In this document: positions 1 through 64,000 of the stretch, in pieces
Layout: the number at the start of each line of letters is the position of its first letter
Numbering within the stretch: position 1 is the first letter of the stretch
DNA from: Mayamaea pseudoterrestris
Lineage: Eukaryota; Bacillariophyta; Bacillariophyceae; Sellaphorales; Sellaphoraceae
DNA: 64,000 bases
Reading direction: 5' to 3'
Assembly: GCA_027923505.1 (NCBI GenBank)
Contig: BROI01000003.1
Coordinates: 806,001 to 870,000 of the forward strand
Notes under the pieces: generated by a model
The model's database searches: none
The model's input: the letters and a program-made list of their open reading frames with translations, nothing else
What the model was told of the DNA's origin: nothing
Translations under genes and position numbers: made by a program

Positions 1-2
1 CC

Positions 3-2025
3 AAGGAGACTCGGTCGTGGAGCCGGGCGCTTCCCTCGCTGGAGGTGAGTTTGATGCGTTTTCGGTGCGAATGACCGGAGAGTTCCGATTCGTCCAAGTG
101 ACAGCAAGAACTCGTCGCGATCCGGGATGGGAGGCAGCGTTCAAGCTTTTGCTTTGCTTGTGCGTTTGGTTTTAACTCTTGGTTGCTCAAAGGCTATGAT
201 TGTAGTGGTTTCAAAGCCACGATTCGGTCCTGGTTTTGCTGCATTGGAGGAAATTCCGAGGCTCGCAATGCTGGCGGATAACCCAACGAGGCACAAGTTG
301 TTGCAACGTGCACCTCGCAGGACTCGTGCATATATGAAACGTCGCAGTTGCAAATGTCGAAAGACCAGGACGCTTTGTTGTCTTACACTGCTATAAATTT
401 GTCTTTTACGTCAGGCAAAGAATAATGTGAGCAGCAGTCGACCCGTCGTCGACCCAGCTCATTTCGAACCTCTCGGTTCATGGACGTCGGACAAGCAGAA
501 TGCATCTCGACGCGACAATCCATTCATGATGACTTGGGTACCTGGAAAATCTCGAGAGTCTGTGCCGAACATGACTCATGGTACGAATGAAGATGTAGCT
601 TTCGTTTTGGCCGATCGCCTCTAGTCGTACCTCATGCTCATTCGTCATTCTCATTCGACCTTGCTAGGCGACGGCGTTTATCTGTACGACGATCGAGGCA
701 AGCAATACCTTGACTGGACATCGCAAGCAGTCTGCTCGAACCTTGGACACTCGCTGCCGGATGCAGTCATTGATGCAGCTGCTTATCAAATGAAGCTGTT
801 GCCTTACACGTACGTTGAAAGCGCTTCTACTAGTTGACTCGAATTTTAGTAATGAAGTGCTCACAAGTTAAACACCTTCTCTTTCAGCTACGGAGGCATT
901 GGCATAACGGAAGTGCGCACTCGAATGAATCAACTTATGGCGGAGATTCTTCCTGGAAACATTCGACCAGCTGTCTTTCCGTCCTCGGGCGCGGAAGCAA
1001 ATGAAGCTGGCATTATGATGGCGCGTCGGTTCACTGGTCGACGAAAGATCATTAGCTGGTACCGATCATATCACGGAGCAACTGCGAATGCTGGAGCAGC
1101 CACTGGAGACTATCGACGCTGGTTTGGATCGGACGATGTTCCCAACTTTGTCAAGGCATTTAATCCATTTCCGCTCTTCTTCCATCACGGTGGCAGCGAT
1201 GCAACTGAGGAGGAGCGCGTTCAATCTGCATTAAACATGTTGGAGGAACAGATTTTGAATGAAGGCCCCGACAATGTGGCGTCAATCATGATGGAGAGTA
1301 TTGTTGGTGCAGGTGGGTGTCTGATCATGCCTCCTGGTTACATGCAAGGCATTAGAGCAATCTGCGACAAGTATGGCATCCTCATGCACATGGACGAGGT
1401 CATGGTGGGTTTTGGACGCACCGGAAAGCTTTTTGGATTTCAGAACTACGACGGGGTTATGCCTGACATTATCACTTGCGCCAAGGGCATTTCCGGAGCC
1501 AGTCTGCCACTGTCGATGACGGCTTGCTCACAGCAGATTCTCGAATACTTTGACGACAAGCCGCTTGGATGGGGTTCGACGTATCAAGCTCATCCGGTGG
1601 CCATGGCGGCTGCTTACGAAAGCGTTAAGCATATTTTGAAGGAAGACATTGTTGGTCGCGTTCAAAACATTGCGCCATTGTTCGCTGAAGGTATGCAGGA
1701 CCTTGCGAACCGACACCCATGCATAAAGCAATTTCGAGCAATCGGCCTATTTGGTTGTTTTGACGTTATGGACATTAGCGGATCGAATCCAAAGCTTCAG
1801 CACGAGGTTTCGCATGACGCCTTTCACAAGTACCGAGAGGCATTTACCGAGAATGGTTTGGTTGGGCTTCATCGATACCCTCATATCCATTGCGCTCCTC
1901 CACTCATAATCAAGGAGCATGAACTCCTGGATGGCTTTAATCGCCTTGATAGAGCGTTGTCAGTTTTAGACGACGCCTTGGGCTTTTACAACGCGAGCAA
2001 GGACGTGTCGCTTGTCGGTCAATAG
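3..2025 (+). CDS. Class III PLP-dependent aminotransferase, 5' end outside window
   Basis: Pyridoxal-phosphate enzyme of aminotransferase class III; the donor and acceptor substrates cannot be told from the sequence. I read four exons: about 3-44, 415-580, 668-809 and 888-2025, with GT-AG introns 45-414, 581-667 and 810-887. Joining the second and third exons restores the family's N-terminal turn (MTHG then DGVYLYDDRG), which justifies the 581-667 intron across an in-frame stop. The core shows the Asp-containing stretch MHMDEVMVGFGRTGKLFGF and the likely PLP lysine in ITCAKGISGAS (codon at 1483). The first 44 bases, rich in Arg and Ser, may be part of a mitochondrial presequence, but the start codon lies upstream or was missed. 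The 370-bp first intron is long for this window and is the least certain part. The family call is firm; the substrate is not. Confidence 0.85.
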
Positions 2026-3306
2026 CAGACGCAGTCTGACGTGCTATCATGCCTAACGGTATACATGGCTTGTCGATGACGATCTCATAATATGTTCATC
2101 TATTAGTACTTTCTTTTCACTTGTATAGCGTTTGTCTACGGTAGTCAAAATAGTCGTTCCTTTACGGTAGAATACTGGCGGATCAATTTCGGTTGACATA
2201 GCAACCGTCGCAGCGGTCATTACCTTGGGCGCAAATTTTTGAGGAGTTGGTGCTAGCTGTGAGCATATACTACTTTGCTGAACACCATCCTGGAGCTGGT
2301 ACGTACAAACCACTTCCTTAAAAGTCATACTGCCAAAAATGACTTTATCTCGCCAGCCATCAGCTCAAGTTTACTCGCACTGCTTCATGGTGTCATCAGG
2401 CTGCGCGCCGGCAAATGCACAGGTTGGCTCACGAAAGAATCGCTGGCCGAGTCACGGAAGAAAACAAGTAGGGAGCCAAGGTGAGTTCGCGCCAAAATAC
2501 AACCAAAGACACGACTGGCGCGCCAGCCACTGTCGAAGCGATGAGTGCAAGCACAAAATCAAGACGAGTCGCTGCTGATGATGTTCGGAAGCTTGTCCTC
2601 CTTTTGAACCATCCCAAGCAGCACTACTTACAACGGTCATAAACTACGCAACGACTCTTTGCCAGCAATCATTGTCGCTCGCTCTTACAAAAAGCAGCGC
2701 TGAACAGTGCATGCTGATTGAAGTTTGATTGGAGGTGAGTGAGGTGCGTGCCCTCACTGCATTGCATCGTGCATCATTGGTCGTTCGTCTTCCATGGAAG
2801 CGAAAATAACATATGTTCCGTCGATCATTGTCACCTGCGCACCTACCTTACAAAATCTAATTTGATTTATGTTGGAGCCGGGCAATCGTCGTCGATGATG
2901 TGAATGCTCGAGCGCCCTTCATTTTTATTCACAATCGGATTGATCGTATATCCATGATTTAGCAATGCATTGCACTTCCGAACGAACATTTAAAGCGGCT
3001 TAAAAGGCTCCGTAAACCGTAAACGGCGTGTCTTATATCAGTGATTGATTCTCCCGATTCCATCCATTGCGACCGTCGTGTCTCGAAAGAAACTTCCTCG
3101 ACGACGAGAAAGCATCTATCAGCTAGCAATTTGTGTGTGCCTTACCTGACTCGCGATCATGACTCCGACGCCGGCATTTCCACGAATGCTCACAATTTCA
3201 CTCGGGGTCATCCCGTTTAGTGACATGCAACGGCTAACTCGTATTTATTTGGTGCACCTTTACTTCATGACTGACACTTGTCTTTCCGCCTCTCTGTTTC
3301 GTTAAG
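2026..3306. other. Intergenic region, no gene recognised
   Basis: About 1.28 kb between the aminotransferase stop and the DUF6824 gene. It holds only short, low-quality open frames on both strands, none with recognisable domains. Several GTGAGT donors (near 2480 and 2733) leave room for an untranslated 5' exon of the downstream gene, but I cannot place one. It probably contains the aminotransferase 3' UTR and the downstream promoter. Confidence 0.6.
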
Positions 3307-4369
3307 ATGCGATACATCGAAGCTGACGACGGCTATTTTGATCTTGCAAGGGGACCGCCGCGGACATACTACTACAACGACTACTATAACGGAGGAATGC
3401 AGCAACAAGAGCAGGAACCATACGATCGCGCGCAACCGGGAAGCAACATTTGGCCGATGCAGCAGATTGTGCAGCCTCACAACAACGACATTTTGATGGG
3501 CAGGGGAGGTGAGTGCCCTGGGGTCGTTCGGACTTTAGTTTGCTGCAATCTTCTCACTTTTGGTAACACTTACAGGCAAAAACAACCAGCATGCTGGCAA
3601 CGAACGCCTACGTCAAATGGCCCGACATTACTGCGAGCAGTACAAGGTCTCGAAAAAGAAAGGAAAGTCTAACATCTCCCGGACATTGGTTGGAATGATT
3701 CGGAATCTTGATCCACCCGGAAGGTGAGTCACTTACTGCTCGATAACTCTTTAAAGCTTTCCATCCGAAACCCACTCACTCGTCATGTCGCTTTGATGAT
3801 GCAGATTCTTAAAGAAAGACCCAACGAGCCGCCTTTGGGAGGATGTGGGAGACGAAACTGCGCGAGAAAAGGCGAGCCAAGTTCTACGAGATGCTGTAGC
3901 CTTGGCGCATCCGGAGCTGTACGCAGAAGAGCAAAAGCAGCAGCACCCAGAAAGTCTCTATGGCGTTCCTTCTCTGGATGAAACGGCAGCAAGCTCTACT
4001 GAAGATATGCAAGGAAATCAAACGGAGTACTTCTTTCCTCCAACGCCAATTCAGAGCAGATACAAGCGTGCGCGAATAAGTGATCCACGGGAGGGATCTA
4101 TTGTACCGCGTCCAGACTTGGTGCCTTCAAATGTAAGCGGTCTTAGATTTACAGGCGGAGGTGATCCTTTACTGGGGCGTCCTCCAGCGTTGCTCTCGGT
4201 CGACCGCCGTAATAGCTCCACTGCTACGGCGGCTAGCTTACTGGGCGATCTACACGCAGACGGGAATTCTGCAATGCTTTCTGAATTTGACTTGTTCAAT
4301 GGTACTTTGCTTGACAGTGGCGAGCATTCATCATCTACTGCTGCGGCGGGGGCTCGCAACATGCCATAG
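3307..4369 (+). CDS. DUF6824-domain protein (diatom-expanded family, putative regulator)
   Basis: Three exons, 3307-3508, 3576-3723 and 3805-4369, join in frame to 304 aa; introns are 67 and 81 bp with GTGAGT donors. Residues about 60-145 form a DUF6824 domain: NDILMGRGG, then KNNQHAGNERLRQMARHY, then GMIRNLDPPGRFLKKDP and LWEDVGDETAREKASQVLR. Both introns fall inside the domain, and the motif is only continuous after splicing, which supports the model. The N-terminus is Tyr/Gln-rich; the C-terminal half is Ser/Ala-rich and looks disordered, with a basic patch (YKRARISDPR) that could be a nuclear signal. The family is abundant in diatoms and has no established biochemical function that I know of; a DNA-binding or regulatory role is only inferred. 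It ends 200 bp from the convergent prolyl hydroxylase. Confidence 0.88.
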
Positions 4370-4568
4370 AAATACGTTTATAATTGTGCCGAAATTATGG
4401 GGAGAGTGACTGACTTTGAGCTCAAGAAATCGGCAGAAGGTCGAGCATGCCATTCTGTTTGTCAGTCCACTGCTAATAACAATTTTTTATAATGTGACTA
4501 GAAGTTTTTAGTATACAACTTATCTGTCAGTAGCAATCTTGCAGTAGCTCACGAAATAGATTACAGAT

Positions 4569-6080
4569 CTATTGCTTCTTGCGCTTCTTCTTGTCGTTCG
4601 AAATTGCTTCAGCTGGAGCCGCTTTTGCTTGAGCTTTCAACTTCTTTTGTACCGCATCGACTCCATACTGCACTCCTAGAAGGATCAAAAGTATCGGCAA
4701 AAACACGCACACCTTGTCGAACCACATGCCACCCTGCTCTTCGCCAAACTTTTCAACCAGGACGCGATAAAAGTGCAGGACTGGACCTGGAAGCGTCCCA
4801 CCAAAGGGCAGCGCGAATAACGGCAAGGCGATGCGTCGCGCATGGGAGACTGGTGTGGCGTAAATGTATTTCCGAGCAACATACAATCGACCGCTCGGTG
4901 GTAGTAGTCCGTGCAATGATTTAAAATCAAAGTCGCGGTGCTCGTCAGTGTTATGATGAACAACGGCCATTGCTTTTGTCGCACGAATTTTGATTGGATC
5001 CGTTCTTGTCGCAGGGTAAACGAACTCGCCTCCCTGAACGTCGTCGTTCAAAAAGATGGTGACAGTGGCCATAGGTTGATCGACACCAATGTTATCGTAG
5101 TGGGCGTTCCAATAACTTCCTGCCTCAAACTTGTGAATGGTGAAGTCGCTAAAATGACTTGACGGAAATCCAGTAACTTGTTCAATGCGCTCCTCAATCG
5201 CCTTTTGCGCCGGTCCCTGCAAGAGACCTTGCCAAAGCGCGACAGTCTCAACATTAACAAGAGTTTCAGCGTCATGGATAAGTTGCAAAGTGTCCGGTGT
5301 CTTGCCAGCAGGTCGGAACCTTGAACCTGCTCTTCGAATGAGGCTGTCGCACTCGTCATCCGTCAACAGATTGTGGATCAAGTACACGACGGGGTTCGTT
5401 GTCTCCACGTCTTCAAAGAATGGGCGATCGCCGCCAGCGTAAAGTCTGACGCGTTCTGGCATTCCGTTGTTGACAATTTCATGAGTCTGCATAGACTGCG
5501 TGACAGTCGCCGTCGTCAAGACATTTGCCGAGTTCAACGATATCATGACGACTGGAATCTCAATGTTCTCCGATCCCTCGTCAGCGGGCAATCGAAAGAC
5601 ATCTTCAGGACGCTTCTCATTCGTATTGACTAAAAGTAAGGCCGCTGCTCCACTCAGTTGCGCAATCTGTGCCATTTGAACCCCAGTAAGTTTCTTCCCC
5701 TGGTTCGTCATGACACAAACGTTACCATGAACTTCTTCTGCATTCTTCAACTTTTGAATGACAATGCGTCGCTCCGTTGTACCATCTCCAACATCTACAT
5801 CTTCCTCTTGAACACCATTCAATGGTTCAGCAAAAATAGGCATGGCTTCAACTTCCAGCAAGGCTGCTTGTGATGTTTGTGGTCCAAAGTGGGCAACGGA
5901 GGCGTCGAGCGCCGAAATGACAGCCGAGTGTCCCCATTCCAAGACGGCTGCCTCTTCCGCTGTTCTACGTGGATATAACCGATAATTTTCAAGTTCCTGC
6001 ATGGATGTGAGATGACTGCATGATACTTGATGGAGTAAAGTCATAGACAATAAGCTAGAGAGGAACCGTAGGCTCGCCAT
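4569..6080 (-). CDS. Prolyl 4-hydroxylase-type 2-oxoglutarate/Fe(II) oxygenase with PA domain and C-terminal membrane anchor
   Basis: Single exon, 503 aa from the ATG at 6080. That start gives a clean signal peptide (MASLRFLSSLLSMTLLHQVS); an upstream in-frame ATG at 6269 would bury it. Residues about 75-205 look like a protease-associated (PA) domain (GKKLTGVQMAQIAQLSGAAA and IEIPVVMISLNSANVL). Then comes a P4H catalytic domain with the iron ligands HYD (His327, Asp329) and distal His390 (SLHGLLPP). The usual 2-oxoglutarate-binding Lys appears to be Arg (SGRLYVARKY, about residue 398). A membrane helix near the end (FLPILLILLGVQYGV) is followed by a Lys-rich tail (KKKRKKQ), suggesting an ER membrane enzyme. 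Family members hydroxylate proline in secreted proteins; the substrate here is unknown. Confidence 0.88.
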   Translation of the reverse strand: MASLRFLSSLLSMTLLHQVSCSHLTSMQELENYRLYPRRTAEEAAVLEWGHSAVISALDASVAHFGPQTSQAALLEVEAMPIFAEPLNGVQEEDVDVGDGTTERRIVIQKLKNAEEVHGNVCVMTNQGKKLTGVQMAQIAQLSGAAALLLVNTNEKRPEDVFRLPADEGSENIEIPVVMISLNSANVLTTATVTQSMQTHEIVNNGMPERVRLYAGGDRPFFEDVETTNPVVYLIHNLLTDDECDSLIRRAGSRFRPAGKTPDTLQLIHDAETLVNVETVALWQGLLQGPAQKAIEERIEQVTGFPSSHFSDFTIHKFEAGSYWNAHYDNIGVDQPMATVTIFLNDDVQGGEFVYPATRTDPIKIRATKAMAVVHHNTDEHRDFDFKSLHGLLPPSGRLYVARKYIYATPVSHARRIALPLFALPFGGTLPGPVLHFYRVLVEKFGEEQGGMWFDKVCVFLPILLILLGVQYGVDAVQKKLKAQAKAAPAEAISNDKKKRKKQ

Positions 6081-6330
6081 GGTGATCGATCCAAACCTTT
6101 CAAAATCGAAATTGTGACGAGCGGCGGCGGTCGCGTTTCGGCGCGGCGTGACAAGTGTCGCAACGGTTACGATGACGTCATTATCGCGCGCGAAGGGGCG
6201 GCGCGGATCATCGATGCGTTTCACTCGTCGCAATTTGCAACGGTCCGCTTCCCCTCCTTTCACAAGCAACCAACCATAGTCGCGACGGGTCGTCGAACCG
6301 CGTAAAAGCTACTTTATCATCGTCATCATC
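6081..6330. promoter_or_regulatory. Divergent promoter between prolyl hydroxylase and ArfGAP genes
   Basis: 250 bp separate the two divergent start codons. The sequence is GC-rich near the hydroxylase (GCGGCGGTCGCG, GGCGCGGCGTGAC) and contains a TGACGTCA palindrome at 6173-6180, a full CRE/bZIP-type site. No TATA box is obvious. The shared-promoter role is inferred from geometry. Confidence 0.5.
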
Positions 6331-8997
6331 ATGCTTCAGCCTCCAGGATCGCGAGGACCGCGTACGCCGGCCGTATCGAGTCGTCGAAAGGTAAAGCGAA
6401 GATTGAAACATGATGTTCATGCATACGTATCCAGTGGCAGCAGCAGCAGCAGCAGCAGCCGTATTTCGACCTTTGTAAATCCATTTTGCATTAACTTACT
6501 CATGTTTTGCTCTTCATTCTACTGGTAGGCTGTGGAAGTACCTGATGACGTGATTCGTCAATTGCAACGCCTCGGCCCAAACAAGCGCTGCGCTGACTGT
6601 ACCTCCAAGCTTCCTGGATGTGTCAACCTTACGGTCGGATCATTCGTCTGCATGACATGCGCGGGTATTCATCGCGAATGCAACCAAAAGATCAAGGGAG
6701 TGGGACACTCGAGCTTCACGCCTGAGGATGCCGAGCAAATGAAGAATACGGACAACGACAAGGTCAATCAGCTGTACCTGGCGCGCTACAATCCAGCGAC
6801 GGAACGGCTTCGGGCGCCGCAGGGCAATCATGACCAGAACCATCTGCGGGCATGGATCAAGGCCAAGTATGTGGAGAAAGTCTGGGCTGGACCGACGGGA
6901 CAGCAGCAGCAGCCTAGTGCGGGGACGTTGGCACAACTGTCGCCAGGACAGCGACATCAGCAATATGGACAGCCGACGGTTGTTCAACTGCCGAAAGAGC
7001 CAGAAGTTGATCTATTCGGCAGCGGCAACTATAGCAATGCGCTCAATCCGGCCTTGAGCGGCAATCAGGGATGGGACGCCTTTGGAGGAAGCCAGCAGCA
7101 ACAGCAGCAGCATCAGCAGCCCCCTGCCTTTCAAGCGAACTTTGCCAATTTTGATGCTCCACCTCAACAGAATCAGCCACAGCAGTCTTATTCGCAACAA
7201 CAAAACGACGCGTTTCCTGCCGACTTTGGGTCGTCGCAAGTTCGCCAGCAGCTGCAGCACCCGACACAGCAACAGCAGATTCAGCAGCAGCCGATACAGC
7301 AGCAGCAACCGACACTGCACCAACATATTCAGCAGCAACCCGCCTTCCAGGCGAACTTTGCCTCTTTTGATCAGCAGCAACAAACGCACGAAACACAGCA
7401 GCACGGATTTGCCAACTACAATGACCAACAACCACAACAACAGCAAATGCAACCACACACGCAGCAACAGCAGCAGCCTAGTAATTTTGCAAATTCTAAT
7501 CAGGAGCCTACGCCAATTCAACAACGCCAGACGCAAGGAAACGTGGTAAATTCTGACCAACAACAAACTCAGCAGCCGCATGGATTTGCGAACGTTAGTC
7601 ATCAAACGACGTCTCCGACTCAAGTTCAGCCGTCGAGTCATCATCACCCGCCAGGATCTTTCGCAAACTTCACTCAGCCACCAGCCTCGTTAACGCAACA
7701 GTTACAATCACACGTAGCATCATCGCATCACCCACAGCAGAATCAACCGCCGCAAAATAGTGTTTCACAAGATTCAAATCAGTTTCAAGGTTACCATGCA
7801 CAGAGACTTCAGCTGAGTGAAAGTCAGGGAAACCAGCAGCAGCTTGGTTCATTCGCTGCGTTTCAATCACAGCCGATGGTGCCTGTTGCATCGGGACAAT
7901 TACAACATGTCGGCGCTTCAACTAATGGCGAGTCAACTCATCAACCAATGTCGTCAACGCAGCAGCAGCATAGTGCGTCGACGGCGATGACACCAGCTGA
8001 GCGGGGGTCATCTGATTTAGAGACGCACGCAGTTGACCACTTTGCATCGTTGGCAGACTTGACTCCTACAAAGGCGAAGCCGTCATCGACGGCGGAGATT
8101 GTTACTGCCAAGGAAAAGGTTTCTGTTACCCACAAGCCCGTCGCTGGCGCATCCAAATACAAGTCAGGTCAAAGGGTATATTACACAAGCTCAAGCTTTG
8201 TTGGTATGGTAACCATTGTCAAGGTTCATGTCGACGATGAACTCGAGCCTTTTTATACCATAGCCGTCGACGGCAAAGAGCGACAGACTGACAATGAGCA
8301 TTTGGCGGAAAAAAGTCCTACCCAAATCGAGATTGAAGCTATATTATTGGAACTGACGGATAAGCAACTGGAAGATGTTTTAATTTACACGAACCGGCTG
8401 AAAAACGGGTCACATGGATTGACCGATAGCGTGTCTCAATCTGCTTCACACCGGTCAGATGGCCCTTCCATTTCGTCGTCCATCTCTGAAGGCCAACAGG
8501 CGCAGCTACAAAGTGCACAGTATGCAAGCCAGATGGCCCCAAACAAGTTATCGACCGTGCATGGTCAACCGGACATTGCTTCAAGATCTGCATTGCCGCA
8601 TGCTCATGGACAATTGTCCATGACTGTCCAGCATCACCATCAGCAGCCGGCACTTGCCGCGCAACAACAGCATCAGCTACATAATATGATTGTTCGAGGG
8701 CCGCCTTACACTTCAAGCCCACCTCAGAATCAACAGGAGCAGAGGACAGGTGGTTTTGTCGGAAATGCTCCGTTTGGAGGCATTCCAAGCCCAAGCGGTC
8801 TTGCGAGTCCAACAGCAGATCAGTCGTTGAACGCGTTCCAGGGCGCAACATCGATCTTACCTGGACCGCCGCTCGCAACACATCCTCAGATGCATCCGCA
8901 ATTGCAACATGGTTTCACTGAGACGCCCGGTGCTGTGCAGATCCCACAACAGCAGGATTCGTCGTCTCAAGGCGGCAATCCGTTTGACATTTACTAG
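6331..8997 (+). CDS. ArfGAP zinc-finger protein with long Gln-rich tail (AGFG/SMAP-like)
   Basis: Two exons, 6331-6390 and 6529-8997, give 842 aa. The first exon encodes MLQPPGSRGPRTPAVSSRRK; without it the long frame has no ATG. Residues about 25-140 are an ArfGAP domain with the Cx2Cx16Cx2C zinc site (CADC then FVCMTC) followed by AGIHR, which carries the family's catalytic Arg. ArfGAPs stimulate GTP hydrolysis on Arf GTPases in vesicle traffic. The middle is a long Gln/Pro/His/Asn tract with recurring FANF/FASF motifs (AFQANFANF, AFQANFASF, FANYND, GSFANF). Near residue 560 a short beta-rich stretch (YKSGQRVYYTSSSFVGMVTI) may be an SH3- or Tudor-like fold. The protein ends in NPFDIY, an EH-domain-binding type NPF motif, as in AGFG-type ArfGAPs. 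Confidence 0.9.
6438..6459 (+). repeat. CAG/GCA trinucleotide run inside ArfGAP intron 1
   Basis: An uninterrupted run of seven CAG triplets lies in the 138-bp intron 6391-6528, close to the donor side. Many more CAG/CAA triplets occur in the downstream exon as glutamine codons, but this run is non-coding in the spliced model. Confidence 0.85.
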
Positions 8998-9534
8998 CAA
9001 TACAGAAGTGAATGTAATAAACCTTGCAGTAGTTATACTTCTTGTCGATTATGAAAATTACTGATTCCAAAGGCCACTTTCACCATCAACTTTCTTCACA
9101 TTCTTCCTCGTCATTCAATCCACTGACTGTGAAGCAACTTAATGAATCATCACAAAGTAGTAGTCAATCACCACATAACATGCTATGTCTGATGTCCGCG
9201 ACTCCGCACCGAGGCCATAGCTTTAATGGCGCTCAATTCCATGCCCATTGCCACATCCACCGCCTTGTTCGGCAAGCTATCTAGCTTCTTGCAATGTTCG
9301 AATGTAAAAAAGTCTCAATCGGTAATCAATGTCTTGGGTTGACGCCAGTGATCACAGTTAGTACGACGAACAACTCGACATCAGTCCCACCTCTGATTAT
9401 AAGCTTGGTCGATAAATTAAAAGCGATTCATCGGTTCATCAATCAATGAAGACTTCTAAGCTCCGACACGCTCGTCACGGCGAGCATGATGCAGCATGAT
9501 GCACACTGGTCGCAATGATTGTGACGCTTGAAGG
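8998..9534. other. Intergenic region with one short minus-strand open frame
   Basis: The ArfGAP 3' flank, with AATAAA-like sequence near 9016. No complete gene is recognisable. A short minus-strand frame (9183-9314) reads KLDSLPNKAVDVAMGMELSA and onward with plausible codon use but no start codon upstream. It is treated under findings. Confidence 0.5.
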
Positions 9535-9713
9535 CAATAGTATGAAACGAGTGCCAGTGAAAACTACGTCATCAAGGGTTATATACGAAACGAGTGCCAG
9601 TGAAAACTGGGTCTGAAGGGTTATATATAAAACGAATGCCAGTGAAAACTGCGTCAGAGGGGTTATATACGAAACGAGTGCCAGTGAAAACCGCGTCATG
9701 GTTTTGTGGACTT
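9535..9713 (-). repeat. Left array: four ~42-43 bp tandem units
   Basis: Four units begin at about 9544, 9587, 9629 and 9671 (spacing 43, 42, 42). Each contains GAAACGAGTGCCAGTGAAAAC or a near copy, then a GCGTCA/ACGTCA-type site in three of four, then an AT-rich GGGTTATATA segment. The first unit, with its AAGGCAATAGTATGAAACG left flank, matches the reverse complement of the right array's units, so the two arrays are head to head. Confidence 0.92.
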
Positions 9714-9725
9714 GAAAGCAACGCC

Positions 9726-9907
9726 ATGTGACGTAATTGACACTGGCACTCGTTTCGAACTATTGCCTTGTGACGCAATTGACACTGGCAGTCGTTTCGT
9801 AATATTGCCTTGTGACGTAATTGACACTGGCACTTGTTTCATTATATTGCCTTATGACGTAATTGACACTGGCACTTGTTTCGTACTATTGCCTTGTGAC
9901 GTACTAT
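9726..9907 (+). repeat. Right array: four full 42-bp tandem units, inverted relative to the left array
   Basis: TGACGT (or TGACGC) starts at 9729, 9771, 9813, 9855 and 9897, exactly 42 bp apart. The unit is TGACGTAATTGACACTGGCA, then CTCGTTTCG, then an AACTATTGCCTTG-like segment. Units differ by a few substitutions. Because 42 is a multiple of 3 the array is accidentally open in frame and encodes a 14-residue repeat (CDVIDTGTRFELLP); I do not treat it as coding. It ends about 260 bp upstream of the methyltransferase start. Confidence 0.93.
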
Positions 9908-10166
9908 GTCAGTAGTTGCGATCAACGTGCAGCATGTCGCGGAGCCACAACAATCATTACAAACCTTCCATCGACTGATCATTACACAAACAGAGTTGAT
10001 CCGCACTTTCGTTATAGTTTCAAAGAATAGTGAACCTCTGCGACTTGATTTTTGGCTTCTGTCTCTTCCTTTTGCAAAAAAGGTCGATTATTTCCCTCGC
10101 GTCATTGACTGTGAGTCAATGATTCCATTACTGCAAGCTTTTACACCTTTATTGACTTTATTTGCC

Positions 10167-10996
10167 ATGTCTAAAGCGGTCGAGGAGGATTCAGAGCGAT
10201 TAGCTCGATGGAAATCAAGGGTAAGTGAGACGCAACAATTTAACCACAAAATGCAGCATAATTTGATCGAAAGAACATACTCTCACAACCCTGTCGACTT
10301 GCCTCGTCGCAGTGGGACGACAACAAGATTGGCTGGCATGAAGCATCACCGCATGAGTCGATTATTAATCATGGACATTTGCTTTTTCCCACGGTCAATG
10401 ATCATGCTGCACTTACTGCTGATTCATCATCCTGTTCAAAACCACTTCGAGTCTTCGTTCCCCTTTGCGGAAAATCAGTCGATATGGCATATTTCGCAAA
10501 GCAAGATTTTGTGCAAGAAGTTGTTGGCGTTGATGGAATCCAGAAGGCGCTCGACGCTTTTGCTGCGGAACACGCTGATTTGAACCTGCAACCTGCCGAG
10601 CCTATCGGCCAATACGACCAGTTGAAAGGGGAAAAGATTACGCTGTTACGTGGCGACTTTTTTGAAATGGACGAGGCAGACACAAGTGGTCGTTTTGATG
10701 TTATATTTGATCGGGCATCAATGGTTGCAATTGAACCGAGCTTGCGTGAGGACTATCTCAAAACGATCGGCCGGCTCTTGGCGCCAGGTGGCAAGATTCT
10801 CCTCGTGACAATTGAACGCACGTCGGGTACGGATGAGGATAAAGGAGGACCGCCTTTCTCGATCCCTGAAGCTGAAGTCAGGAGGTTATATGAAGCACAA
10901 ACTTGGGTTGACTCTGTATCTATCTTGCCGGGAAACGAGGCACGAAACGAGGGGAGCACGAATGTTTCGCACTTCTTCCTCATACAAGCGACATAA
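10167..10996 (+). CDS. Thiopurine S-methyltransferase (TPMT)-family SAM methyltransferase
   Basis: Two exons, 10167-10220 and 10313-10996, joined in phase 0 across a 92-bp GTAAGT intron, give 245 aa. The junction rebuilds the TPMT-family N-terminus WKSR then WDDNKIGWHEASPHESI. SAM-binding elements follow: RVFVPLCGKSVDMAYFAKQ, then EVVGVDGIQKALDAF, then FDVIFDRASMVAIEP, and LAPGGKILLVTIE. The TPMT family methylates small sulfur, selenium, tellurium or halide acceptors; the acceptor here cannot be assigned. The start is the first ATG before a conserved-looking helix (MSKAVEEDSERLARWKSR). It ends 42 bp from the convergent HTTM gene. The 42-bp repeat arrays lie in its 5' flank. Confidence 0.88.
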
Positions 10997-11038
10997 AGTA
11001 CTTTTATATTAAGCTTTGAATTTCCACGATCTACATGA

Positions 11039-13249
11039 TTATAACTCAATTTCAAAGCCTTTGTTTTCATTCACGTCTTCGCTTTCCTCGTCGTCCTCAT
11101 CATGTTGGTCCGTTTCAGCATCCGCAACCTCTTCTTCGGCCGAGCCATGATCGAAGTCTTCGTCGTCAAAGTCTCCGTTATGATCTTCAATCACATCATG
11201 TAAGTGAGGTTCGGATACTTCATGCTGGTAGAAATCCTCCTCAGTCCGCTGCTCGCCGACAATTTCTCCATCAAATCCTTCCCCTTCCGCGCGACCTTCT
11301 TCTTCTGCACTATCCTCTACAACCTGTGATTCAGCTTCAATAGCTTTTTGATCGCTGTCTACTTCCCCTTGCCCGCCAATCACATCAAGCTCTACTTCAT
11401 CGCGAATCTGCGCAATAAACTCCATGGAATCTTTATGCACTTCATCAACACCATTAGCAACCGAAGTAAGTTCCATTGTTGGCCGCGAAGTGTTATCAGT
11501 CAACGGAGGACATTCGTATGAATGTACTAAGCGCTTCCTCGTTTCAGTAAAACCCATATTTGGAAGAATATCCGCTTGCAGCATGAAGAAGTTAAACCGA
11601 ACCAGGTGACGGTTTAGATTGTCAACACCAATCTTGTTCTCGCGATCCCACTCTTTACACAAATAGCTCCACAGGGCTTCTCCATCTTCACCTTCTAGCC
11701 CCGCCAAATAAGGAAACGACCGCCACCGGCCAGGACGCGCCGTCGCTGTGCAGGGCGCCCCGTCACCAGGAAGCTGCCAACTAACTTGGTCGCGACGTCC
11801 CCAAACATCCACAAAGGTCGACCCATCCTGCAACTCGCCTGGAGCGATCTCCCAAGTCACATATTCCTCTGCTCCAACAAAGACGTTCCAACGGTTGTGA
11901 AACACCGTGCTCCAGATATGCTTGACACTTTGTTGGCAAGTGTCGCTGTACAACCAGACGTTTCCTGCTGCCATAATTAGCAAACATATGATTGAGACAG
12001 CATACCAAACCTTTGTGGCCACTGAGCGCGACAGGCAAATGAATGAGTCGGATGCGGGCGGTAAAAACAAACACCATGGTGCACACGCCACGAGGGATAA
12101 AAGTGTCGAGTTTCGGAGGCAAAGGGCAATGCCAACATGCATGGAAACAATCATTGTGACCGCAAGATAAACCATCCACATCCACGAGCGATGGAGACCC
12201 AACATGGCTACTGGTGTCGCGAGTAGTTCCACCCACACCACTACTGGAGTCATGACTCTCAACCCATGCGGACCAACAAGCGCGTATAGATACTGCGCCG
12301 GCAGCGTGTGACGAGCATACGTGTCGAGTGCCGGCAATGGATCAGCGCCATAAGTCCATCCTCCAAGTGGGTCCATGAGCTTGCCATAACCAGCGTCAAA
12401 ATAGATCCAGCAAAGAAGAATCTTTAGCGCAACTGTTGCTGGATTGACCGTCCACGCCTTGCGAGGCTCGGACCACGGAAGAAAGATGGAGAGAAAAAGC
12501 AGATAGTGAAAGTATCTGTCAAGAATGTAGCTCATCCAAGTATTACGCAGCGTCAAGGACAAGTACATGAACCATGAAACTGCCGCAGCGAATCTCGTGA
12601 AAATTCCAAGCGTAAAAAGGATTGCAAAGACAAGCTCGACACTGAGCAAAACATATTGCTCCCAAAGCTTGCCAAATCGACAATGAACACAGACAAGTCT
12701 GTAAATGTCATCAACCTTGGGCACGAGAAGTCGAAGAGGAAGCGTTCCCTCGTCCGAATAAAAGGGCCGGAGGAAGCGAAACCGGAGAGTCAATTCAATC
12801 ACCAAAAGACCCCCCAGAACCAAACGAAAGAGAGCCAAGTGACTCCCGCATGTTCCCCAAACGGCTCTCCATCCGCGAATGGTTCCGTCAGCGTTGGTTG
12901 TCTGGTTGTCGTGACTGTTGCTCTTGACAGCTGATGGTTGCAGCTGCGTAAGTTCGTTTTCGACTCGTCGCAACTCCCCGTGGTGATAGTCAAGATTCTC
13001 CTTCATCATACTCTGTGTTGACGCATCCTGACTCAGAATAAATGAAATCCCCTGTAGCAGCATAGCCTTTTCTTCCTGTAACTCTTCCGTTCGACTCGGT
13101 TTGGGACGAAGTCCAGCGTTTTCTTCCGCGAATCGATTGATTCGAGTGAAATCAACCATGCATTCGTGACAGCTCTCGCGTCCATGCGACTGGCAGAAGC
13201 TACGGCCCACATTGTCCGTTTGAGTAGAGGAATAGTACATAAGGTACAC
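11039..13249 (-). CDS. HTTM-domain membrane protein (vitamin K-dependent gamma-carboxylase-like N-terminal fold)
   Basis: Single exon, 736 aa. Residues about 20-60 hold a Cys/His stretch (CQSHGRESCHECMVDF) of a type I do not recognise, followed by a helical segment. Residues about 135-440 form several membrane helices with HTTM-family features: GSHLALFRLVLGGLL, FLPWSEPRKAWTVNPA and WIYFDAGYGKLMDPLGGW. The Lys in YFDAGYGKL (about residue 290) sits where gamma-glutamyl carboxylase has its catalytic base in a similar FxAGxxKLD motif, though the motif is also kept in other HTTM proteins. A soluble domain with a PGRWRSFPYLAGLEGEDGEA segment follows, then an acidic tail of about 130 residues. A second ATG nine bases downstream could also be the start. 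Substrate and carboxylase activity are not established. Confidence 0.75.
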   Translation of the reverse strand: MYLMYYSSTQTDNVGRSFCQSHGRESCHECMVDFTRINRFAEENAGLRPKPSRTEELQEEKAMLLQGISFILSQDASTQSMMKENLDYHHGELRRVENELTQLQPSAVKSNSHDNQTTNADGTIRGWRAVWGTCGSHLALFRLVLGGLLVIELTLRFRFLRPFYSDEGTLPLRLLVPKVDDIYRLVCVHCRFGKLWEQYVLLSVELVFAILFTLGIFTRFAAAVSWFMYLSLTLRNTWMSYILDRYFHYLLFLSIFLPWSEPRKAWTVNPATVALKILLCWIYFDAGYGKLMDPLGGWTYGADPLPALDTYARHTLPAQYLYALVGPHGLRVMTPVVVWVELLATPVAMLGLHRSWMWMVYLAVTMIVSMHVGIALCLRNSTLLSLVACAPWCLFLPPASDSFICLSRSVATKVWYAVSIICLLIMAAGNVWLYSDTCQQSVKHIWSTVFHNRWNVFVGAEEYVTWEIAPGELQDGSTFVDVWGRRDQVSWQLPGDGAPCTATARPGRWRSFPYLAGLEGEDGEALWSYLCKEWDRENKIGVDNLNRHLVRFNFFMLQADILPNMGFTETRKRLVHSYECPPLTDNTSRPTMELTSVANGVDEVHKDSMEFIAQIRDEVELDVIGGQGEVDSDQKAIEAESQVVEDSAEEEGRAEGEGFDGEIVGEQRTEEDFYQHEVSEPHLHDVIEDHNGDFDDEDFDHGSAEEEVADAETDQHDEDDEESEDVNENKGFEIEL

Positions 13250-13489
13250 TGGGAAAAATTGATAGCAATGCAGTGATGGTGGTCCTGTCGCGATCCACTA
13301 TCCACTCGTTGATGGATCCATCCACTCGCAGCATCAGCGTGACATCTGTCGTAGCGGTTCTCAATTCGAATCGTCGATCTTCCGATCCTCGATCCTCGTT
13401 GCCCGTTGCCCCTTCATCTTTCTCGCTCGTTGCTTCGTCGCCTCAAGGAATCTCCAGTAAACTTCTTCAGCAATTTTACTCGTCCGATC
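13250..13489. promoter_or_regulatory. Divergent promoter between HTTM and DUF1349 genes
   Basis: 240 bp between divergent start codons, with repeated GATCC/ATCCACT words (near 13294-13325) and GATC-rich sequence at 13373-13393. A plus-strand frame without ATG continues through the 3' half but shows no homology-like features. Confidence 0.4.
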
Positions 13490-14383
13490 ATGGAGACGAA
13501 TGCAAGTAGAGATCTTAACGAGGTGATCGTCTCTGGCTTTGGCCGCATTCAGCGTGACATTGCCGCTCCGTCACCGTTGACGTCTACCTTATCCAACAAC
13601 GATACATCATTGCTGTACTGGTTCTGCGAACCAAAAGACAGCGGCTCTTGGGCATTGTCGAACAACCTTTCCGTCTTGACCATTGTACCTCCCCGCAAGC
13701 AAGACTTTTGGCGGAGGACGCACTATGATCCGACCATTGTCAAGGACGATGGGCCATTTCTCTACGTCAAGCTTCCTTACGATCCTACTCTATCTAATGA
13801 TTCTCATCATTACATAGTTGAATCAGAGTTCACTTTGCGCGCTGTCCGACAATTCGATCAAGCTGGAATCATGATAAGACTTAGTTACGAACACTGGCTC
13901 AAGACAGGCATTGAAGTTGTCGACAAGCAGCCGCGTTTATCCTGCGTCGTCACCAACGTTTACAGTGACTGGTCGGCACAGCCTTGGTTGTCATCAGCGC
14001 AAGATGCAAATGTTTTTAACACGCCACAAGAAAACACAGAGCAGGGCACGCCTTTAGCGTCAATGGCAACTCCAGTGGTCATTGCGCACTGCCATTTGCG
14101 AGTCCATGTGAGAGACGAGACTTTTGTCGTAGAAGTCAAAGCGCATAGTGGATCTTGGGAGTTTGTTCGGATTGCATTCATTTCAAAGCGAATGGTGGAT
14201 TTGGCGCGGCGCAAGCAGGAAGGAGTCGAAGTCAATGCATCAAGCCATGGGCCAGATCCAGCCAGTGGCCAACTATGGGCTGGCGTTTTTGCTTGCTCGC
14301 CAGAGGAGCAACAGGGTGGATCGGCAACCTTTTCAAACTTTCGTATAACCAAAGGATCATCATTTGATCATCAGGCCATTTAA
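13490..14383 (+). CDS. DUF1349 concanavalin-A-like beta-sandwich protein
   Basis: Single exon, 297 aa from the ATG at 13490; the upstream open frame (to 13406) has no ATG. Features of DUF1349 proteins are clear: YWFCEPKDSGSWALSNN, IVPPRKQDFWRRTHYDP, DDGPFLYVKLP, then the core FTLRAVRQFDQAGIMIRLS and WLKTGIEVVDKQPRLSCVVT. The C-terminus ends in GVFACSPEEQQGGSATFSNF, where the family has its conserved G-x-x-xx-SP(E) strand. The fold resembles concanavalin-type lectins/glucanases. In yeast a relative was named a regulator of enolase, but the molecular role is unclear. No signal peptide is visible, so it is probably cytosolic. About 60 residues in the middle, including QDANVFNTPQENTEQG, look like a lineage-specific loop. 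Confidence 0.85.
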   Translation: METNASRDLNEVIVSGFGRIQRDIAAPSPLTSTLSNNDTSLLYWFCEPKDSGSWALSNNLSVLTIVPPRKQDFWRRTHYDPTIVKDDGPFLYVKLPYDPTLSNDSHHYIVESEFTLRAVRQFDQAGIMIRLSYEHWLKTGIEVVDKQPRLSCVVTNVYSDWSAQPWLSSAQDANVFNTPQENTEQGTPLASMATPVVIAHCHLRVHVRDETFVVEVKAHSGSWEFVRIAFISKRMVDLARRKQEGVEVNASSHGPDPASGQLWAGVFACSPEEQQGGSATFSNFRITKGSSFDHQAI

Positions 14384-15252
14384 ACCGCTCTTTCCGAGTA
14401 GGTCAATGCAGAATGCTGCCTTGACAAGTGTTGATTAGACATTCCCAGCCATGTGAATATCCAGCAGTATCAACTGCAAAATATTTAAAGCGGTCAATAG
14501 TTTGTTGGTGTCTATGGATGGAATAGGCCTTGTCATGGAACATAAAAACCAATACTGCAAAGACCTGGCCATCCCGTCAGGGAGAGGCAATGCACGGTAA
14601 GGTATGGGCCATCCTTAGTATATAGAAAATTCAGTTGCTTCAAACTAAACTGAAACCATCATTAACAAGATATCTGGGTAGTGTGGTGTCCTAAGCTGCC
14701 TATCTAAAAAGGGGAGCGCCAGTAACCACTGTGTTGCTGTGCTCGCCCAGTTGTGCCGCGGGAATGTGAGTACCGGTACTATGTAATGAAAACTTGTACG
14801 ACACGTCGACTCGTCGTCCCGCGTGTGCGATTGTGAAGTCGCCTCCACCTCCAGCAATCCATGATCATGTCTCTCGTCTTGACAAGTTGACACTGCTCCT
14901 TCAAAGAGGCATGCCAACGTCACCCCAACTTAAGTTCGTAATCCTGATTTGGCACAGTGCGATACATGGATGAGACGTCAACAACAAACGTCGTCCTTTA
15001 ATTTGCATCTCAACGATCGTCGGAATTCATCAGCAAATGCCCAGCACCAACAATGGCCATCACAATTCCATCAGCATACATGGGCTTCACCAAAACGAAA
15101 AAGTGTGATAACGATCATTGTCCGCGGTAGCTTTGCAGCACTTTTCCAGAATCTTGGTGGCCATTGCACCAAAGTGCTCGTCAAATCATATTTGTTCTTC
15201 AAGAAAAAGGTCTCTAGGACGAGGCACGAGATCCGATCTGGCACCTGTCAAA
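14384..15252. other. Intergenic region, no gene recognised
   Basis: About 870 bp between the DUF1349 stop and the GLTP gene start. A 108-codon plus-strand frame (14949-15275) overlaps the next gene's start in another frame and has Gln/His-rich, non-conserved-looking content. A TACCGGTA octamer lies at 14771. It probably holds a 3' UTR and a promoter. Confidence 0.5.
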
Positions 15253-16848
15253 ATGGTTGGCCGCCTATCGCTTAGCAATATTGGCATTGCATCGTCTTTT
15301 CTTGTGACTGCTTTTACATATCGACATGGAGTAGTTGATGTTTTCGGTACGCTTATGTGGTTATTACTGCAATCGCAAATGTTCCTAAGCGGCTTGTCCA
15401 AGAAATCTATGCTACTTGGAGCCTGGATAGCCGCTTATATGTTGCTAGTGAAGTTCATTATTGCAAACAAGTCGGGCCGATTACGACAATGGGTCATGGA
15501 CGTGCAGTGCTCAACCAATTCGGCTATGGTACGAGCGAAGTCAAGTGAGACAGTGAATCGCATTTGTTCCAGCGCCGCTGCTACCTCTTGCGCACGATTA
15601 TTGACGTTAGCGGGTTGTGGGCACACTATAAAACACGAAGACAGAACGCTGGTTATTTCAGCCGCCGAGTCATTCATTTCAGTAGACTTGATTGCTACTC
15701 TCAATTTGGTGGATATTAAGCGTCTTTTCTACTATGCACGGCACGTCAACAATGGCGCATTCGATCGAGAAACTTTTCTTTCTTCCCTAAGACCGCCTGC
15801 GAGGCTTGCCCTTTATTTGATGGATGAGGTAACAGCGACGTCGCGCGGCGGCGTCCCTCTTTCAAACTCACGACGCGACATGGACGCACTATACTACGCT
15901 GCCGTTTTGCGCATTTTCGCCGAGTGGCGTTACGTTCGACTCATCCCTCGAAACTCAGGGCAACGATATGTCTTCGGCATGGGAATGGCTCGACGTGACT
16001 TAGTACAAAACATAGCGAAGATTGAAGCTGCTGCGCATCATTGGCTCCTGTTCCATGAGTGCTCGGCCCGGCAGTGGCAGCAGGAGAATGACGACCCAAG
16101 TCAGTCGCCCATCGAAAGTCCAACAATACGCCAACTGTTAGAAAGCGAGATCAAAGGTAACCTGCATCGACGACTCCCATGTCTTGCTGACCAATCCGCT
16201 GCGTCTGGCCTCTTGTGGTCCAAGCGACAGCTGCAGTATCAGACAAGCTTTTTTGAGTTCATTCTACAAGTCCCTTTTACATATCACAGCTCCAAAGAAG
16301 CGGTGTATGCAGCCTATAAGTCGACTTATGACAAGTATCATGGCTTCTTTGTAAGGCAAGTTTTCCACAGCTCTTTTGAGGCTGCTCCTTCTGCCGATAA
16401 CATATTGTTGTGTGTCCGATCCGAAGGCCAGGTGGACGATTATTCCCAAAATGCCGACATGTCAGACACTGACAGTGAGGATAATTGCAAGTACTTGGCT
16501 GAGCTTCCTATTGATCAGTCTGTGGATGTGGCTTTGCGCGAAAATGCTCAAGATGCATTACCTTCGAATCATTTGTTACAAAATATGTTCGACCGCATTG
16601 TCAAAGAGGTTCGCATTTATGTGACGCAGTGCATCGGACACGGTAAAGTCCAGTCGTCACACCACAGCAATGTATTAAAGGCAACTGAACATGCGCAAGC
16701 TAAGAGTGCAGCGATCAATACGGAGTATGTGGCCTCTCCAAGTACTACAACAGACATTCCGGCTTTCGTTCTTGTAGTCAAACCGCTACTCCTCGAGCTT
16801 GATAGCCTCATTGCTCGATTCAACATGAACGACCCAACTAAGGTGTAA
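15253..16848 (+). CDS. GLTP-domain (glycolipid transfer) protein with N-terminal membrane segments
   Basis: Single exon, 531 aa from the ATG at 15253; the frame continues upstream without ATG. Two hydrophobic segments (about residues 8-45 and 52-72) suggest membrane anchoring. Residues about 215-390 resemble the all-helical GLTP fold. ARRDLVQNIAKIEAA gives Asp249, Asn253 and Lys256 with the exact D-x3-N-x2-K spacing of the sugar-headgroup site. LLWSKRQLQYQ supplies the stacking Trp322, and YKSTYDKYHGFFVRQVF supplies His363. GLTP proteins bind and move glycosphingolipids or ceramide-1-phosphate between membranes. A 25-residue-longer loop lies between the Asp and Trp motifs (73 rather than about 48 residues). 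The C-terminal 140 residues are Ser/Asp-rich, then helical. Domain assignment is by motif recognition only. Confidence 0.68.
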   Translation: MVGRLSLSNIGIASSFLVTAFTYRHGVVDVFGTLMWLLLQSQMFLSGLSKKSMLLGAWIAAYMLLVKFIIANKSGRLRQWVMDVQCSTNSAMVRAKSSETVNRICSSAAATSCARLLTLAGCGHTIKHEDRTLVISAAESFISVDLIATLNLVDIKRLFYYARHVNNGAFDRETFLSSLRPPARLALYLMDEVTATSRGGVPLSNSRRDMDALYYAAVLRIFAEWRYVRLIPRNSGQRYVFGMGMARRDLVQNIAKIEAAAHHWLLFHECSARQWQQENDDPSQSPIESPTIRQLLESEIKGNLHRRLPCLADQSAASGLLWSKRQLQYQTSFFEFILQVPFTYHSSKEAVYAAYKSTYDKYHGFFVRQVFHSSFEAAPSADNILLCVRSEGQVDDYSQNADMSDTDSEDNCKYLAELPIDQSVDVALRENAQDALPSNHLLQNMFDRIVKEVRIYVTQCIGHGKVQSSHHSNVLKATEHAQAKSAAINTEYVASPSTTTDIPAFVLVVKPLLLELDSLIARFNMNDPTKV

Positions 16849-17395
16849 AGACGACATGTCCAACCACTGCCCATCCATATACACATTCGTCGCAGCTAAT
16901 CGTTCGATGCTATCATACTTTCTTACTTCTCGGCAAGATTGACTATCAGCCCCTACTACCGGAAAGTATTTAAAGTCACGTCTACTCAAAGATATCGTTG
17001 TCTAATTGTCTTGGCAAGACTAGCAGTGACATACACAAGTCACGGAATAGAGTAGAGTGAACTACACTACCGGATTTTCTTGGTGATCTGTAGCGTTCAC
17101 TGGTTCCCCATTTTAGGTAGCTAATTCACCACCGGGTCTCTCATTCGCGAAAATGTAACCGTCTATTAACGCTTACTTTCGATTCGTGTGATCCAACGAT
17201 TGACTACCGGAAAGACGGTAGTAAACTTTCCACGTAATTCTACAAGGTAGTGACGGCACCCCGCAACCGCGCCGTCGCGCCAGCCGCGCGCCGTAACTCT
17301 CGTCTCACAATCTTCACATCGCAATCGCAATCCGTCGACTCACAAAACACAAAACGAGTCCTCATTGCCGAGCATATCACATACATCAGCACAAC
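16849..17395. promoter_or_regulatory. Intergenic region with repeated ACTACCGGA words
   Basis: The 5' flank of the small gene at 17396. ACTACCGGAAAG occurs at 16955-16966 and 17203-17214, and ACTACCGGA again at 17066. At 17203-17222 ACTACCG and CGGTAGT form an inverted repeat around a 6-bp centre. No open frame of interest is present. The regulatory role is inferred. Confidence 0.45.
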
Positions 17396-17902
17396 ATGCC
17401 GTCTTTCACAAGAACTTCTATCTCATCCCCATTGCAAGAAGTGATCACTCCAAGAGTTAAACGATCTGCCACCGAATGCCAATGGACGATTCCACCTGCA
17501 CCGAAAGTTCGCCGTTCTGTCATATACGACGAAGACTTTCAGACCGACCTTTTCCTTCCTGATCTACAAGAAGAATGTGAGGTTGCGCTCTGTCGTCCAT
17601 TGAGCTATCGTCCCCATCTACCGGGCTCATTCTTTGATATGGCGTTCGTTAATGTGTTGTCAAAGGATATCTCCGAGGCCTGCCCAGTGGCTATCCCCTC
17701 CTGCTCCAGCGACAGCTCTGCGAGTGGCTTCTCAATAGACCAAAGCTTTTTGATCAATGAATGTGCAATGATAAGTTTTGACGAATGCGAGCTGATTTCT
17801 GAGAACGTACCTCGAATCAACTTGCGGCCTCGCTTTTCGTTTGACGAATTCGACTCAGCTTTTCTGCAAGACGACTGCAGCCACTGCAGCTTTGATCGTT
17901 AA
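17396..17902 (+). CDS. Small hypothetical protein, Ser/Asp/Glu-rich
   Basis: 168 aa, single exon, unrecognised. The protein has a basic N-terminal third (TPRVKRSATE and PKVRRSVIYDEDF) and an acidic, Ser-rich rest with repeated SFDE/SFD motifs (ISFDECELI, FSFDEFDSA, CSFDR) and ten-odd cysteines, including a terminal CSHC. No signal peptide or membrane helix is visible. Start context ACAACATGCC is good, and it is the only long frame between two ordinary intergenic stretches, which is why I keep it. It could be a fast-evolving nuclear or signalling protein; no function is proposed. Confidence 0.55.
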   Translation: MPSFTRTSISSPLQEVITPRVKRSATECQWTIPPAPKVRRSVIYDEDFQTDLFLPDLQEECEVALCRPLSYRPHLPGSFFDMAFVNVLSKDISEACPVAIPSCSSDSSASGFSIDQSFLINECAMISFDECELISENVPRINLRPRFSFDEFDSAFLQDDCSHCSFDR

Positions 17903-18647
17903 GCTGCGGCCGATGATCTTATTCTTTCATTACAAGATACCAGAGCTGTCGTCATACAAGCAATCATGATGGGGCTTGGCGCATATCGCCAGCTGCAACC
18001 GTAAAAGCGGAGAAGCACTGACTATATTCTATAAAAATTGTATGTTACTCTACAACTATAATTATAAGTTACACACTATCACACTCCATTTAACTCTAGG
18101 CCACAGTGAATTTGCTGGCCGGGACAAGGACGACTCGAGCAAAGGCAAGCAAAGATAATGCGGTGATACCCAACTGCACCGTAAAGAACATGGCATGTGC
18201 AGAAACACCGTGGGAAGCATCTTGTTCGAATGTGGCATGTACAATGTATGCCGCATTTCGCATAATGCCCCGAAAATGTCAGTGCATCCGCGACATGTGC
18301 AGAGATACGCTCCGCCACCCGGCAAGACGCTTTGCACACGCGTAATCCGGGATATATGAAGTTGTGCTGGACAAGTTTGAGCCACAGTACAAACAGTACC
18401 GGTAGAGTTGATTTCACTACAGTAGTACATACCGGTATACGAGACAGTCAGTAAGATTCATGCATCATCACAGTCGCAGCAATTGAAATATCGGAACGGA
18501 AAGTGTGACTGACTGCGTTGTGATGAGAACCGGTACGACGTCACACTCGTCCAGCAAACCACAAACGCCAACTTCCGTTTTCATCCTTCCTTAACGTTTC
18601 TTGTTGCATCCTTGAAGTCGGCTCATTCGAAACAACAAGGTGTTGCC
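17903..18647. other. Intergenic region with two TACCGGTA octamers
   Basis: 745 bp. Short frames at 18062-18430 on the minus strand are Cys-rich by chance and have no homology-like features. Palindromic TACCGGTA occurs at 18397-18404 and 18430-18437, with a related AACCGGTA at 18528-18535, all within 250 bp of the NAA10 start. Confidence 0.45.
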
Positions 18648-19287
18648 ATGGTGAACATACGTCAGGCGACAGTCAACGACTTGCTGGAAATGCAGACGAC
18701 AAATTTGCTTTGTTTGCCGGAGAATTACCAGGTCCGTGGTGGCTGGCAGCAAGCAGCAAGCATCATGATGATAGCGAACAAGCTGTTTCGTCACATCCTC
18801 ACTAACAAGTTGTTTCGTCACATCATCGCAGATGAAGTACTACTTCTACCACATACTGAGCTGGCCGCAGCTACTATGGGTGGCCGAGGACGACTTTGGT
18901 AAAGTTGTCGGCTACGTATTGGCGAAAATGGAGGAAGACGAGAGCCAACCAAAGCACGGCCACATTACGTCGCTCAGTGTTATTCGAACTCATCGCAAAC
19001 GAGGAATTGCGACTGCACTTATGCGCCGGTCGCAGCGGGAGATGGAGGATGTGTTTGGTGCCGAGTATGTCAGCTTGCATGTGCGAAAGTCGAATAAGGC
19101 GGCATTTCACCTTTATAGTGTCACCTTGGCTTATGAAGTAAATGACGTCGAAAAGGGATACTATGCAGACGGTGAAGACGCTTACGATATGCGCTGCTAC
19201 TTTGAGAGCAACGCCAAATCCAGGCCGCCTGCGAAAGAAATGGCGGGCTTGAGCATCGAGGGAAAACCGAATGCCAATAAAGCGTAG
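18648..19287 (+). CDS. NAA10: N-alpha-acetyltransferase 10 (NatA catalytic subunit, ARD1)
   Basis: Two exons, 18648-18731 and 18832-19287, give 179 aa in phase 0. The spliced N-terminus [28 protein letters not shown] then [20 protein letters not shown] is a near-textbook NAA10 sequence. The GNAT core continues with [33 protein letters not shown] (acetyl-CoA-binding R-x-x-G-x-A), [20 protein letters not shown] and [12 protein letters not shown]. NatA acetylates the N-terminal residue exposed after methionine removal on nascent chains. One oddity is [20 protein letters not shown], where most homologs have YxxTLGFxxxxxExKYYADG. The 100-bp intron carries a duplicated 24-bp segment. Confidence 0.95.
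18777..18827 (+). repeat. Tandem 24-bp duplication inside NAA10 intron
   Basis: AACAAGCTGTTTCGTCACAT plus CCTC (18777-18800) recurs with two differences at 18804-18827, offset 27 bp, just before the acceptor at 18830-18831. The two copies and the 3-bp linker make up half of the intron. Confidence 0.8.
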
Positions 19288-19707
19288 ATGTGGGTTGACG
19301 GATAATACCGGGAAAAGCTTTTGTCACTCTTCTTGTTGTCTTCTTTGCTGTCAACGAATAGCCGCAGAAATTAAACTAGGTGGCCGACTCACTCTCTGCG
19401 ACTGAGTAGCAGATGTTTGGCATGCCTTGCCGCCTTTGGCGCGACCGGTATAGCTACGATTATCTTCCAGTGCCATTATCGCATCACTTCATACATAGTG
19501 TGCATGCAAAGAGATCGCGAAATGAATAAATGAGCATGGTGCATACATAGCTTTCAACCAACACCATTCTCCAAACTATCGATAGCCTGATCCCTAATCG
19601 TAGAATTCGCCATTTTTCGGCGCCGCGCCAGTTTTGTTGCACGACAATGTGCACCATGACAACAACAACGCCAGCATATCATCATATTCAGTAATCGTCC
19701 AACAGCA
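19288..19707. other. Intergenic region upstream of ATG7
   Basis: 420 bp with the NAA10 3' flank and ATG7 promoter. TTTTTCGGCGCCGCGCC at 19614-19630 is a GC-rich, E2F-like palindromic stretch, and ACCGGTAT occurs at 19445. No gene is seen. Confidence 0.45.
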
Positions 19708-21849
19708 ATGACCTCCTTGCAGCCTGCAACCTCGTCGTCAGAGGCAGAAGGATGGGCTGTTAAATTTGTTCCGTTTTCATCTGCCATCGATTCGCCATTC
19801 TGGGTCAAATATTGTCAAGAAAAACTTGACACAATTAAGCTCAGCGAAGACCCCATCTCTATCAGACCGTCCTATAGTCCCGAGTCGCCACCAAGAGTAC
19901 AGTGTCAGGAGAGCTCGCTGCAAATTTCAACCGCAAGCACCGTTCTTGTTCCAAATGAGCGCATTGCAATGATGGGTGAACTCATCGGATTCAACACTTT
20001 GGAGTCCTTTCAAAAGGTGGACAAGAACAAGCTTTTGAACAAGTTTTTTGTTCCTAATTTCCTTGAAGGCAAAGTTGATTGCCTAGCATCAGTTCTATTG
20101 CTGACGTTTGCCGATTTGAAGAGCCACAAAGTCCTCTACTGGTTCGCCTTTCCGTCGCTCATGTTGCGTCCGGGGTGCTTCATTCGAGCGCTGCGTCAAG
20201 AGAAGCTTCCCGACGCGTACTCGAGTCTCGCTTTGAACCTTGACTTTATGCGCCGATCGCTTCTCGCTGACGGATACAAAGGGATGCCGCCCTATTTCCT
20301 CTTTACGCGGCAGTCTTGCTTGCCACTATCGGTCGAATCTTATGCAGCGCTAAAGTCTGACTGTGGAATCGCCGACGAAATTGTGTTTGGTTTCTTCGAT
20401 CCGTCTGGTCCAGTCTCGCATTCGCAGTCAGATCAGCCCATGGGGTGGCCGATGCGTAATCTTGTAGCTTTTCTCTCTCACCATTTAGATTTGGGAGGCA
20501 AGATTGTCAGAATTTTCAGTTGTCGCACTAAGATTATGCGCCGCATTGACTCCGAGAATGTTAATAGCTCTCTTAATTCCGCTCATCTGGATGGGATTGT
20601 TCTAAACGTTTCCATTCCCGCAGTGACGGACTACAACGCTGTCGATAGTGCTGACGATCCCATCCAGGCCATTGGATGGGAGCTGAATGCGCGATCAAAG
20701 CCTGGCCCACGATGGGTGAATCTCCGCCCTCTGCTCGACTCGAAACACTTGGCTGTTCAAGCAGCGGATTTAAATCTTAAGTTAATGAAGTGGCGCATGA
20801 TTCCAGATTTGCAAGTTGAGCAACTGCAAATGACCAAGGTGTTGCTTATTGGCGCCGGCACATTGGGTTGCAGCGTCGCTCGCACGCTGCTCGGTTGGGG
20901 TATACGCCGTTTCAAATTTGTTGACTATGGCAAGGTCAACTACTCAAATCCTGTTCGACAGAATCTGTTCACTTTGGATGATTGCGACGCGGACAATGGA
21001 ACGGGACGCCCAAAGGCTGCGGCAGCTGCGAATGCCTTGAGCATGATTGCTGCCGATGCTGACGCGGAAGGCGTTTCGCTTTCAATTCCCATGCCGGGAC
21101 ATGCAGAGTCTCGAGAGTCCCTCCAAGCATCAGTGATTGCACTAGACAAGCTTGTAGCTGAGGCCGACGCCGTTTTTCTCTTGACGGATACGCGCGAATC
21201 GCGCTGGCTGCCTACAATCATGGCGGCTAGTCATGGCAAGATTCTTATCAATGCTGCGTTAGGTCTGGATAGCTGGCTAGTCATGCGTCATGGCGGGGGC
21301 GTTGCCTGTGGTGCTGCGAGTAGACTTGGATGCTACTTTTGCAACGATGTGGTCGCTCCTGAAAATTCAACGCGCAACCGTACCTTGGACCAGCAGTGCA
21401 CCGTTACTCGACCTGGGTTGGCTCCAATTGCAAGTTCAATGGCTGTCGAGATGCTGATCTCGCTGTTGCATCATCCCGAGAAAGTTCATGCCGCAGCTCC
21501 GACAGCCTCGAACGTGATTGCGTATTCGCAAACTGTGACCAGTAATGCAAGCACCAGTCCATTGGGAGTCATTCCTCATCAGATCCGTGGGTCACTCGTG
21601 AGTTACACCATGATGACACCGACTGTCCCGGCGTTTAAGCATTGTACCGCTTGCTCAATGCCGGTCGTGGAGGCCTATCTCCATGACAAGGTCGAATTTG
21701 TGTTTCGCGTTTGTGAGGCATCGAGTAGTTCCGTTCTGGAGGATATATCAGGCCTCACTACATTTCGAGCTCAGTCTGCGGAGATGATGAGCCAGCTTGA
21801 GGAGGACATTGACTGGGGCGAGGAAAGCGATGAACAAGGCGATGAGTGA
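19708..21849 (+). CDS. ATG7: Autophagy E1-like activating enzyme ATG7
   Basis: Single exon, 713 aa. ATG7 activates ATG8 and ATG12 with ATP and passes them to ATG3 and ATG10 in autophagy. The N-terminal domain shows FVPFSSAIDSPFW, LVPNERIAMMGEL, KVLYWFAFPSLML and GWPMRNLVAFLSHHL. The E1 adenylation domain begins with KVLLIGAGTLGCSVARTLLG (GAGTLGC near residue 382), followed by VDYGKVNYSNPVRQNLF. The catalytic cysteine is in TLDQQCTVTRPGLAPI (about residue 564). The C-terminus is acidic (DIDWGEESDEQGDE), as expected for the ATG8-recruiting tail. Length matches the usual 650-750 aa. The first ATG follows a short leader and is the natural start. Confidence 0.97.
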   Translation: MTSLQPATSSSEAEGWAVKFVPFSSAIDSPFWVKYCQEKLDTIKLSEDPISIRPSYSPESPPRVQCQESSLQISTASTVLVPNERIAMMGELIGFNTLESFQKVDKNKLLNKFFVPNFLEGKVDCLASVLLLTFADLKSHKVLYWFAFPSLMLRPGCFIRALRQEKLPDAYSSLALNLDFMRRSLLADGYKGMPPYFLFTRQSCLPLSVESYAALKSDCGIADEIVFGFFDPSGPVSHSQSDQPMGWPMRNLVAFLSHHLDLGGKIVRIFSCRTKIMRRIDSENVNSSLNSAHLDGIVLNVSIPAVTDYNAVDSADDPIQAIGWELNARSKPGPRWVNLRPLLDSKHLAVQAADLNLKLMKWRMIPDLQVEQLQMTKVLLIGAGTLGCSVARTLLGWGIRRFKFVDYGKVNYSNPVRQNLFTLDDCDADNGTGRPKAAAAANALSMIAADADAEGVSLSIPMPGHAESRESLQASVIALDKLVAEADAVFLLTDTRESRWLPTIMAASHGKILINAALGLDSWLVMRHGGGVACGAASRLGCYFCNDVVAPENSTRNRTLDQQCTVTRPGLAPIASSMAVEMLISLLHHPEKVHAAAPTASNVIAYSQTVTSNASTSPLGVIPHQIRGSLVSYTMMTPTVPAFKHCTACSMPVVEAYLHDKVEFVFRVCEASSSSVLEDISGLTTFRAQSAEMMSQLEEDIDWGEESDEQGDE

Positions 21850-22527
21850 GCATGTGCGTTTGCTGTGAGCATCTACAAGCTTTGTATTCACAAATGCTCT
21901 ATATGATACCGGTTTGTCCACTTGTGTAAACTACATTTTCTACTGTCTCTTCCTTCTAAGACAGCTGTTTTCGGAGTACCTATATTATAAATGGCAAAGT
22001 AATCAAGCGAAGACAGTAAAGATCTTAGTGATGCTTTCTCTTTTGTACCGGTGCAATTGTGTATATCAATTTCAATTTACAGTTGTTAGCTCCGAAGGAG
22101 CTGCTAGCTACGGTGCGTTTTCGTACCGGTATAGGCGTGATACGGTAAAAAAGCATGTCGCACCGTCGCAAAAGCTGTCTCGGTGCGACGTGCCAGTCCC
22201 TTAAACGAATTTTTGGGTTGTGCGCGAGGCAGCATCAACGCCATCATCTTTCATTTGACTATCGTGCAGCTTGAGCTCTGTTGATAAGGCAACTCACTTT
22301 TCCTAATTTTTGTAAGCTAAGAGAAGTGAGCGAATACGTAATTTATTGACGTAGATCAACAGCGAGCCAAGTGGACGGGTCGTCACAAGTGGATTTTGTA
22401 GAAGCATTCACAGCAGTCCGGCACGGAGCACTTTAAAACCCAAATCGAAACCGTTCCTACATCTTGCTTATGCACGGAGAACTTGAAATATCAATAACAA
22501 CATTCAATACACGACTCTACCTGAATC
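21850..22527. other. Intergenic region with TACCGGT words and a small hairpin
   Basis: 678 bp between ATG7 and the rhomboid gene. TACCGGT occurs at 21907, 22046 and 22124 (the last as TACCGGTA). GCTCCGAAGGAGC (about 22089-22101) can form a short hairpin. The 96-codon frame at 21914-22204 shows no coding-like pattern. Confidence 0.45.
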
Positions 22528-24307
22528 ATGACTGACAACATTCGCCTGGCAGATGCCTATGATACAGAATCACCAGAAATCGTCGACCATCGAATACTGG
22601 AATACAATCGAGCATACTTTGCCGACAAGGAAGCTCGGGATGCAGAAGCTGCGACCCAAACAGATGATGGAAGATTTTCCCAAACTATTAGAGGAAGTCG
22701 CCGCTCTAGTTCCAAACGAAGCAGTGATTGCAGTGAGTCAAGGATGGAACAGCGTCAGTCGCCTTCGCGTTCCCCATCAAAGTCGACTCGGCGCACACAA
22801 ACCCAGCCTACTACTGACGATGAAGACGCGCCAAAAGTCACTGCATCTCCGGTACAAGACACGGAAATGGAAGAATCTGCCCTTCGCTACTCAGTCTCGG
22901 AGCTGGTTGCGACTATTGGAGGTCAAGAGGAAGTGTCCAAGCTGCCGGCCGAGTTGCAGCGTAGAGTCTTGGACTTCCGTCTCGCACAGCAGAAGAGACG
23001 AGAAAAGTATGGACGCCAACAGAAGTGGGGTACGTTTCATTTCAACTTTGTTTCGTTTGTGATTTGAAAATTCTAGCACGAGGCGCGCGATCAACTCACC
23101 CACATCCTTCTCGATAGGCATTTTTGGTCTCTATGCCTACTTGTCGGAGCTCCGTATCGATCTCGAGTGGGCAGAGGATTCAGCTTGGCGACGCAAACAT
23201 TCACGTCCATATCTCAGCTGGACTGACTTTGAGCAGCTGCACAACAAGGGTGCCAACCGCCCGTGGTTCACCTACTCGCTTCTACTTGTCTGCACAATTA
23301 TGATGTTTGTCGAATTTGGGCTCGGCGGCTGGAAAATTGCTCCGCTTTCACAAAATCCAATGATTGGGCCGAGCGCTGAGGCTTTGATCAAGTCAGGCGC
23401 TAGGTACACTCCCTTGATTGTTGATGAGGGACAGTGGTTCCGCATCTTTTCGCCTCTCTTTCTCCATGCTGGCTTGGTGCATTTCTTTATCAACATGGCA
23501 GCACTGTGGTTTGTTGGAGCTGCAGTGGAGCAGACGCATGGGATGCTGAATGCAATGATCCTGTTTTTTGTTCCCGGTATTGGTGGCAATATATTGAGCT
23601 CCATTTGCCTTCCGAAATACATTAGCGTGGGCGCCAGTGGTGGTATTTTCGGTTTGATTGGCGGCTGTCTTGCAGATATTGCCATGCATTGGCAATTACT
23701 GTTCATGCGAACGGAAGATCGAGGAGATGAGGATGGAGCATCCGCTAGGAACCCACGAAAAGCGAACGTTGTCGCTATCATTTGGCTGGTCTTTGACATT
23801 CTGCTCAATATCATTATTGGATTCACGCCATATGTGGACAATTTCTGCCATCTTGGCGGGCTTGTATATGGATTTGCTTGTGGCTGGTCAGCGATTGAAC
23901 CTATGGCTGTCAAGTTCTTTGGTGTTCGCGACTCAAAGGTATCGAAAGTCTGGAAGGTTGCAGCGCGATTTTGTGGATTGATATTTAGCATGGTCTTGAT
24001 CATCGCTACGACGGGTATTTTAGCATCCATGGGCTCGGACAGCTCACCATGCAGTAACTGTCGGTACATTTCCTGCATTCCTTTTCCGCCGTTTCGTGAC
24101 GACAAGTGGTGGTACTGTGATGACTGCACGTTTGTAACGGCGTCGCTCTACAAGGAAGGCGATGATCCATCTGTTTTCACGAGAATTGAAATGACATGCC
24201 CCAACAAACAGATTGAAAACATTCCAATCAATTCAACTGACAGCACTGCTATAGGCAAACATCTGCCAACTTATTGTCGAGACTGGTGCGACGATAGGTT
24301 TGCTTAG
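22528..24307 (+). CDS. Rhomboid-family intramembrane serine protease
   Basis: Two exons, 22528-23029 and 23118-24307 (phase 1, 88-bp intron), give 563 aa. The N-terminal ~165 residues are cytosolic, Ser/Arg-rich, ending in a Lys/Arg-rich helix. The rhomboid domain follows: FRIFSPLFLHAGLVHFFINM, WFVGAAVEQTHG, and SVGASGGIFGLIGG with the nucleophile Ser near residue 341. The catalytic His is in DNFCHLGGLVYGFACG (near residue 412). GxSG and H in separate helices make it a likely active protease. After the last helix there is a Cys-rich luminal segment (SSPCSNCRYISCIPF, WWYCDDCTF, YCRDWCDDRF) with about ten cysteines, as in the animal iRhom/secretase-B relatives' and oomycete forms. Its stop is 47 bp from the convergent thioesterase stop. 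Confidence 0.92.
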
Positions 24308-24353
24308 CTAGTTTGGCGCGACGTTTGGATGTAACGTAATTGGGAATGTTACA

Positions 24354-25340
24354 CTAAAGGCGACTACTCATCTTTACGTTGTAGTTTTCTACGCTCGTTC
24401 TTGTTCGTTCCCATCCACCTTTGGTTGCAAGGAAGTGCAGCGTCCCTACACTGCTCGTACGTCCTTTACTCACTAAATCCACTTTAACCGTAATGATGGG
24501 GCTTTGTGCCGACATCGGTAACACTTGAACAAGCAGTTCCGCCTCGTGTTGGCTGGGAGACGACAAGTATTCAACATGGATCGAATCTAGCGTCGCTGCC
24601 ATGGTAGGATGAAGCTTAGTGATCGTCTCAGTCGCTGCCATCTCTATCAGTACGGCTTGACAGCCACCATGAATTGGTCCACCAAGACTGGCATGCTCTG
24701 GACCAACGCGAAAGGTTGCTCGTGTATCTGATACCATTTGAAAGGATTCAAAGAGGGTAGCCAATGGTCGAGGGTCGTGTGGCTGAGCGGCCGCAAGAAA
24801 GTTGTCAGCGTACCACTGCGCAATGTGGGATCCTCGTCGTGAAGTCATAAAGTCCATCAGTTGACCCATGGGCAGGAACTTAATATGAGATCCATGACAA
24901 ACCAATTCTCCAGTGCGTGTATCGGTGATTTCGGATTGGACAAATCCGAGATTGCGACCAACTTTTGTGATTTTGGCCGACACGTCCACCGAATCCGTGG
25001 GAAGGTGAGCGGCTGGACCCCACGAGGCGTCCAATGAGACACTGACTCCAGCTCGACCTCGCTCCTTGTCAGCCAATACAAACGCCCAAGTCGTTGTCTC
25101 GTCTATAATGGCGAGGTAAGTTGACAAACTCGTTGCGTTTCTCTGTGGCAGGAAGATTTGTGGCGAGATAGGCATGCGCACGTGAAAGGTATCCTTGTCA
25201 AAACTGAGTTCCTCTGGAGACAATTTGCTGTAAAACTCGGGCGTCAAACCCAAGTAATTGGCGAATCCAGGAGCTTTCTCCATTTTTGAAGCAACTTTTA
25301 GAACGTTGATAAGGCGAGAAACGGTTCGAGTGCGAGACAT
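24354..25340 (-). CDS. Double-hotdog acyl-CoA thioesterase-like protein
   Basis: Single exon, 328 aa. Two hotdog domains seem to be present: about residues 60-155 (TYLAIIDETTTWAFVLADK, then TDSVDVSAKITKVGRNLGFV and ELVCHGSHIKFLP) and residues 195-310. The second has the PaaI-type helix SLGGPIHGGCQAVLIEMAA, then VEYLSSPSQHEAELLVQVL and GRTSSVGTLHFLA. Such enzymes hydrolyse acyl-CoA or act as hotdog scaffolds. The N-terminus (MSRTRTVSRLINVLKVASKM) is basic and amphipathic, consistent with mitochondrial import. Substrate chain length is not predictable. The second domain keeps the HGG; the first has an IDE in place of the usual helix motif. Confidence 0.78.
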   Translation of the reverse strand: MSRTRTVSRLINVLKVASKMEKAPGFANYLGLTPEFYSKLSPEELSFDKDTFHVRMPISPQIFLPQRNATSLSTYLAIIDETTTWAFVLADKERGRAGVSVSLDASWGPAAHLPTDSVDVSAKITKVGRNLGFVQSEITDTRTGELVCHGSHIKFLPMGQLMDFMTSRRGSHIAQWYADNFLAAAQPHDPRPLATLFESFQMVSDTRATFRVGPEHASLGGPIHGGCQAVLIEMAATETITKLHPTMAATLDSIHVEYLSSPSQHEAELLVQVLPMSAQSPIITVKVDLVSKGRTSSVGTLHFLATKGGWERTRTSVENYNVKMSSRL

Positions 25341-25802
25341 TAAAGACCGAGAAAATCTGCGTGACAGTGTGACAAGATTCGAATGTAGACCCGGACAACG
25401 ATTTCTATCTCAGCAGTAGCTACGTAGGCTATGACAGAGAGTTAAGTACATGAATGAATGACGCTGCCACCATCGTCTAGCGACCACAATTTCGGATATG
25501 CTTCCTCGTCGTTCCACCGCAAGTACCGGTCTGAAACGTCATTCTGTCGCACAATGACTGTTTAAAATTTCGAACATTCGAAATTTCGTCTCTCAACGCT
25601 TCGTCAAAGCCATCACGCTTTGCAACTCACCTCTTCACGCGCACTCCCAATTAAAGAAAGGAACACTCATTAAATGTTACTTACGTGTGGGTGATCATTT
25701 CGACGAAGAAAGTACTGAAGCAGCAAGAAAGCAAGCAAGCAAACCAGTAGAATTTTCCGATTCTCCGTTCTCCATTCACACTCGAATCAGACAGTAGAAA
25801 TC
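25341..25802. promoter_or_regulatory. Divergent promoter between thioesterase and MDR-like genes
   Basis: 462 bp with a perfect inverted repeat AAATTTCGAA-CA-TTCGAAATTT at 25565-25586, a TACCGGTC at 25524, and repeated AAGCAAGCAAGCAAAC near 25732. No open frame of note is present. The palindrome is the strongest candidate protein-binding site. Confidence 0.5.
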
Positions 25803-27431
25803 ATGGGAGTTGCTCCAAAAATTGTTCCGGTGCCAACCATGCTGACAACGGACACTGATGACAACACGGTTGAATCGGAGCTTACTGATCCTTTGGCGAC
25901 TTGGTCTGAAAACATTGCCAAGGTTGCTTCGAAGTGGAACCCATGCGTTTCCGATGCGAACGAGAAACCATCCAGCGCCTCTCATAGTTCCGATACTCAG
26001 ACTGAATCCGAAACAGAGACTGAATACGAAACAGAGTCGGAAGATAGCAGTGACGGTAACTCGAGCGAGAGCGATGACCGCGACGAGGAACGTATCAGAC
26101 GACGACAGCAACCGTCCCTCCGCACAAAGAAAACGAAAGTTATGAGGACATTACGTGACAATGACGACGACACGACAATCTTCGATCCGGTCCAAGTCAT
26201 TTTTGACTTTGTTGGATGGTTGCTGGAGACTACAGCCGCCACTACGACTAAAGGCACGGAAGGGTGGTCAAATATGCTTGCGGTTTCTGATGCGGAATTA
26301 CTTCACGACGATGTTACAGACGAGGATCCAACGTCAAAGAGGATACCAAAAGAGCTTGTCAAGAATACTAGTCACCTGGACATAAATGAAACTCTTTCGG
26401 AGAGTGGGTGTCACCTTGATCCTGAGATCGGAGAACTGCAACCTGATCATGTCGTCGTTGCGACGGAGGTAAGATGTGTGAGATGTATGGAATGATCGTT
26501 CCTTCTAGCAGTGATCAAAGTACCTGATCAAGAATTCATCTTCTTCTCCAATTAGGCTCTTGCTTTAGGTGACTTTAACGCTGATTCGGCGGCCATTCCG
26601 AAAATGATTCGCAACAGCTTTGTCGGTACTATTCATCATTCTGGACCCGAAGCGAAGGTAATTGGCCTCAAGCATGGCATGCGCGTCGCTTCGATCGCCC
26701 AGTGCGAGTTCAACTCCAAGTATGTGTCAGTGCCCGTCGAAAACTTGTACGTTGTACCAAAAGCTCTTGACGCAGCCGAGATGGCTGTACTCTTTGCGTA
26801 TTATTTACCAGCCTTTGAGGCACTGCACCACGGACGAACGCGACCGTATCGATTCTCCCGGAATTGTCTCAAGGGTCGAAAGATACTGGTCACTGGCGGC
26901 AATCAGCTGGAAGCGCAAGCTGTACTCCGCCTTGCTCGTTTGGCTGGTGCGACTGACTTGTTCATGACGGCGCCACTTGATTATCATTCTGTGCTGGGAA
27001 AAATTGAAGGAGTCAAGCTACTCGAAGATTTTCCAAAAGACGAGTGGCTTTCGGTCGTTCGAGGCAAAATGGATTTGGTGATTCACTATGAATTCCCAAC
27101 AAGCCTCAAATCGGTGCGCAAGGCCATGGCCCGAAAGGGCCGGCTTGTGTGCGTCCAAAACAAAAAGAAACCGCTGCTTAACAGTGTATTTGAGCAATTT
27201 CGCGTCTCCTCTGTAAAGCGCGCGTCATTGTTTGACTACTCAGAGAATTTAAAGATGGGTCTGGAGGAGGTCCATGAGGATGTTAAATTTCTTCTAGAAC
27301 AGCTTTCACAACGAAACATTCGACCCGCCATTGATCGATTCATTGACCTAAGCGACGTTCCGTCAACTACGGAGAAAATCATAGGAACCCCTTTGACGGG
27401 TGCGGTAGTTTGCGAGATCCGAAAGAAGTAA
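25803..27431 (+). CDS. Atypical medium-chain dehydrogenase/reductase-like protein with acidic N-terminal extension
   Basis: Two exons, 25803-26468 and 26556-27431, joined in phase 0 across an 87-bp intron, give 513 aa. The first ~220 residues are acidic, Ser/Thr-rich and probably disordered, with an alternating TESETETEYETESED run. The second part is quinone-oxidoreductase-like: MIRNSFVGTIHHSGPEAKVI, GLKHGMRVASIAQCEFNSKY, VSVPVENLYVVPKALDAAEM, then CLKGRKILVTGGNQLEAQAV and LRLARLAGATDLFMT. The Rossmann Gly motif is degenerate (GGNQLEAQA rather than GxGxxG) and zinc-ligand cysteines are not evident, so cofactor binding may be altered or lost. The extension is unusual for the family. Function unknown. 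Confidence 0.72.
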
Positions 27432-27762
27432 GCAATCGATTGCTGGACTTGCTGTGTATCTGTGTTGAAGCTCGCTTCAGAGGAAGCGGCTTCCGATACC
27501 CTTTCCATTTTGTAAAATAATGAAAGCGTTACGCGCGTTTTTAGGCCATACAAGAAATACTACGAGTAAAGTCATGTTGCTGCGTATGAGGCCAGCCTTC
27601 CGTCTCGCAATCTATGCAAGCTTCAAACTAGAAGCACTAGGTGATTAATAGTCAAAAGTATTGATAAAATCATGAATTTATAGCCGTGCGGGAAAGGAGA
27701 GTCGTTTCGTTAAAGTTGAAGCGTCACGTCGGCATATTAGCCTCTCTGCAGGCGGCATTGCC
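27432..27762. other. Convergent 3' region
   Basis: About 330 bp between the MDR-like stop and the kinase stop, AT-rich toward the middle with AATAATGAAAG near 27518 and TGATTAATAG near 27641. It probably holds both 3' UTRs. No gene is seen. Confidence 0.5.
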
Positions 27763-29447
27763 CTACATTTGCATGGGCTCGACGCGCGCCATGTCATCCA
27801 ACTGCAGTCCAATGCCTCGAGCGCTGTCCTTGGAGCGATGAAGGGCATCGGGGTCGCAGTTGCTCGCAAGCCAAGGATGGGTTAGAGCTTGCTCCGCCGT
27901 GTAGCGATACTCAATATTATAAGACAAGAGGCACGAGACAAACGCCATGGCCTCGTCCGAAACGTCGCGAAAGAGCTCGTGTGGGAACGTATATTCGCCC
28001 TGGACAATTGAAGCTTTGATCGCTTCGTCATTCTTGCCGTAAAATGGCGGCGCTCCGCTGAGTAGCATGTATACAATAACTCCCAAGCTCCACAAGTCGC
28101 ACGCTTCCGTGTACGACTTCTTCAGCACTTCAGGGGCGACGTAATAGCTGGAACCAACGACGCGGCTTAATCGTTGACCTGGCGAAAAGTGCGTCGATAG
28201 CCCAAAGTCAATGAGCTTGAGTGGGCTCCACACATCCTTGCCCGACTCGAGGACCCAATTTTCCAACTTGAGATCACGATGACATATATTCTTTGAGTGC
28301 AAGAACGCAACACTGGAAAGCATCTCTGAGACAGTCTTGGCTACAAAAATAAGAAGATGGAGGAAGAAAGTATGTGTAAGACAAGGTCCCGAGTAGGAAA
28401 TAGGAAGAGTCGAGGCACAACATTCATCATCGTACCTGCATATGCTTCCGTTACTCCATGTTTGGGATGTGTCGTAAGCAAATGAAACAAATCCCCACCC
28501 CTTCCAAGTTCAGTTATTATAAACAACTCATTGTCGACACAAAAGACATCAAACAGTCGAATGACATTCGTATGTCCGCGAAGCTCACGCAATACATTAA
28601 CCTCCTCCTGCAATTTGCTAATGTACTTGGGATCATTTCGAAGCATGACGCACTTGCAGGCAAACTTTTTGCGCTTGCCCGATCGTCCAATGGCATGTCC
28701 TTCTGGTTCGCCTCGACTGGCGATGCAGACTTGTCCATAAGAGCCCTTACCAATGACCAAGTCGCGGTGCAGCAAGTACGCTGGACGGAGCTGCTGCTGT
28801 CGCTGTGAAGCTTCCGATGGCTGCGGCGAGTCCGCTGTAACGGCAGGGGGCGGGTACGTTGGTTGGAGCATGGTTGCTTCCGGTGGAGTACTTGAGGCAG
28901 CCAATGGATCGCGGTAGTGCTGCTGCTGCGATGTTTGAGGGGGTGGAGCGTAGTGACTTGCTGGGTAGTGCGGCTGCTGCGAATGCTGGCTCATGGGAAC
29001 ATTCGCTGGTCCAGACGGTCGCGACGAAGAAGTCGAAGTAGAGTATGGAGAGGTTGCCATGGGACGGTGCTGCTGGCCTGAAGACCCCCGACGCTGAGCG
29101 TCACGGCTCGAAGGCCGTCTCCCATGTTCCTCTGGCATTGCTCTTGTCGAACGATCGTAGGCCTTGCTGCTGCTTGATGAAGGAGGCTGATAGGACGCAG
29201 GAGGCTGAGAGTATTTGCTCGAATGGTGTTGCTGTTGATGTTGATTGAAATCGACGTCCATATTGACAGCAGTCGCATCATATCCACCCATTGCTTGTTG
29301 ATGCTGCTGGTAGGCTCCAGATCCAGCAGCCGAGGGCATTTCGGTCCTTGGAGGAGATGGGAATTCGGACTGATGCTGAGGAGGTTGTCTTTCGTCGGGT
29401 TGAGATGTATCACTTTGACCAAACCCCCGACGAAGCCACTTGCTCAT
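27763..29447 (-). CDS. CAMK-type serine/threonine protein kinase with Pro/Gln-rich N-terminus
   Basis: Exons 28436-29447 and 27763-28340 (95-bp intron, phase 1) give 529 aa. The first ~230 residues are Gln/Pro/Ser/His-rich and disordered. The kinase domain then shows RDLVIGKGSYGQVCIA (P-loop), KFACKCVML with the ATP Lys, and LFIITELGRGGDLFHLL. After the splice come KNICHRDLKLENW (catalytic loop), LIDFGLSTHF (DFG), YYVAPEVLKKSYTEACDLWS and GVIVYMLLSGAPPFYGKNDE. This profile fits the calcium/calmodulin-dependent (CAMK/CDPK) branch. The protein ends about 35 residues after the domain (THPWLASNCD onward), so no EF hands or long regulatory tail are present. All catalytic residues are intact. Confidence 0.93.
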
Positions 29448-30934
29448 CGTCTGCTAGCGAAAATAGAGCGAGGGAGCGAGGAGAAAAATCCTCGCAAGCA
29501 CTGCGTCTTCCGACACTGTAAGCTAGCGTATTCGTCTTTGCGAGTTACAAGGACTTGACCTCACGCTTGCTCAGTCCGACTTCGTCAAGTTTAGAATGCA
29601 CCTTGAGTCTTCGTTCCTCACCTCGTTGCAGCGTAGCTCTGGGTTCGCTGACGGCAATGGATGGCAACCGATCAAGTTGCTTGCCTTGCCTCTACAACGA
29701 CGATACAATCTGGAAGCTCGCAACGACAGCTCCGACTCTCTATTGCAATGTTGTTAAAGGATTGCAAGGTCGTTCGATACAAGTTACAGCGATGGAACCT
29801 CCAAGTAGCAGCCAGTCGAGCTCTTTTTCGATCAAGTGGTGAAAATGTGTTGACGGTTTCCGGTCAAGACGCGTTGCCGCAAAACCAAAGTCGGTCCCCA
29901 CTTACGCAATAGCCGGCTGGCGTAACGGCTATTCGTGGAATAATAGGGGAGGACTGCCAATGCCGGCGAAAGATACCCCTCGCTGTTTTCTCGAGTGGCG
30001 AGGAGGGGCGATCCAATGGCGAGACTGAAATTTAGGGATGACCAAAAGAGAGACGACGCGCGAAATTTTGGTAAGGACAAGGATGAATCATGACCGAAGC
30101 GTTTCAATAAAGTAAAAGTAAGACCGTATGAATGGGTGAGGTGCAATCATTCTTACAGTTCCCGCCATTCGCACCTCAGCATAGCTCCTCCAGTCAAAAT
30201 GACTCATACTCTCGCCCCATGACTCCTTTACATATAATCGTGCGATTGCGACAAAAATGGCTGTCATTACTACTCATCACTTACCAGATACCGTAGTTAT
30301 ACTAGGTATTTGTTAGATTGAAAGCTCAATGTTCAATGAAAGAAAGCTATGGTTGTCTGATCCCTCGTTCATCGTCGGTGTCCGACGACCAATCCATGGA
30401 CATCCGTCCACGCTTTCACGTCAGTTGAGACCTTCCGTTTCTCCTAAGGCTATACAAACATCTTCCTAGAATATGTCACAAGCATTGGCATTTAGAATTA
30501 TGAGCGATGAAGGCTTAAGCTGACCACGACTCACGATATCATTGGCTCGTCGAAACAAAAAGTCACCATTTTGGGCTCGCCTCGCGTGCTGGAAGGAGAA
30601 ACCGACGAAAGATACCTTCGACTGAAGCCTCTCGACCAACCATGAGAGGCGGCGGTGCGCATTGGATCTCATCCATGGTCAGTTATTTTCCTCCGTCATT
30701 TGTTTTGTTGCTGCCAATCAATCATTGGACAGTTTTTAAAGCAGCTGCACATCAAGGCTTGAGGGTCTTATAGCAGTAGCAGTAGCATTGGCATTGGATT
30801 TTTCCTCCGTCGTTGCGGTTCATCGATCGGATCATCGCCTGGAGAACGACATTCCATCTCAGTAACCAACCAACTGCTGTCTCGTCTCGTGACAGCTCTA
30901 CAACGCCGGCAGCAGAACACTTTAAATATACGCA
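29448..30934. other. Long divergent intergenic region
   Basis: 1.49 kb between the divergent kinase and CDC45 starts. Only short frames occur, with Ser-rich, non-conserved-looking content. An 8-bp stem AATAGCCG/CGGCTATT with a 10-bp loop lies near 29909-29934. No RNA gene was recognised. It presumably includes both promoters and 5' UTRs. A very small gene would be missed. Confidence 0.45.
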
Positions 30935-33289
30935 ATGATTCTTGAACTCGAAAATTGGTATCTCGGCTACCAACAAATTTTGACGGATTGTCGGCCCGAC
31001 GAGGATGGAGTCTCAGGATCCGTTCTTCTGCTTTGTTCTGCCGATGTTGATGCCATGGCGGGCGCTCGCATTTGGACCTACATGCTTCGGAACGATGGTA
31101 TTTCGTATCAGATGCTTCCATGCATGAGCTACAGTCAGCTTGAAGCATCAGTGGCGGACAAAACCGCGGATGACGTGCGTGCAGTCGTTTTGATGAACCT
31201 TGGTGCCTCGAGGAACTTGACTCGGCTCTTTGAAAAGGGATTGAATGCTTCCGTCAAGGTGTACGTCTTGGATTGTCGAAGACCTGTGCACTTAGCTAAT
31301 GTACACGCTGGAAACAATGTGGTTGTCTTCTTTGACTCGGTGCAGAATGATGATGTTCCGAGCGATGGTGACAATTTGTCCGGCAATGAAAGCTCGTCCG
31401 ATGAGGAAGAAAGCGACGACGAGGACGATGCAAGCTCGGATGATGAGGGCGAGCATGAGTTTGACGACGAGAGAGATGAAGGTGAGACTGAGTTTGAAGC
31501 TGGCGACGCCGCCAATCCGCAGGACGAAACAAACTCTGCGGAAGGAGACGATGAACCTCAGGATGGACTCGACTATGACGGAGAGGACGAGAGCGAAACT
31601 GAGGGACCAGTGAAGCGACAAAAGACTGGTAAAGCAGGTAAGGGTCGCGATGACGATCTTGATTCAGGTTCGGACGAAGAGTCGGCCGTTGGAGGCAAAG
31701 AAATGACGGCCAGTACAGCACCAACGACACAACTAGGCTCGCTCCCTGCAATGACCCCACGTGAGATGCATCAGGAACGCCGTAATCGTCTTCGTACCTA
31801 CTACTCGAGCGGATCTTTTTACGGCTCGCCAGCTGCGTACATTGCCTTCCGTGTTTCAACGCAGTTGCGTTTTGGGGACAATGGTGACTTGCTTTGGTTT
31901 GCTTGGTATGTTAATCCCATTCCGATGTTCTTGATTGTCTACTCTTTCTCTGCTCACGAAACTTTATCTCGGGTCGACTCTTTTTTGCTTAGTGTTGGAG
32001 TCACGGATGCGTATCTTCACTCTCGCCTTGATATTACCGGCTACACAACGCTCGCAATGGACTTGCGCAGCCATTGCAACCGACTTTTCCCCAATGACAT
32101 GTTTCACCAAGTAGAAAACACAGTGTACGCAGAGCACTTGTCGGGAGCTGCAACAAATAGTGCAACACTGACAAAGATTAGTTTCACTGGGAGTGGGCGA
32201 ATCCTTTCTGAGCCCGACTTTCGGTTCTTTTTGCTGCGACACACTTCCTTATTTGACGCCATGGTGTGTTCTGACTTCATCTCCACGCGCTTTCAGCTGT
32301 CAACGAGTGAAGGGATGCACAAGTTGCAGGAAATGTTGGCAAAAATGGGTTATCCATTAGAAGAATGTTACCAACCTTTTGCGTTTATGAAGCCAAAGCT
32401 GCGCCGACGTTTGCGGACTCAGATTCGCGATCATGCCGAGGAATATGGGCTTGAGAATTTTGAATTTACAAGCTTCTTTCGCGTCACGGGCTATCAATCT
32501 TTGTTATCTGCTTCCGACACGTCGTATGCGGTGACGGCGCTGTTAGAGTACGATAGGTCAGTGCCAGGCCCAAAGAATTTAAGCGCCGAAGCTGAGGAAG
32601 CGGCAGAGTCGCTCCAAGCGTTTAATCTGGCCTTTGACGCTCTCAGCAAGAGCGAAGCATCAGCCGTCACACTTAATGGACTCTCAGGTGAAGGCACGAA
32701 TATGTTGGGACTGGTAAATGGGGGCAACCTTTCTGGCACGACGGGACTTGGAGCAGGTATTCGCTTGGCAATGACAATGCAACGAACGATTATGGCGACC
32801 GCAGCAAGTTTGATTGAGCGCCATGCAATAACTCGGCTTTCACACTTCCGGTATGCATACCTTACTTGTACGAGTCAGAGTGAGAACCAAGGACCGGGTG
32901 GAAACGACCTCACTCCAACCAATCGCCTACGAGCAAGCGAGGAGGAGAAAAGGCATCTTTTTGCCAAGCCACTTGCGCTCACTCGACTTGCGCACTACCT
33001 CATGGATTTGCATCGTGAGAATGAAAAATGGACGGGGAGCAAAGCACGTCCTCTCATTCTCGTGGCAGAGAAACCAAGGACAAACACTTATCTTGTCGTT
33101 GGATACGAATATACTGAGACGCCAAGCCTTTTCGTCAAGAATCGGTTCGGAAACAACTTTGAGCTTGTTGCGCAGTCGATGAATGGAACTTTCAAGTTTG
33201 ACAGTTTCGATAAGAATGTGGCGGAAGTAGGTGCAGCTGATGTGCAACGATTCATCGAGCAGCTGCATTACCTTATGGATTCGTTGTAA
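30935..33289 (+). CDS. CDC45: DNA replication initiation protein CDC45
   Basis: Single exon, 784 aa. CDC45 is the C of the CMG replicative helicase (CDC45-MCM-GINS). The N-terminal DHH-like domain shows GSVLLLCSADVDAMAGARI (the usual DxDA-type stretch) and YMLRNDGISYQMLPC, then KVYVLDCRRPVHLANVHAGN. An acidic, Ser-rich insert of about 110 residues (about 145-260) follows, containing a basic VKRQKTGKAGKG patch. Beyond it are TYYSSGSFYGSPAAYIAF, LWFAWYVNPIPMFLI, DFRFFLLRHTSLFDAM, LEECYQPFAFMKPKLRRRL and the C-terminal FVKNRFGNNFELVAQSMNG. Length is longer than the ~570-650 aa of animal and yeast forms, due to the acidic insert and a loop near residue 560-620. Confidence 0.95.
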   Translation: MILELENWYLGYQQILTDCRPDEDGVSGSVLLLCSADVDAMAGARIWTYMLRNDGISYQMLPCMSYSQLEASVADKTADDVRAVVLMNLGASRNLTRLFEKGLNASVKVYVLDCRRPVHLANVHAGNNVVVFFDSVQNDDVPSDGDNLSGNESSSDEEESDDEDDASSDDEGEHEFDDERDEGETEFEAGDAANPQDETNSAEGDDEPQDGLDYDGEDESETEGPVKRQKTGKAGKGRDDDLDSGSDEESAVGGKEMTASTAPTTQLGSLPAMTPREMHQERRNRLRTYYSSGSFYGSPAAYIAFRVSTQLRFGDNGDLLWFAWYVNPIPMFLIVYSFSAHETLSRVDSFLLSVGVTDAYLHSRLDITGYTTLAMDLRSHCNRLFPNDMFHQVENTVYAEHLSGAATNSATLTKISFTGSGRILSEPDFRFFLLRHTSLFDAMVCSDFISTRFQLSTSEGMHKLQEMLAKMGYPLEECYQPFAFMKPKLRRRLRTQIRDHAEEYGLENFEFTSFFRVTGYQSLLSASDTSYAVTALLEYDRSVPGPKNLSAEAEEAAESLQAFNLAFDALSKSEASAVTLNGLSGEGTNMLGLVNGGNLSGTTGLGAGIRLAMTMQRTIMATAASLIERHAITRLSHFRYAYLTCTSQSENQGPGGNDLTPTNRLRASEEEKRHLFAKPLALTRLAHYLMDLHRENEKWTGSKARPLILVAEKPRTNTYLVVGYEYTETPSLFVKNRFGNNFELVAQSMNGTFKFDSFDKNVAEVGAADVQRFIEQLHYLMDSL

Positions 33290-33367
33290 TTATCTAACTA
33301 CTATAAGGCACACCGGTAAATTTCAACACTTGATATTTTAAAACACTGCAGAGTGATGGAAAAATAC

Positions 33368-35333
33368 TTACATTCCATTGGCGATCGCATTTTGAACATC
33401 TTCTACCGTGACAATCACTTCTTCGGGTGCATACGCTGGCATACGAGACGAGCCCGGACTGAGCACCTTGATTGGGCTCATGGTACCTCGCGAGGCAGTG
33501 TCGTCCCAAATAGCTCGCTTTCGCATTTCAGAGCGCACTCCCGTCAGTAGCAGCTCCGCAATGCAGCCATTACGATCGGCTCGCCAATCAGGGTCCGTGT
33601 TCGACTTGACGAGACTCTCAATGTACGGAATTGTCACTCCTTCTCCCGGAACCAATCCCTTGTCCGTTAGCTTGGCCAAGAACATGCGCGCAATCTGTTC
33701 CGATGTTGGGTCGGGAAATTGAATTGTCGTCAAGAAGTGTCCTTTGAATCCAATGTCGCTCGACAACACTCGCTGCAAGTCCAAGGGCGATCCGGTCAGA
33801 ATGACAAGTGGACTACCCGAGGGCAGCGATCGAGCAATTTCTCGCAAAGCTGCAGCGCCATGGTCACGTCCTCGTGGGCGAGCCGTGGACGGCAGCAACA
33901 TGTAGGCCTCATCAACATACAGGACGCCACTTATAGCTTTCTCCATCACCTTGCGCGTCTTGAAGACAGTTCGGGCTTCGCTCTTGGGGTCAACCAGGTC
34001 GTCCCTGCTCGCTTCGACAAAGTTGCGGCTCTTGACAGCGCCGATATCGTAGAGAATACCTGCAAGTTTGCGGGCAACTTGTGACTTGCCTGTGCCTGGG
34101 TTTCCGATAAAAGCCAAGTGTCGCGGCACGCGGGAAAGGGCACCGTCTTGAGTAGCTTCAATCTCCAAGGTACGACGCAGGCCGCGAATCTGATTCTTGA
34201 CCGTTCCAAGCCCAATCACATCGGCAAAAGCTTGTTCGACAGGATCATCAGGCGGGCATAATGAATCCTCAATCAACTGAGCTTCCAGTTCTTCGTCGCT
34301 GACTCCAGGTGGAGTAGCTTCGTCGGCGTAAGACTTTCGGACCTGGCGAAAGGCGAGACAAGGATAGAGCCAATGTCAGCATGAAATTTCTATCATGGCG
34401 ATGTGCAGCAAGAAACAAGAATACGCAAATTCAATCTCCTCTTCTTCCGTACCTGAGTAAGCAAACCGTCAATATCATGGACCGACTTGGGGTCAATCCC
34501 CGCACTATACAAGGCATGCGGCTGCTTCTCCTTAATCTCCATCAACATGGTCAACACAATATCCCGATCCTCCCCAAGTCCATCATGCTGCTCTAAACAT
34601 CGCTGCAGTTCCTTCTCCATGCGCTCGCATTTAATCTTGGCCGCGACCAAAACTTCGTCGTCGTTCGGTGGCACCGACTGTCCCTGCAAAAGTGCGACAA
34701 CATTTGGACTGGCGCCATCAGCAATGGCCAGATCCAATGGAGTATTGTTGTCGTTATTCTTTTGCAAGGCGCCGTCCGGATAGGCGTGATACAAGGCTTC
34801 GACAATGGGAAGTGGAGCATTGTAATGAGCTGCGTAATGCAAGGGCAAATTGCCGTGATTGTTCTTGGATGCTGCGCCTTCAGGATATACTTTGAGCAGA
34901 ACTTTCATGACATCAAGGGGTCCCTTTTTCCATGCCGTAAAGTGGAGGGGAAGGTTTCCGTAATTGTTAGTCATTGAGGCAGCTTCAGGGTATGCTTCCA
35001 GCAACGCTTCGGCAACGTCAAGCGGTGCTCGAAAGGAAGCGGCAGAATGGAGAGGAAGGTTACCGCGATCATTCTTGATCTTTGATTCGTTTCTTTAGTT
35101 TATAATGAGGTGATTGTTGTAAGCAAATTGATGTATAATTGATATAAAATCGGACTACATGAAGCGAAACGAAGGACTCACCTAGACGTTGGATCCTTGG
35201 CTCGAGCAATCGCAGCCTTCCATCCCTTTGCTATTTCATGAAGTTCAATAAAGCTTCCATTCTCGGCTCCAGCAAAAGCTCCTGCCGTTGTTGAGTCTTG
35301 CTCGGGCGAAACAAGGTTGGGAGCAACCATCAT
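33368..35333 (-). CDS. Ankyrin-repeat AAA+ ATPase, CbxX/CfqX type (minus-strand paralog)
   Basis: Three exons, 35182-35333, 34453-35092 and 33368-34342 (introns 89 and 110 bp), total 588 aa and stay in frame. After a ~50-residue leader, four ankyrin repeats with the GNLPLHxAA signature follow (DRGNLPLHSAASFRAPLDVA, NYGNLPLHFTAWKKGPLDVM, NHGNLPLHYAAHYNAPLPIV, NDNNTPLDLAIADGASPNVV). A coiled linker comes next. The AAA+ domain shows IGLGTVKNQIRGLRR, Walker A FIGNPGTGKSQVARKLAG and Walker B ISGVLYVDEAYMLLPS. Ankyrin-AAA proteins of this type also occur in plants; CbxX/CfqX enzymes are remodelling ATPases, including red-type Rubisco activase, but this cytosolic-looking protein need not act on Rubisco. 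The start ATG at 35333 is the best available, with another ATG next to it. Confidence 0.8.
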
Positions 35334-35548
35334 GGTGGTATTGTAGTGATAGATTGCGATGGCGTCTCTGGCCGCGACGCGACGCGAGAAACCGCCCGTG
35401 ACGCGCCGGCATAGCTTGACCGGCGAAATAATTCGCACGACTGACCGCCAAAAATGGTTCGTGACTCGCCGCAGCACGAATTTTTGAAACGGCCGATGAA
35501 TCAAATGTAAAAGCGACCTGCTTGTCTCGTTTGTACAGCTTCTTCACC
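35334..35548. promoter_or_regulatory. Divergent promoter of the ankyrin-AAA+ pair
   Basis: 215 bp between the two start codons. It is GC-rich in the centre with GCGACGCGACGCGAG at 35376-35390 and CGTGACGCGCCGG near 35397. No TATA box is evident. Shared regulation of the pair is inferred from geometry alone. Confidence 0.45.
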
Positions 35549-37637
35549 ATGACGGACACTGTCCTGCACAACCTATGCAAGGGCTTTGGGGCTCTTTTGA
35601 GTCGAAGCAAGGTTAGTATATAGCAGAATTTGAGGAGGCGAACAGCAAGATGGGGACGATGAGTGACTTGCGAAAGACCGACGGCTGTGATTAATCGGAC
35701 GCGCTGATATGCACTATCGTACAGACAATGGCAAGATGGCCCATTTTAAAGCAAAGCTTCTTGCATTAGAATCAGGCAGGAAGTCCAAAATGCTTGTTCC
35801 GAGTTTTTAATTCAGCTGGCTTTGCGCGCAGCAGCCAAGAAGTTTAAATCTTCATTGCTTGCAATTGCTTCTTCCTTTTTTGAATCGTTTTTCCTCGCTC
35901 ACTTTTGATCAATCATTACTACAGGAACCCAATTTTCCGGAGGAAGCTGCTCGACTTAATGAACGTGGAAATTTGCCTCTGCACGCAGCCTGCAGCTTTC
36001 AGGCGACGGCGGATGTTGTGGAAGTTCTGTTAAAGGCGTATCCTGGAGGAGTCAGTCAGCCGAATAGCGCAGGAAATCTTCCAATCCATCAAGCCGCCAT
36101 GTGGCAAGCTCCACTCGAAACTGTTCAGTTACTGCTCGCGCGTCATCCGCAGGGAGCCACCGTTCGCAACCAATATGGTTCGCTGCCGCTACACATGGCG
36201 GCGAGCAACCAAGCATCACCCGACGTGGTTCGTCTCTTGATAGACTCGTACCCTGATGCTCTACATTTACAAAATGATGATGGCATGACGCCCCTAGACC
36301 TTGCTGTTGCCGATGAGAGTGCTAACGAAACGATCATTGCCATGCTGGAGGGCCGTCCTCCACCACCCGAACTTTCCAAACGCCAGCAGGCGGAAAAGTA
36401 TGAGGAACGGGCGCTGGCTTTGGAACGCAAGCTAGGATCGCTTCGAAACACGGGGGGACGTCAAGATAATGACTTGAAGGTGGCGTTAGCAGCGGTTCGA
36501 CGATTGGCTGACCGATTTCCGTCGGCCTTGTACGTGGCGGGAATTGATCCGAATGAGCTGGAAATTGCGTTTTCCAATAATGCTAACCGCAAGGAGGAGG
36601 ATGCGGAACTCATTCTCATGGATGCGGTCAAGAAGCGAGCAAGTACGGCGAATCGCGATGTTCGAAACGGCGATCCAATGATGCAGCAGGGCTTGGGGTC
36701 GGGCGCAGTGAGCCCACGCGATCGATTGGAGGATTTGCTAAGTACAATTGTTGGATTGGAGCATGTCAAGAGCCAAGTGCGTGGCCTGCGCCGAACAGCA
36801 GAGATTATGGATTTGCGCGAGAGCTTAGTTCCAACAAGTCATCGAGGACGAGGACCGGGCGCTCTGGCCCTGGTGTCTCCGGCGCTTGCGGAGGAAGGTG
36901 GTCGTCCCACGGCGAGTCACATGGTATTCATGGGAAATCCGGGGTGTGGAAAGACCGCTGTCGCTAGACTTTTAGCAAAGGTGTTTCATGAGTTAGGCCT
37001 CGTACGAAAACCAAAGTTTTTGGAGGTGGAGCGCATGGACTTGGTGGCACGCGACAAGCAAAACACGATAGTCAAGACGAGAGAAGTGCTTGACGAAGCT
37101 CGTGGAGGAATATTGTACATTGATGAAGCGTTTACGCTTGGCATGGCATCGAGAAAGAATAAGGGTGACGCCGGTAATGAAGCCATTGCGGAGATTGTTC
37201 GCAGCATTGAGGAGGCTGAGAAGAATGACGCGGACAAAAACTTTCCGGTGATTATCTTGGCAGGTTTCCCGCTGGAAACGCAGGCGTTCTTAGCGTTCCA
37301 GCCCGAGCTTCGCAAGAAGTTTCCGCTCGTGTTTGAATTTCCCGATTACACATGCGCCGAGTTGGCTCACATCTTTATCGACCTTGCAGCGGCCAAGGGC
37401 TTCGACATGGAACCTTCGTTGACAGAACGGATCATCACGCAGCTCCTGGAGAAAGAGACGACGGCTGCATGGCGCGGTGAGCGCAATGGCCGCATCAGCG
37501 AAATGTTGCTAGCAGGGATTCGAACCGAGATCCGGAAACGAATGCGAAAAGCTCAGATGGAGGAACAGGATGACTTTGACCCGCAGCTCGTGGTTCGCTC
37601 TGATTTGGAGAATGTCATGCGGTCCGATTTCAAGTAA
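35549..37637 (+). CDS. Ankyrin-repeat AAA+ ATPase, CbxX/CfqX type (plus-strand paralog)
   Basis: Main exon 35925-37637; the frame has no ATG at its 5' end. A first exon 35549-35611 (MTDTVLHNLCKGFGALLSRSK) ends in AAG|GTTAGT and joins in phase 0 across a 313-bp intron to EPNFPEEAARLNERGNLPLH, giving 591 aa. The first exon is plausible, not proven. Four ankyrin repeats follow (RGNLPLHAACSFQATADVVE, AGNLPIHQAAMWQAPLETVQ, YGSLPLHMAASNQASPDVVR, DGMTPLDLAVADESANETII). A linker then leads to the AAA+ core: IVGLEHVKSQVRGLRRTAEI, Walker A FMGNPGCGKTAVARLLAKVF, Walker B GGILYIDEAFTLG, and a sensor region FPVIILAGFPLETQAFL. It shares domain order with the gene divergent from it, so the two arose by an inverted duplication. 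Confidence 0.82.
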
Positions 37638-38433
37638 GACTCATACGACATTGAAAATTTCTAGAATTGTATGTCAGCTTTGTTAATGTTAATAATTTGG
37701 TGTCCTTGTACTTGGCTTAGAATCCAATAGTCTAAACTGCACAGAATGCCATTCCCTGGCGGAAACTTTCAACTCTAAAGATTGCGGACAAAGCTGACGG
37801 ATGTTGTGCTCTCTGCACACCACAACAGTCAAGGTATGTCCAACTGCCCGATCTTTGATCGCGATATCAGTCATTTCCTCCCATCGACTCTACATTCAAG
37901 CATAGAATCCACTCCTGATTGCGTCCACATATTCTAACAAATGGATCAGCCGTCGCATGCTCGTCGTCCCGCACCCAGCTTAATTAAGATTATTATCAAG
38001 CTTCCCAATGGTGTGTATCCTTGCTATCGATTGATTTGCATTAGAAATAGTGAAGCTGGATCTTCAACCCGTCGGAAGACAGAGTAGCTCGACCTTTTCA
38101 CGCCGCATGGCGGACCAATCCTTGCCAATGGCCGCTGGACACCCATGCAACCCACTTGAAGAACTCGTCCAGCTGCTAATCAAAAGTTGATAACTAACAT
38201 CATGTCGCCTTCTATGAGTGATGTCCGTCGGGTCGCATCATGGAGGCATCATAATAATGGATCATGGATCTTGCTTGGATGTGTTTCAGTACCGATCCGA
38301 CACACAAATGAAAAATGAGCTTCGACGAATGTTCCGTCGCGCAATTGCGACGACCATGAACACTCGTCGTTGTCGACTGGCCGAGCATATAGCTGCGCAG
38401 ACTTAACCAATCGTAGTCGCGTCTCAATTTCTC
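37638..38433. other. Intergenic region, no gene recognised
   Basis: About 800 bp between two plus-strand genes. Frames are short, and those near 38212-38490 on the minus strand and 38218-38406 on the plus strand have no coding-like features. It probably contains the AAA+ 3' UTR and the promoter of the next gene. Confidence 0.5.
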
Positions 38434-39825
38434 ATGACTGATAAAGTAATGGATAATCGAGATGAAGGAAAAGTAGCGGATGAGACACACACACAGAATG
38501 AGGAGGAGGACTCCTCTTCTCGGGTGGATCTTTGGTGGTCGAGCATCGCGCCGCAGTATCAGTTTCGACGAAAATTAACACATCAAGAGCATGATAGCAT
38601 ATCGAGCGCGCAAGAGACAACATCAGTTACTGATCTGGAGGAGTCTTGCGACCACTGCTGTACGCAGTATTTTCCTTGTTTCGGTTCCTGCCGTCGCAAG
38701 TCGTTTCAGATCTGTCAAGTAGAAACATTAGCGTCCAGCCGACAATGTCAAGTTGTGCATGTTAATTGGAAAAATCTCATCTTGGCCTTGTTCGCATCGG
38801 TCATGCTCGGTGTTGTTCTTTACACCAAGTCGTCGATTCGTGGTCGATGGTTTCTTAACGTTGGATTGAATCGTCGTTTAAATGTTCCCTACTGGCTCAG
38901 TCGAGAAATGACAGTCACGTCCTCTCAAACGGACTTTCCAAAGTCTCAACTTTTTGTGTACCACTTGGGAAAGCACTGTCCGCCGTTCTCACCCACGTCA
39001 GTGACGTTTAAAAAGAATCGAACGCTGCAGTTTGGTCGCTACCAATATCAAAATTACTACGAATACGACTTTTTGTACCTGAACGAAGGTTCAAGAATAT
39101 TTCTAGAGATGACACAGGCACATGGCACATCGAATGTCTATGTACTTCGCGGCCAAAATGTAATGGAGCGCATTCTGAATGACGCACACCAAGACAATCA
39201 AGGTGGGTTTGAAAAGCTTGCTCTCGAAAAGCGCACTCTATCAGCCGGAGAAGCTCAAGTTCTTCGATACAATGTTACACAATCGGACGATTATATCATT
39301 GTTTACGAGGATGCATCTAAGAAACACGGACAACTGCTGGTCCAATACACAGTCGATGCAACCATGTTTGACGTTGAGGACGAGGGAGCGTCAGTGTGCG
39401 ATGACCCCCTGGGCGATTGCACCATCCGCCTATCCTTACAGCATGAGTGCATTATCGTTCAAGCCAAGCCTGATGCAAATGAACCCTTCGGTCAAGCAGT
39501 CATGTTTGTCACGATAAAGACCAGGCATCGAGTCGGGTTGATCTTTCTCCTGTCAGTGATTCCGCTCGCACTTGCACTGCTAATTTCATGCATCTATCGA
39601 GACACAGCACCGATTGGCACATACGAGCCAATTGGTGATGTAGATTTGAATGTCAATGCTTCTCCTTCGACATTTTTATATCAGGACAGCATCGATAGCT
39701 CTTTGGTGGGCATTAAGTTTGTAAACGACACCACGCAGACGATACCGATATTGAAAGGTGAGGACTTGGCGTCTGCCTTTGGATCGACTGTACGTATCTC
39801 TCCGTCCTCTATAGTGCATGTTTAG
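38434..39825 (+). CDS. Two-pass membrane protein with large extracytoplasmic domain (possible APD-like ectodomain)
   Basis: Single exon, 463 aa. About 110 N-terminal residues are hydrophilic, with a Cys cluster (CDHCCTQYFPCFGSC). A membrane helix (LILALFASVMLGVVLYT, about residues 113-130) follows. Then comes a ~235-residue domain of beta-type sequence (PYWLSREMTV, QLFVYHLGKHCPPFS, YEYDFLYLNEGSRIFLEMTQ, VLRYNVTQSDDYIIVYED), and a second helix (VGLIFLLSVIPLALALLISC, about 365-385), then a ~75-residue tail. The helix-ectodomain-helix layout resembles APD-type E3 ligases of plants and animals, but there is no RING finger at the end. That resemblance is by general pattern and is uncertain. No function is claimed. 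Confidence 0.6.
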   Translation: MTDKVMDNRDEGKVADETHTQNEEEDSSSRVDLWWSSIAPQYQFRRKLTHQEHDSISSAQETTSVTDLEESCDHCCTQYFPCFGSCRRKSFQICQVETLASSRQCQVVHVNWKNLILALFASVMLGVVLYTKSSIRGRWFLNVGLNRRLNVPYWLSREMTVTSSQTDFPKSQLFVYHLGKHCPPFSPTSVTFKKNRTLQFGRYQYQNYYEYDFLYLNEGSRIFLEMTQAHGTSNVYVLRGQNVMERILNDAHQDNQGGFEKLALEKRTLSAGEAQVLRYNVTQSDDYIIVYEDASKKHGQLLVQYTVDATMFDVEDEGASVCDDPLGDCTIRLSLQHECIIVQAKPDANEPFGQAVMFVTIKTRHRVGLIFLLSVIPLALALLISCIYRDTAPIGTYEPIGDVDLNVNASPSTFLYQDSIDSSLVGIKFVNDTTQTIPILKGEDLASAFGSTVRISPSSIVHV

Positions 39826-40011
39826 ACGTTTGATTGAATCATAGTGAGATTTACTAGTCGCTGCTTGTCAGGTATGACTGCGACATAACACTAACTGTAA
39901 ACCTACGTAGAATGAGCAGAGTTATGTAGGTCTGTGAGAGCTGTAGTCCATAATTCGACGCTATTCGAGAGAGTATCAGTTGCAGCTCTTCAAGTTGTCG
40001 CCATAAAGCCG

Positions 40012-41238
40012 TCATGCTAGTTTAGGCTTCTTGGCAGCAAAATTCCTCCAATTACCAATTCGCTTGTCAACGCGATCCTCCTGTTTCCATTCCCTGTCAA
40101 ACTTGCGGCCCTGGACTTCCTTTTGCTCCTCTTCGTCCTCCTGTTGCTGGGTACGCTGCTCGTACTGTCGTTCTCGTCGCTCAACTTCGCGTCGCTTGTG
40201 TTCAATCTCGGCGAATATTTTTTGAATCGCCTTGGACTGGCACTCATCAAGACTCGACAAAGGCGCAGATGACGTAGCCTTGAGTCTCTCCCAATCAGCT
40301 TGACCGCGAAGCATACCTTTTTCAATCAATTGTCGACAATGGCTTGCTTTGTTTTCGTCGTCAAGCATGGCCTTGGCTCGCAAAACTTCGTCGTACGCTT
40401 GTTGTGCCTTGGGTTCAGTTGTGTTCTTGTCGGGATGCAGCAGAAGCGAGAGTCCCTTGTATCGTCGTGAAATTTCCTCGGGCGTCGCCGTATGAGCAAG
40501 ATCAAGAACGTAAAATGGATTCAAGTTGCGCCATTGATAGTTTTCCTTGAGCAAGCGATCAATCTGGAATTGGGCAATTCCTAGCGCCTTCTTCTGCTTC
40601 TTAATCGCATCGGTCGCTTGCGGAAGCGCTGAAAGTTCCTTTTCCTTCTGAACTTGCGCGGCTGCATCTTCAACGTCATTGAAAAAGTCATCCAAATCGT
40701 CCGTGACTCCGGCATTTACAGATAATCCATTGTCCTTCTTGACCTCTTCTTCCTCCCTGGCCTGCTCCATTCGCACTTTCTCGAGCTGTTCCTGACAATC
40801 TTGCACTCCTTTCATGGCAGCTACATTTGTTGAATCAGACTCTAACACTTTATTCCATTCTTCCAACGCGGACTGCCATCGTCCCAATGACTGGAGAGCT
40901 GCCGCCAAACGTGAAATGCCCTTAGCGCCCATACTACCAAGCGCAACACATTTGGTGGCATCCTGCAGCGCCTTGCTCTTTTGCCCTGCCTTCAAGTAAG
41001 CAGCCGATCTGTTGCTGTAGGCGACGCAGAAGTCTGGATCAACCGACAGGGCCGACGTGTATTGGTTAATGGCTTCGTCGTAGTTGGCCGACTTGAACGC
41101 TTGATCGCCGGCTAGCTTGCAGGCATCACGCTGTACCTTCCAGTCATCTGATGGAGCTTCAAAGGGGTCTATGAAAATTGTTGGCTCATTATTGTCGGTC
41201 ATAGCGCTATGCCGCAATGGTGAATGTTTATGATACAC
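40012..41238 (-). CDS. TPR-DnaJ protein related to spliceosome-associated DNAJC8
   Basis: Single exon, 408 aa from the ATG at 41238, or 396 aa from a second ATG at 41202 (MTDNNEPTIF). Residues about 30-145 are TPR repeats (KLAGDQAFKSANYDEAINQY, TSALSVDPDFCVAYSNRSAA, RWQSALEEWNKVLESDS). The J domain (about 240-310) has NPFYVLDLAHTATPEEISRR and LLLHPDKN, with the HPD motif intact. The C-terminus (KAIQKIFAEIEHKRREVERR, then FDREWKQEDRVDKRIGNWRN) matches the end of DNAJC8, which in animals has no TPRs. The protein probably recruits Hsp70 to splicing-related or other complexes. The TPR addition to a DNAJC8-type J protein is the odd feature. Confidence is high for the domains, lower for the cellular role. 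Confidence 0.85.
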   Translation of the reverse strand: MYHKHSPLRHSAMTDNNEPTIFIDPFEAPSDDWKVQRDACKLAGDQAFKSANYDEAINQYTSALSVDPDFCVAYSNRSAAYLKAGQKSKALQDATKCVALGSMGAKGISRLAAALQSLGRWQSALEEWNKVLESDSTNVAAMKGVQDCQEQLEKVRMEQAREEEEVKKDNGLSVNAGVTDDLDDFFNDVEDAAAQVQKEKELSALPQATDAIKKQKKALGIAQFQIDRLLKENYQWRNLNPFYVLDLAHTATPEEISRRYKGLSLLLHPDKNTTEPKAQQAYDEVLRAKAMLDDENKASHCRQLIEKGMLRGQADWERLKATSSAPLSSLDECQSKAIQKIFAEIEHKRREVERRERQYEQRTQQQEDEEEQKEVQGRKFDREWKQEDRVDKRIGNWRNFAAKKPKLA

Positions 41239-41709
41239 TGTAATACCGTGTGCACGTATGCAATCGAAGTTGCTTCTTCATGGAGACTTTCGCAAGGAGA
41301 TCAGTCAAATTGTCGCATCGGGTTTGACCTTGATAAATCAAAGTTATTGTCACTCTCCATCAAAGAGTAGTGCCAAAAACTTTGATTTTTTTCAAAGTTT
41401 TTGGCACTGTACGCTCAACAGTAGTCATTCATGAGTCATTTGAAAATCAAAGTTTTTGGCACTGTGATCCACATAGTACTTTCAGCTGTACTGTCGTCCA
41501 TTATAGGATTCGCCGCCAAACAGCTACGCGATGACGACGATGACGATCGCTCTTTGCTTCGTTCTTCAAAGAAAATCCGTCGGCTCTGCCACTGCTTGCC
41601 TCATATTCAGTCTCTGTTCTTGTTACCTTGGAGAAAGAGAGTGAAGAAACAGTGGCATAACGTTATGGAATATTAATAGCTTGACTGAGCCACAATTTCT
41701 TTTTCGCTA
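41239..41709. promoter_or_regulatory. Divergent intergenic region with inverted CAAAGTTTTTGGCACT repeats
   Basis: About 470 bp. AGTGCCAAAAACTTTGA (41369-41385) and its exact reverse complement (41392-41408) flank six T, forming a perfect 17-bp-stem hairpin. A third copy in the plus orientation, TCAAAGTTTTTGGCACTGT, lies at 41447-41465. An 81-codon plus frame (41431-41676) starts inside this repeat; it has no support and is not annotated. Confidence 0.6.
41369..41408. repeat. Perfect 17-bp inverted repeat with 6-bp T loop
   Basis: Stem AGTGCCAAAAACTTTGA / TCAAAGTTTTTGGCACT, loop TTTTTT. It lies between the divergent starts of the TPR-DnaJ gene and the small acidic protein. Confidence 0.92.
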
Positions 41710-42330
41710 ATGAACAAACCTTTTCGAATGGATCCTCCGCCTGCCGTCATTCGGCCTCGCAAACGTGATCTGACAGATAATGATTCCCAGTCACAACTTA
41801 GCGACGAAAGCTCAGCGATTGATTCGTCACGGGCTGTTGCTAAGCCTCGGCGCAAGCGGCAGCGAACCTTTTTGAATGCCTTTTCGTTAATTACTCTACA
41901 ACGACCCAGCGACAGCATGGAGTGTCCGAGCGATGAGGATGACGACGCTGATAGTTCTAAAGCAGTTGCTGATGAAGGAGACGAGTGTGGGTACTCGGTG
42001 ACGAGTTCATTGGATGACGATTTATCGCAGGAGGATCGATTGCTCAGTGATAAGGAAGAGGCGGAACGGAAGGTCATGTTGGAGCTAGTATTTGGACCAG
42101 AAACAGAGCATAAAGATATCGTCGACGCTAAATTGGAAGGGCTTATTCGAAAGTCGCTTCAAAAGGCGACGACCGTGGGAAGCGTTGATGATATGGATCT
42201 GGAAACAAGCTACCAACGATCGAGCGATGCAGGAACTGTAAGCTCATTGGGGACGACCTCTTCAATGAAGCGGAGTTCGTCGCTTCCCAGCGTTTTTGAA
42301 GATTCCATGGATGTGGATATGATGAGTTGA
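41710..42330 (+). CDS. Hypothetical acidic Ser-rich protein with basic N-terminus
   Basis: 206 aa, single exon, not recognised. The first 55 residues carry two basic clusters (VIRPRKRDLTD and VAKPRRKRQRTFLNAF), likely a bipartite nuclear signal. The rest is acidic and Ser-rich (SDEDDDADSSKA, SSLDDDLSQEDRLLSDKEEA) with an amphipathic stretch ERKVMLELVFGPETEHKDI and a Ser-rich end with SMKRSSSLPSVFEDS. The ATG at 41710 has a second ATG six codons in (MDPPPAV). It is probably a phosphorylated nuclear protein. It ends 88 bp before the convergent acetyl-CoA carboxylase stop. Confidence 0.6.
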   Translation: MNKPFRMDPPPAVIRPRKRDLTDNDSQSQLSDESSAIDSSRAVAKPRRKRQRTFLNAFSLITLQRPSDSMECPSDEDDDADSSKAVADEGDECGYSVTSSLDDDLSQEDRLLSDKEEAERKVMLELVFGPETEHKDIVDAKLEGLIRKSLQKATTVGSVDDMDLETSYQRSSDAGTVSSLGTTSSMKRSSSLPSVFEDSMDVDMMS

Positions 42331-42418
42331 AGCTAGTGTAGCAGATAGCCAGGCTATAAAACCATATATCATACTATATTGAGCTTTTGTAGAAATGTTT
42401 TCCATCTTCAATTTACAG

Positions 42419-45400
42419 TCAATCAATCAAGTCGGCAAGCATTGCCTTCACTTCCTTCCGTTGCGCTGCAGACATTTGCTGCAAAGCCTGACCAAGACCT
42501 TCAATTATGCCGGCGGTTCCAATTCTGGCTGTATTTCCACCGGCAGTCATCACTTGAACGACTTCCTTAACAACAGTCTCCTTCGTGTAGGCGATAATTT
42601 TTTGTTCGAGCATCTTGTGCTGCTCAGACATCCATGAGAGAACAGCCTTGTCGTCATCCCAAAGCTCCATCGTTGTGGCATGAGTTTCCTGGAACCATTG
42701 CTTTATGAGCGCCGACGCTTCATTCGGCGTTGGTGCTATCACGCCTCTACCGACCTGAGCAGCCTCGTTGATTTTTTTACGCAAATCAAATTCTGCCAGC
42801 TTGCGACGAAGCCGCCAGTAAAAGATGGAGCGAGAGTCGCTCCAATCAACCTCGCGGTGGATAACGCCAACAGCCTTCATTCGTCCAGGAGTGTCATGCA
42901 ATTCACAAAATTTGACGGCGATTTGCTCGTACACAGGCAGCAGCATATGCTCGCGCTGAGTTATTTCCTTCTTAATGGCGCTTACATTGCTGCCAGCCTG
43001 TGTAAGCTCTTTGTCCAGCGCTTGCAACTTCTCGTCCAGTCGATGCATGGTCGTAACGAGATCCTTTGTGCGGTATTTAACGCTTGCTGCTCCACTCGCC
43101 TCCAAAACTCCTCCGCGAGCACTACCTTTGGCGGCGTACATCTCCATTACAGCCGAGTTGATTGACGCATCTAGAACGACCCAGGCTCCGCCGCGAATTT
43201 CAGCGAACGGTGGAATAAAGATAAAGACAGGCTGCTCGTACGATACAAACGCGTCGACAATCAGCGATCCATATTTGAGCACTTCGTCAAACATGTCTCG
43301 CTGTCCGCCGCTAAATCCTCGCCAATTAGCAAACACAATCAAAGGCAAGTCTTCCGTGCGAAAATCCTTAATTGCTTGTGCCGTCTTGTAGGCACTATTA
43401 GGGAACCAGACGCACCCAGCTTCTTGAATTACAGCTTCAGACGCACTTACATCCGCCGGGTCGGCAGGCTTGACGGCTTCGGCCGTACGATTCTCTGTAA
43501 TAATCACGCCCATCGGAATGCCGCCGAGACGAGCTCGGCCGCAAACAACAGTCTTGGCCCAACCTGCAAGCGTCTCTTTAAAGCTTCCTTTGTCAAAGAA
43601 CCCGCTTTCCCACACTCCATCGTCCCTTTCACCACCCGCAAGCAAGCATCGCGGGTCGTACGGGACGCCAGGTTTTGGACAAAAAGTGATAGGGCGTTCA
43701 ACTTCGTCAATACCGCGAATGTCTGTTATAGGGAGCATGCCGCCTCTCGTTGATGGGACGAAAGAGATCCAGTCAATTGCAGCCCTGACGGCTCGAAGGT
43801 GATCAGGTTCAACCAAGTGAGAAATTCCGTTTGAGTACATGATTCCAGGTCCACCTAGTTGGTCATTACTCTGGTATACATCGACACCCATAAGTTTATT
43901 CAGTGCCTGATAGCCGGTAAGAATTATTGGACTGGCGGACGATTTTTGTATGGTTCGCTGGCCTAATCTCACGAGATACGCGCCAATGCCGACAGTTCTG
44001 TTGGCGTTAGTGCAATGTGAGTCTTTGATTTTCTCGTCATCCATGCAAAATCCTTAAGCTACAAAAGTAACAACTTACCTGCCCAGCACAATTGTCATGG
44101 TGAATATATCTTCATAAGCTGCACTTGTCTCTCCAGCTATAAGCCCAGAGCCTTTGAGGTTTTCGACTCCCAGATCTGGCTCAGAGCCGATTATGTCCGT
44201 TATGCGATAGACGTCCAAGCCTTCGTAAGCAGCAGGCTCGGCGATTACTTCGTTGGTGGCATGTGTTAAAGTATTGTAATCTCCTTTTGTGACGTAGAGG
44301 AAGTCAAATCCACTCTCCGGCTTCCCTGAGTCTTTGAATGCAACCTTGAAAAGTTTCTGGACACTATCGGCAAGCCCAATCCTTGCGCCCGAATTAGCTG
44401 CAATGTACAATCGAGGTATGCGCATCTCGCGGGCGTATTCTGAAGCCATTTTGAAAACAACATCTTCCCGTGTTCCGAAACTACCTGCCTTGTGCGTGAT
44501 ATCATTCGCGATCAACACCACTTGGCGACCCTAAAAACACAGACACACAATTGTTTTAGTGACGTTCATCGTAACCACTTTCGTTCAAAGCGTGAGACTT
44601 ACATTTGGATACTCAAGTGTTTTTAGAACAACAAGCCACGCAACCATTCCAACGTTGTTAGCGCCGGCACCTCGATGCATGTGTGACAGTTCGACGCCAC
44701 CATTTAAGTAGTCGCTCATGGTCCAAGGATCAGCAACGGATCCATCTTTCTTCTTGACGACGAGTTCTGTCGTGTACATGACCATCAATGGACGAGATGC
44801 ATTCCGCATGCCGCCTGTAACCTTTGCTGCTTCAGACCATTGCTGTTCTACAGCAGCTTCGAACAAGGCTGGCAGATCGTAACAGTAGAGTGTATCAGAA
44901 GCTCTGAGAGCAGCCTTCCGCTGCGCATCGAACGGACGAGTCAATGGATACGGAATATTGACACCTTTTCCGTCCCATGAACTGTCGCCAGCACTTGCAA
45001 GATTCGCTTTGGTGCCACTGATAAGCTTGAATACGCGCTCGCCACTGTTGTCGACAGCCTCCACGTATGAATTCATCACGTGGACAAACCCCGTAGGATT
45101 ACTAGCAAATAGGCGAATTGCAATTGGCGGCGTATTGCCACTGAGGCAGCAGACGATGCGGACTTCCACCTCCACTATCCCAAGATTCGAAACTCTGTCC
45201 CCGTGTCGCTTCAGCGCCTCCACAACAACTTGCTCAACGACGACAGGATCAATAACTGCCCTGTCGAAGTCGCTCAGAAGATTTAGAAACAGATGATTGT
45301 CAGATTTTCCCGGCGGACTCAGGTCAAAAGCGTTAAGAGCGTCCACTAAAATACGTTCAAATCCTGCGGACGAGAACTCGACAGCAAAACTCAAGGTACG

Positions 45401-48400
45401 AGCAAATATACGCGGCCCTCTGTTCGCCAGCTTATCTTTAATTAAAGCCGCTGACCTCGGGATGGCTTCATAAAGATGGACGTAGCAGGTCGTGGACTGT
45501 CGGGAACCGATGCTCTTAATTTTGAAATTTGCCGCAACGCGGTTCAAGTCAAGGTGTATCGCAAGGCTTGGGTCAATTTGTCGAAACAAAGAGTCTTCAT
45601 GGAAGTCAGGATAGCGGTATGTAAACAGCGCAGGAAAGCTATGAGAATTGTCCTCTGGATCTTGCTCAAAAACGAAGCTCAGCCGTCTGATGTCCGCTCG
45701 CAGTAGATGCGGTTGGTAAGGTTCCAAAACATCTTCACAGCGCTGTGCTAAAACCTCATGCGACTCCTCATCGGTCCCGACAATTTCGCCCAAAACGATC
45801 AAGTATAGCACATTAACTGGCGCATCTTCGTTGACCGGAGCAGCGCCAGAGAACTGAGGAAACCTAGATAGAATGGATTCGAATTTCAACGCATCAGCGA
45901 CGTCATCAAGTGAATTAATGATAGCTTCAATGCCAACCCGAATAGCTGAAGGCGGAATCCGTTCATTGTTCTGAGCCGTGAGCAGACTGCTTGATCCGTC
46001 ACCAACCGAATCCGAGTCATCAGAGAGCTTGGTTAGCGACCCCGAGCTTACCATTCGGGTAAGATCCGTCATACTGGTGACAGAGGTTGACGCGCTGACG
46101 AGGCTTTCCGATGCTTTGTTTAGAAACGAGAACTTTATTATTCCCTCGTCTGGTGATTTCTCGAGAGACTTTATGGTGTACGGTCTATAAAGATGTTTGA
46201 CATGAAGCTCGAGCAATCCAATTCTTTCCGATTCTGAGTTAACGGTGCGGAGAAGCGGCAAGAATACGTCTACCATCGGTATGTGATCAGCGAGAAGCTC
46301 TTCAAACTCTCTGACAGGCTTAGTAGAATTTGAAAGGGCCTGCACGGCCGCCATAACTTTCAATGTGCGTTGCTCCAAGCTCGGCATGCTTTCCTGCATA
46401 AGTAGTTTTCTCGCCTTTAGAGCTACCTCTGCGTATTTGTCGCTGCTCCCCATTGAACCAATTTCGGAGATAGCAGGCAAAGCCGCCGCTAGACCATCGG
46501 CACCAGCAACGACTGAGAGTCGTTTACCGATAGCCGAGTGGTTTGTTTCAAAGTTAATTCGTGACCCATCTGCTATCGCAGATATGATTCGAATTATAAC
46601 ATCTGTTGTCATTGGCAGCTGCTCGTGGGCGCGGCAAACCCCAAACACTGCAGCTGGATCGGCTTTGTGCGTCTTGCGCAATGATTCAATAGCGTCTGCA
46701 TATGACCTCCCATCGCAAAAATAGCGCTCGACGGAGATCCACTTTCGAAGAATCGCGATAAAGCTTTGCAGGACACGCTCAGATCCTGGAACGCCGGGTG
46801 CCAAACTTCGAGTATACGGAATCGCTGCCTCTTTCAGGCAAGATATCAAGGCCTCAAATGCAGACTTCTCGGAGGAAAGCTTAATGCCATTAGAGTGGTT
46901 TGTAAGCAATGCCAATATTTCAAGTGCAGGAAATCTGTTGGTATTCGGGAAGGTGTCAGACAAATGGGTTGGCGATTCAAGCAAGCTACAATCGTCGAGC
47001 CACTAACCGTAATTGAACTCCGGTACCAGCTTGCCTTTCTGCCGTCGAACGAAAGTCGATCAATATGTTCGATATTGCATCCATTAGCGACCCAGGTATG
47101 CGTCCGCTGAGTACGGCCACCTGCTCTTCGACCTCACATAGCGGTAGCGTAGGATCAACCACTGCTCGCGCAATGTTCGACAGAGCAGAATCAATTTCGT
47201 CGCAATTGAGTATAAAACCGGATATGGCTGCATTCAGTTTCTCAAGAGAGGCCCGCAGCAACAGATGCGGTCGATCAATTGTGGATTCGACAGACGCTGC
47301 CCGACCATCAAGAGTCAAATCGCCATTGAATACGGATACCTGCGCAACGTTTTCGGGGTTATCGAGTTCAAGAGTACCCAATAGATCCCCTGCCGAAAGT
47401 GATGCGCCTTCGTTAACTTCCCACGTCAGTACGCCCGATTCTTCTACCTTAAGCGGCATAAACATCTTCATTACTTCAATTTCGGCGTACGCCTCGCCCT
47501 TCTTCACTCGAGATCCATCTCCTTTCAGCTTCTTGACCAATTTTCCAGCCACGTCTGTCCGCAGCGTTGATGGATCATAGTCAGGTGAAAATGCCACGTT
47601 CGTTCCACCGACACTGATTCGCATGCCGGTACCGGCATCACCTCGGGTCGTGAGATAACCCACATGGCTGGCGCCACCAAGCTCAATGAGATAACCACCA
47701 TCGCTAAGTAGACGGACGTTGACTCCAATTGTTTTTGTTCGATCGTTTGCAAGAGAAATGGAGAGACTATTGGCTCCGTTACGAGTGCAAACCAGCACAT
47801 ACTTCACTCCATTTAGTATGAGCTCCACTTCATGCTCCAATTTCAGCAATGAGCGCGCTGGCAGCTGCCCTTTTTCAAGTAGCTCCAAGAAAGTCTTCTC
47901 ATTCTTAATGCATCTCTCATAAGCCAGAATTGTCGCTCCCGTGACAACGTAAATATGGCTGTGCAACGTATTGATCTTGACGGAAGACTCGCTCCGCGTC
48001 AAAAAATTCTCTGACGCTTCAGTGACATTCACATTCTGGCTGATTAATTTATCCAACCAGCCGGTGTCGATATTGTTAGCAACAAAATCTTCCAACTCAA
48101 TGAGTTTGGAAATATAATCAACCGTCGTACTGATGTCGCCACGAATCGACAATTCCTTCAGACCCAAAACCATATTTCGTCTTGCCTGTTCACGATCCGC
48201 CCCGCTGGCAAATAAATGGCCAAACTGCGAATCAGCAAATTCATGCACAGAGCCTGAAGAGTCCATACTGAAGTAACCCCACACGTTGGGTGTCGACCGA
48301 AAATTCAACTCTTGCAAGCACCCACTAGTCGGTTTGAATCCAGCTTCGGCATTTTCGGCAGTTATGCGCACAGCAATGCAGTGGCCATTCGGAGGCACTC

Positions 48401-49806
48401 GCGGCGTTTTCTCGAAGTCAATCTTAGCGCTAGACAAGTTCAACTCATCCTCAAATCGATTTTTACCATATAGCTCACGAATTTCCGGAATGTTGTGCAA
48501 GGGTATACCCATGGCGACTTGCAGCTGAGCAGCAGGTAGATTGACGCGTGTGATCATTTCAGTGACAGGATGCTCAACTTGCAAGCGCGGGTTTAGCTCA
48601 AGAAAAAAGAATTTCGAATCAGGCTCCGAGTACAAGTACTCGACGGTTCCAGCGTTTGTATATTGTACTGCTTTAGCAAGGGCGACGGCTGCCTTCTCCA
48701 TTTCACTCCATACCTCTGCTTTGGCGGCAATCGGCGGTCCTTCCTCTATAATTTTTTGGTGCCGTCGTTGTACGGAGCAATCACGCCCATTCAAAGCAAC
48801 AGCTTCTCCATATTCGTCCGCCAATAGCTGCACCTCCAAATGCCGCGAGTTGGATGAAAGCTTCATGATAAAAATGGGACTCCCGGGAACTTCTCCACAG
48901 ACTTGTCGAAAAGCATTGGCAACGTCTTCTTCCTTTTGTACCATTCGGATTCCCTTGCCTCCGCCGCCCTCGGATGCCTTGATCATGACTGGGAAACCAA
49001 TTTTAGCGGCTGCTACTTCTGCGTCGGATGCTGTCGCAATGGAAGCGTCCTCGAGTGCCTGATCAGGCAACTTTCCAGATGCCCTATCATAATCTGCCAT
49101 TACATGTTCACCATTCCATCGTATGCATGGTACACCCGCTGTCTGAGCAATGATGGTACTTCCAATCTTGTCTCCAAGAGCTCGCATTGCGGCTCCAGCT
49201 GGTCCAATGAATTTAATGTACGGTTTACTCTTAGCCAGTGTATCGGGAAGGGCTGGATTCTCGCTCGCATGTCCCCAACCTGCCCATACTGCATGAACGC
49301 CATGCAGTCGCGCCAGCTCTACAATGAGTGTCACGTTGGCGTAGTTGTGATTGTTGGATCCTCCAGGAACGTCGACAATGACATCGGCCATGCGAATGTA
49401 CTCGGCGTTGGCTCTGACATATAAATGATAAGAAACATTTAGCAGAACGTCAACTTCATTCATTTACTGCTCGTGTATAAGACTTGGCCTCGGTTTGGCT
49501 CAAAACATACCTCATATCCTCCGGAGTAGCCATAACGACAAAGGAAATGGCACGATCATTGCCAAACAAATCGTATGCCCACTTTCGAATGGATCGAATC
49601 GCCTTGACGGCAGCTACTCCATTATTGGCAATCAAAATTTTGGTAATGACTTGCTTCTTCGATCCTCCAAGCTCCGAGACAAAGGCTTCGACGGAAGGAA
49701 ATCTGCGATGAAAATTCTGTGAAACGATTCGTTCCATCCGAGGATGATGTTGCTGTTTCACAGAGTCGCTGTATGGAGTATTTTCATCCATGAGTACTTC
49801 TGCCAT
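42419..49806 (-). CDS. ACC: Homomeric multidomain acetyl-CoA carboxylase, probably cytosolic isoform
   Basis: Five exons: 49511-49806, 47008-49413, 44603-46934, 44079-44530 and 42419-43997. Introns are 97, 73, 72 and 81 bp, and the exons stay in frame to 2354 aa. Biotin carboxylase: [57 protein letters not shown] and [17 protein letters not shown]. Biotin carrier: [19 protein letters not shown] with the MKM lysine. A long central linker domain follows, then the carboxyltransferase: [60 protein letters not shown] and [18 protein letters not shown]. It makes malonyl-CoA, the first step of fatty acid synthesis or elongation. No signal peptide precedes the BC domain, which argues against plastid import through four membranes. 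Confidence 0.95.
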
Positions 49807-50298
49807 GCTACTTTCTGTTATTTAATATAAAGAATACATTAATCAGTCAATACATGCGCTTGATGGACAGTAGCTTGTAAACTACCATAGCATATCGCGA
49901 CGCTTCAATGACGTACACTTGGAAACGGATCCGATACGCTACACAGAATTTGCCTGTACTGCTCCAGCGCTTTTTTCAGTAGGCAGCCAAGCACTCGAAT
50001 ATGCGAATGTCTGTATGTTAGACTCTTAAGGACCAAAAGTCTCCTCACCCAGTCTCGACTCGCTCCTTTGCGATGGTGGCAGGTTGTCGCTCATTTTTTG
50101 GTGCGTTGCACCCGACCCGGAGGTGTGACGATGAGCAAGGGAAAGTGAGCCATCACCATCAATGAGAAAAGGCAGCTTCCTACTGTAGCTAATTCGACCG
50201 ATTTATATTTAACTTTACTCAATTAGTAATGGTAGAGTCTTGGCATATATAGTTGTATCATTCTGAAGACAAAGCCTTTGAATCAGAGCTTTTACACG
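49807..50298. other. Intergenic region, no gene recognised
   Basis: About 490 bp with the ACC promoter and the 3' flank of the tandem-DUF6824 gene, both on the minus strand. Frames are short. AATTTGACTCAATTAG-like AT-rich sequence lies near 50210-50225. No RNA or repeat is seen. Confidence 0.5.
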
Positions 50299-51455
50299 CT
50301 ACGACAATCTTGCACTGCTCTGCAGCGCAATGTCCACAGCTTGAGCAACTAGCCCATTGCGATAAAAGACTTCTGCCGGTGGTGAATCAGCTGCAGCATG
50401 ATGGCGAGGAAGCGAGTCGAGGATAGCAGCATTTCCGTCGGCGAGGCTCGGTTCCTCAGCGGGTTGCTGGCGTTTGGCTTCCTTAGCTAGCTGCCTCTGA
50501 CGTTTGCGATGCTGTCGGTAAACCCGATCTTTTCGATTAATGTCTCTCATGGCTTGACATGCCTTTTGAATGGCATCCTCGTCCAAAACCTCTTCCCACT
50601 TATCGGTCAACGCTGTCGGATCCGCGATCTTGGACAGAAAGCGTCCTGGAGGATCCAGTTCTCGAATTTTTTGCAGAATTTCAACGGCCAAGGTTCGTTT
50701 CTCTGTATAGCTTCCAGTGTCAAACAAATTCTTGCGTTCCAAAGCCAACTGACGAAGGCTGTAAAGGCGATACGGTGTGAGAATATATTTAAATCAAATT
50801 ATCAAAGTGCACGACAGACTCACCGCTCATTACCAAGATGCGCATTGATAAAAGCTCCTCTTCCAAGAAGGACGTCATGAAGATGAACTCCTTCTAACAC
50901 CTCAATAATAGGTTCCATTGCTACGCCAGAAGCTGGAGGGTGGACATTCAGACCGTCAATAGCAGAAGGAAGACGTCTCTTCTTCGCATTCTTGTCGCGT
51001 TCCTCTCGATCAGGCCGTCGATAATCACGCATGACTTGCTGCGCCTTGGACTGAGCTGCTTCAATGTCCATTTCAACCCACGGTCCAGCATTGCCTTGAC
51101 GCTTCAAGAACCTCGCATGTGACGTTTCCTTGGTTTGTCGCACAATATCCAGGGCTATTCGCCGCTTGGCGACTGGATTCCCGGCCTCAAATTCAGCCTT
51201 GCGAGTAAAACAGAGAGATCGGAATCGTATATTGCCGAGATTCGCGTTGATAAAGGCGCCACGGCCACTAAGCACGTCGTTCTCTGTGAATATTAAAATG
51301 CTGGTAGCATTATCATCATCAAAATATGGCATCGGCGCATCGTCGTCGTCAACGGCCGGCGCTGCTTGCGTAACTGCTGCATCATCTGCGCGGTTGATAA
51401 GCTGAGGATGAGCGTAAGCGTCCAGTAAATCCTGTACCGGTGACGATTGACTCAT
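50299..51455 (-). CDS. Tandem DUF6824-domain protein (putative regulator)
   Basis: Exons 50824-51455 and 50299-50758 (65-bp intron, phase 2) give 363 aa. The first DUF6824-like unit (about 58-145) reads NDVLSGRGAFINANLGNIRF, RSLCFTRKAEFEAGNPVAKR and PWVEMDIEAAQSKAQQVMRD. The second (about 195-280) reads HDVLLGRGAFINAHLGNERL, RQLALERKNLFDTGSYTEKR and RELDPPGRFLSKIADP. The intron splits the second unit at GNER|LRQ, close to one intron position of the DUF6824 gene at 3307. An acidic N-terminus and basic linkers (REERDKNAKKRRLPS) fit a nuclear protein. It lies 38 kb from the other family member; both show the GxN-xH/N-xGN core. Confidence 0.86.
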
Positions 51456-51781
51456 AGTAGTATGCCGCTCGTCAATTGAAACAGCAGCGTCGTCAAGTTG
51501 ATCATGCCGCGACGACTATGAGCGCCTTCATTCACATGCGCTGGATGAAGCTGCGACTACCGTTAAGGTCGCTACGGTACTCGATGCTACTACAACGAGG
51601 TGCAGTAAGTGCTTGTGCGTTAACTACAATCAAGCTTGTTTCATTAACCTTCTATGAATTGTTACTCGCAGCCATGAATGTGGAAGCACCTTGTGACCAC
51701 CATTTGGATGCGAAATAGAGGAGGATGATTAAAGAATCCAAAAGTCACATTACACAATCTTTACAATTAACTTCATTTATT
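51456..51781. other. Short intergenic region
   Basis: 326 bp between the tandem-DUF6824 start and the ATP10 stop. An 80-codon plus frame (51476-51718) has no homology-like features. Nothing else is seen. Confidence 0.45.
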
Positions 51782-52934
51782 CTATCTCCTCTTCTTGGTT
51801 GACTTTCCAACAAAATCATTGACATCCTGTAACGATGTTAGCAGCTTGTGCGTTGATTGGATCAGTTTGTCAACCTCCTCCGGACTTGCCTGGCCCGAGC
51901 CTGCAAATCGTACGCGGCCTAATCCATCGAGCAAGAAGACATAGCCCGGCAAAAGGTTGTGCATCCGAAGTGGATCTCGAAAAGCAATTGAGTCATTTGA
52001 AAAGTGAAGCAAGGTCCGATCATAATCGTGCGGGTCTGTGTTAGCCTTGACGCTGGCTTGCACCGCCAATCGCAAGATGTATTTGGTAAACCAGCCTTCC
52101 GAAACTATGAGCTTGTATGTTTCGACGCGATTGTTTCCTTCAAACTCTTTAATAAAAGGTTCTGTCCATGATGGTAGGTGCTTGAAACCAAAATCTCGAA
52201 ATGAAACAGCCAGTAGTGTGGATTGTGCATGAGGGTCGTTTGATTTGTTGCGACGCAGTAGGACATCCGGCAACGACACGTTGTCCCCCGACAAGGTTTT
52301 GACATTTTCCAATAACGGAAACACCTTAGCTTGCTTTTCAGGTATTATCGTCGTCTGCAGCGGTTTCTCATTGGTCTTTTTAAGATCTTTGAGCATCCAA
52401 AAGTACTAAATGACGAGAGCGACATGTGAGTATGATGGTTTGTGACGTTTGTTGTCAGGATTATTTGACGACTCGAGACTGAAACACCCCAGTCTATGAA
52501 CTTACACCGTACACTAACTCCGTATACCTTTTCTATGAAAAAAGAGGAGTTGAACGCAAGTTAATCGAGGCGTAATACATGGTGCTGCAAAAAACTTGAA
52601 ATAGACCTGCGCGGCGACACTATCTACGCACCTTCAAGGCACCATTGCGAGTCTTCTTCATAATAACATTACCCGGTAATATTTCGTTGGCAATCGATTC
52701 CGGATGAACCAGAATGCCTCCATGACGACTGGATTGTGATTCGTCGTGGTCGCCGGCAGATGGAGAAGTCGATGATGAGCTGACAGTGAATGAACGCGCT
52801 GGAAGACGTGCTAATACCACTTTCCTACTAGTACACTCGGCATACTGGCTGAGTGTTGTACATTTTACGATGAAGTGGTGGTTTAGGCATGAAGTGGTCC
52901 ATATTTGACGCAGGATGGATGAACGAAGCGCCAT
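51782..52934 (-). CDS. ATP10: Mitochondrial F1Fo-ATP synthase assembly factor ATP10
   Basis: Three exons, 52632-52934, 52506-52532 and 51782-52405, all phase 0, give 317 aa. The N-terminus is basic and Ser/Arg-rich (MALRSSILRQIWTTS, LARLPARSFTVSSSS), fitting a mitochondrial presequence. The middle exon is only 27 nt (KRYTELVYG); it has an AG acceptor at 52533-52534 and a GTAAGT donor, and joins to YFWMLKDLKKTNEKP, the ATP10-family N-terminal motif. The family domain continues with FPLLENVKTL, FRDFGFKHLPSWTEPFIKEF, and YVFLLDGLGRVRFAGSGQAS near the C-terminus. ATP10 helps build the Fo sector. The family assignment is good; the micro-exon is my inference from splice sites and homology. Confidence 0.82.
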
Positions 52935-53257
52935 GGTCGATTATTTGACGGTCGTGAAGAATTTCTTCCATTCCAGTACCGCTACGATGAGCATAGTGAC
53001 GGAGCTACGGTATCTGCCGCGCCGTCGCGGCGACTACTTTTTGCCATAGTTGCTTTGGATCTGATTGTTTGTTACTTCGCGCATGGTATAAACAGCTTGC
53101 ACCCTGCCACATTTGAGTGCCTTTATAGGAAGCGCCACTGCTAATAAACGCCGGTTCGCGTCTGGTGAGCGCCAAAGTTTAGTCAAATTCAATGCCAATT
53201 TCATTGTTTGTCATCACAGACGACATTTACAGTTTGTGGTTGTATATCTAACAACGG
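52935..53257. other. Short intergenic region
   Basis: 323 bp holding the ATP10 promoter and the eIF3a 3' flank, with GCCGCGCCGTCGCGGCG near 53015. A GC-rich palindrome-like run (CGCCGTCGCGGCG) is present. No gene is seen. Confidence 0.45.
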
Positions 53258-56200
53258 CTAGTTACGCCACCGACTATTTCCCTCTGATGACGGAGGTCCA
53301 GGCGCACGGTCACGGGTTTTGCTATCATATCGACCTCCTCCGGGGTAGGACGAACCGCCGGTTCCGGCGTTGCCAGATCGACTACTGCTGCCAACTCCGC
53401 CAATAATGCCTGCTCCAACTCGGTCACCGCCTCCGCCAGCATCGCCACCACGTTTTGATGGTGGAACATATTTAGTAGGACCTTTCTCAAGCTCCTTTCT
53501 GCGCCGTTCATCATCCATGCGTTGCAACTCCTTTTCGCGTGCAGCTTCCTCCTTTACTTCCTTCTCGCGCCTCGCGTCCTCGCGGGCCTGTCGCTCCGCT
53601 TCAAGACGAGCCTCCTCCTCTTCGCGTAAACGTCGTTCTTCGTCTTCCACTATTCTCCTTGCTTCGTCGGCTTTGCGCTCCTTGGCGCGTTCTAGTTTAC
53701 CACGCTCTGCGTCTAGCTCAGCTCGTTCCTCGGCCACCCTACAGGCTGCTTCATGCTGCGCCTTGCGACCAACCATAACCTGCTCATGGAACTCGGCAAT
53801 ATACTGAAACGCGCCAAATGTATCAAGAAGCTGCTTTTCCTTGACATCTGACTCCCATTTAGAAGTGGCTTTCTTGATCTTTTCAATGTTGTCTTGCTCA
53901 TACTGTGTTCGTTCGCGTGCAACGCGCTCTTCGTATTTTTTCTTAATCAAAGGCAACTCCTCAATACGAATCGCTCGGACCAAATAATCCAACTTCTTGG
54001 CCGTCTCTTTCTGTTTGCGTTCCGCGTCTTCCTTCTTTTTACGAAGCTTCTCCTCGTGCTCTCGCTGGAGCGCGTCGGCATCGATCGCATCAAGTTTTTC
54101 GGCCGTGATTTCCTCCGCCTTTTTGCCCATGGTTGCGCGCAAAAAACGCAACTTTTCTTTGTGCTCCAACTCCTGCTGAATCTTCTTTTGCTTCTCAACT
54201 TCGCGCAAACGCTGCTCTCGCTGCATGCGTAAATCATCCTCTGCACGACGAGCAGCTTCCTCCTCAGCCTTTCTACGAGCTTCCTCGCGAGTTTTTTCCT
54301 GGGCAATGCGCTCTGCTTCTTCCTTACGATCCTCCACCAACTTTTTACGCTCTAAAATGGCCGTATTCTCTGACTGCAGGTTGGCGCGAACATGTTCATA
54401 CAATTTGCTGCGGCGAGTGGCAACAAGGTTGCTATCGGCGGGGGCGAGGACTTGGTTGACAGCTTCCAACTGCTTGGCCAAGGTGGTCAACTGGGAGCGC
54501 ATCGCATGCGACTCCAAGTCTGTGTTGCCGAATCGAAGACACCCAGCACGATGATCAATGCGGACGCTCAAGGCCTTGGTCTGTGTCAATAACACAATAG
54601 CCTTTTCCACTTGCTCAAAAGTCATGTCAAGTCCGGAGGTGAGCTTCTTCAAGTGATCAATCGACACCGTATGATAGGCCGAAGAAAGACTTATGACAAG
54701 CTTGAGAAGCAAAACCTTGGTGAGCGGCTTGACGTAGCGACCCAACGAAACAATGCCAATGTCGTCCATTCCCTCCTCTCCAACGCGGGCTTTCAGTTGC
54801 TCCAAGAAAGGTCGCGTCTTTTCTACCATGATCAAAGGATCCGCATTACTCTCCAAAACATCGTATAAGTCGCGAAAGTATTGTGGAACCTCATCCAAAA
54901 TGTTTTTGGCTTTAATTTCCTGCAGCAAAGCTTCACGCGTTGGATTGCGCGTTTGAAATCCCAGCAAGGTGGCCATGCGTGCCATCTTTTGCTTAACAAT
55001 GTCATCCTCAGCCGTGGAAGCAATTCCGTGTTCCTTGTTTCCTTTAGCGCTCGCTTGTGTTTGTGGAATGCAAAGGGCCGCCAAGAGAACGGCCGATGCC
55101 TGCATTTCCTTCATTTCGGGTGTCATTCCGCGATTGTACTCGCGCGACAAGCCGTAAAATTTGAAGGCTGCAAATGCATGAAACAAGTAGTTTTCCGAGA
55201 CCCAAAAAAGTGTCGTTAGCTTTTCGTAGTAGTTTGCCATAAGCTTGGCCTTTGGAGGCTTCTTGCGCGCTTGTGAGATTTGTAGGATATTGTAAATATC
55301 TTCCACTGTGCGAAAGCCTTCCTGGTAGCGATGCAAGTCACTGGCTGTTTCAAGTTGAGCAAATCGCGTCTGTAAATGAAGCTCAATGGATTCTGTAGAC
55401 CATCCTTCCCATCCGCGGACCTGCAAAACGATGGTGAATGAACGACAAAGTGAGAGACGCGATTCAATCGTTTGAATAACCGCACCTTGAGAACGACATG
55501 ACTTCCACCTTTTCTCAGACTCTTTCATACATTCATTGAGTTTCTTACCTTACTGTTGGCTTTGAAGTCGTCTGCCGTTGCATCTCCGATTCCATACTGC
55601 CTCAAGTTGCCTAAATGGGATCGCAGCATTTCGCAAAGGTGTCTAAACTCGACGCGTCGCTTGTAATTGCGGCAAAACTGTAACGCATTCTGGGCCGCCT
55701 TGTGGTAAACATGCTCTAGCTTTGAGTTAGATCTGAGAATGTCCAAGACGGTGCGATAAATCTCCCAAAGAAACTTGAGCGCCGGCATGAGCAGTGTTGA
55801 ATCTCGCTGACTCTTGGCTGGGTCCGTCGACATGGTTGTCATGAGAATGGATTGCGGCGAAACTCCAAACTCGTCATCTTCCGGCGAGTCTGAGGCGAGT
55901 GAAGTTTCATGCGCTAAAGACTCTGCATCAACTAGTTGCTTGGCCGCTTGGCATTGTAGTTCAGCTTGCTCCAGCAAATGCAGCATGACCTTTTCCAACG
56001 AGCCTGGCGCTTGCGTTTGCGAAAGATTGCGATACTGATGCAAACCATCCTTGGCTTCTCGACTCTTGTGAAGCTTCAGGCACAGATTAACATATTTCAT
56101 CATGATTCCTTCATAGGCCGGACTCCAAGTACGATGGCGGCGCGAGGAAAGTACTTCATGGAGCAATGCAAGGGCGGCATCATCCTGCTGAATATGCTCG

Positions 56201-56265
56201 AGTTCAATGGCGCGTCGGAGAGCCAGCTCGGGCTTGTGAAAAAAGGGATTTGATCCTCCAGACAT
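53258..56265 (-). CDS. EIF3A: Eukaryotic translation initiation factor 3 subunit A
   Basis: Exons 55549-56265 and 53258-55420, joined in phase 0 across a 128-bp intron, give 959 aa. The N-terminus NPFFHKPELALRRAIELEHI and WSPAYEGIMMKYVNLCLKLH is diagnostic. The PCI domain follows, with YQEGFRTVEDIYNILQISQA, KLTTLFWVSENYLFHAFAAF and LKLVISLSSAYHTVSIDHLK, then AGCLRFGNTD. The rest is a long charged helix (Glu/Arg/Lys-rich, HEEKLRKKKEDAERKQKET-like) and a Gly-rich RGG-type tail (KRGGDAGGGGDRVGAGIIGG). eIF3a scaffolds the 43S pre-initiation complex. The C-terminal repeat region of animal eIF3a is shorter here, as in fungi and plants. It is divergent from the small membrane gene (267 bp between starts). 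Confidence 0.95.
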
Positions 56266-56532
56266 GATATATACTCGAATATTCCTGTTTCAATTGCAAA
56301 AGGTCAGCACAGCAATACAGAATCGGAACCAGCAATCAGCAGCAGCAGACGGTCGGCAAGTCGAATAATGGGCAGTGAGAAACGCACCATTGAGCGGCCG
56401 CGACAAATGGCCCATGTCCTGATTGTAAACCGCTGCGACGTTCTGTGCAGCTTGGTCACAATTTTGCCAGCATCTTACAGTTAATACGGGATCTGAATCC
56501 ACTTACTGTTAGTAGAGCGTAATATCATTACA
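56266..56532. promoter_or_regulatory. Divergent promoter between eIF3a and small membrane gene
   Basis: 267 bp between start codons, with a GCAGCAGCAG-like run near 56338 and GCGGCCGCGAC at 56395. No other structure stands out. Confidence 0.4.
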
Positions 56533-56922
56533 ATGGCGACCGAAGCAGAAGCTAAAACGAATGAGGCATTGGAAAAAGAAATAGCGAAACTTGAAGCCGA
56601 AACAGGCAAAAAGTTCAAGGTCAAGGAGAAGCTGCCTTCTGTGAACGAATTGATTCTGCAGAATGCCATGAAGCAAAAGACTTTTGCTGAGGCGGCTAAG
56701 TTTCCGGTCATTGTATTTACTTTGTTTATTGTACTGTTGCATTTGTTTCTCAAGTATATGCCGCCGTCGCAGAAGAAATTCATGCTACCTCAAGTTCGGC
56801 AGCAACAGCAACGACAGGCTGCTGCTGCTCAGCAAGTGACGAATCAGGCAATGCACGCGGAAAATAAGTACGTTGCCGAACCCATCGACGGCGAAGAGCA
56901 GCAAGTGCCGCAGGAACTGTGA
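56533..56922 (+). CDS. Small single-pass membrane protein, unknown
   Basis: 129 aa, single exon. The N-terminal ~35 residues form a charged helix (NEALEKEIAKLEAETGKKFK) likely to be coiled coil, followed by a linker (LPSVNELILQNAMKQKTFAE) and one hydrophobic helix (FPVIVFTLFIVLLHLFLKYM, about residues 58-77). The C-terminus is Gln/Ala-rich and disordered (RQQQQRQAAAAQQVTNQAMH). There is no signal peptide, so it is probably tail-facing or N-in. The gene starts close to a divergent promoter and ends 89 bp before the convergent phosphatase stop, which suggests a real gene. I do not recognise the family. Confidence 0.6.
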   Translation: MATEAEAKTNEALEKEIAKLEAETGKKFKVKEKLPSVNELILQNAMKQKTFAEAAKFPVIVFTLFIVLLHLFLKYMPPSQKKFMLPQVRQQQQRQAAAAQQVTNQAMHAENKYVAEPIDGEEQQVPQEL

Positions 56923-57010
56923 TGGTGGCAACGATTTCAGTTGATTTTGAGCATGGACGCAATGTCCAATTTTGTATACGTTGACTAAATATAGTCTATC
57001 TACCAATACT

Positions 57011-59007
57011 TTACGCGAATTGTCCTTCGCTGTCGTCAATATTGTCGCCAGAGACTTGTAGTGTCAGGCTGTTGCGGTGCAATCCGTCTCCAGCGCTTCC
57101 AGTAGACTGTCGCCGTTGCTTCGTGTAACCCCGAGTTGATGCGACTCGTGCCATGTACAGATAAGTCAATAGCGACCCGACTAAAGCACTCAGTAGGCTC
57201 AGCACAACAACGGCAACATCATCGGAAGGCGTCCGAGTCCAGTCACTCGTTCGTTCTCTTGGGAGTGCAACAAACCCTTTGTCCACCTGACAATTTAGCT
57301 CACGAGTTGCAAACGGTTGAACTTGCGCCACCAATACTTGTGCATCGCAAAGTTGCAAGTCTTCTGAACATCCATCCATCAAGGGCGTCAATATCTTGCC
57401 ATTGTAGAGTAATCGAAAGGCAAAGTCGCTCTTGAATAATATCAAATCGCGGTCCGCCTCCAACTTGTGAATTTCTAGAACCAAGTGGCTCGCATAGGGC
57501 GTCCACTTGCGGTCAAATACACGCGGCCCGAGTGACATGAGCAACGGCATAATGGTTGTGTCATGACCCGAAACAAGTGATAGTTTAATAGTATCTTGCT
57601 TGTTTTCCAAGACCTTGTTGATGCCTTCCATAATCTCGGCCCACAAAAAGCTCATGGACAATTTGGCGTAGGCGGCATCATTGTCCGTTTGTTGTAAAAC
57701 GTAGCCCTTCACATCCCAATCGTATAGCCGCTGAAACAAGTTTTCGCCATAGTCGTCTTCATCATGTAATCGCCGCCGACGATTTTCATCGCCCGACGAC
57801 TCTCGCTTTACACTTGCATCGGCCGACATTGCAACGTCGCTTGTGTAATCATTGACAGCGTCCGGCAGCGTACGATCCGTGCAAATGGTGGTCATGAGAC
57901 AGTCAATGGCGTCCATTTTTTGGTCATGAGGTAGTTGGAGAACGTTGCGCTGAAAGTCAAGCAGCTGTTTGGCCTCCAAGGACGTCATGAAAGACCTGAA
58001 AGATTGCGACGCTCGAAACTCGGTCTCCATTTGTAGCAATCGGGGACAAACCTTATCGTTGGCTCCCAAAATGTCCCGACTACGATCGGCTGTATGAAGC
58101 GGAAGTAACGGATACTCCTGCTTGGCAGCAAAGTAGTTGTCAATCTCTTGTTCAAACATTCCTCGCAGTAAGACTTGACCTGACATCTGCGGGAAAAGGG
58201 TGCGAGTGAGAAGCATTTTTTCTTACTTGTACACAACCTATGTCCTTGCTGCACACGTACAATTGTCCTTTGATCATCATCTGCACGTAACCGGAGCTTA
58301 TCCTTGCTCCAGGGCTGGCTATTGCCTTGAATGCCGTCATCGTCAGTCGTTTCGTCGTTGACTGCAACGTCAATCAGTTGCATTCTCGCATCCGGTTGCG
58401 TCGTGTCATCCTGTTCGTTGCCATTACTACTATCATACACGTACGCCTTTCGAAAGTGCCTGCCATTGGTTATTTGCTGCTCGTAACCTTGAAGTAGCAA
58501 TTGACCCATTTGACAGGTTCCGTTCAAAAGGTTGGTCAAATTGTTCTTTGGATAGACGAGCGAATCGTAATGTTTCTCAAATAGAAACATTGCTCCCGAA
58601 TCTGACGTATCAAAAGACTCTTCTTCTTGCTGCTCCACAACCTTTGGTGATGGCGGAGCCAACCACGTGGTCAGGTCGCAGGACCAGGTTCCAGTATCGG
58701 CATTTGAGTATCCATTCCAGCAGTGCAAGTCACTGGTCCATGGCGTTCTTGCTCCATGCCGAATGACAGCCGTGACATGAGCGAGACGTGATTTTGACCC
58801 ATACTTCTTGCTGTTGTCGAGTGGAGGAATGGATCGCGACTCCATTTGCGATGGTGTCGAGCAGTATGGCGGGTATGCATCGTAACGTTGGTACCATTCC
58901 TCTGGTTTCTTCTCGTGCCATTCGAGTCGATCCGTGTTGGCAGCATTTATTGCCAATGCTATCAAAGCAGAAGCTACAGCATGAAACGAGTTCAAATAAT
59001 GCTTCAT
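57011..59007 (-). CDS. Membrane-anchored histidine acid phosphatase-family enzyme
   Basis: Exons 58261-59007 and 57011-58186 (74-bp intron, phase 0) give 640 aa. The spliced junction rebuilds LRADDDQRTI-MSGQVLLRGMF, the usual DxxRT...SxxxLLxGLF region. A signal peptide (MKHYLNSFHAVASALIALAI) is followed by the catalytic VTAVIRHGARTPW (RHGxRxP) and, near residue 450, the proton-donor motif SGHDTTIMPLL. Late in the protein there is a membrane helix (DVAVVVLSLLSALVGSLLTY, about 590-610) and a short basic tail, so the enzyme is probably type I membrane-bound in the secretory system. The clade includes lysosomal acid phosphatases and xylosyl phosphatase; phytases are more distant. An acidic insert (DSSNGNEQDDTTQPDARM) and another (KRESSGDENRRRRLHDEDD) interrupt the domain. 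Confidence 0.88.
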
Positions 59008-59334
59008 GGTTGTAGAGCCTTTTGCTCCCGCATCGGATGCATATTTCTTTCAAATCTTGATATGTGATGGTCATCGCTTCGACGGAACTTGTTGACCGCG
59101 AATCTCGCGCGAATCGAAATTTGCGCTAATGAAAAGACGTTTCGCAACTGTGAAAAGCAAAAATTAGTTGCGCTACGACATCCACCAGCTGATGCCGATT
59201 CTCTGCGGCCATGAGAAACTGCTCGAGGTTTGTTTACATTCACAAACCATCAAGGACAGCGCAGCCTTTTCCTCTCGCTGGCTTACACTTACTTATAGAA
59301 ACAGACTGGAACAGAGGAGAGCCGTTTACATTGC
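59008..59334. promoter_or_regulatory. Divergent promoter between phosphatase and inositol-synthase fusion
   Basis: 327 bp between the two start codons. No palindromic octamer of the TACCGGTA type and no TATA box is seen. CGCGAATCTCGCGCGAATCG (59097-59116) contains a direct CGCGAATC repeat. Co-regulation is inferred from geometry. Confidence 0.45.
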
Positions 59335-62300
59335 ATGCAGGGAGCCATGAGCCAATCGCCACGCAAACTTCCGCCAAGCCCTCGAGATGCTGGATCAACA
59401 GGCAGCAACAGTACGAGTAGCACCGCCAATCGTCGACTATTTACGCAACCGCCATCTCCAAATCACATCAAGAATCGAACACCTTCCGAAGACACTCTAT
59501 CGGATTCCACCTATTCGGCCGTTTCAGTGACATCAAGTTATCGCCACCATAATTTCCCATTCGCGACGCAAACACCTGCCAAACCGGAACCTGTTCTAGT
59601 CAAGGACTCGAACCATAAACCAAAAACGACTGGATCATTTGGAGTCTTGGTCATTGGACTTGGAGGCGCCAATGGAACCACCATGCTGGCTGGAATACTA
59701 GCAAATCGACGTAACTTGGAGTGGCGTGGTCCCTACGGCGAACATCGGAGCGCCAATTACTATGGCTGCTTGACACAACTAAATCAACGAGGCATTCACG
59801 GCGGCGTTGGCTACAAGGATCGTGTCAAGGGACTCGCAAATGCCAACATGGCGGCGATTGGTGGATGGGATATTCGACCAGCCAAGCCAGGTGATGCACT
59901 CTTGGAGGCGCAAATATTGGACTATGATTTGGTACGACAAGTGCAAGACGAAATGAACAAGACCAAGGTGTTTCGAGGCATTTACAATCCACTATTTATT
60001 GGAGATTCGCAGCATGCGACGGCGACGCATGTCATATCGAAACAGGAAGCTCCGACGGACTCGGAAGCCTTGAAATGTTTGCGCGCCGACATTCGATACT
60101 TTAAATGGCGCAACGGGGTTGTCGGACACACAACCGTCATTTGGAGCGCTAGCGTAGAGCCCAATTGCGACTTGTTACCGAATTATGAAACGGCGGATGA
60201 CTTGCTAGAGGCGATTGAAATGACAGAGGAGGAGCGCGGCGGCCCACTGCCACCGTCAGTACTGTACGCGACGGCGGCATTGCTTGAAGGATGCTCGTTC
60301 ATCAATGGCGGCTCTCAAAATACAGTCTCGTGTCCCGGATTAGCCGACTTGGCCATGCAACAAACGGGTGTGTATTGCTTGGGTACTGATTTTAAGGCTG
60401 GACAAACCAAATTCAAGACGGCTGCTGTTGAGTATTTGCGAACCATGGGATTGAAGCCCCGCGTCATTGCGTCATCCAACCATCTAGGTAATAATGATAT
60501 GCGTAACATTGGATCGGCAAGCTCAAACATTGGAACAGCTAAGCTAAGAGTGAAACACGACATTTTTGCACCGTGGCAGGAAGATGAGTTGGATCATAAG
60601 GTGAGCATTATGTTCACTGAGTTTATCAACGACGACAAGCGCGATTTTGTCGAGTACACAAGTCTTGCCTTCTTGGGGCAACCTCATACCATGGTGACTT
60701 ATACGAGGGCGTCGGACTCGGTCTTGTGCGTCCCACTGATGATTGACGGAGCGGTTTGGTGCGACTTCTTCTCGTCGCGCAGCTGGCCCTACGAGCGAGT
60801 GGCCAAGGCATTGGCGTATCTGTTCAAGGTCCCAGAGGGTTCTGCCAAAGGTGTCGACCCAGGATTCTTCCGCCAAATGCAGGAGCTCGAGGTTCAAGTT
60901 CTGGCCGCGCATGAAGCGAAGCGTGGTAGCTTGAAACGAGAAGGCTCTATAAAGAAGCGAGTCCGAATTCGTCCAGACGAAAAGGTGGCTGAATGGGCCA
61001 TTCCGCATGATGCTCGGATAGTATGCGCTGGATTGGCATGTGTAGATATGCAGCTTAATGCCGCTACTGGTGGCGATGGAGGAGAGGCAATTGAAACTTT
61101 TGCTGGCGAAACATCCATTGGAGGCGGTAGTGTTTCCATGGCATGCAAAACGTTGGCGAGGCTGTGTCACGGAGCTGCTCTCGATGATGGCTACATGCAA
61201 ATCACTCCACCTGTTGTCAGTGCTGTTGTTCCACTTTGCATGGTCGGAACGGACTCGACTGGAGACAAACTCATTGGATTGCTCGAGGACTGCGGCGCTG
61301 CTTGTCGTAACGTTGAGACCAGATTTATCAAAGCCTCGCGATCGAGCGATCCAAACGCTCGCACGGCTCTTTCCATTCTTCCTATTTACCAAGATGGACG
61401 GCGAGGGTGCTTTTTCGACGCCGCCTCGAACGTCACCTTTTCAGCTCGGGAAATGACGCGCTTGATCAGCAACCTTTCCGCTGGGTCCACAAATCCAGAA
61501 TTAGATATGTCTCACATGTCGGCAGATGACGTTGATAATTACCAAGCGGATCTCGAGCAGATGACCCCAATTTACGGAGGCTTTGTCTTTGGGTATCCTC
61601 ACTTGATGCCGAAGATGGCTGGAGAAGCATTGGCGCAAATCCTTCTTGAAGCACGAAGTATCATGATTGAAGGAGGCATTGTCACGATAGACCTCAATGG
61701 GGTTCCACTGGGATCTTTTCCAGTTCGAGATGGTTTGCGTAGTGCGGGGAGTCTAAAATTGGATTCAGTAATTGGGCCTGCTCTCGAGCATGTTGATATT
61801 TTGCACATGAATCAGGAAGAACTATGTCTTTTAACAGGTTGCCATATTGAGGGAACTGCCGATTCATCACGAGAGGATGACTTCATTATTGCTCAAGCTA
61901 TCAATCTATTTCTGCGGTGCGGCGTTGCAGTTGTCGCCGTCACGAGAGGTCAGCAAGGGAGCTTCGTCGTTTGCAACGACGCCGATCGTTTTAAGCAAAG
62001 TCGAGCACTTCCAGCGTCTTGGATAGACTGCAACGCCAAGGTTGGATGTGTACAGTTGCCCAAGAACACATCAATTAATACGAATGGGGCAGGAGATGCT
62101 TTTACCGCCGGACTTTTGGTAGCTGCAATGCTGCGACACACAGGCCTCACAATGCCGAGCGATATTTCGCCTTCTGTTGTAAGCAGTCCGCGTGCGCCGC
62201 CTGCAAGTTCATTGACTCGAAAAGAAACCATTCCTGCAAGTGGCAAGTCCAAGCCTGACAAGAAACTTACACCCTACTCTCTATTCATGAGGGAGCACTA

Positions 62301-62706
62301 CATCTCTTTGAAGAAGAAATGCAACGATGACAAGAAAGCTATCTTTTCGACATGTCATGAAATGTGGGAGAACTTGACGGAACACGAGAGAGATTTGTAT
62401 GAACGAAAGGCGGCGGACGAAAATGAGGACACTGGCAAGCCGGATGCGGTTGCATTGAGTGTATTGACAGACATTAACGTATTAGACTCCACTGATCCGA
62501 AGCACGCACCGAGCCCCAGGGAGTCGGACACTCCCCGCAGTATGTACATGACAAACCGATCATTGACCCTTGAATCGGCCGTAACATTTGCCAGCCTAGT
62601 GGCGGCGTACCACGTTGACGAAAGTACGAGGAACCGACAGCACATTGACATGAGCAAGCTTATTGAGCGAGCTACAGTTGTACCGAAAGGTCTTGAAGAA
62701 ATATAG
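59335..62706 (+). CDS. Inositol-3-phosphate synthase / PfkB-family kinase fusion with inserted HMG box
   Basis: One uninterrupted 1123-aa frame. Residues 1-100 are Ser/Thr/Pro-rich and disordered. Residues about 101-535 are myo-inositol-1(3)-phosphate synthase: [20 protein letters not shown] (NAD site), [59 protein letters not shown] and [14 protein letters not shown]. Residues about 560-965 and 1070-1110 are a PfkB/ribokinase kinase: [81 protein letters not shown] and the anion-hole [16 protein letters not shown] (near 918). Residues about 972-1035 are an HMG box ([20 protein letters not shown] then [20 protein letters not shown]), inserted before the kinase's last helices ([18 protein letters not shown]). 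MIPS converts glucose-6-phosphate to inositol phosphate; the kinase substrate is unknown, with inositol an obvious candidate. Confidence 0.93.
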
Positions 62707-63093
62707 CATGCCGAAGCAAAGATACAAATATGAGCTGTTGTTCTGGTTCAGGTCCCTTAGCGACTCATGCAATTATGTATGCCTTACTCATCCAGTTCGT
62801 GAAAGGTGGCGTTTATTACTTAGTTTGCCGGCACAAGATTTGATTAGAGCATAATTTCGATTTACTTTGAAGGCTGCTCGTTGCAATGTTTGGAGCTTGC
62901 CAATGTACGCTTTCACGGTTAAAGCGAATCAAACACGTTTAAATGTGTCGCACCGGCTTGAATAACGGTGATTGATACGTCGCGCCGAGCCGCGCTGTTC
63001 GTGAGGTTGATCCCGAAATGCATTTGATGCGATTCATCCAAGCGCCATCATATCCTTTCATCCGCAGGTACTTCTACATTTAGTATATACGGT
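62707..63093. other. Intergenic region, no gene recognised
   Basis: 387 bp between the fusion gene and the last gene. No repeat, RNA or extra frame stands out. GCACCGGCTTGAATAACGGTG lies near 62950-62970. Confidence 0.45.
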
Positions 63094-64000
63094 ATGCTGC
63101 GATTCAAGAAATCTGGACAGAAACCATTGTCCCGCAAGACGACAGTGTGGCATTGGCGTGGCGCGCGAGCGGTGGCTCGAAGCAATTTGGCTGCAACGCA
63201 TGACAATCGATCCGCTTCGTATGGCAAACTAGCTTTCTACCAGCAGCTTGGTTCCAATGACGGCTGCCTCGATTCATCGTTGGTGAGCGTGAGCTCGTCG
63301 ACGAACAACGAATTGCTCGCACCATGGTCGACTGATGTCTCGTCGCAGCGTTGCTTGTTTGCGACACCGATCAGATCCGACGAATCGCGCGACGACCAAA
63401 ACACTCCTCCATCCTGCAACAACCACGAAACTGATTCTCTTGTTCAATTTGATCCTCGCCGCCACGACAAGTCTAAGCGTGTCATCTATGGAACGGTGCG
63501 AAGTCTTTTGCCTGGGCCTTTTCGCCCAGCGGCGGCGTCCATTGTTCGCGGCGATGACGTCTCAAATTCACCAAATGGTTGCGGGTCCTACTACGGCGAG
63601 TTTGATGTGACTGAGACCTTTTCGTCGCCGCCAATTCCTACTAAAACCACGACTTTGGAAGATCTTAAAAGTGTCCAGCAAGATCAGACACATTTCCGCT
63701 GCCGCGCCGACGATGAGTCCGCTGCGACGCCACAATCACGCCCCTCGGATGAGATCGCGCCGCCTCCAGCTGCGACTGGATTTACAACTACTACACATCT
63801 AGGGTTCAAGGTACAGTATGGAATGACACAAATAACTCGTTCGCGTCATTCAATGAGCACTGCTGACCTTTTCTCATTGCTCACTTTGCCATTCAGATTA
63901 CTGTCGTTTCCGAGCAACTAAAAATTTACGTTGTGAACTTGCTTTCGCCTCGCGGATGCGAATGCATCCGTCGGGCCATGCAGAAGCATGTGAATGTGAG
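63094..64000 (+). CDS. Start of a hydrophilic-N-terminal gene, possibly a 2OG-Fe(II) oxygenase, cut by window end
   Basis: Exon 63094-63810 and exon 63897 to at least the window end, joined in phase 0 across an 86-bp GTACAG...CAG intron, read at least 273 residues. The first ~240 residues are basic then Ser/Thr/Pro/Asp-rich, with no signal peptide. The second exon reads ITVVSEQLKIYVVNLLSPRG, CECIRRAMQKHVNV. The pattern (pre-helix strand, N-L-L-S-x-x-x-C, then a helix with H) resembles the start of prolyl-hydroxylase-type oxygenase domains (xxVDNFLSPEECDxIR). The iron ligands lie beyond the window, so the assignment is only suggested. The last bases, GTGAG, could be another splice donor. Confidence 0.45.

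Follow-up and report, generated by a model that had tools for sequence, protein, structure and literature searches.

A diatom protein family joining a MIPS-like domain to a PfkB kinase that carries an HMG-like domain

The locus and the fusion gene

The window, i.e., the whole stretch of 64,000 nucleotides analyzed here (Mayamaea pseudoterrestris, contig BROI01000003.1, positions 806,001 to 870,000), carries on its forward strand an open reading frame (ORF) of 1123 aa at 59335..62706. The ORF starts with an ATG at 59335 (a second in-frame ATG lies at 59347), ends with a stop codon at 62706, and contains no internal stops. This single frame (+) encodes three domains: myo-inositol-phosphate synthase (MIPS), PfkB kinase, and HMG box. 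The frame is open throughout and all three domains are matched by Pfam, which bears out both the coordinates and the MIPS/PfkB/HMG fusion that an earlier reading of this DNA (here, the original prediction) had proposed. The same reading called the gene intron-less; this holds for the present ORF and fails for many relatives, in which introns are suggested because ORF pieces begin near residues 599 to 602 and stop near residue 892.

The MIPS domain (residues 103 to 519; 59641..60891) was delimited by Pfam and by alignment to yeast MIPS. It matches PF07994 at residues 103 to 519 (E value of 7e-61; 206.8 bits against a cut-off of 25) and PF01658 at residues 356 to 462 (E value of 5e-19; 69 bits against a cut-off of 27). 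The linker that follows includes an 11-residue basic stretch (residues 540 to 550; 60952..60984) with the family consensus RVRIR, which could possibly be read as a nuclear localization signal or a docking motif. In place of this consensus, two relatives, P0067 and P0074, have KRSAVRFKES and KRSVKFKES, respectively. The PfkB kinase, taken through the helix after the GAGD motif, spans residues 557 to 937 (61003..62145); its PF00294 match covers residues 816 to 931 (E value of 3e-12; 46.9 bits against a cut-off of 25.8), and its NXXE motif corresponds to N826 and E829. The GAGD motif (residues 918 to 921; 62086..62097) was located on the family alignment. An insertion with approximate borders (residues 938 to 1075; 62146..62559) then interrupts the kinase and consists of variable flanks around an HMG box core (residues 976 to 1031; 62260..62427), which was placed by Pfam, a PDB match, and hhalign. 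The C-terminal part of the kinase, an 18-residue helix, is followed by a conserved tail that ends in EEI (62560..62703, from the family alignment). The tail residues EEI (62689-62703), often GLEEI, are conserved, and E1122 and I1123 are nearly invariant in an alignment of 72 rows, i.e., 72 of the 120 protein matches listed.

The divergent neighbor of the fusion gene is a histidine phosphatase of branch 2 (57011-59007, minus strand), for which PF00328 scored over its cut-off in each of two ORFs that overlap and whose separation may be due to an intron. For one of the two pieces, the best PDB match is lysophosphatidic acid phosphatase type 6. The phosphatase and the fusion gene have in common an intergenic stretch of 327 bp (59008-59334).

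Distribution of the family in diatoms

A protein search returned 167 matches. Among the 120 matches listed, all those with an organism name are diatoms; most of the 120 carry no such name, and the restriction to diatoms refers to the named ones. The organisms named are Seminavis robusta, Epithemia clementina, Nitzschia inconspicua, a Bacillariaceae metagenome-assembled genome, Fistulifera solaris, and Amphora coffeaeformis, to which Pseudo-nitzschia (label Psemu1), Entomoneis paludosa (taxid 265537), and Chaetoceros sp. GSL56 (taxid 947934) can be added. Because several named diatoms have the same combination, the fusion is a real conserved protein; it represents a family conserved in diatoms and no oddity of one genome. 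In a search of prokaryotes with one genome per species and two peptide patterns, relatives were not found. Proteins of about 275 aa that resembled stand-alone kinases were rejected as such, since they start near residue 599 or 602 and end near residue 892, and we read them as exon pieces of the fused gene.

A merger of adjacent genes by assembly or gene prediction would be the trivial explanation, and we give it practically no credence. Nothing was found that speaks for it, the domain order recurs across named diatoms, metagenome ORFs, and entries with a transcriptome label, and the artefact is already refuted by the transcript-derived ORFs that carry the fusion. The original prediction had named transcripts that end or splice between the domains as evidence against a fused protein; these are absent in six MMETSP-labelled entries (P0008, P0030, P0042, P0049, P0067, and P0074), in which the MIPS part, the GAGD motif of the kinase, the HMG box, and the C-terminal helix are joined in one ORF. 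The MIPS part of P0049 is degenerate. Two other MMETSP entries, P0138 and P0141, are partial and have no MIPS part. Their entry numbers are close and their sequences overlap, and P0138 breaks off at the exon border close to residue 892, as if an intron had been retained.

The architecture is already present in databases. Members from JGI (P0016, P0018, and P0045) are named "myo-inositol-1-phosphate synthase/sugar/nucleoside kinase," and the NCBI/UniRef name for the Seminavis and Nitzschia members is inositol phosphate synthase. We searched the titles and abstracts of the literature (preprints and subscription papers were outside the scope) for this combination, diatom inositol synthesis, the MIPS active site, PfkB inositol kinases, and bifunctional enzymes, and none of the records listed describes the architecture. 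The combination of known families is new as well as conserved, and the HMG box is an inserted domain.

The HMG domain within the kinase

The HMG fold appears well supported by several sequence comparisons. PF00505 matches residues 976 to 1031 with an E value of 4e-5 and 24.3 bits in the protein scan, slightly below the cut-off of 25.4, and with 29.6 bits, above the cut-off, in the genome scan. Among 14 relatives scanned, the model scored above the cut-off in P0006, P0008, and P0069; the rest were below it (e.g., P0002, P0026, P0078, P0083, and P0109) or had no match. When the insert alone was compared with the PDB, the best matches were TFAM, an HMG-box protein (E value of 2e-4), and an hhalign comparison of a profile of 11 family HMG cores with 13 other boxes of the genome (of 41 HMG matches listed) gave a probability of 92.6%. 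The Pfam alignment covers the profile up to position 59 of 69, so that the last ten positions are missing and the C-terminal arm of the box is short or absent. Conservation is concentrated in the core: across the 72 rows, the mean majority fraction is 0.68 for the HMG core, 0.21 and 0.31 for its flanks, and 0.70 for the second kinase part.

The original prediction placed the box within the kinase, after the GAGD helix and ahead of the last helices, and this is upheld by relatives without an HMG domain, in which the kinase is uninterrupted. The kinase C-terminal helix is reached by 145 of 250 fetched proteins, and in 138 of these 145 an HMG domain lies between the GAGD helix and the last helix. 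The domain is absent in the other seven (P0084, P0090, P0105, P0110, P0140, P0236, and P0242). When loop length is counted uniformly, starting at the 22nd residue past the Asn of the motif, the gap is closed by 1 to 16 residues in P0090, P0105, P0140, P0236, and P0242; P0084 has a linker of 87 residues, and P0110 keeps 92 residues with an apparent HMG remnant. In the window protein, PfkB is matched as far as profile position 269, against 289 in P0140 and 288 in P0236, neither of which has an HMG domain; in the relative P0078, the match covers profile positions 22 to 269. Since the kinase of the HMG-less relatives runs straight through, the HMG domain is an insertion.

On a kinase tree computed with the insert columns removed (no row for P0242; P0237, P0102, P0081, and P0099 left out), the six absences then known require six changes. 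In this unrooted tree from a quick search, P0236, P0140, and P0084 fall within groups of HMG carriers at well-supported nodes, and P0090, P0105, and P0110 lie on long branches. Canonical MIPS was rejected as a root because the outgroup branch was too long (5.1 to 8.7 changes per site). In P0240 (801 aa), the HMG domain passes the family profile and looks worn by eye, perhaps as a loss in progress.

The charge of the HMG block bears on the proposal, made in the original prediction, that a DNA-binding HMG box tethers an inositol-phosphate enzyme to chromatin. The well-backed fold and the conserved core are what this proposal would lead one to expect, as are the basic stretches in the family consensus (RVRIR in the linker and KK before the box). 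Averaged over 68 family members, however, the HMG block has a net charge of -1.16, and 13 boxes from elsewhere in the genome average +2.31 (Mann-Whitney P value of 1e-5, with members treated as independent despite their relatedness). This low net charge weakens the tether idea, the whole insert is acidic on average (mean charge of -6), and the HMG domain is absent in 7 of 145 members. Charge alone cannot rule out DNA binding, because some other HMG boxes of the genome (L025 to L028) are about as acidic as those of the family. Taken together, we consider the chromatin tether doubtful. The charge and the missing last ten positions lean toward a docking or regulatory role over strong DNA binding for this putative module. 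According to the PfkB fold, the insertion site is near the nucleotide side of the kinase.

The two enzyme halves and their proposed function

MIPS converts glucose 6-phosphate. A search of the 30.6-Mb genome with the fusion protein found two loci, i.e., its own gene and a canonical MIPS, to which the MIPS half has 39% identity in the BLAST match, as a divergent paralogue; in full alignment, 68 family rows have 31 to 37% identity to canonical MIPS. Yeast residues D320, K322, N350, N354, D356, K412, and K489 correspond to residues 352, 354, 382, 386, 388, 435, and 498 of the window protein and are kept. These seven positions are fixed in 67 of 68 rows (the 67 with letters there; four degenerate rows of the 72 were removed first). 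The yeast residue numbers were counted on the alignment up to K412, and K489 was tentatively placed from the yeast sequence and a C. elegans alignment. The position of yeast S323 is Ala in the fusion.

One study describes a cap in known MIPS that brings two catalytic lysines (T. thermophila K391/K395; PMC11348189). Yeast K369 and K373 would be the counterparts of these lysines. In the fusion, the cap is shortened, and a K403/K407 pair is conserved with the same i,i+4 spacing as the known cap lysines. HMMER aligned K403 with yeast K373 and placed no Lys at K369, and MAFFT was off by one, which leaves the match of the pair to the cap lysines tentative. A loss of yeast K369, read from the HMMER alignment, was dropped as a candidate, as the later alignment has a KxxxK pair with the same spacing.

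In a motif test of 239 proteins, 95 spanned the MIPS active-site region; all four motifs are intact in 84 of these, and three or more of the four are lost in the other 11. We therefore judge most members to be probable active MIPS enzymes on the strength of their motifs. P0098 is an additional degenerate case. The kinase tree described above has 139 rows, to 82 of which a MIPS state was assigned. On this tree from a quick search, MIPS degeneration needs three changes, with P0098 set by hand to degenerate and with P0099, one of the 11 degenerate members, which ends near residue 892, off the tree. The degenerate groups are a large clade with P0049, P0083, and others (SH-aLRT of 80) and those with P0032 and P0094 (SH-aLRT of 96 and 95, respectively).

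The kinase does not share this decay. Every relative that extends to the C-terminal helix of the kinase retains GAGD (145 of 145); this set was picked with a profile built from family kinases and is thus no blind sample. The degenerate members keep the checked kinase motifs, with the exceptions of P0032, in which one Gly of GGGSV is changed, and P0099, which ends before GAGD. In seven members of the degenerate clade (without P0049 and P0098), mean identity is 47% for MIPS residues 250 to 480, whereas the kinase and the HMG domain reach 76 and 77%, respectively, and the pairwise difference (MIPS minus kinase identity) ranges from -51 to -1. The order is reversed in 13 hand-picked intact members, with 83% for MIPS, 63% for the kinase, and 66% for the HMG domain. 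Kinase and HMG domains that are conserved beside a degenerate MIPS half are therefore under constraint without a working MIPS.

An alternative is that the MIPS half has no enzyme activity in any member and serves throughout the family as a scaffold or metabolite sensor. The loss of motifs in 11 of 95 proteins and about three lineages, the shortened cap, and the separate canonical MIPS in the genome are consistent with such a role. Against it, MIPS is the better conserved half in the intact members, at 83 against 63%, and its active-site positions are fixed. We consider a universal scaffold or sensor unlikely.

By its motifs, the kinase is predicted to be of the ATP type. No row of the 72-row alignment departs from GXGD (with Ala) or NXXE, and D921 of GAGD is the residue that we take to be the catalytic base. 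ATP-type PfkB kinases are recognized by GXGD with Ala and by the absence of RXGRGD, according to a rule given in PMC5931981. By this rule, the kinase points to ATP and not to ADP or PPi, because it has GXGD with Ala and RXGRGD is absent. Subfamily assignment is less specific. A family kinase profile matched ribokinases, adenosine kinases, and other sugar kinases of the PDB weakly (best E value of 8e-6). No NCBIfam subfamily model scored over its cut-off, the scores being far below every one; the models matching at this level are sugar-kinase types, e.g., ribokinase and hexose kinase.

Plant myo-inositol kinase belongs to the PfkB/ribokinase family. For the myo-inositol 3-kinase MI3K_TK, PMC5931981 gives D12, G26, Q136, R140, and D219 as inositol-contacting residues. 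The structure of this kinase, 4XF7, was not among the 17 PDB sequences found with the family kinase profile at an E value of ≤0.01. D571 and D921 would presumably fit MI3K_TK D12 and D219, but both are general to the superfamily. Inositol as the kinase substrate is thus a guess from the fusion partner.

The ORFs around the other PfkB matches of the genome, inspected by eye, include no obvious myo-inositol kinase. Two of these loci appeared by eye to be joined to other sequences. At L005 (G000:C5:644310-645314 and a downstream frame), a ribokinase-like PfkB ORF continues into a Ham1/XTP pyrophosphatase-like stretch and is perhaps another PfkB fusion of this genome. At L006 (G000:C20:323570-324460, minus strand), a pseudouridine glycosidase-like ORF is joined to a PfkB kinase.

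A PfkB kinase of the hexokinase type could instead supply the MIPS half with glucose 6-phosphate for conversion into inositol 3-phosphate. MIPS takes glucose 6-phosphate (PMC11348189), and the NCBIfam hits, albeit far below their cut-offs, are to models of sugar kinases. Yet the kinase is strongly conserved in a lineage with degenerate MIPS, so that it has a MIPS-independent role, and it matches no subfamily; a substrate-supply kinase seems rather improbable to us. The direct feeding of an inositol-phosphate pool, as the original prediction put it, likewise loses ground with the presence of a separate canonical MIPS and with the loss of MIPS motifs in some lineages.

By sequence, the protein is best described as a divergent MIPS paralogue fused in frame to a predicted ATP-type PfkB kinase, with an HMG-like domain right after the GAGD helix. 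Our preferred reading, to which we give a probability of roughly 50%, is a composite diatom enzyme with a core kinase, a MIPS half that is mostly active and also decaying, an accessory HMG domain, and an inositol-type coupling of the two activities. The kinase would be the constant, essential activity. The MIPS half would be a working synthase in most members, converting glucose 6-phosphate into inositol 3-phosphate, and could decay into a noncatalytic partner. The HMG domain, instead of binding DNA strongly, would be an accessory module for docking or regulation that sits at the nucleotide side of the kinase. As for the coupling, the kinase would most likely have as its substrate a MIPS-linked polyol, of the inositol type or a related one; the protein may then make inositol phosphate, or phosphorylate it further, beside the separate housekeeping MIPS. 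The genome also codes for enzymes of the IPK, ITPK, and inositol monophosphatase families, so that an inositol-phosphate product would find enzymes to act on it.

A more elaborate reading, which we think quite unlikely, is a diatom-specific kinase gated by its HMG domain, with a MIPS half that senses its substrate or NAD state. Such a protein would read glucose 6-phosphate or inositol-phosphate status together with nuclear or chromatin partners, and catalytic loss would leave a sensor or scaffold.

As a conserved MIPS-kinase protein, the fusion is a candidate diatom-specific step. Diatoms are major primary producers whose phosphate sensing is still being worked out. They have SPX proteins, which in yeast bind inositol phosphates (PMC13187674). 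Found from raphid pennates to Chaetoceros and naturally missing from several members, the HMG domain in a catalytic fold lends itself readily to comparative study of what an inserted domain does to an enzyme, and the members in which MIPS has decayed, as it has repeatedly, next to a conserved kinase are natural pseudoenzyme variants.

Each part of the protein can be compared with a known system. Like eukaryotic MIPS (INO1; PDB 1jkf and 9m53), the fusion has both Pfam domains, the NAD-binding one and Inos-1-P_synth, over their cut-offs and keeps most active-site positions; it differs in its shortened catalytic cap, the Ala at the S323 position, the fused kinase, and the decay in some members. 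With the PfkB/ribokinase family, including the myo-inositol 3-kinase MI3K_TK (4XF7), it shares GXGD, NXXE, and an ATP-type GAGD, whereas it matches no named subfamily and carries an HMG domain after the GAGD helix. Its HMG domain has the HMG-box residues of TFAM box B and HMGB proteins (E value of 2e-4 to TFAM) and differs from these in being located inside an enzyme, in its low net charge, and in its short or missing C-terminal arm.
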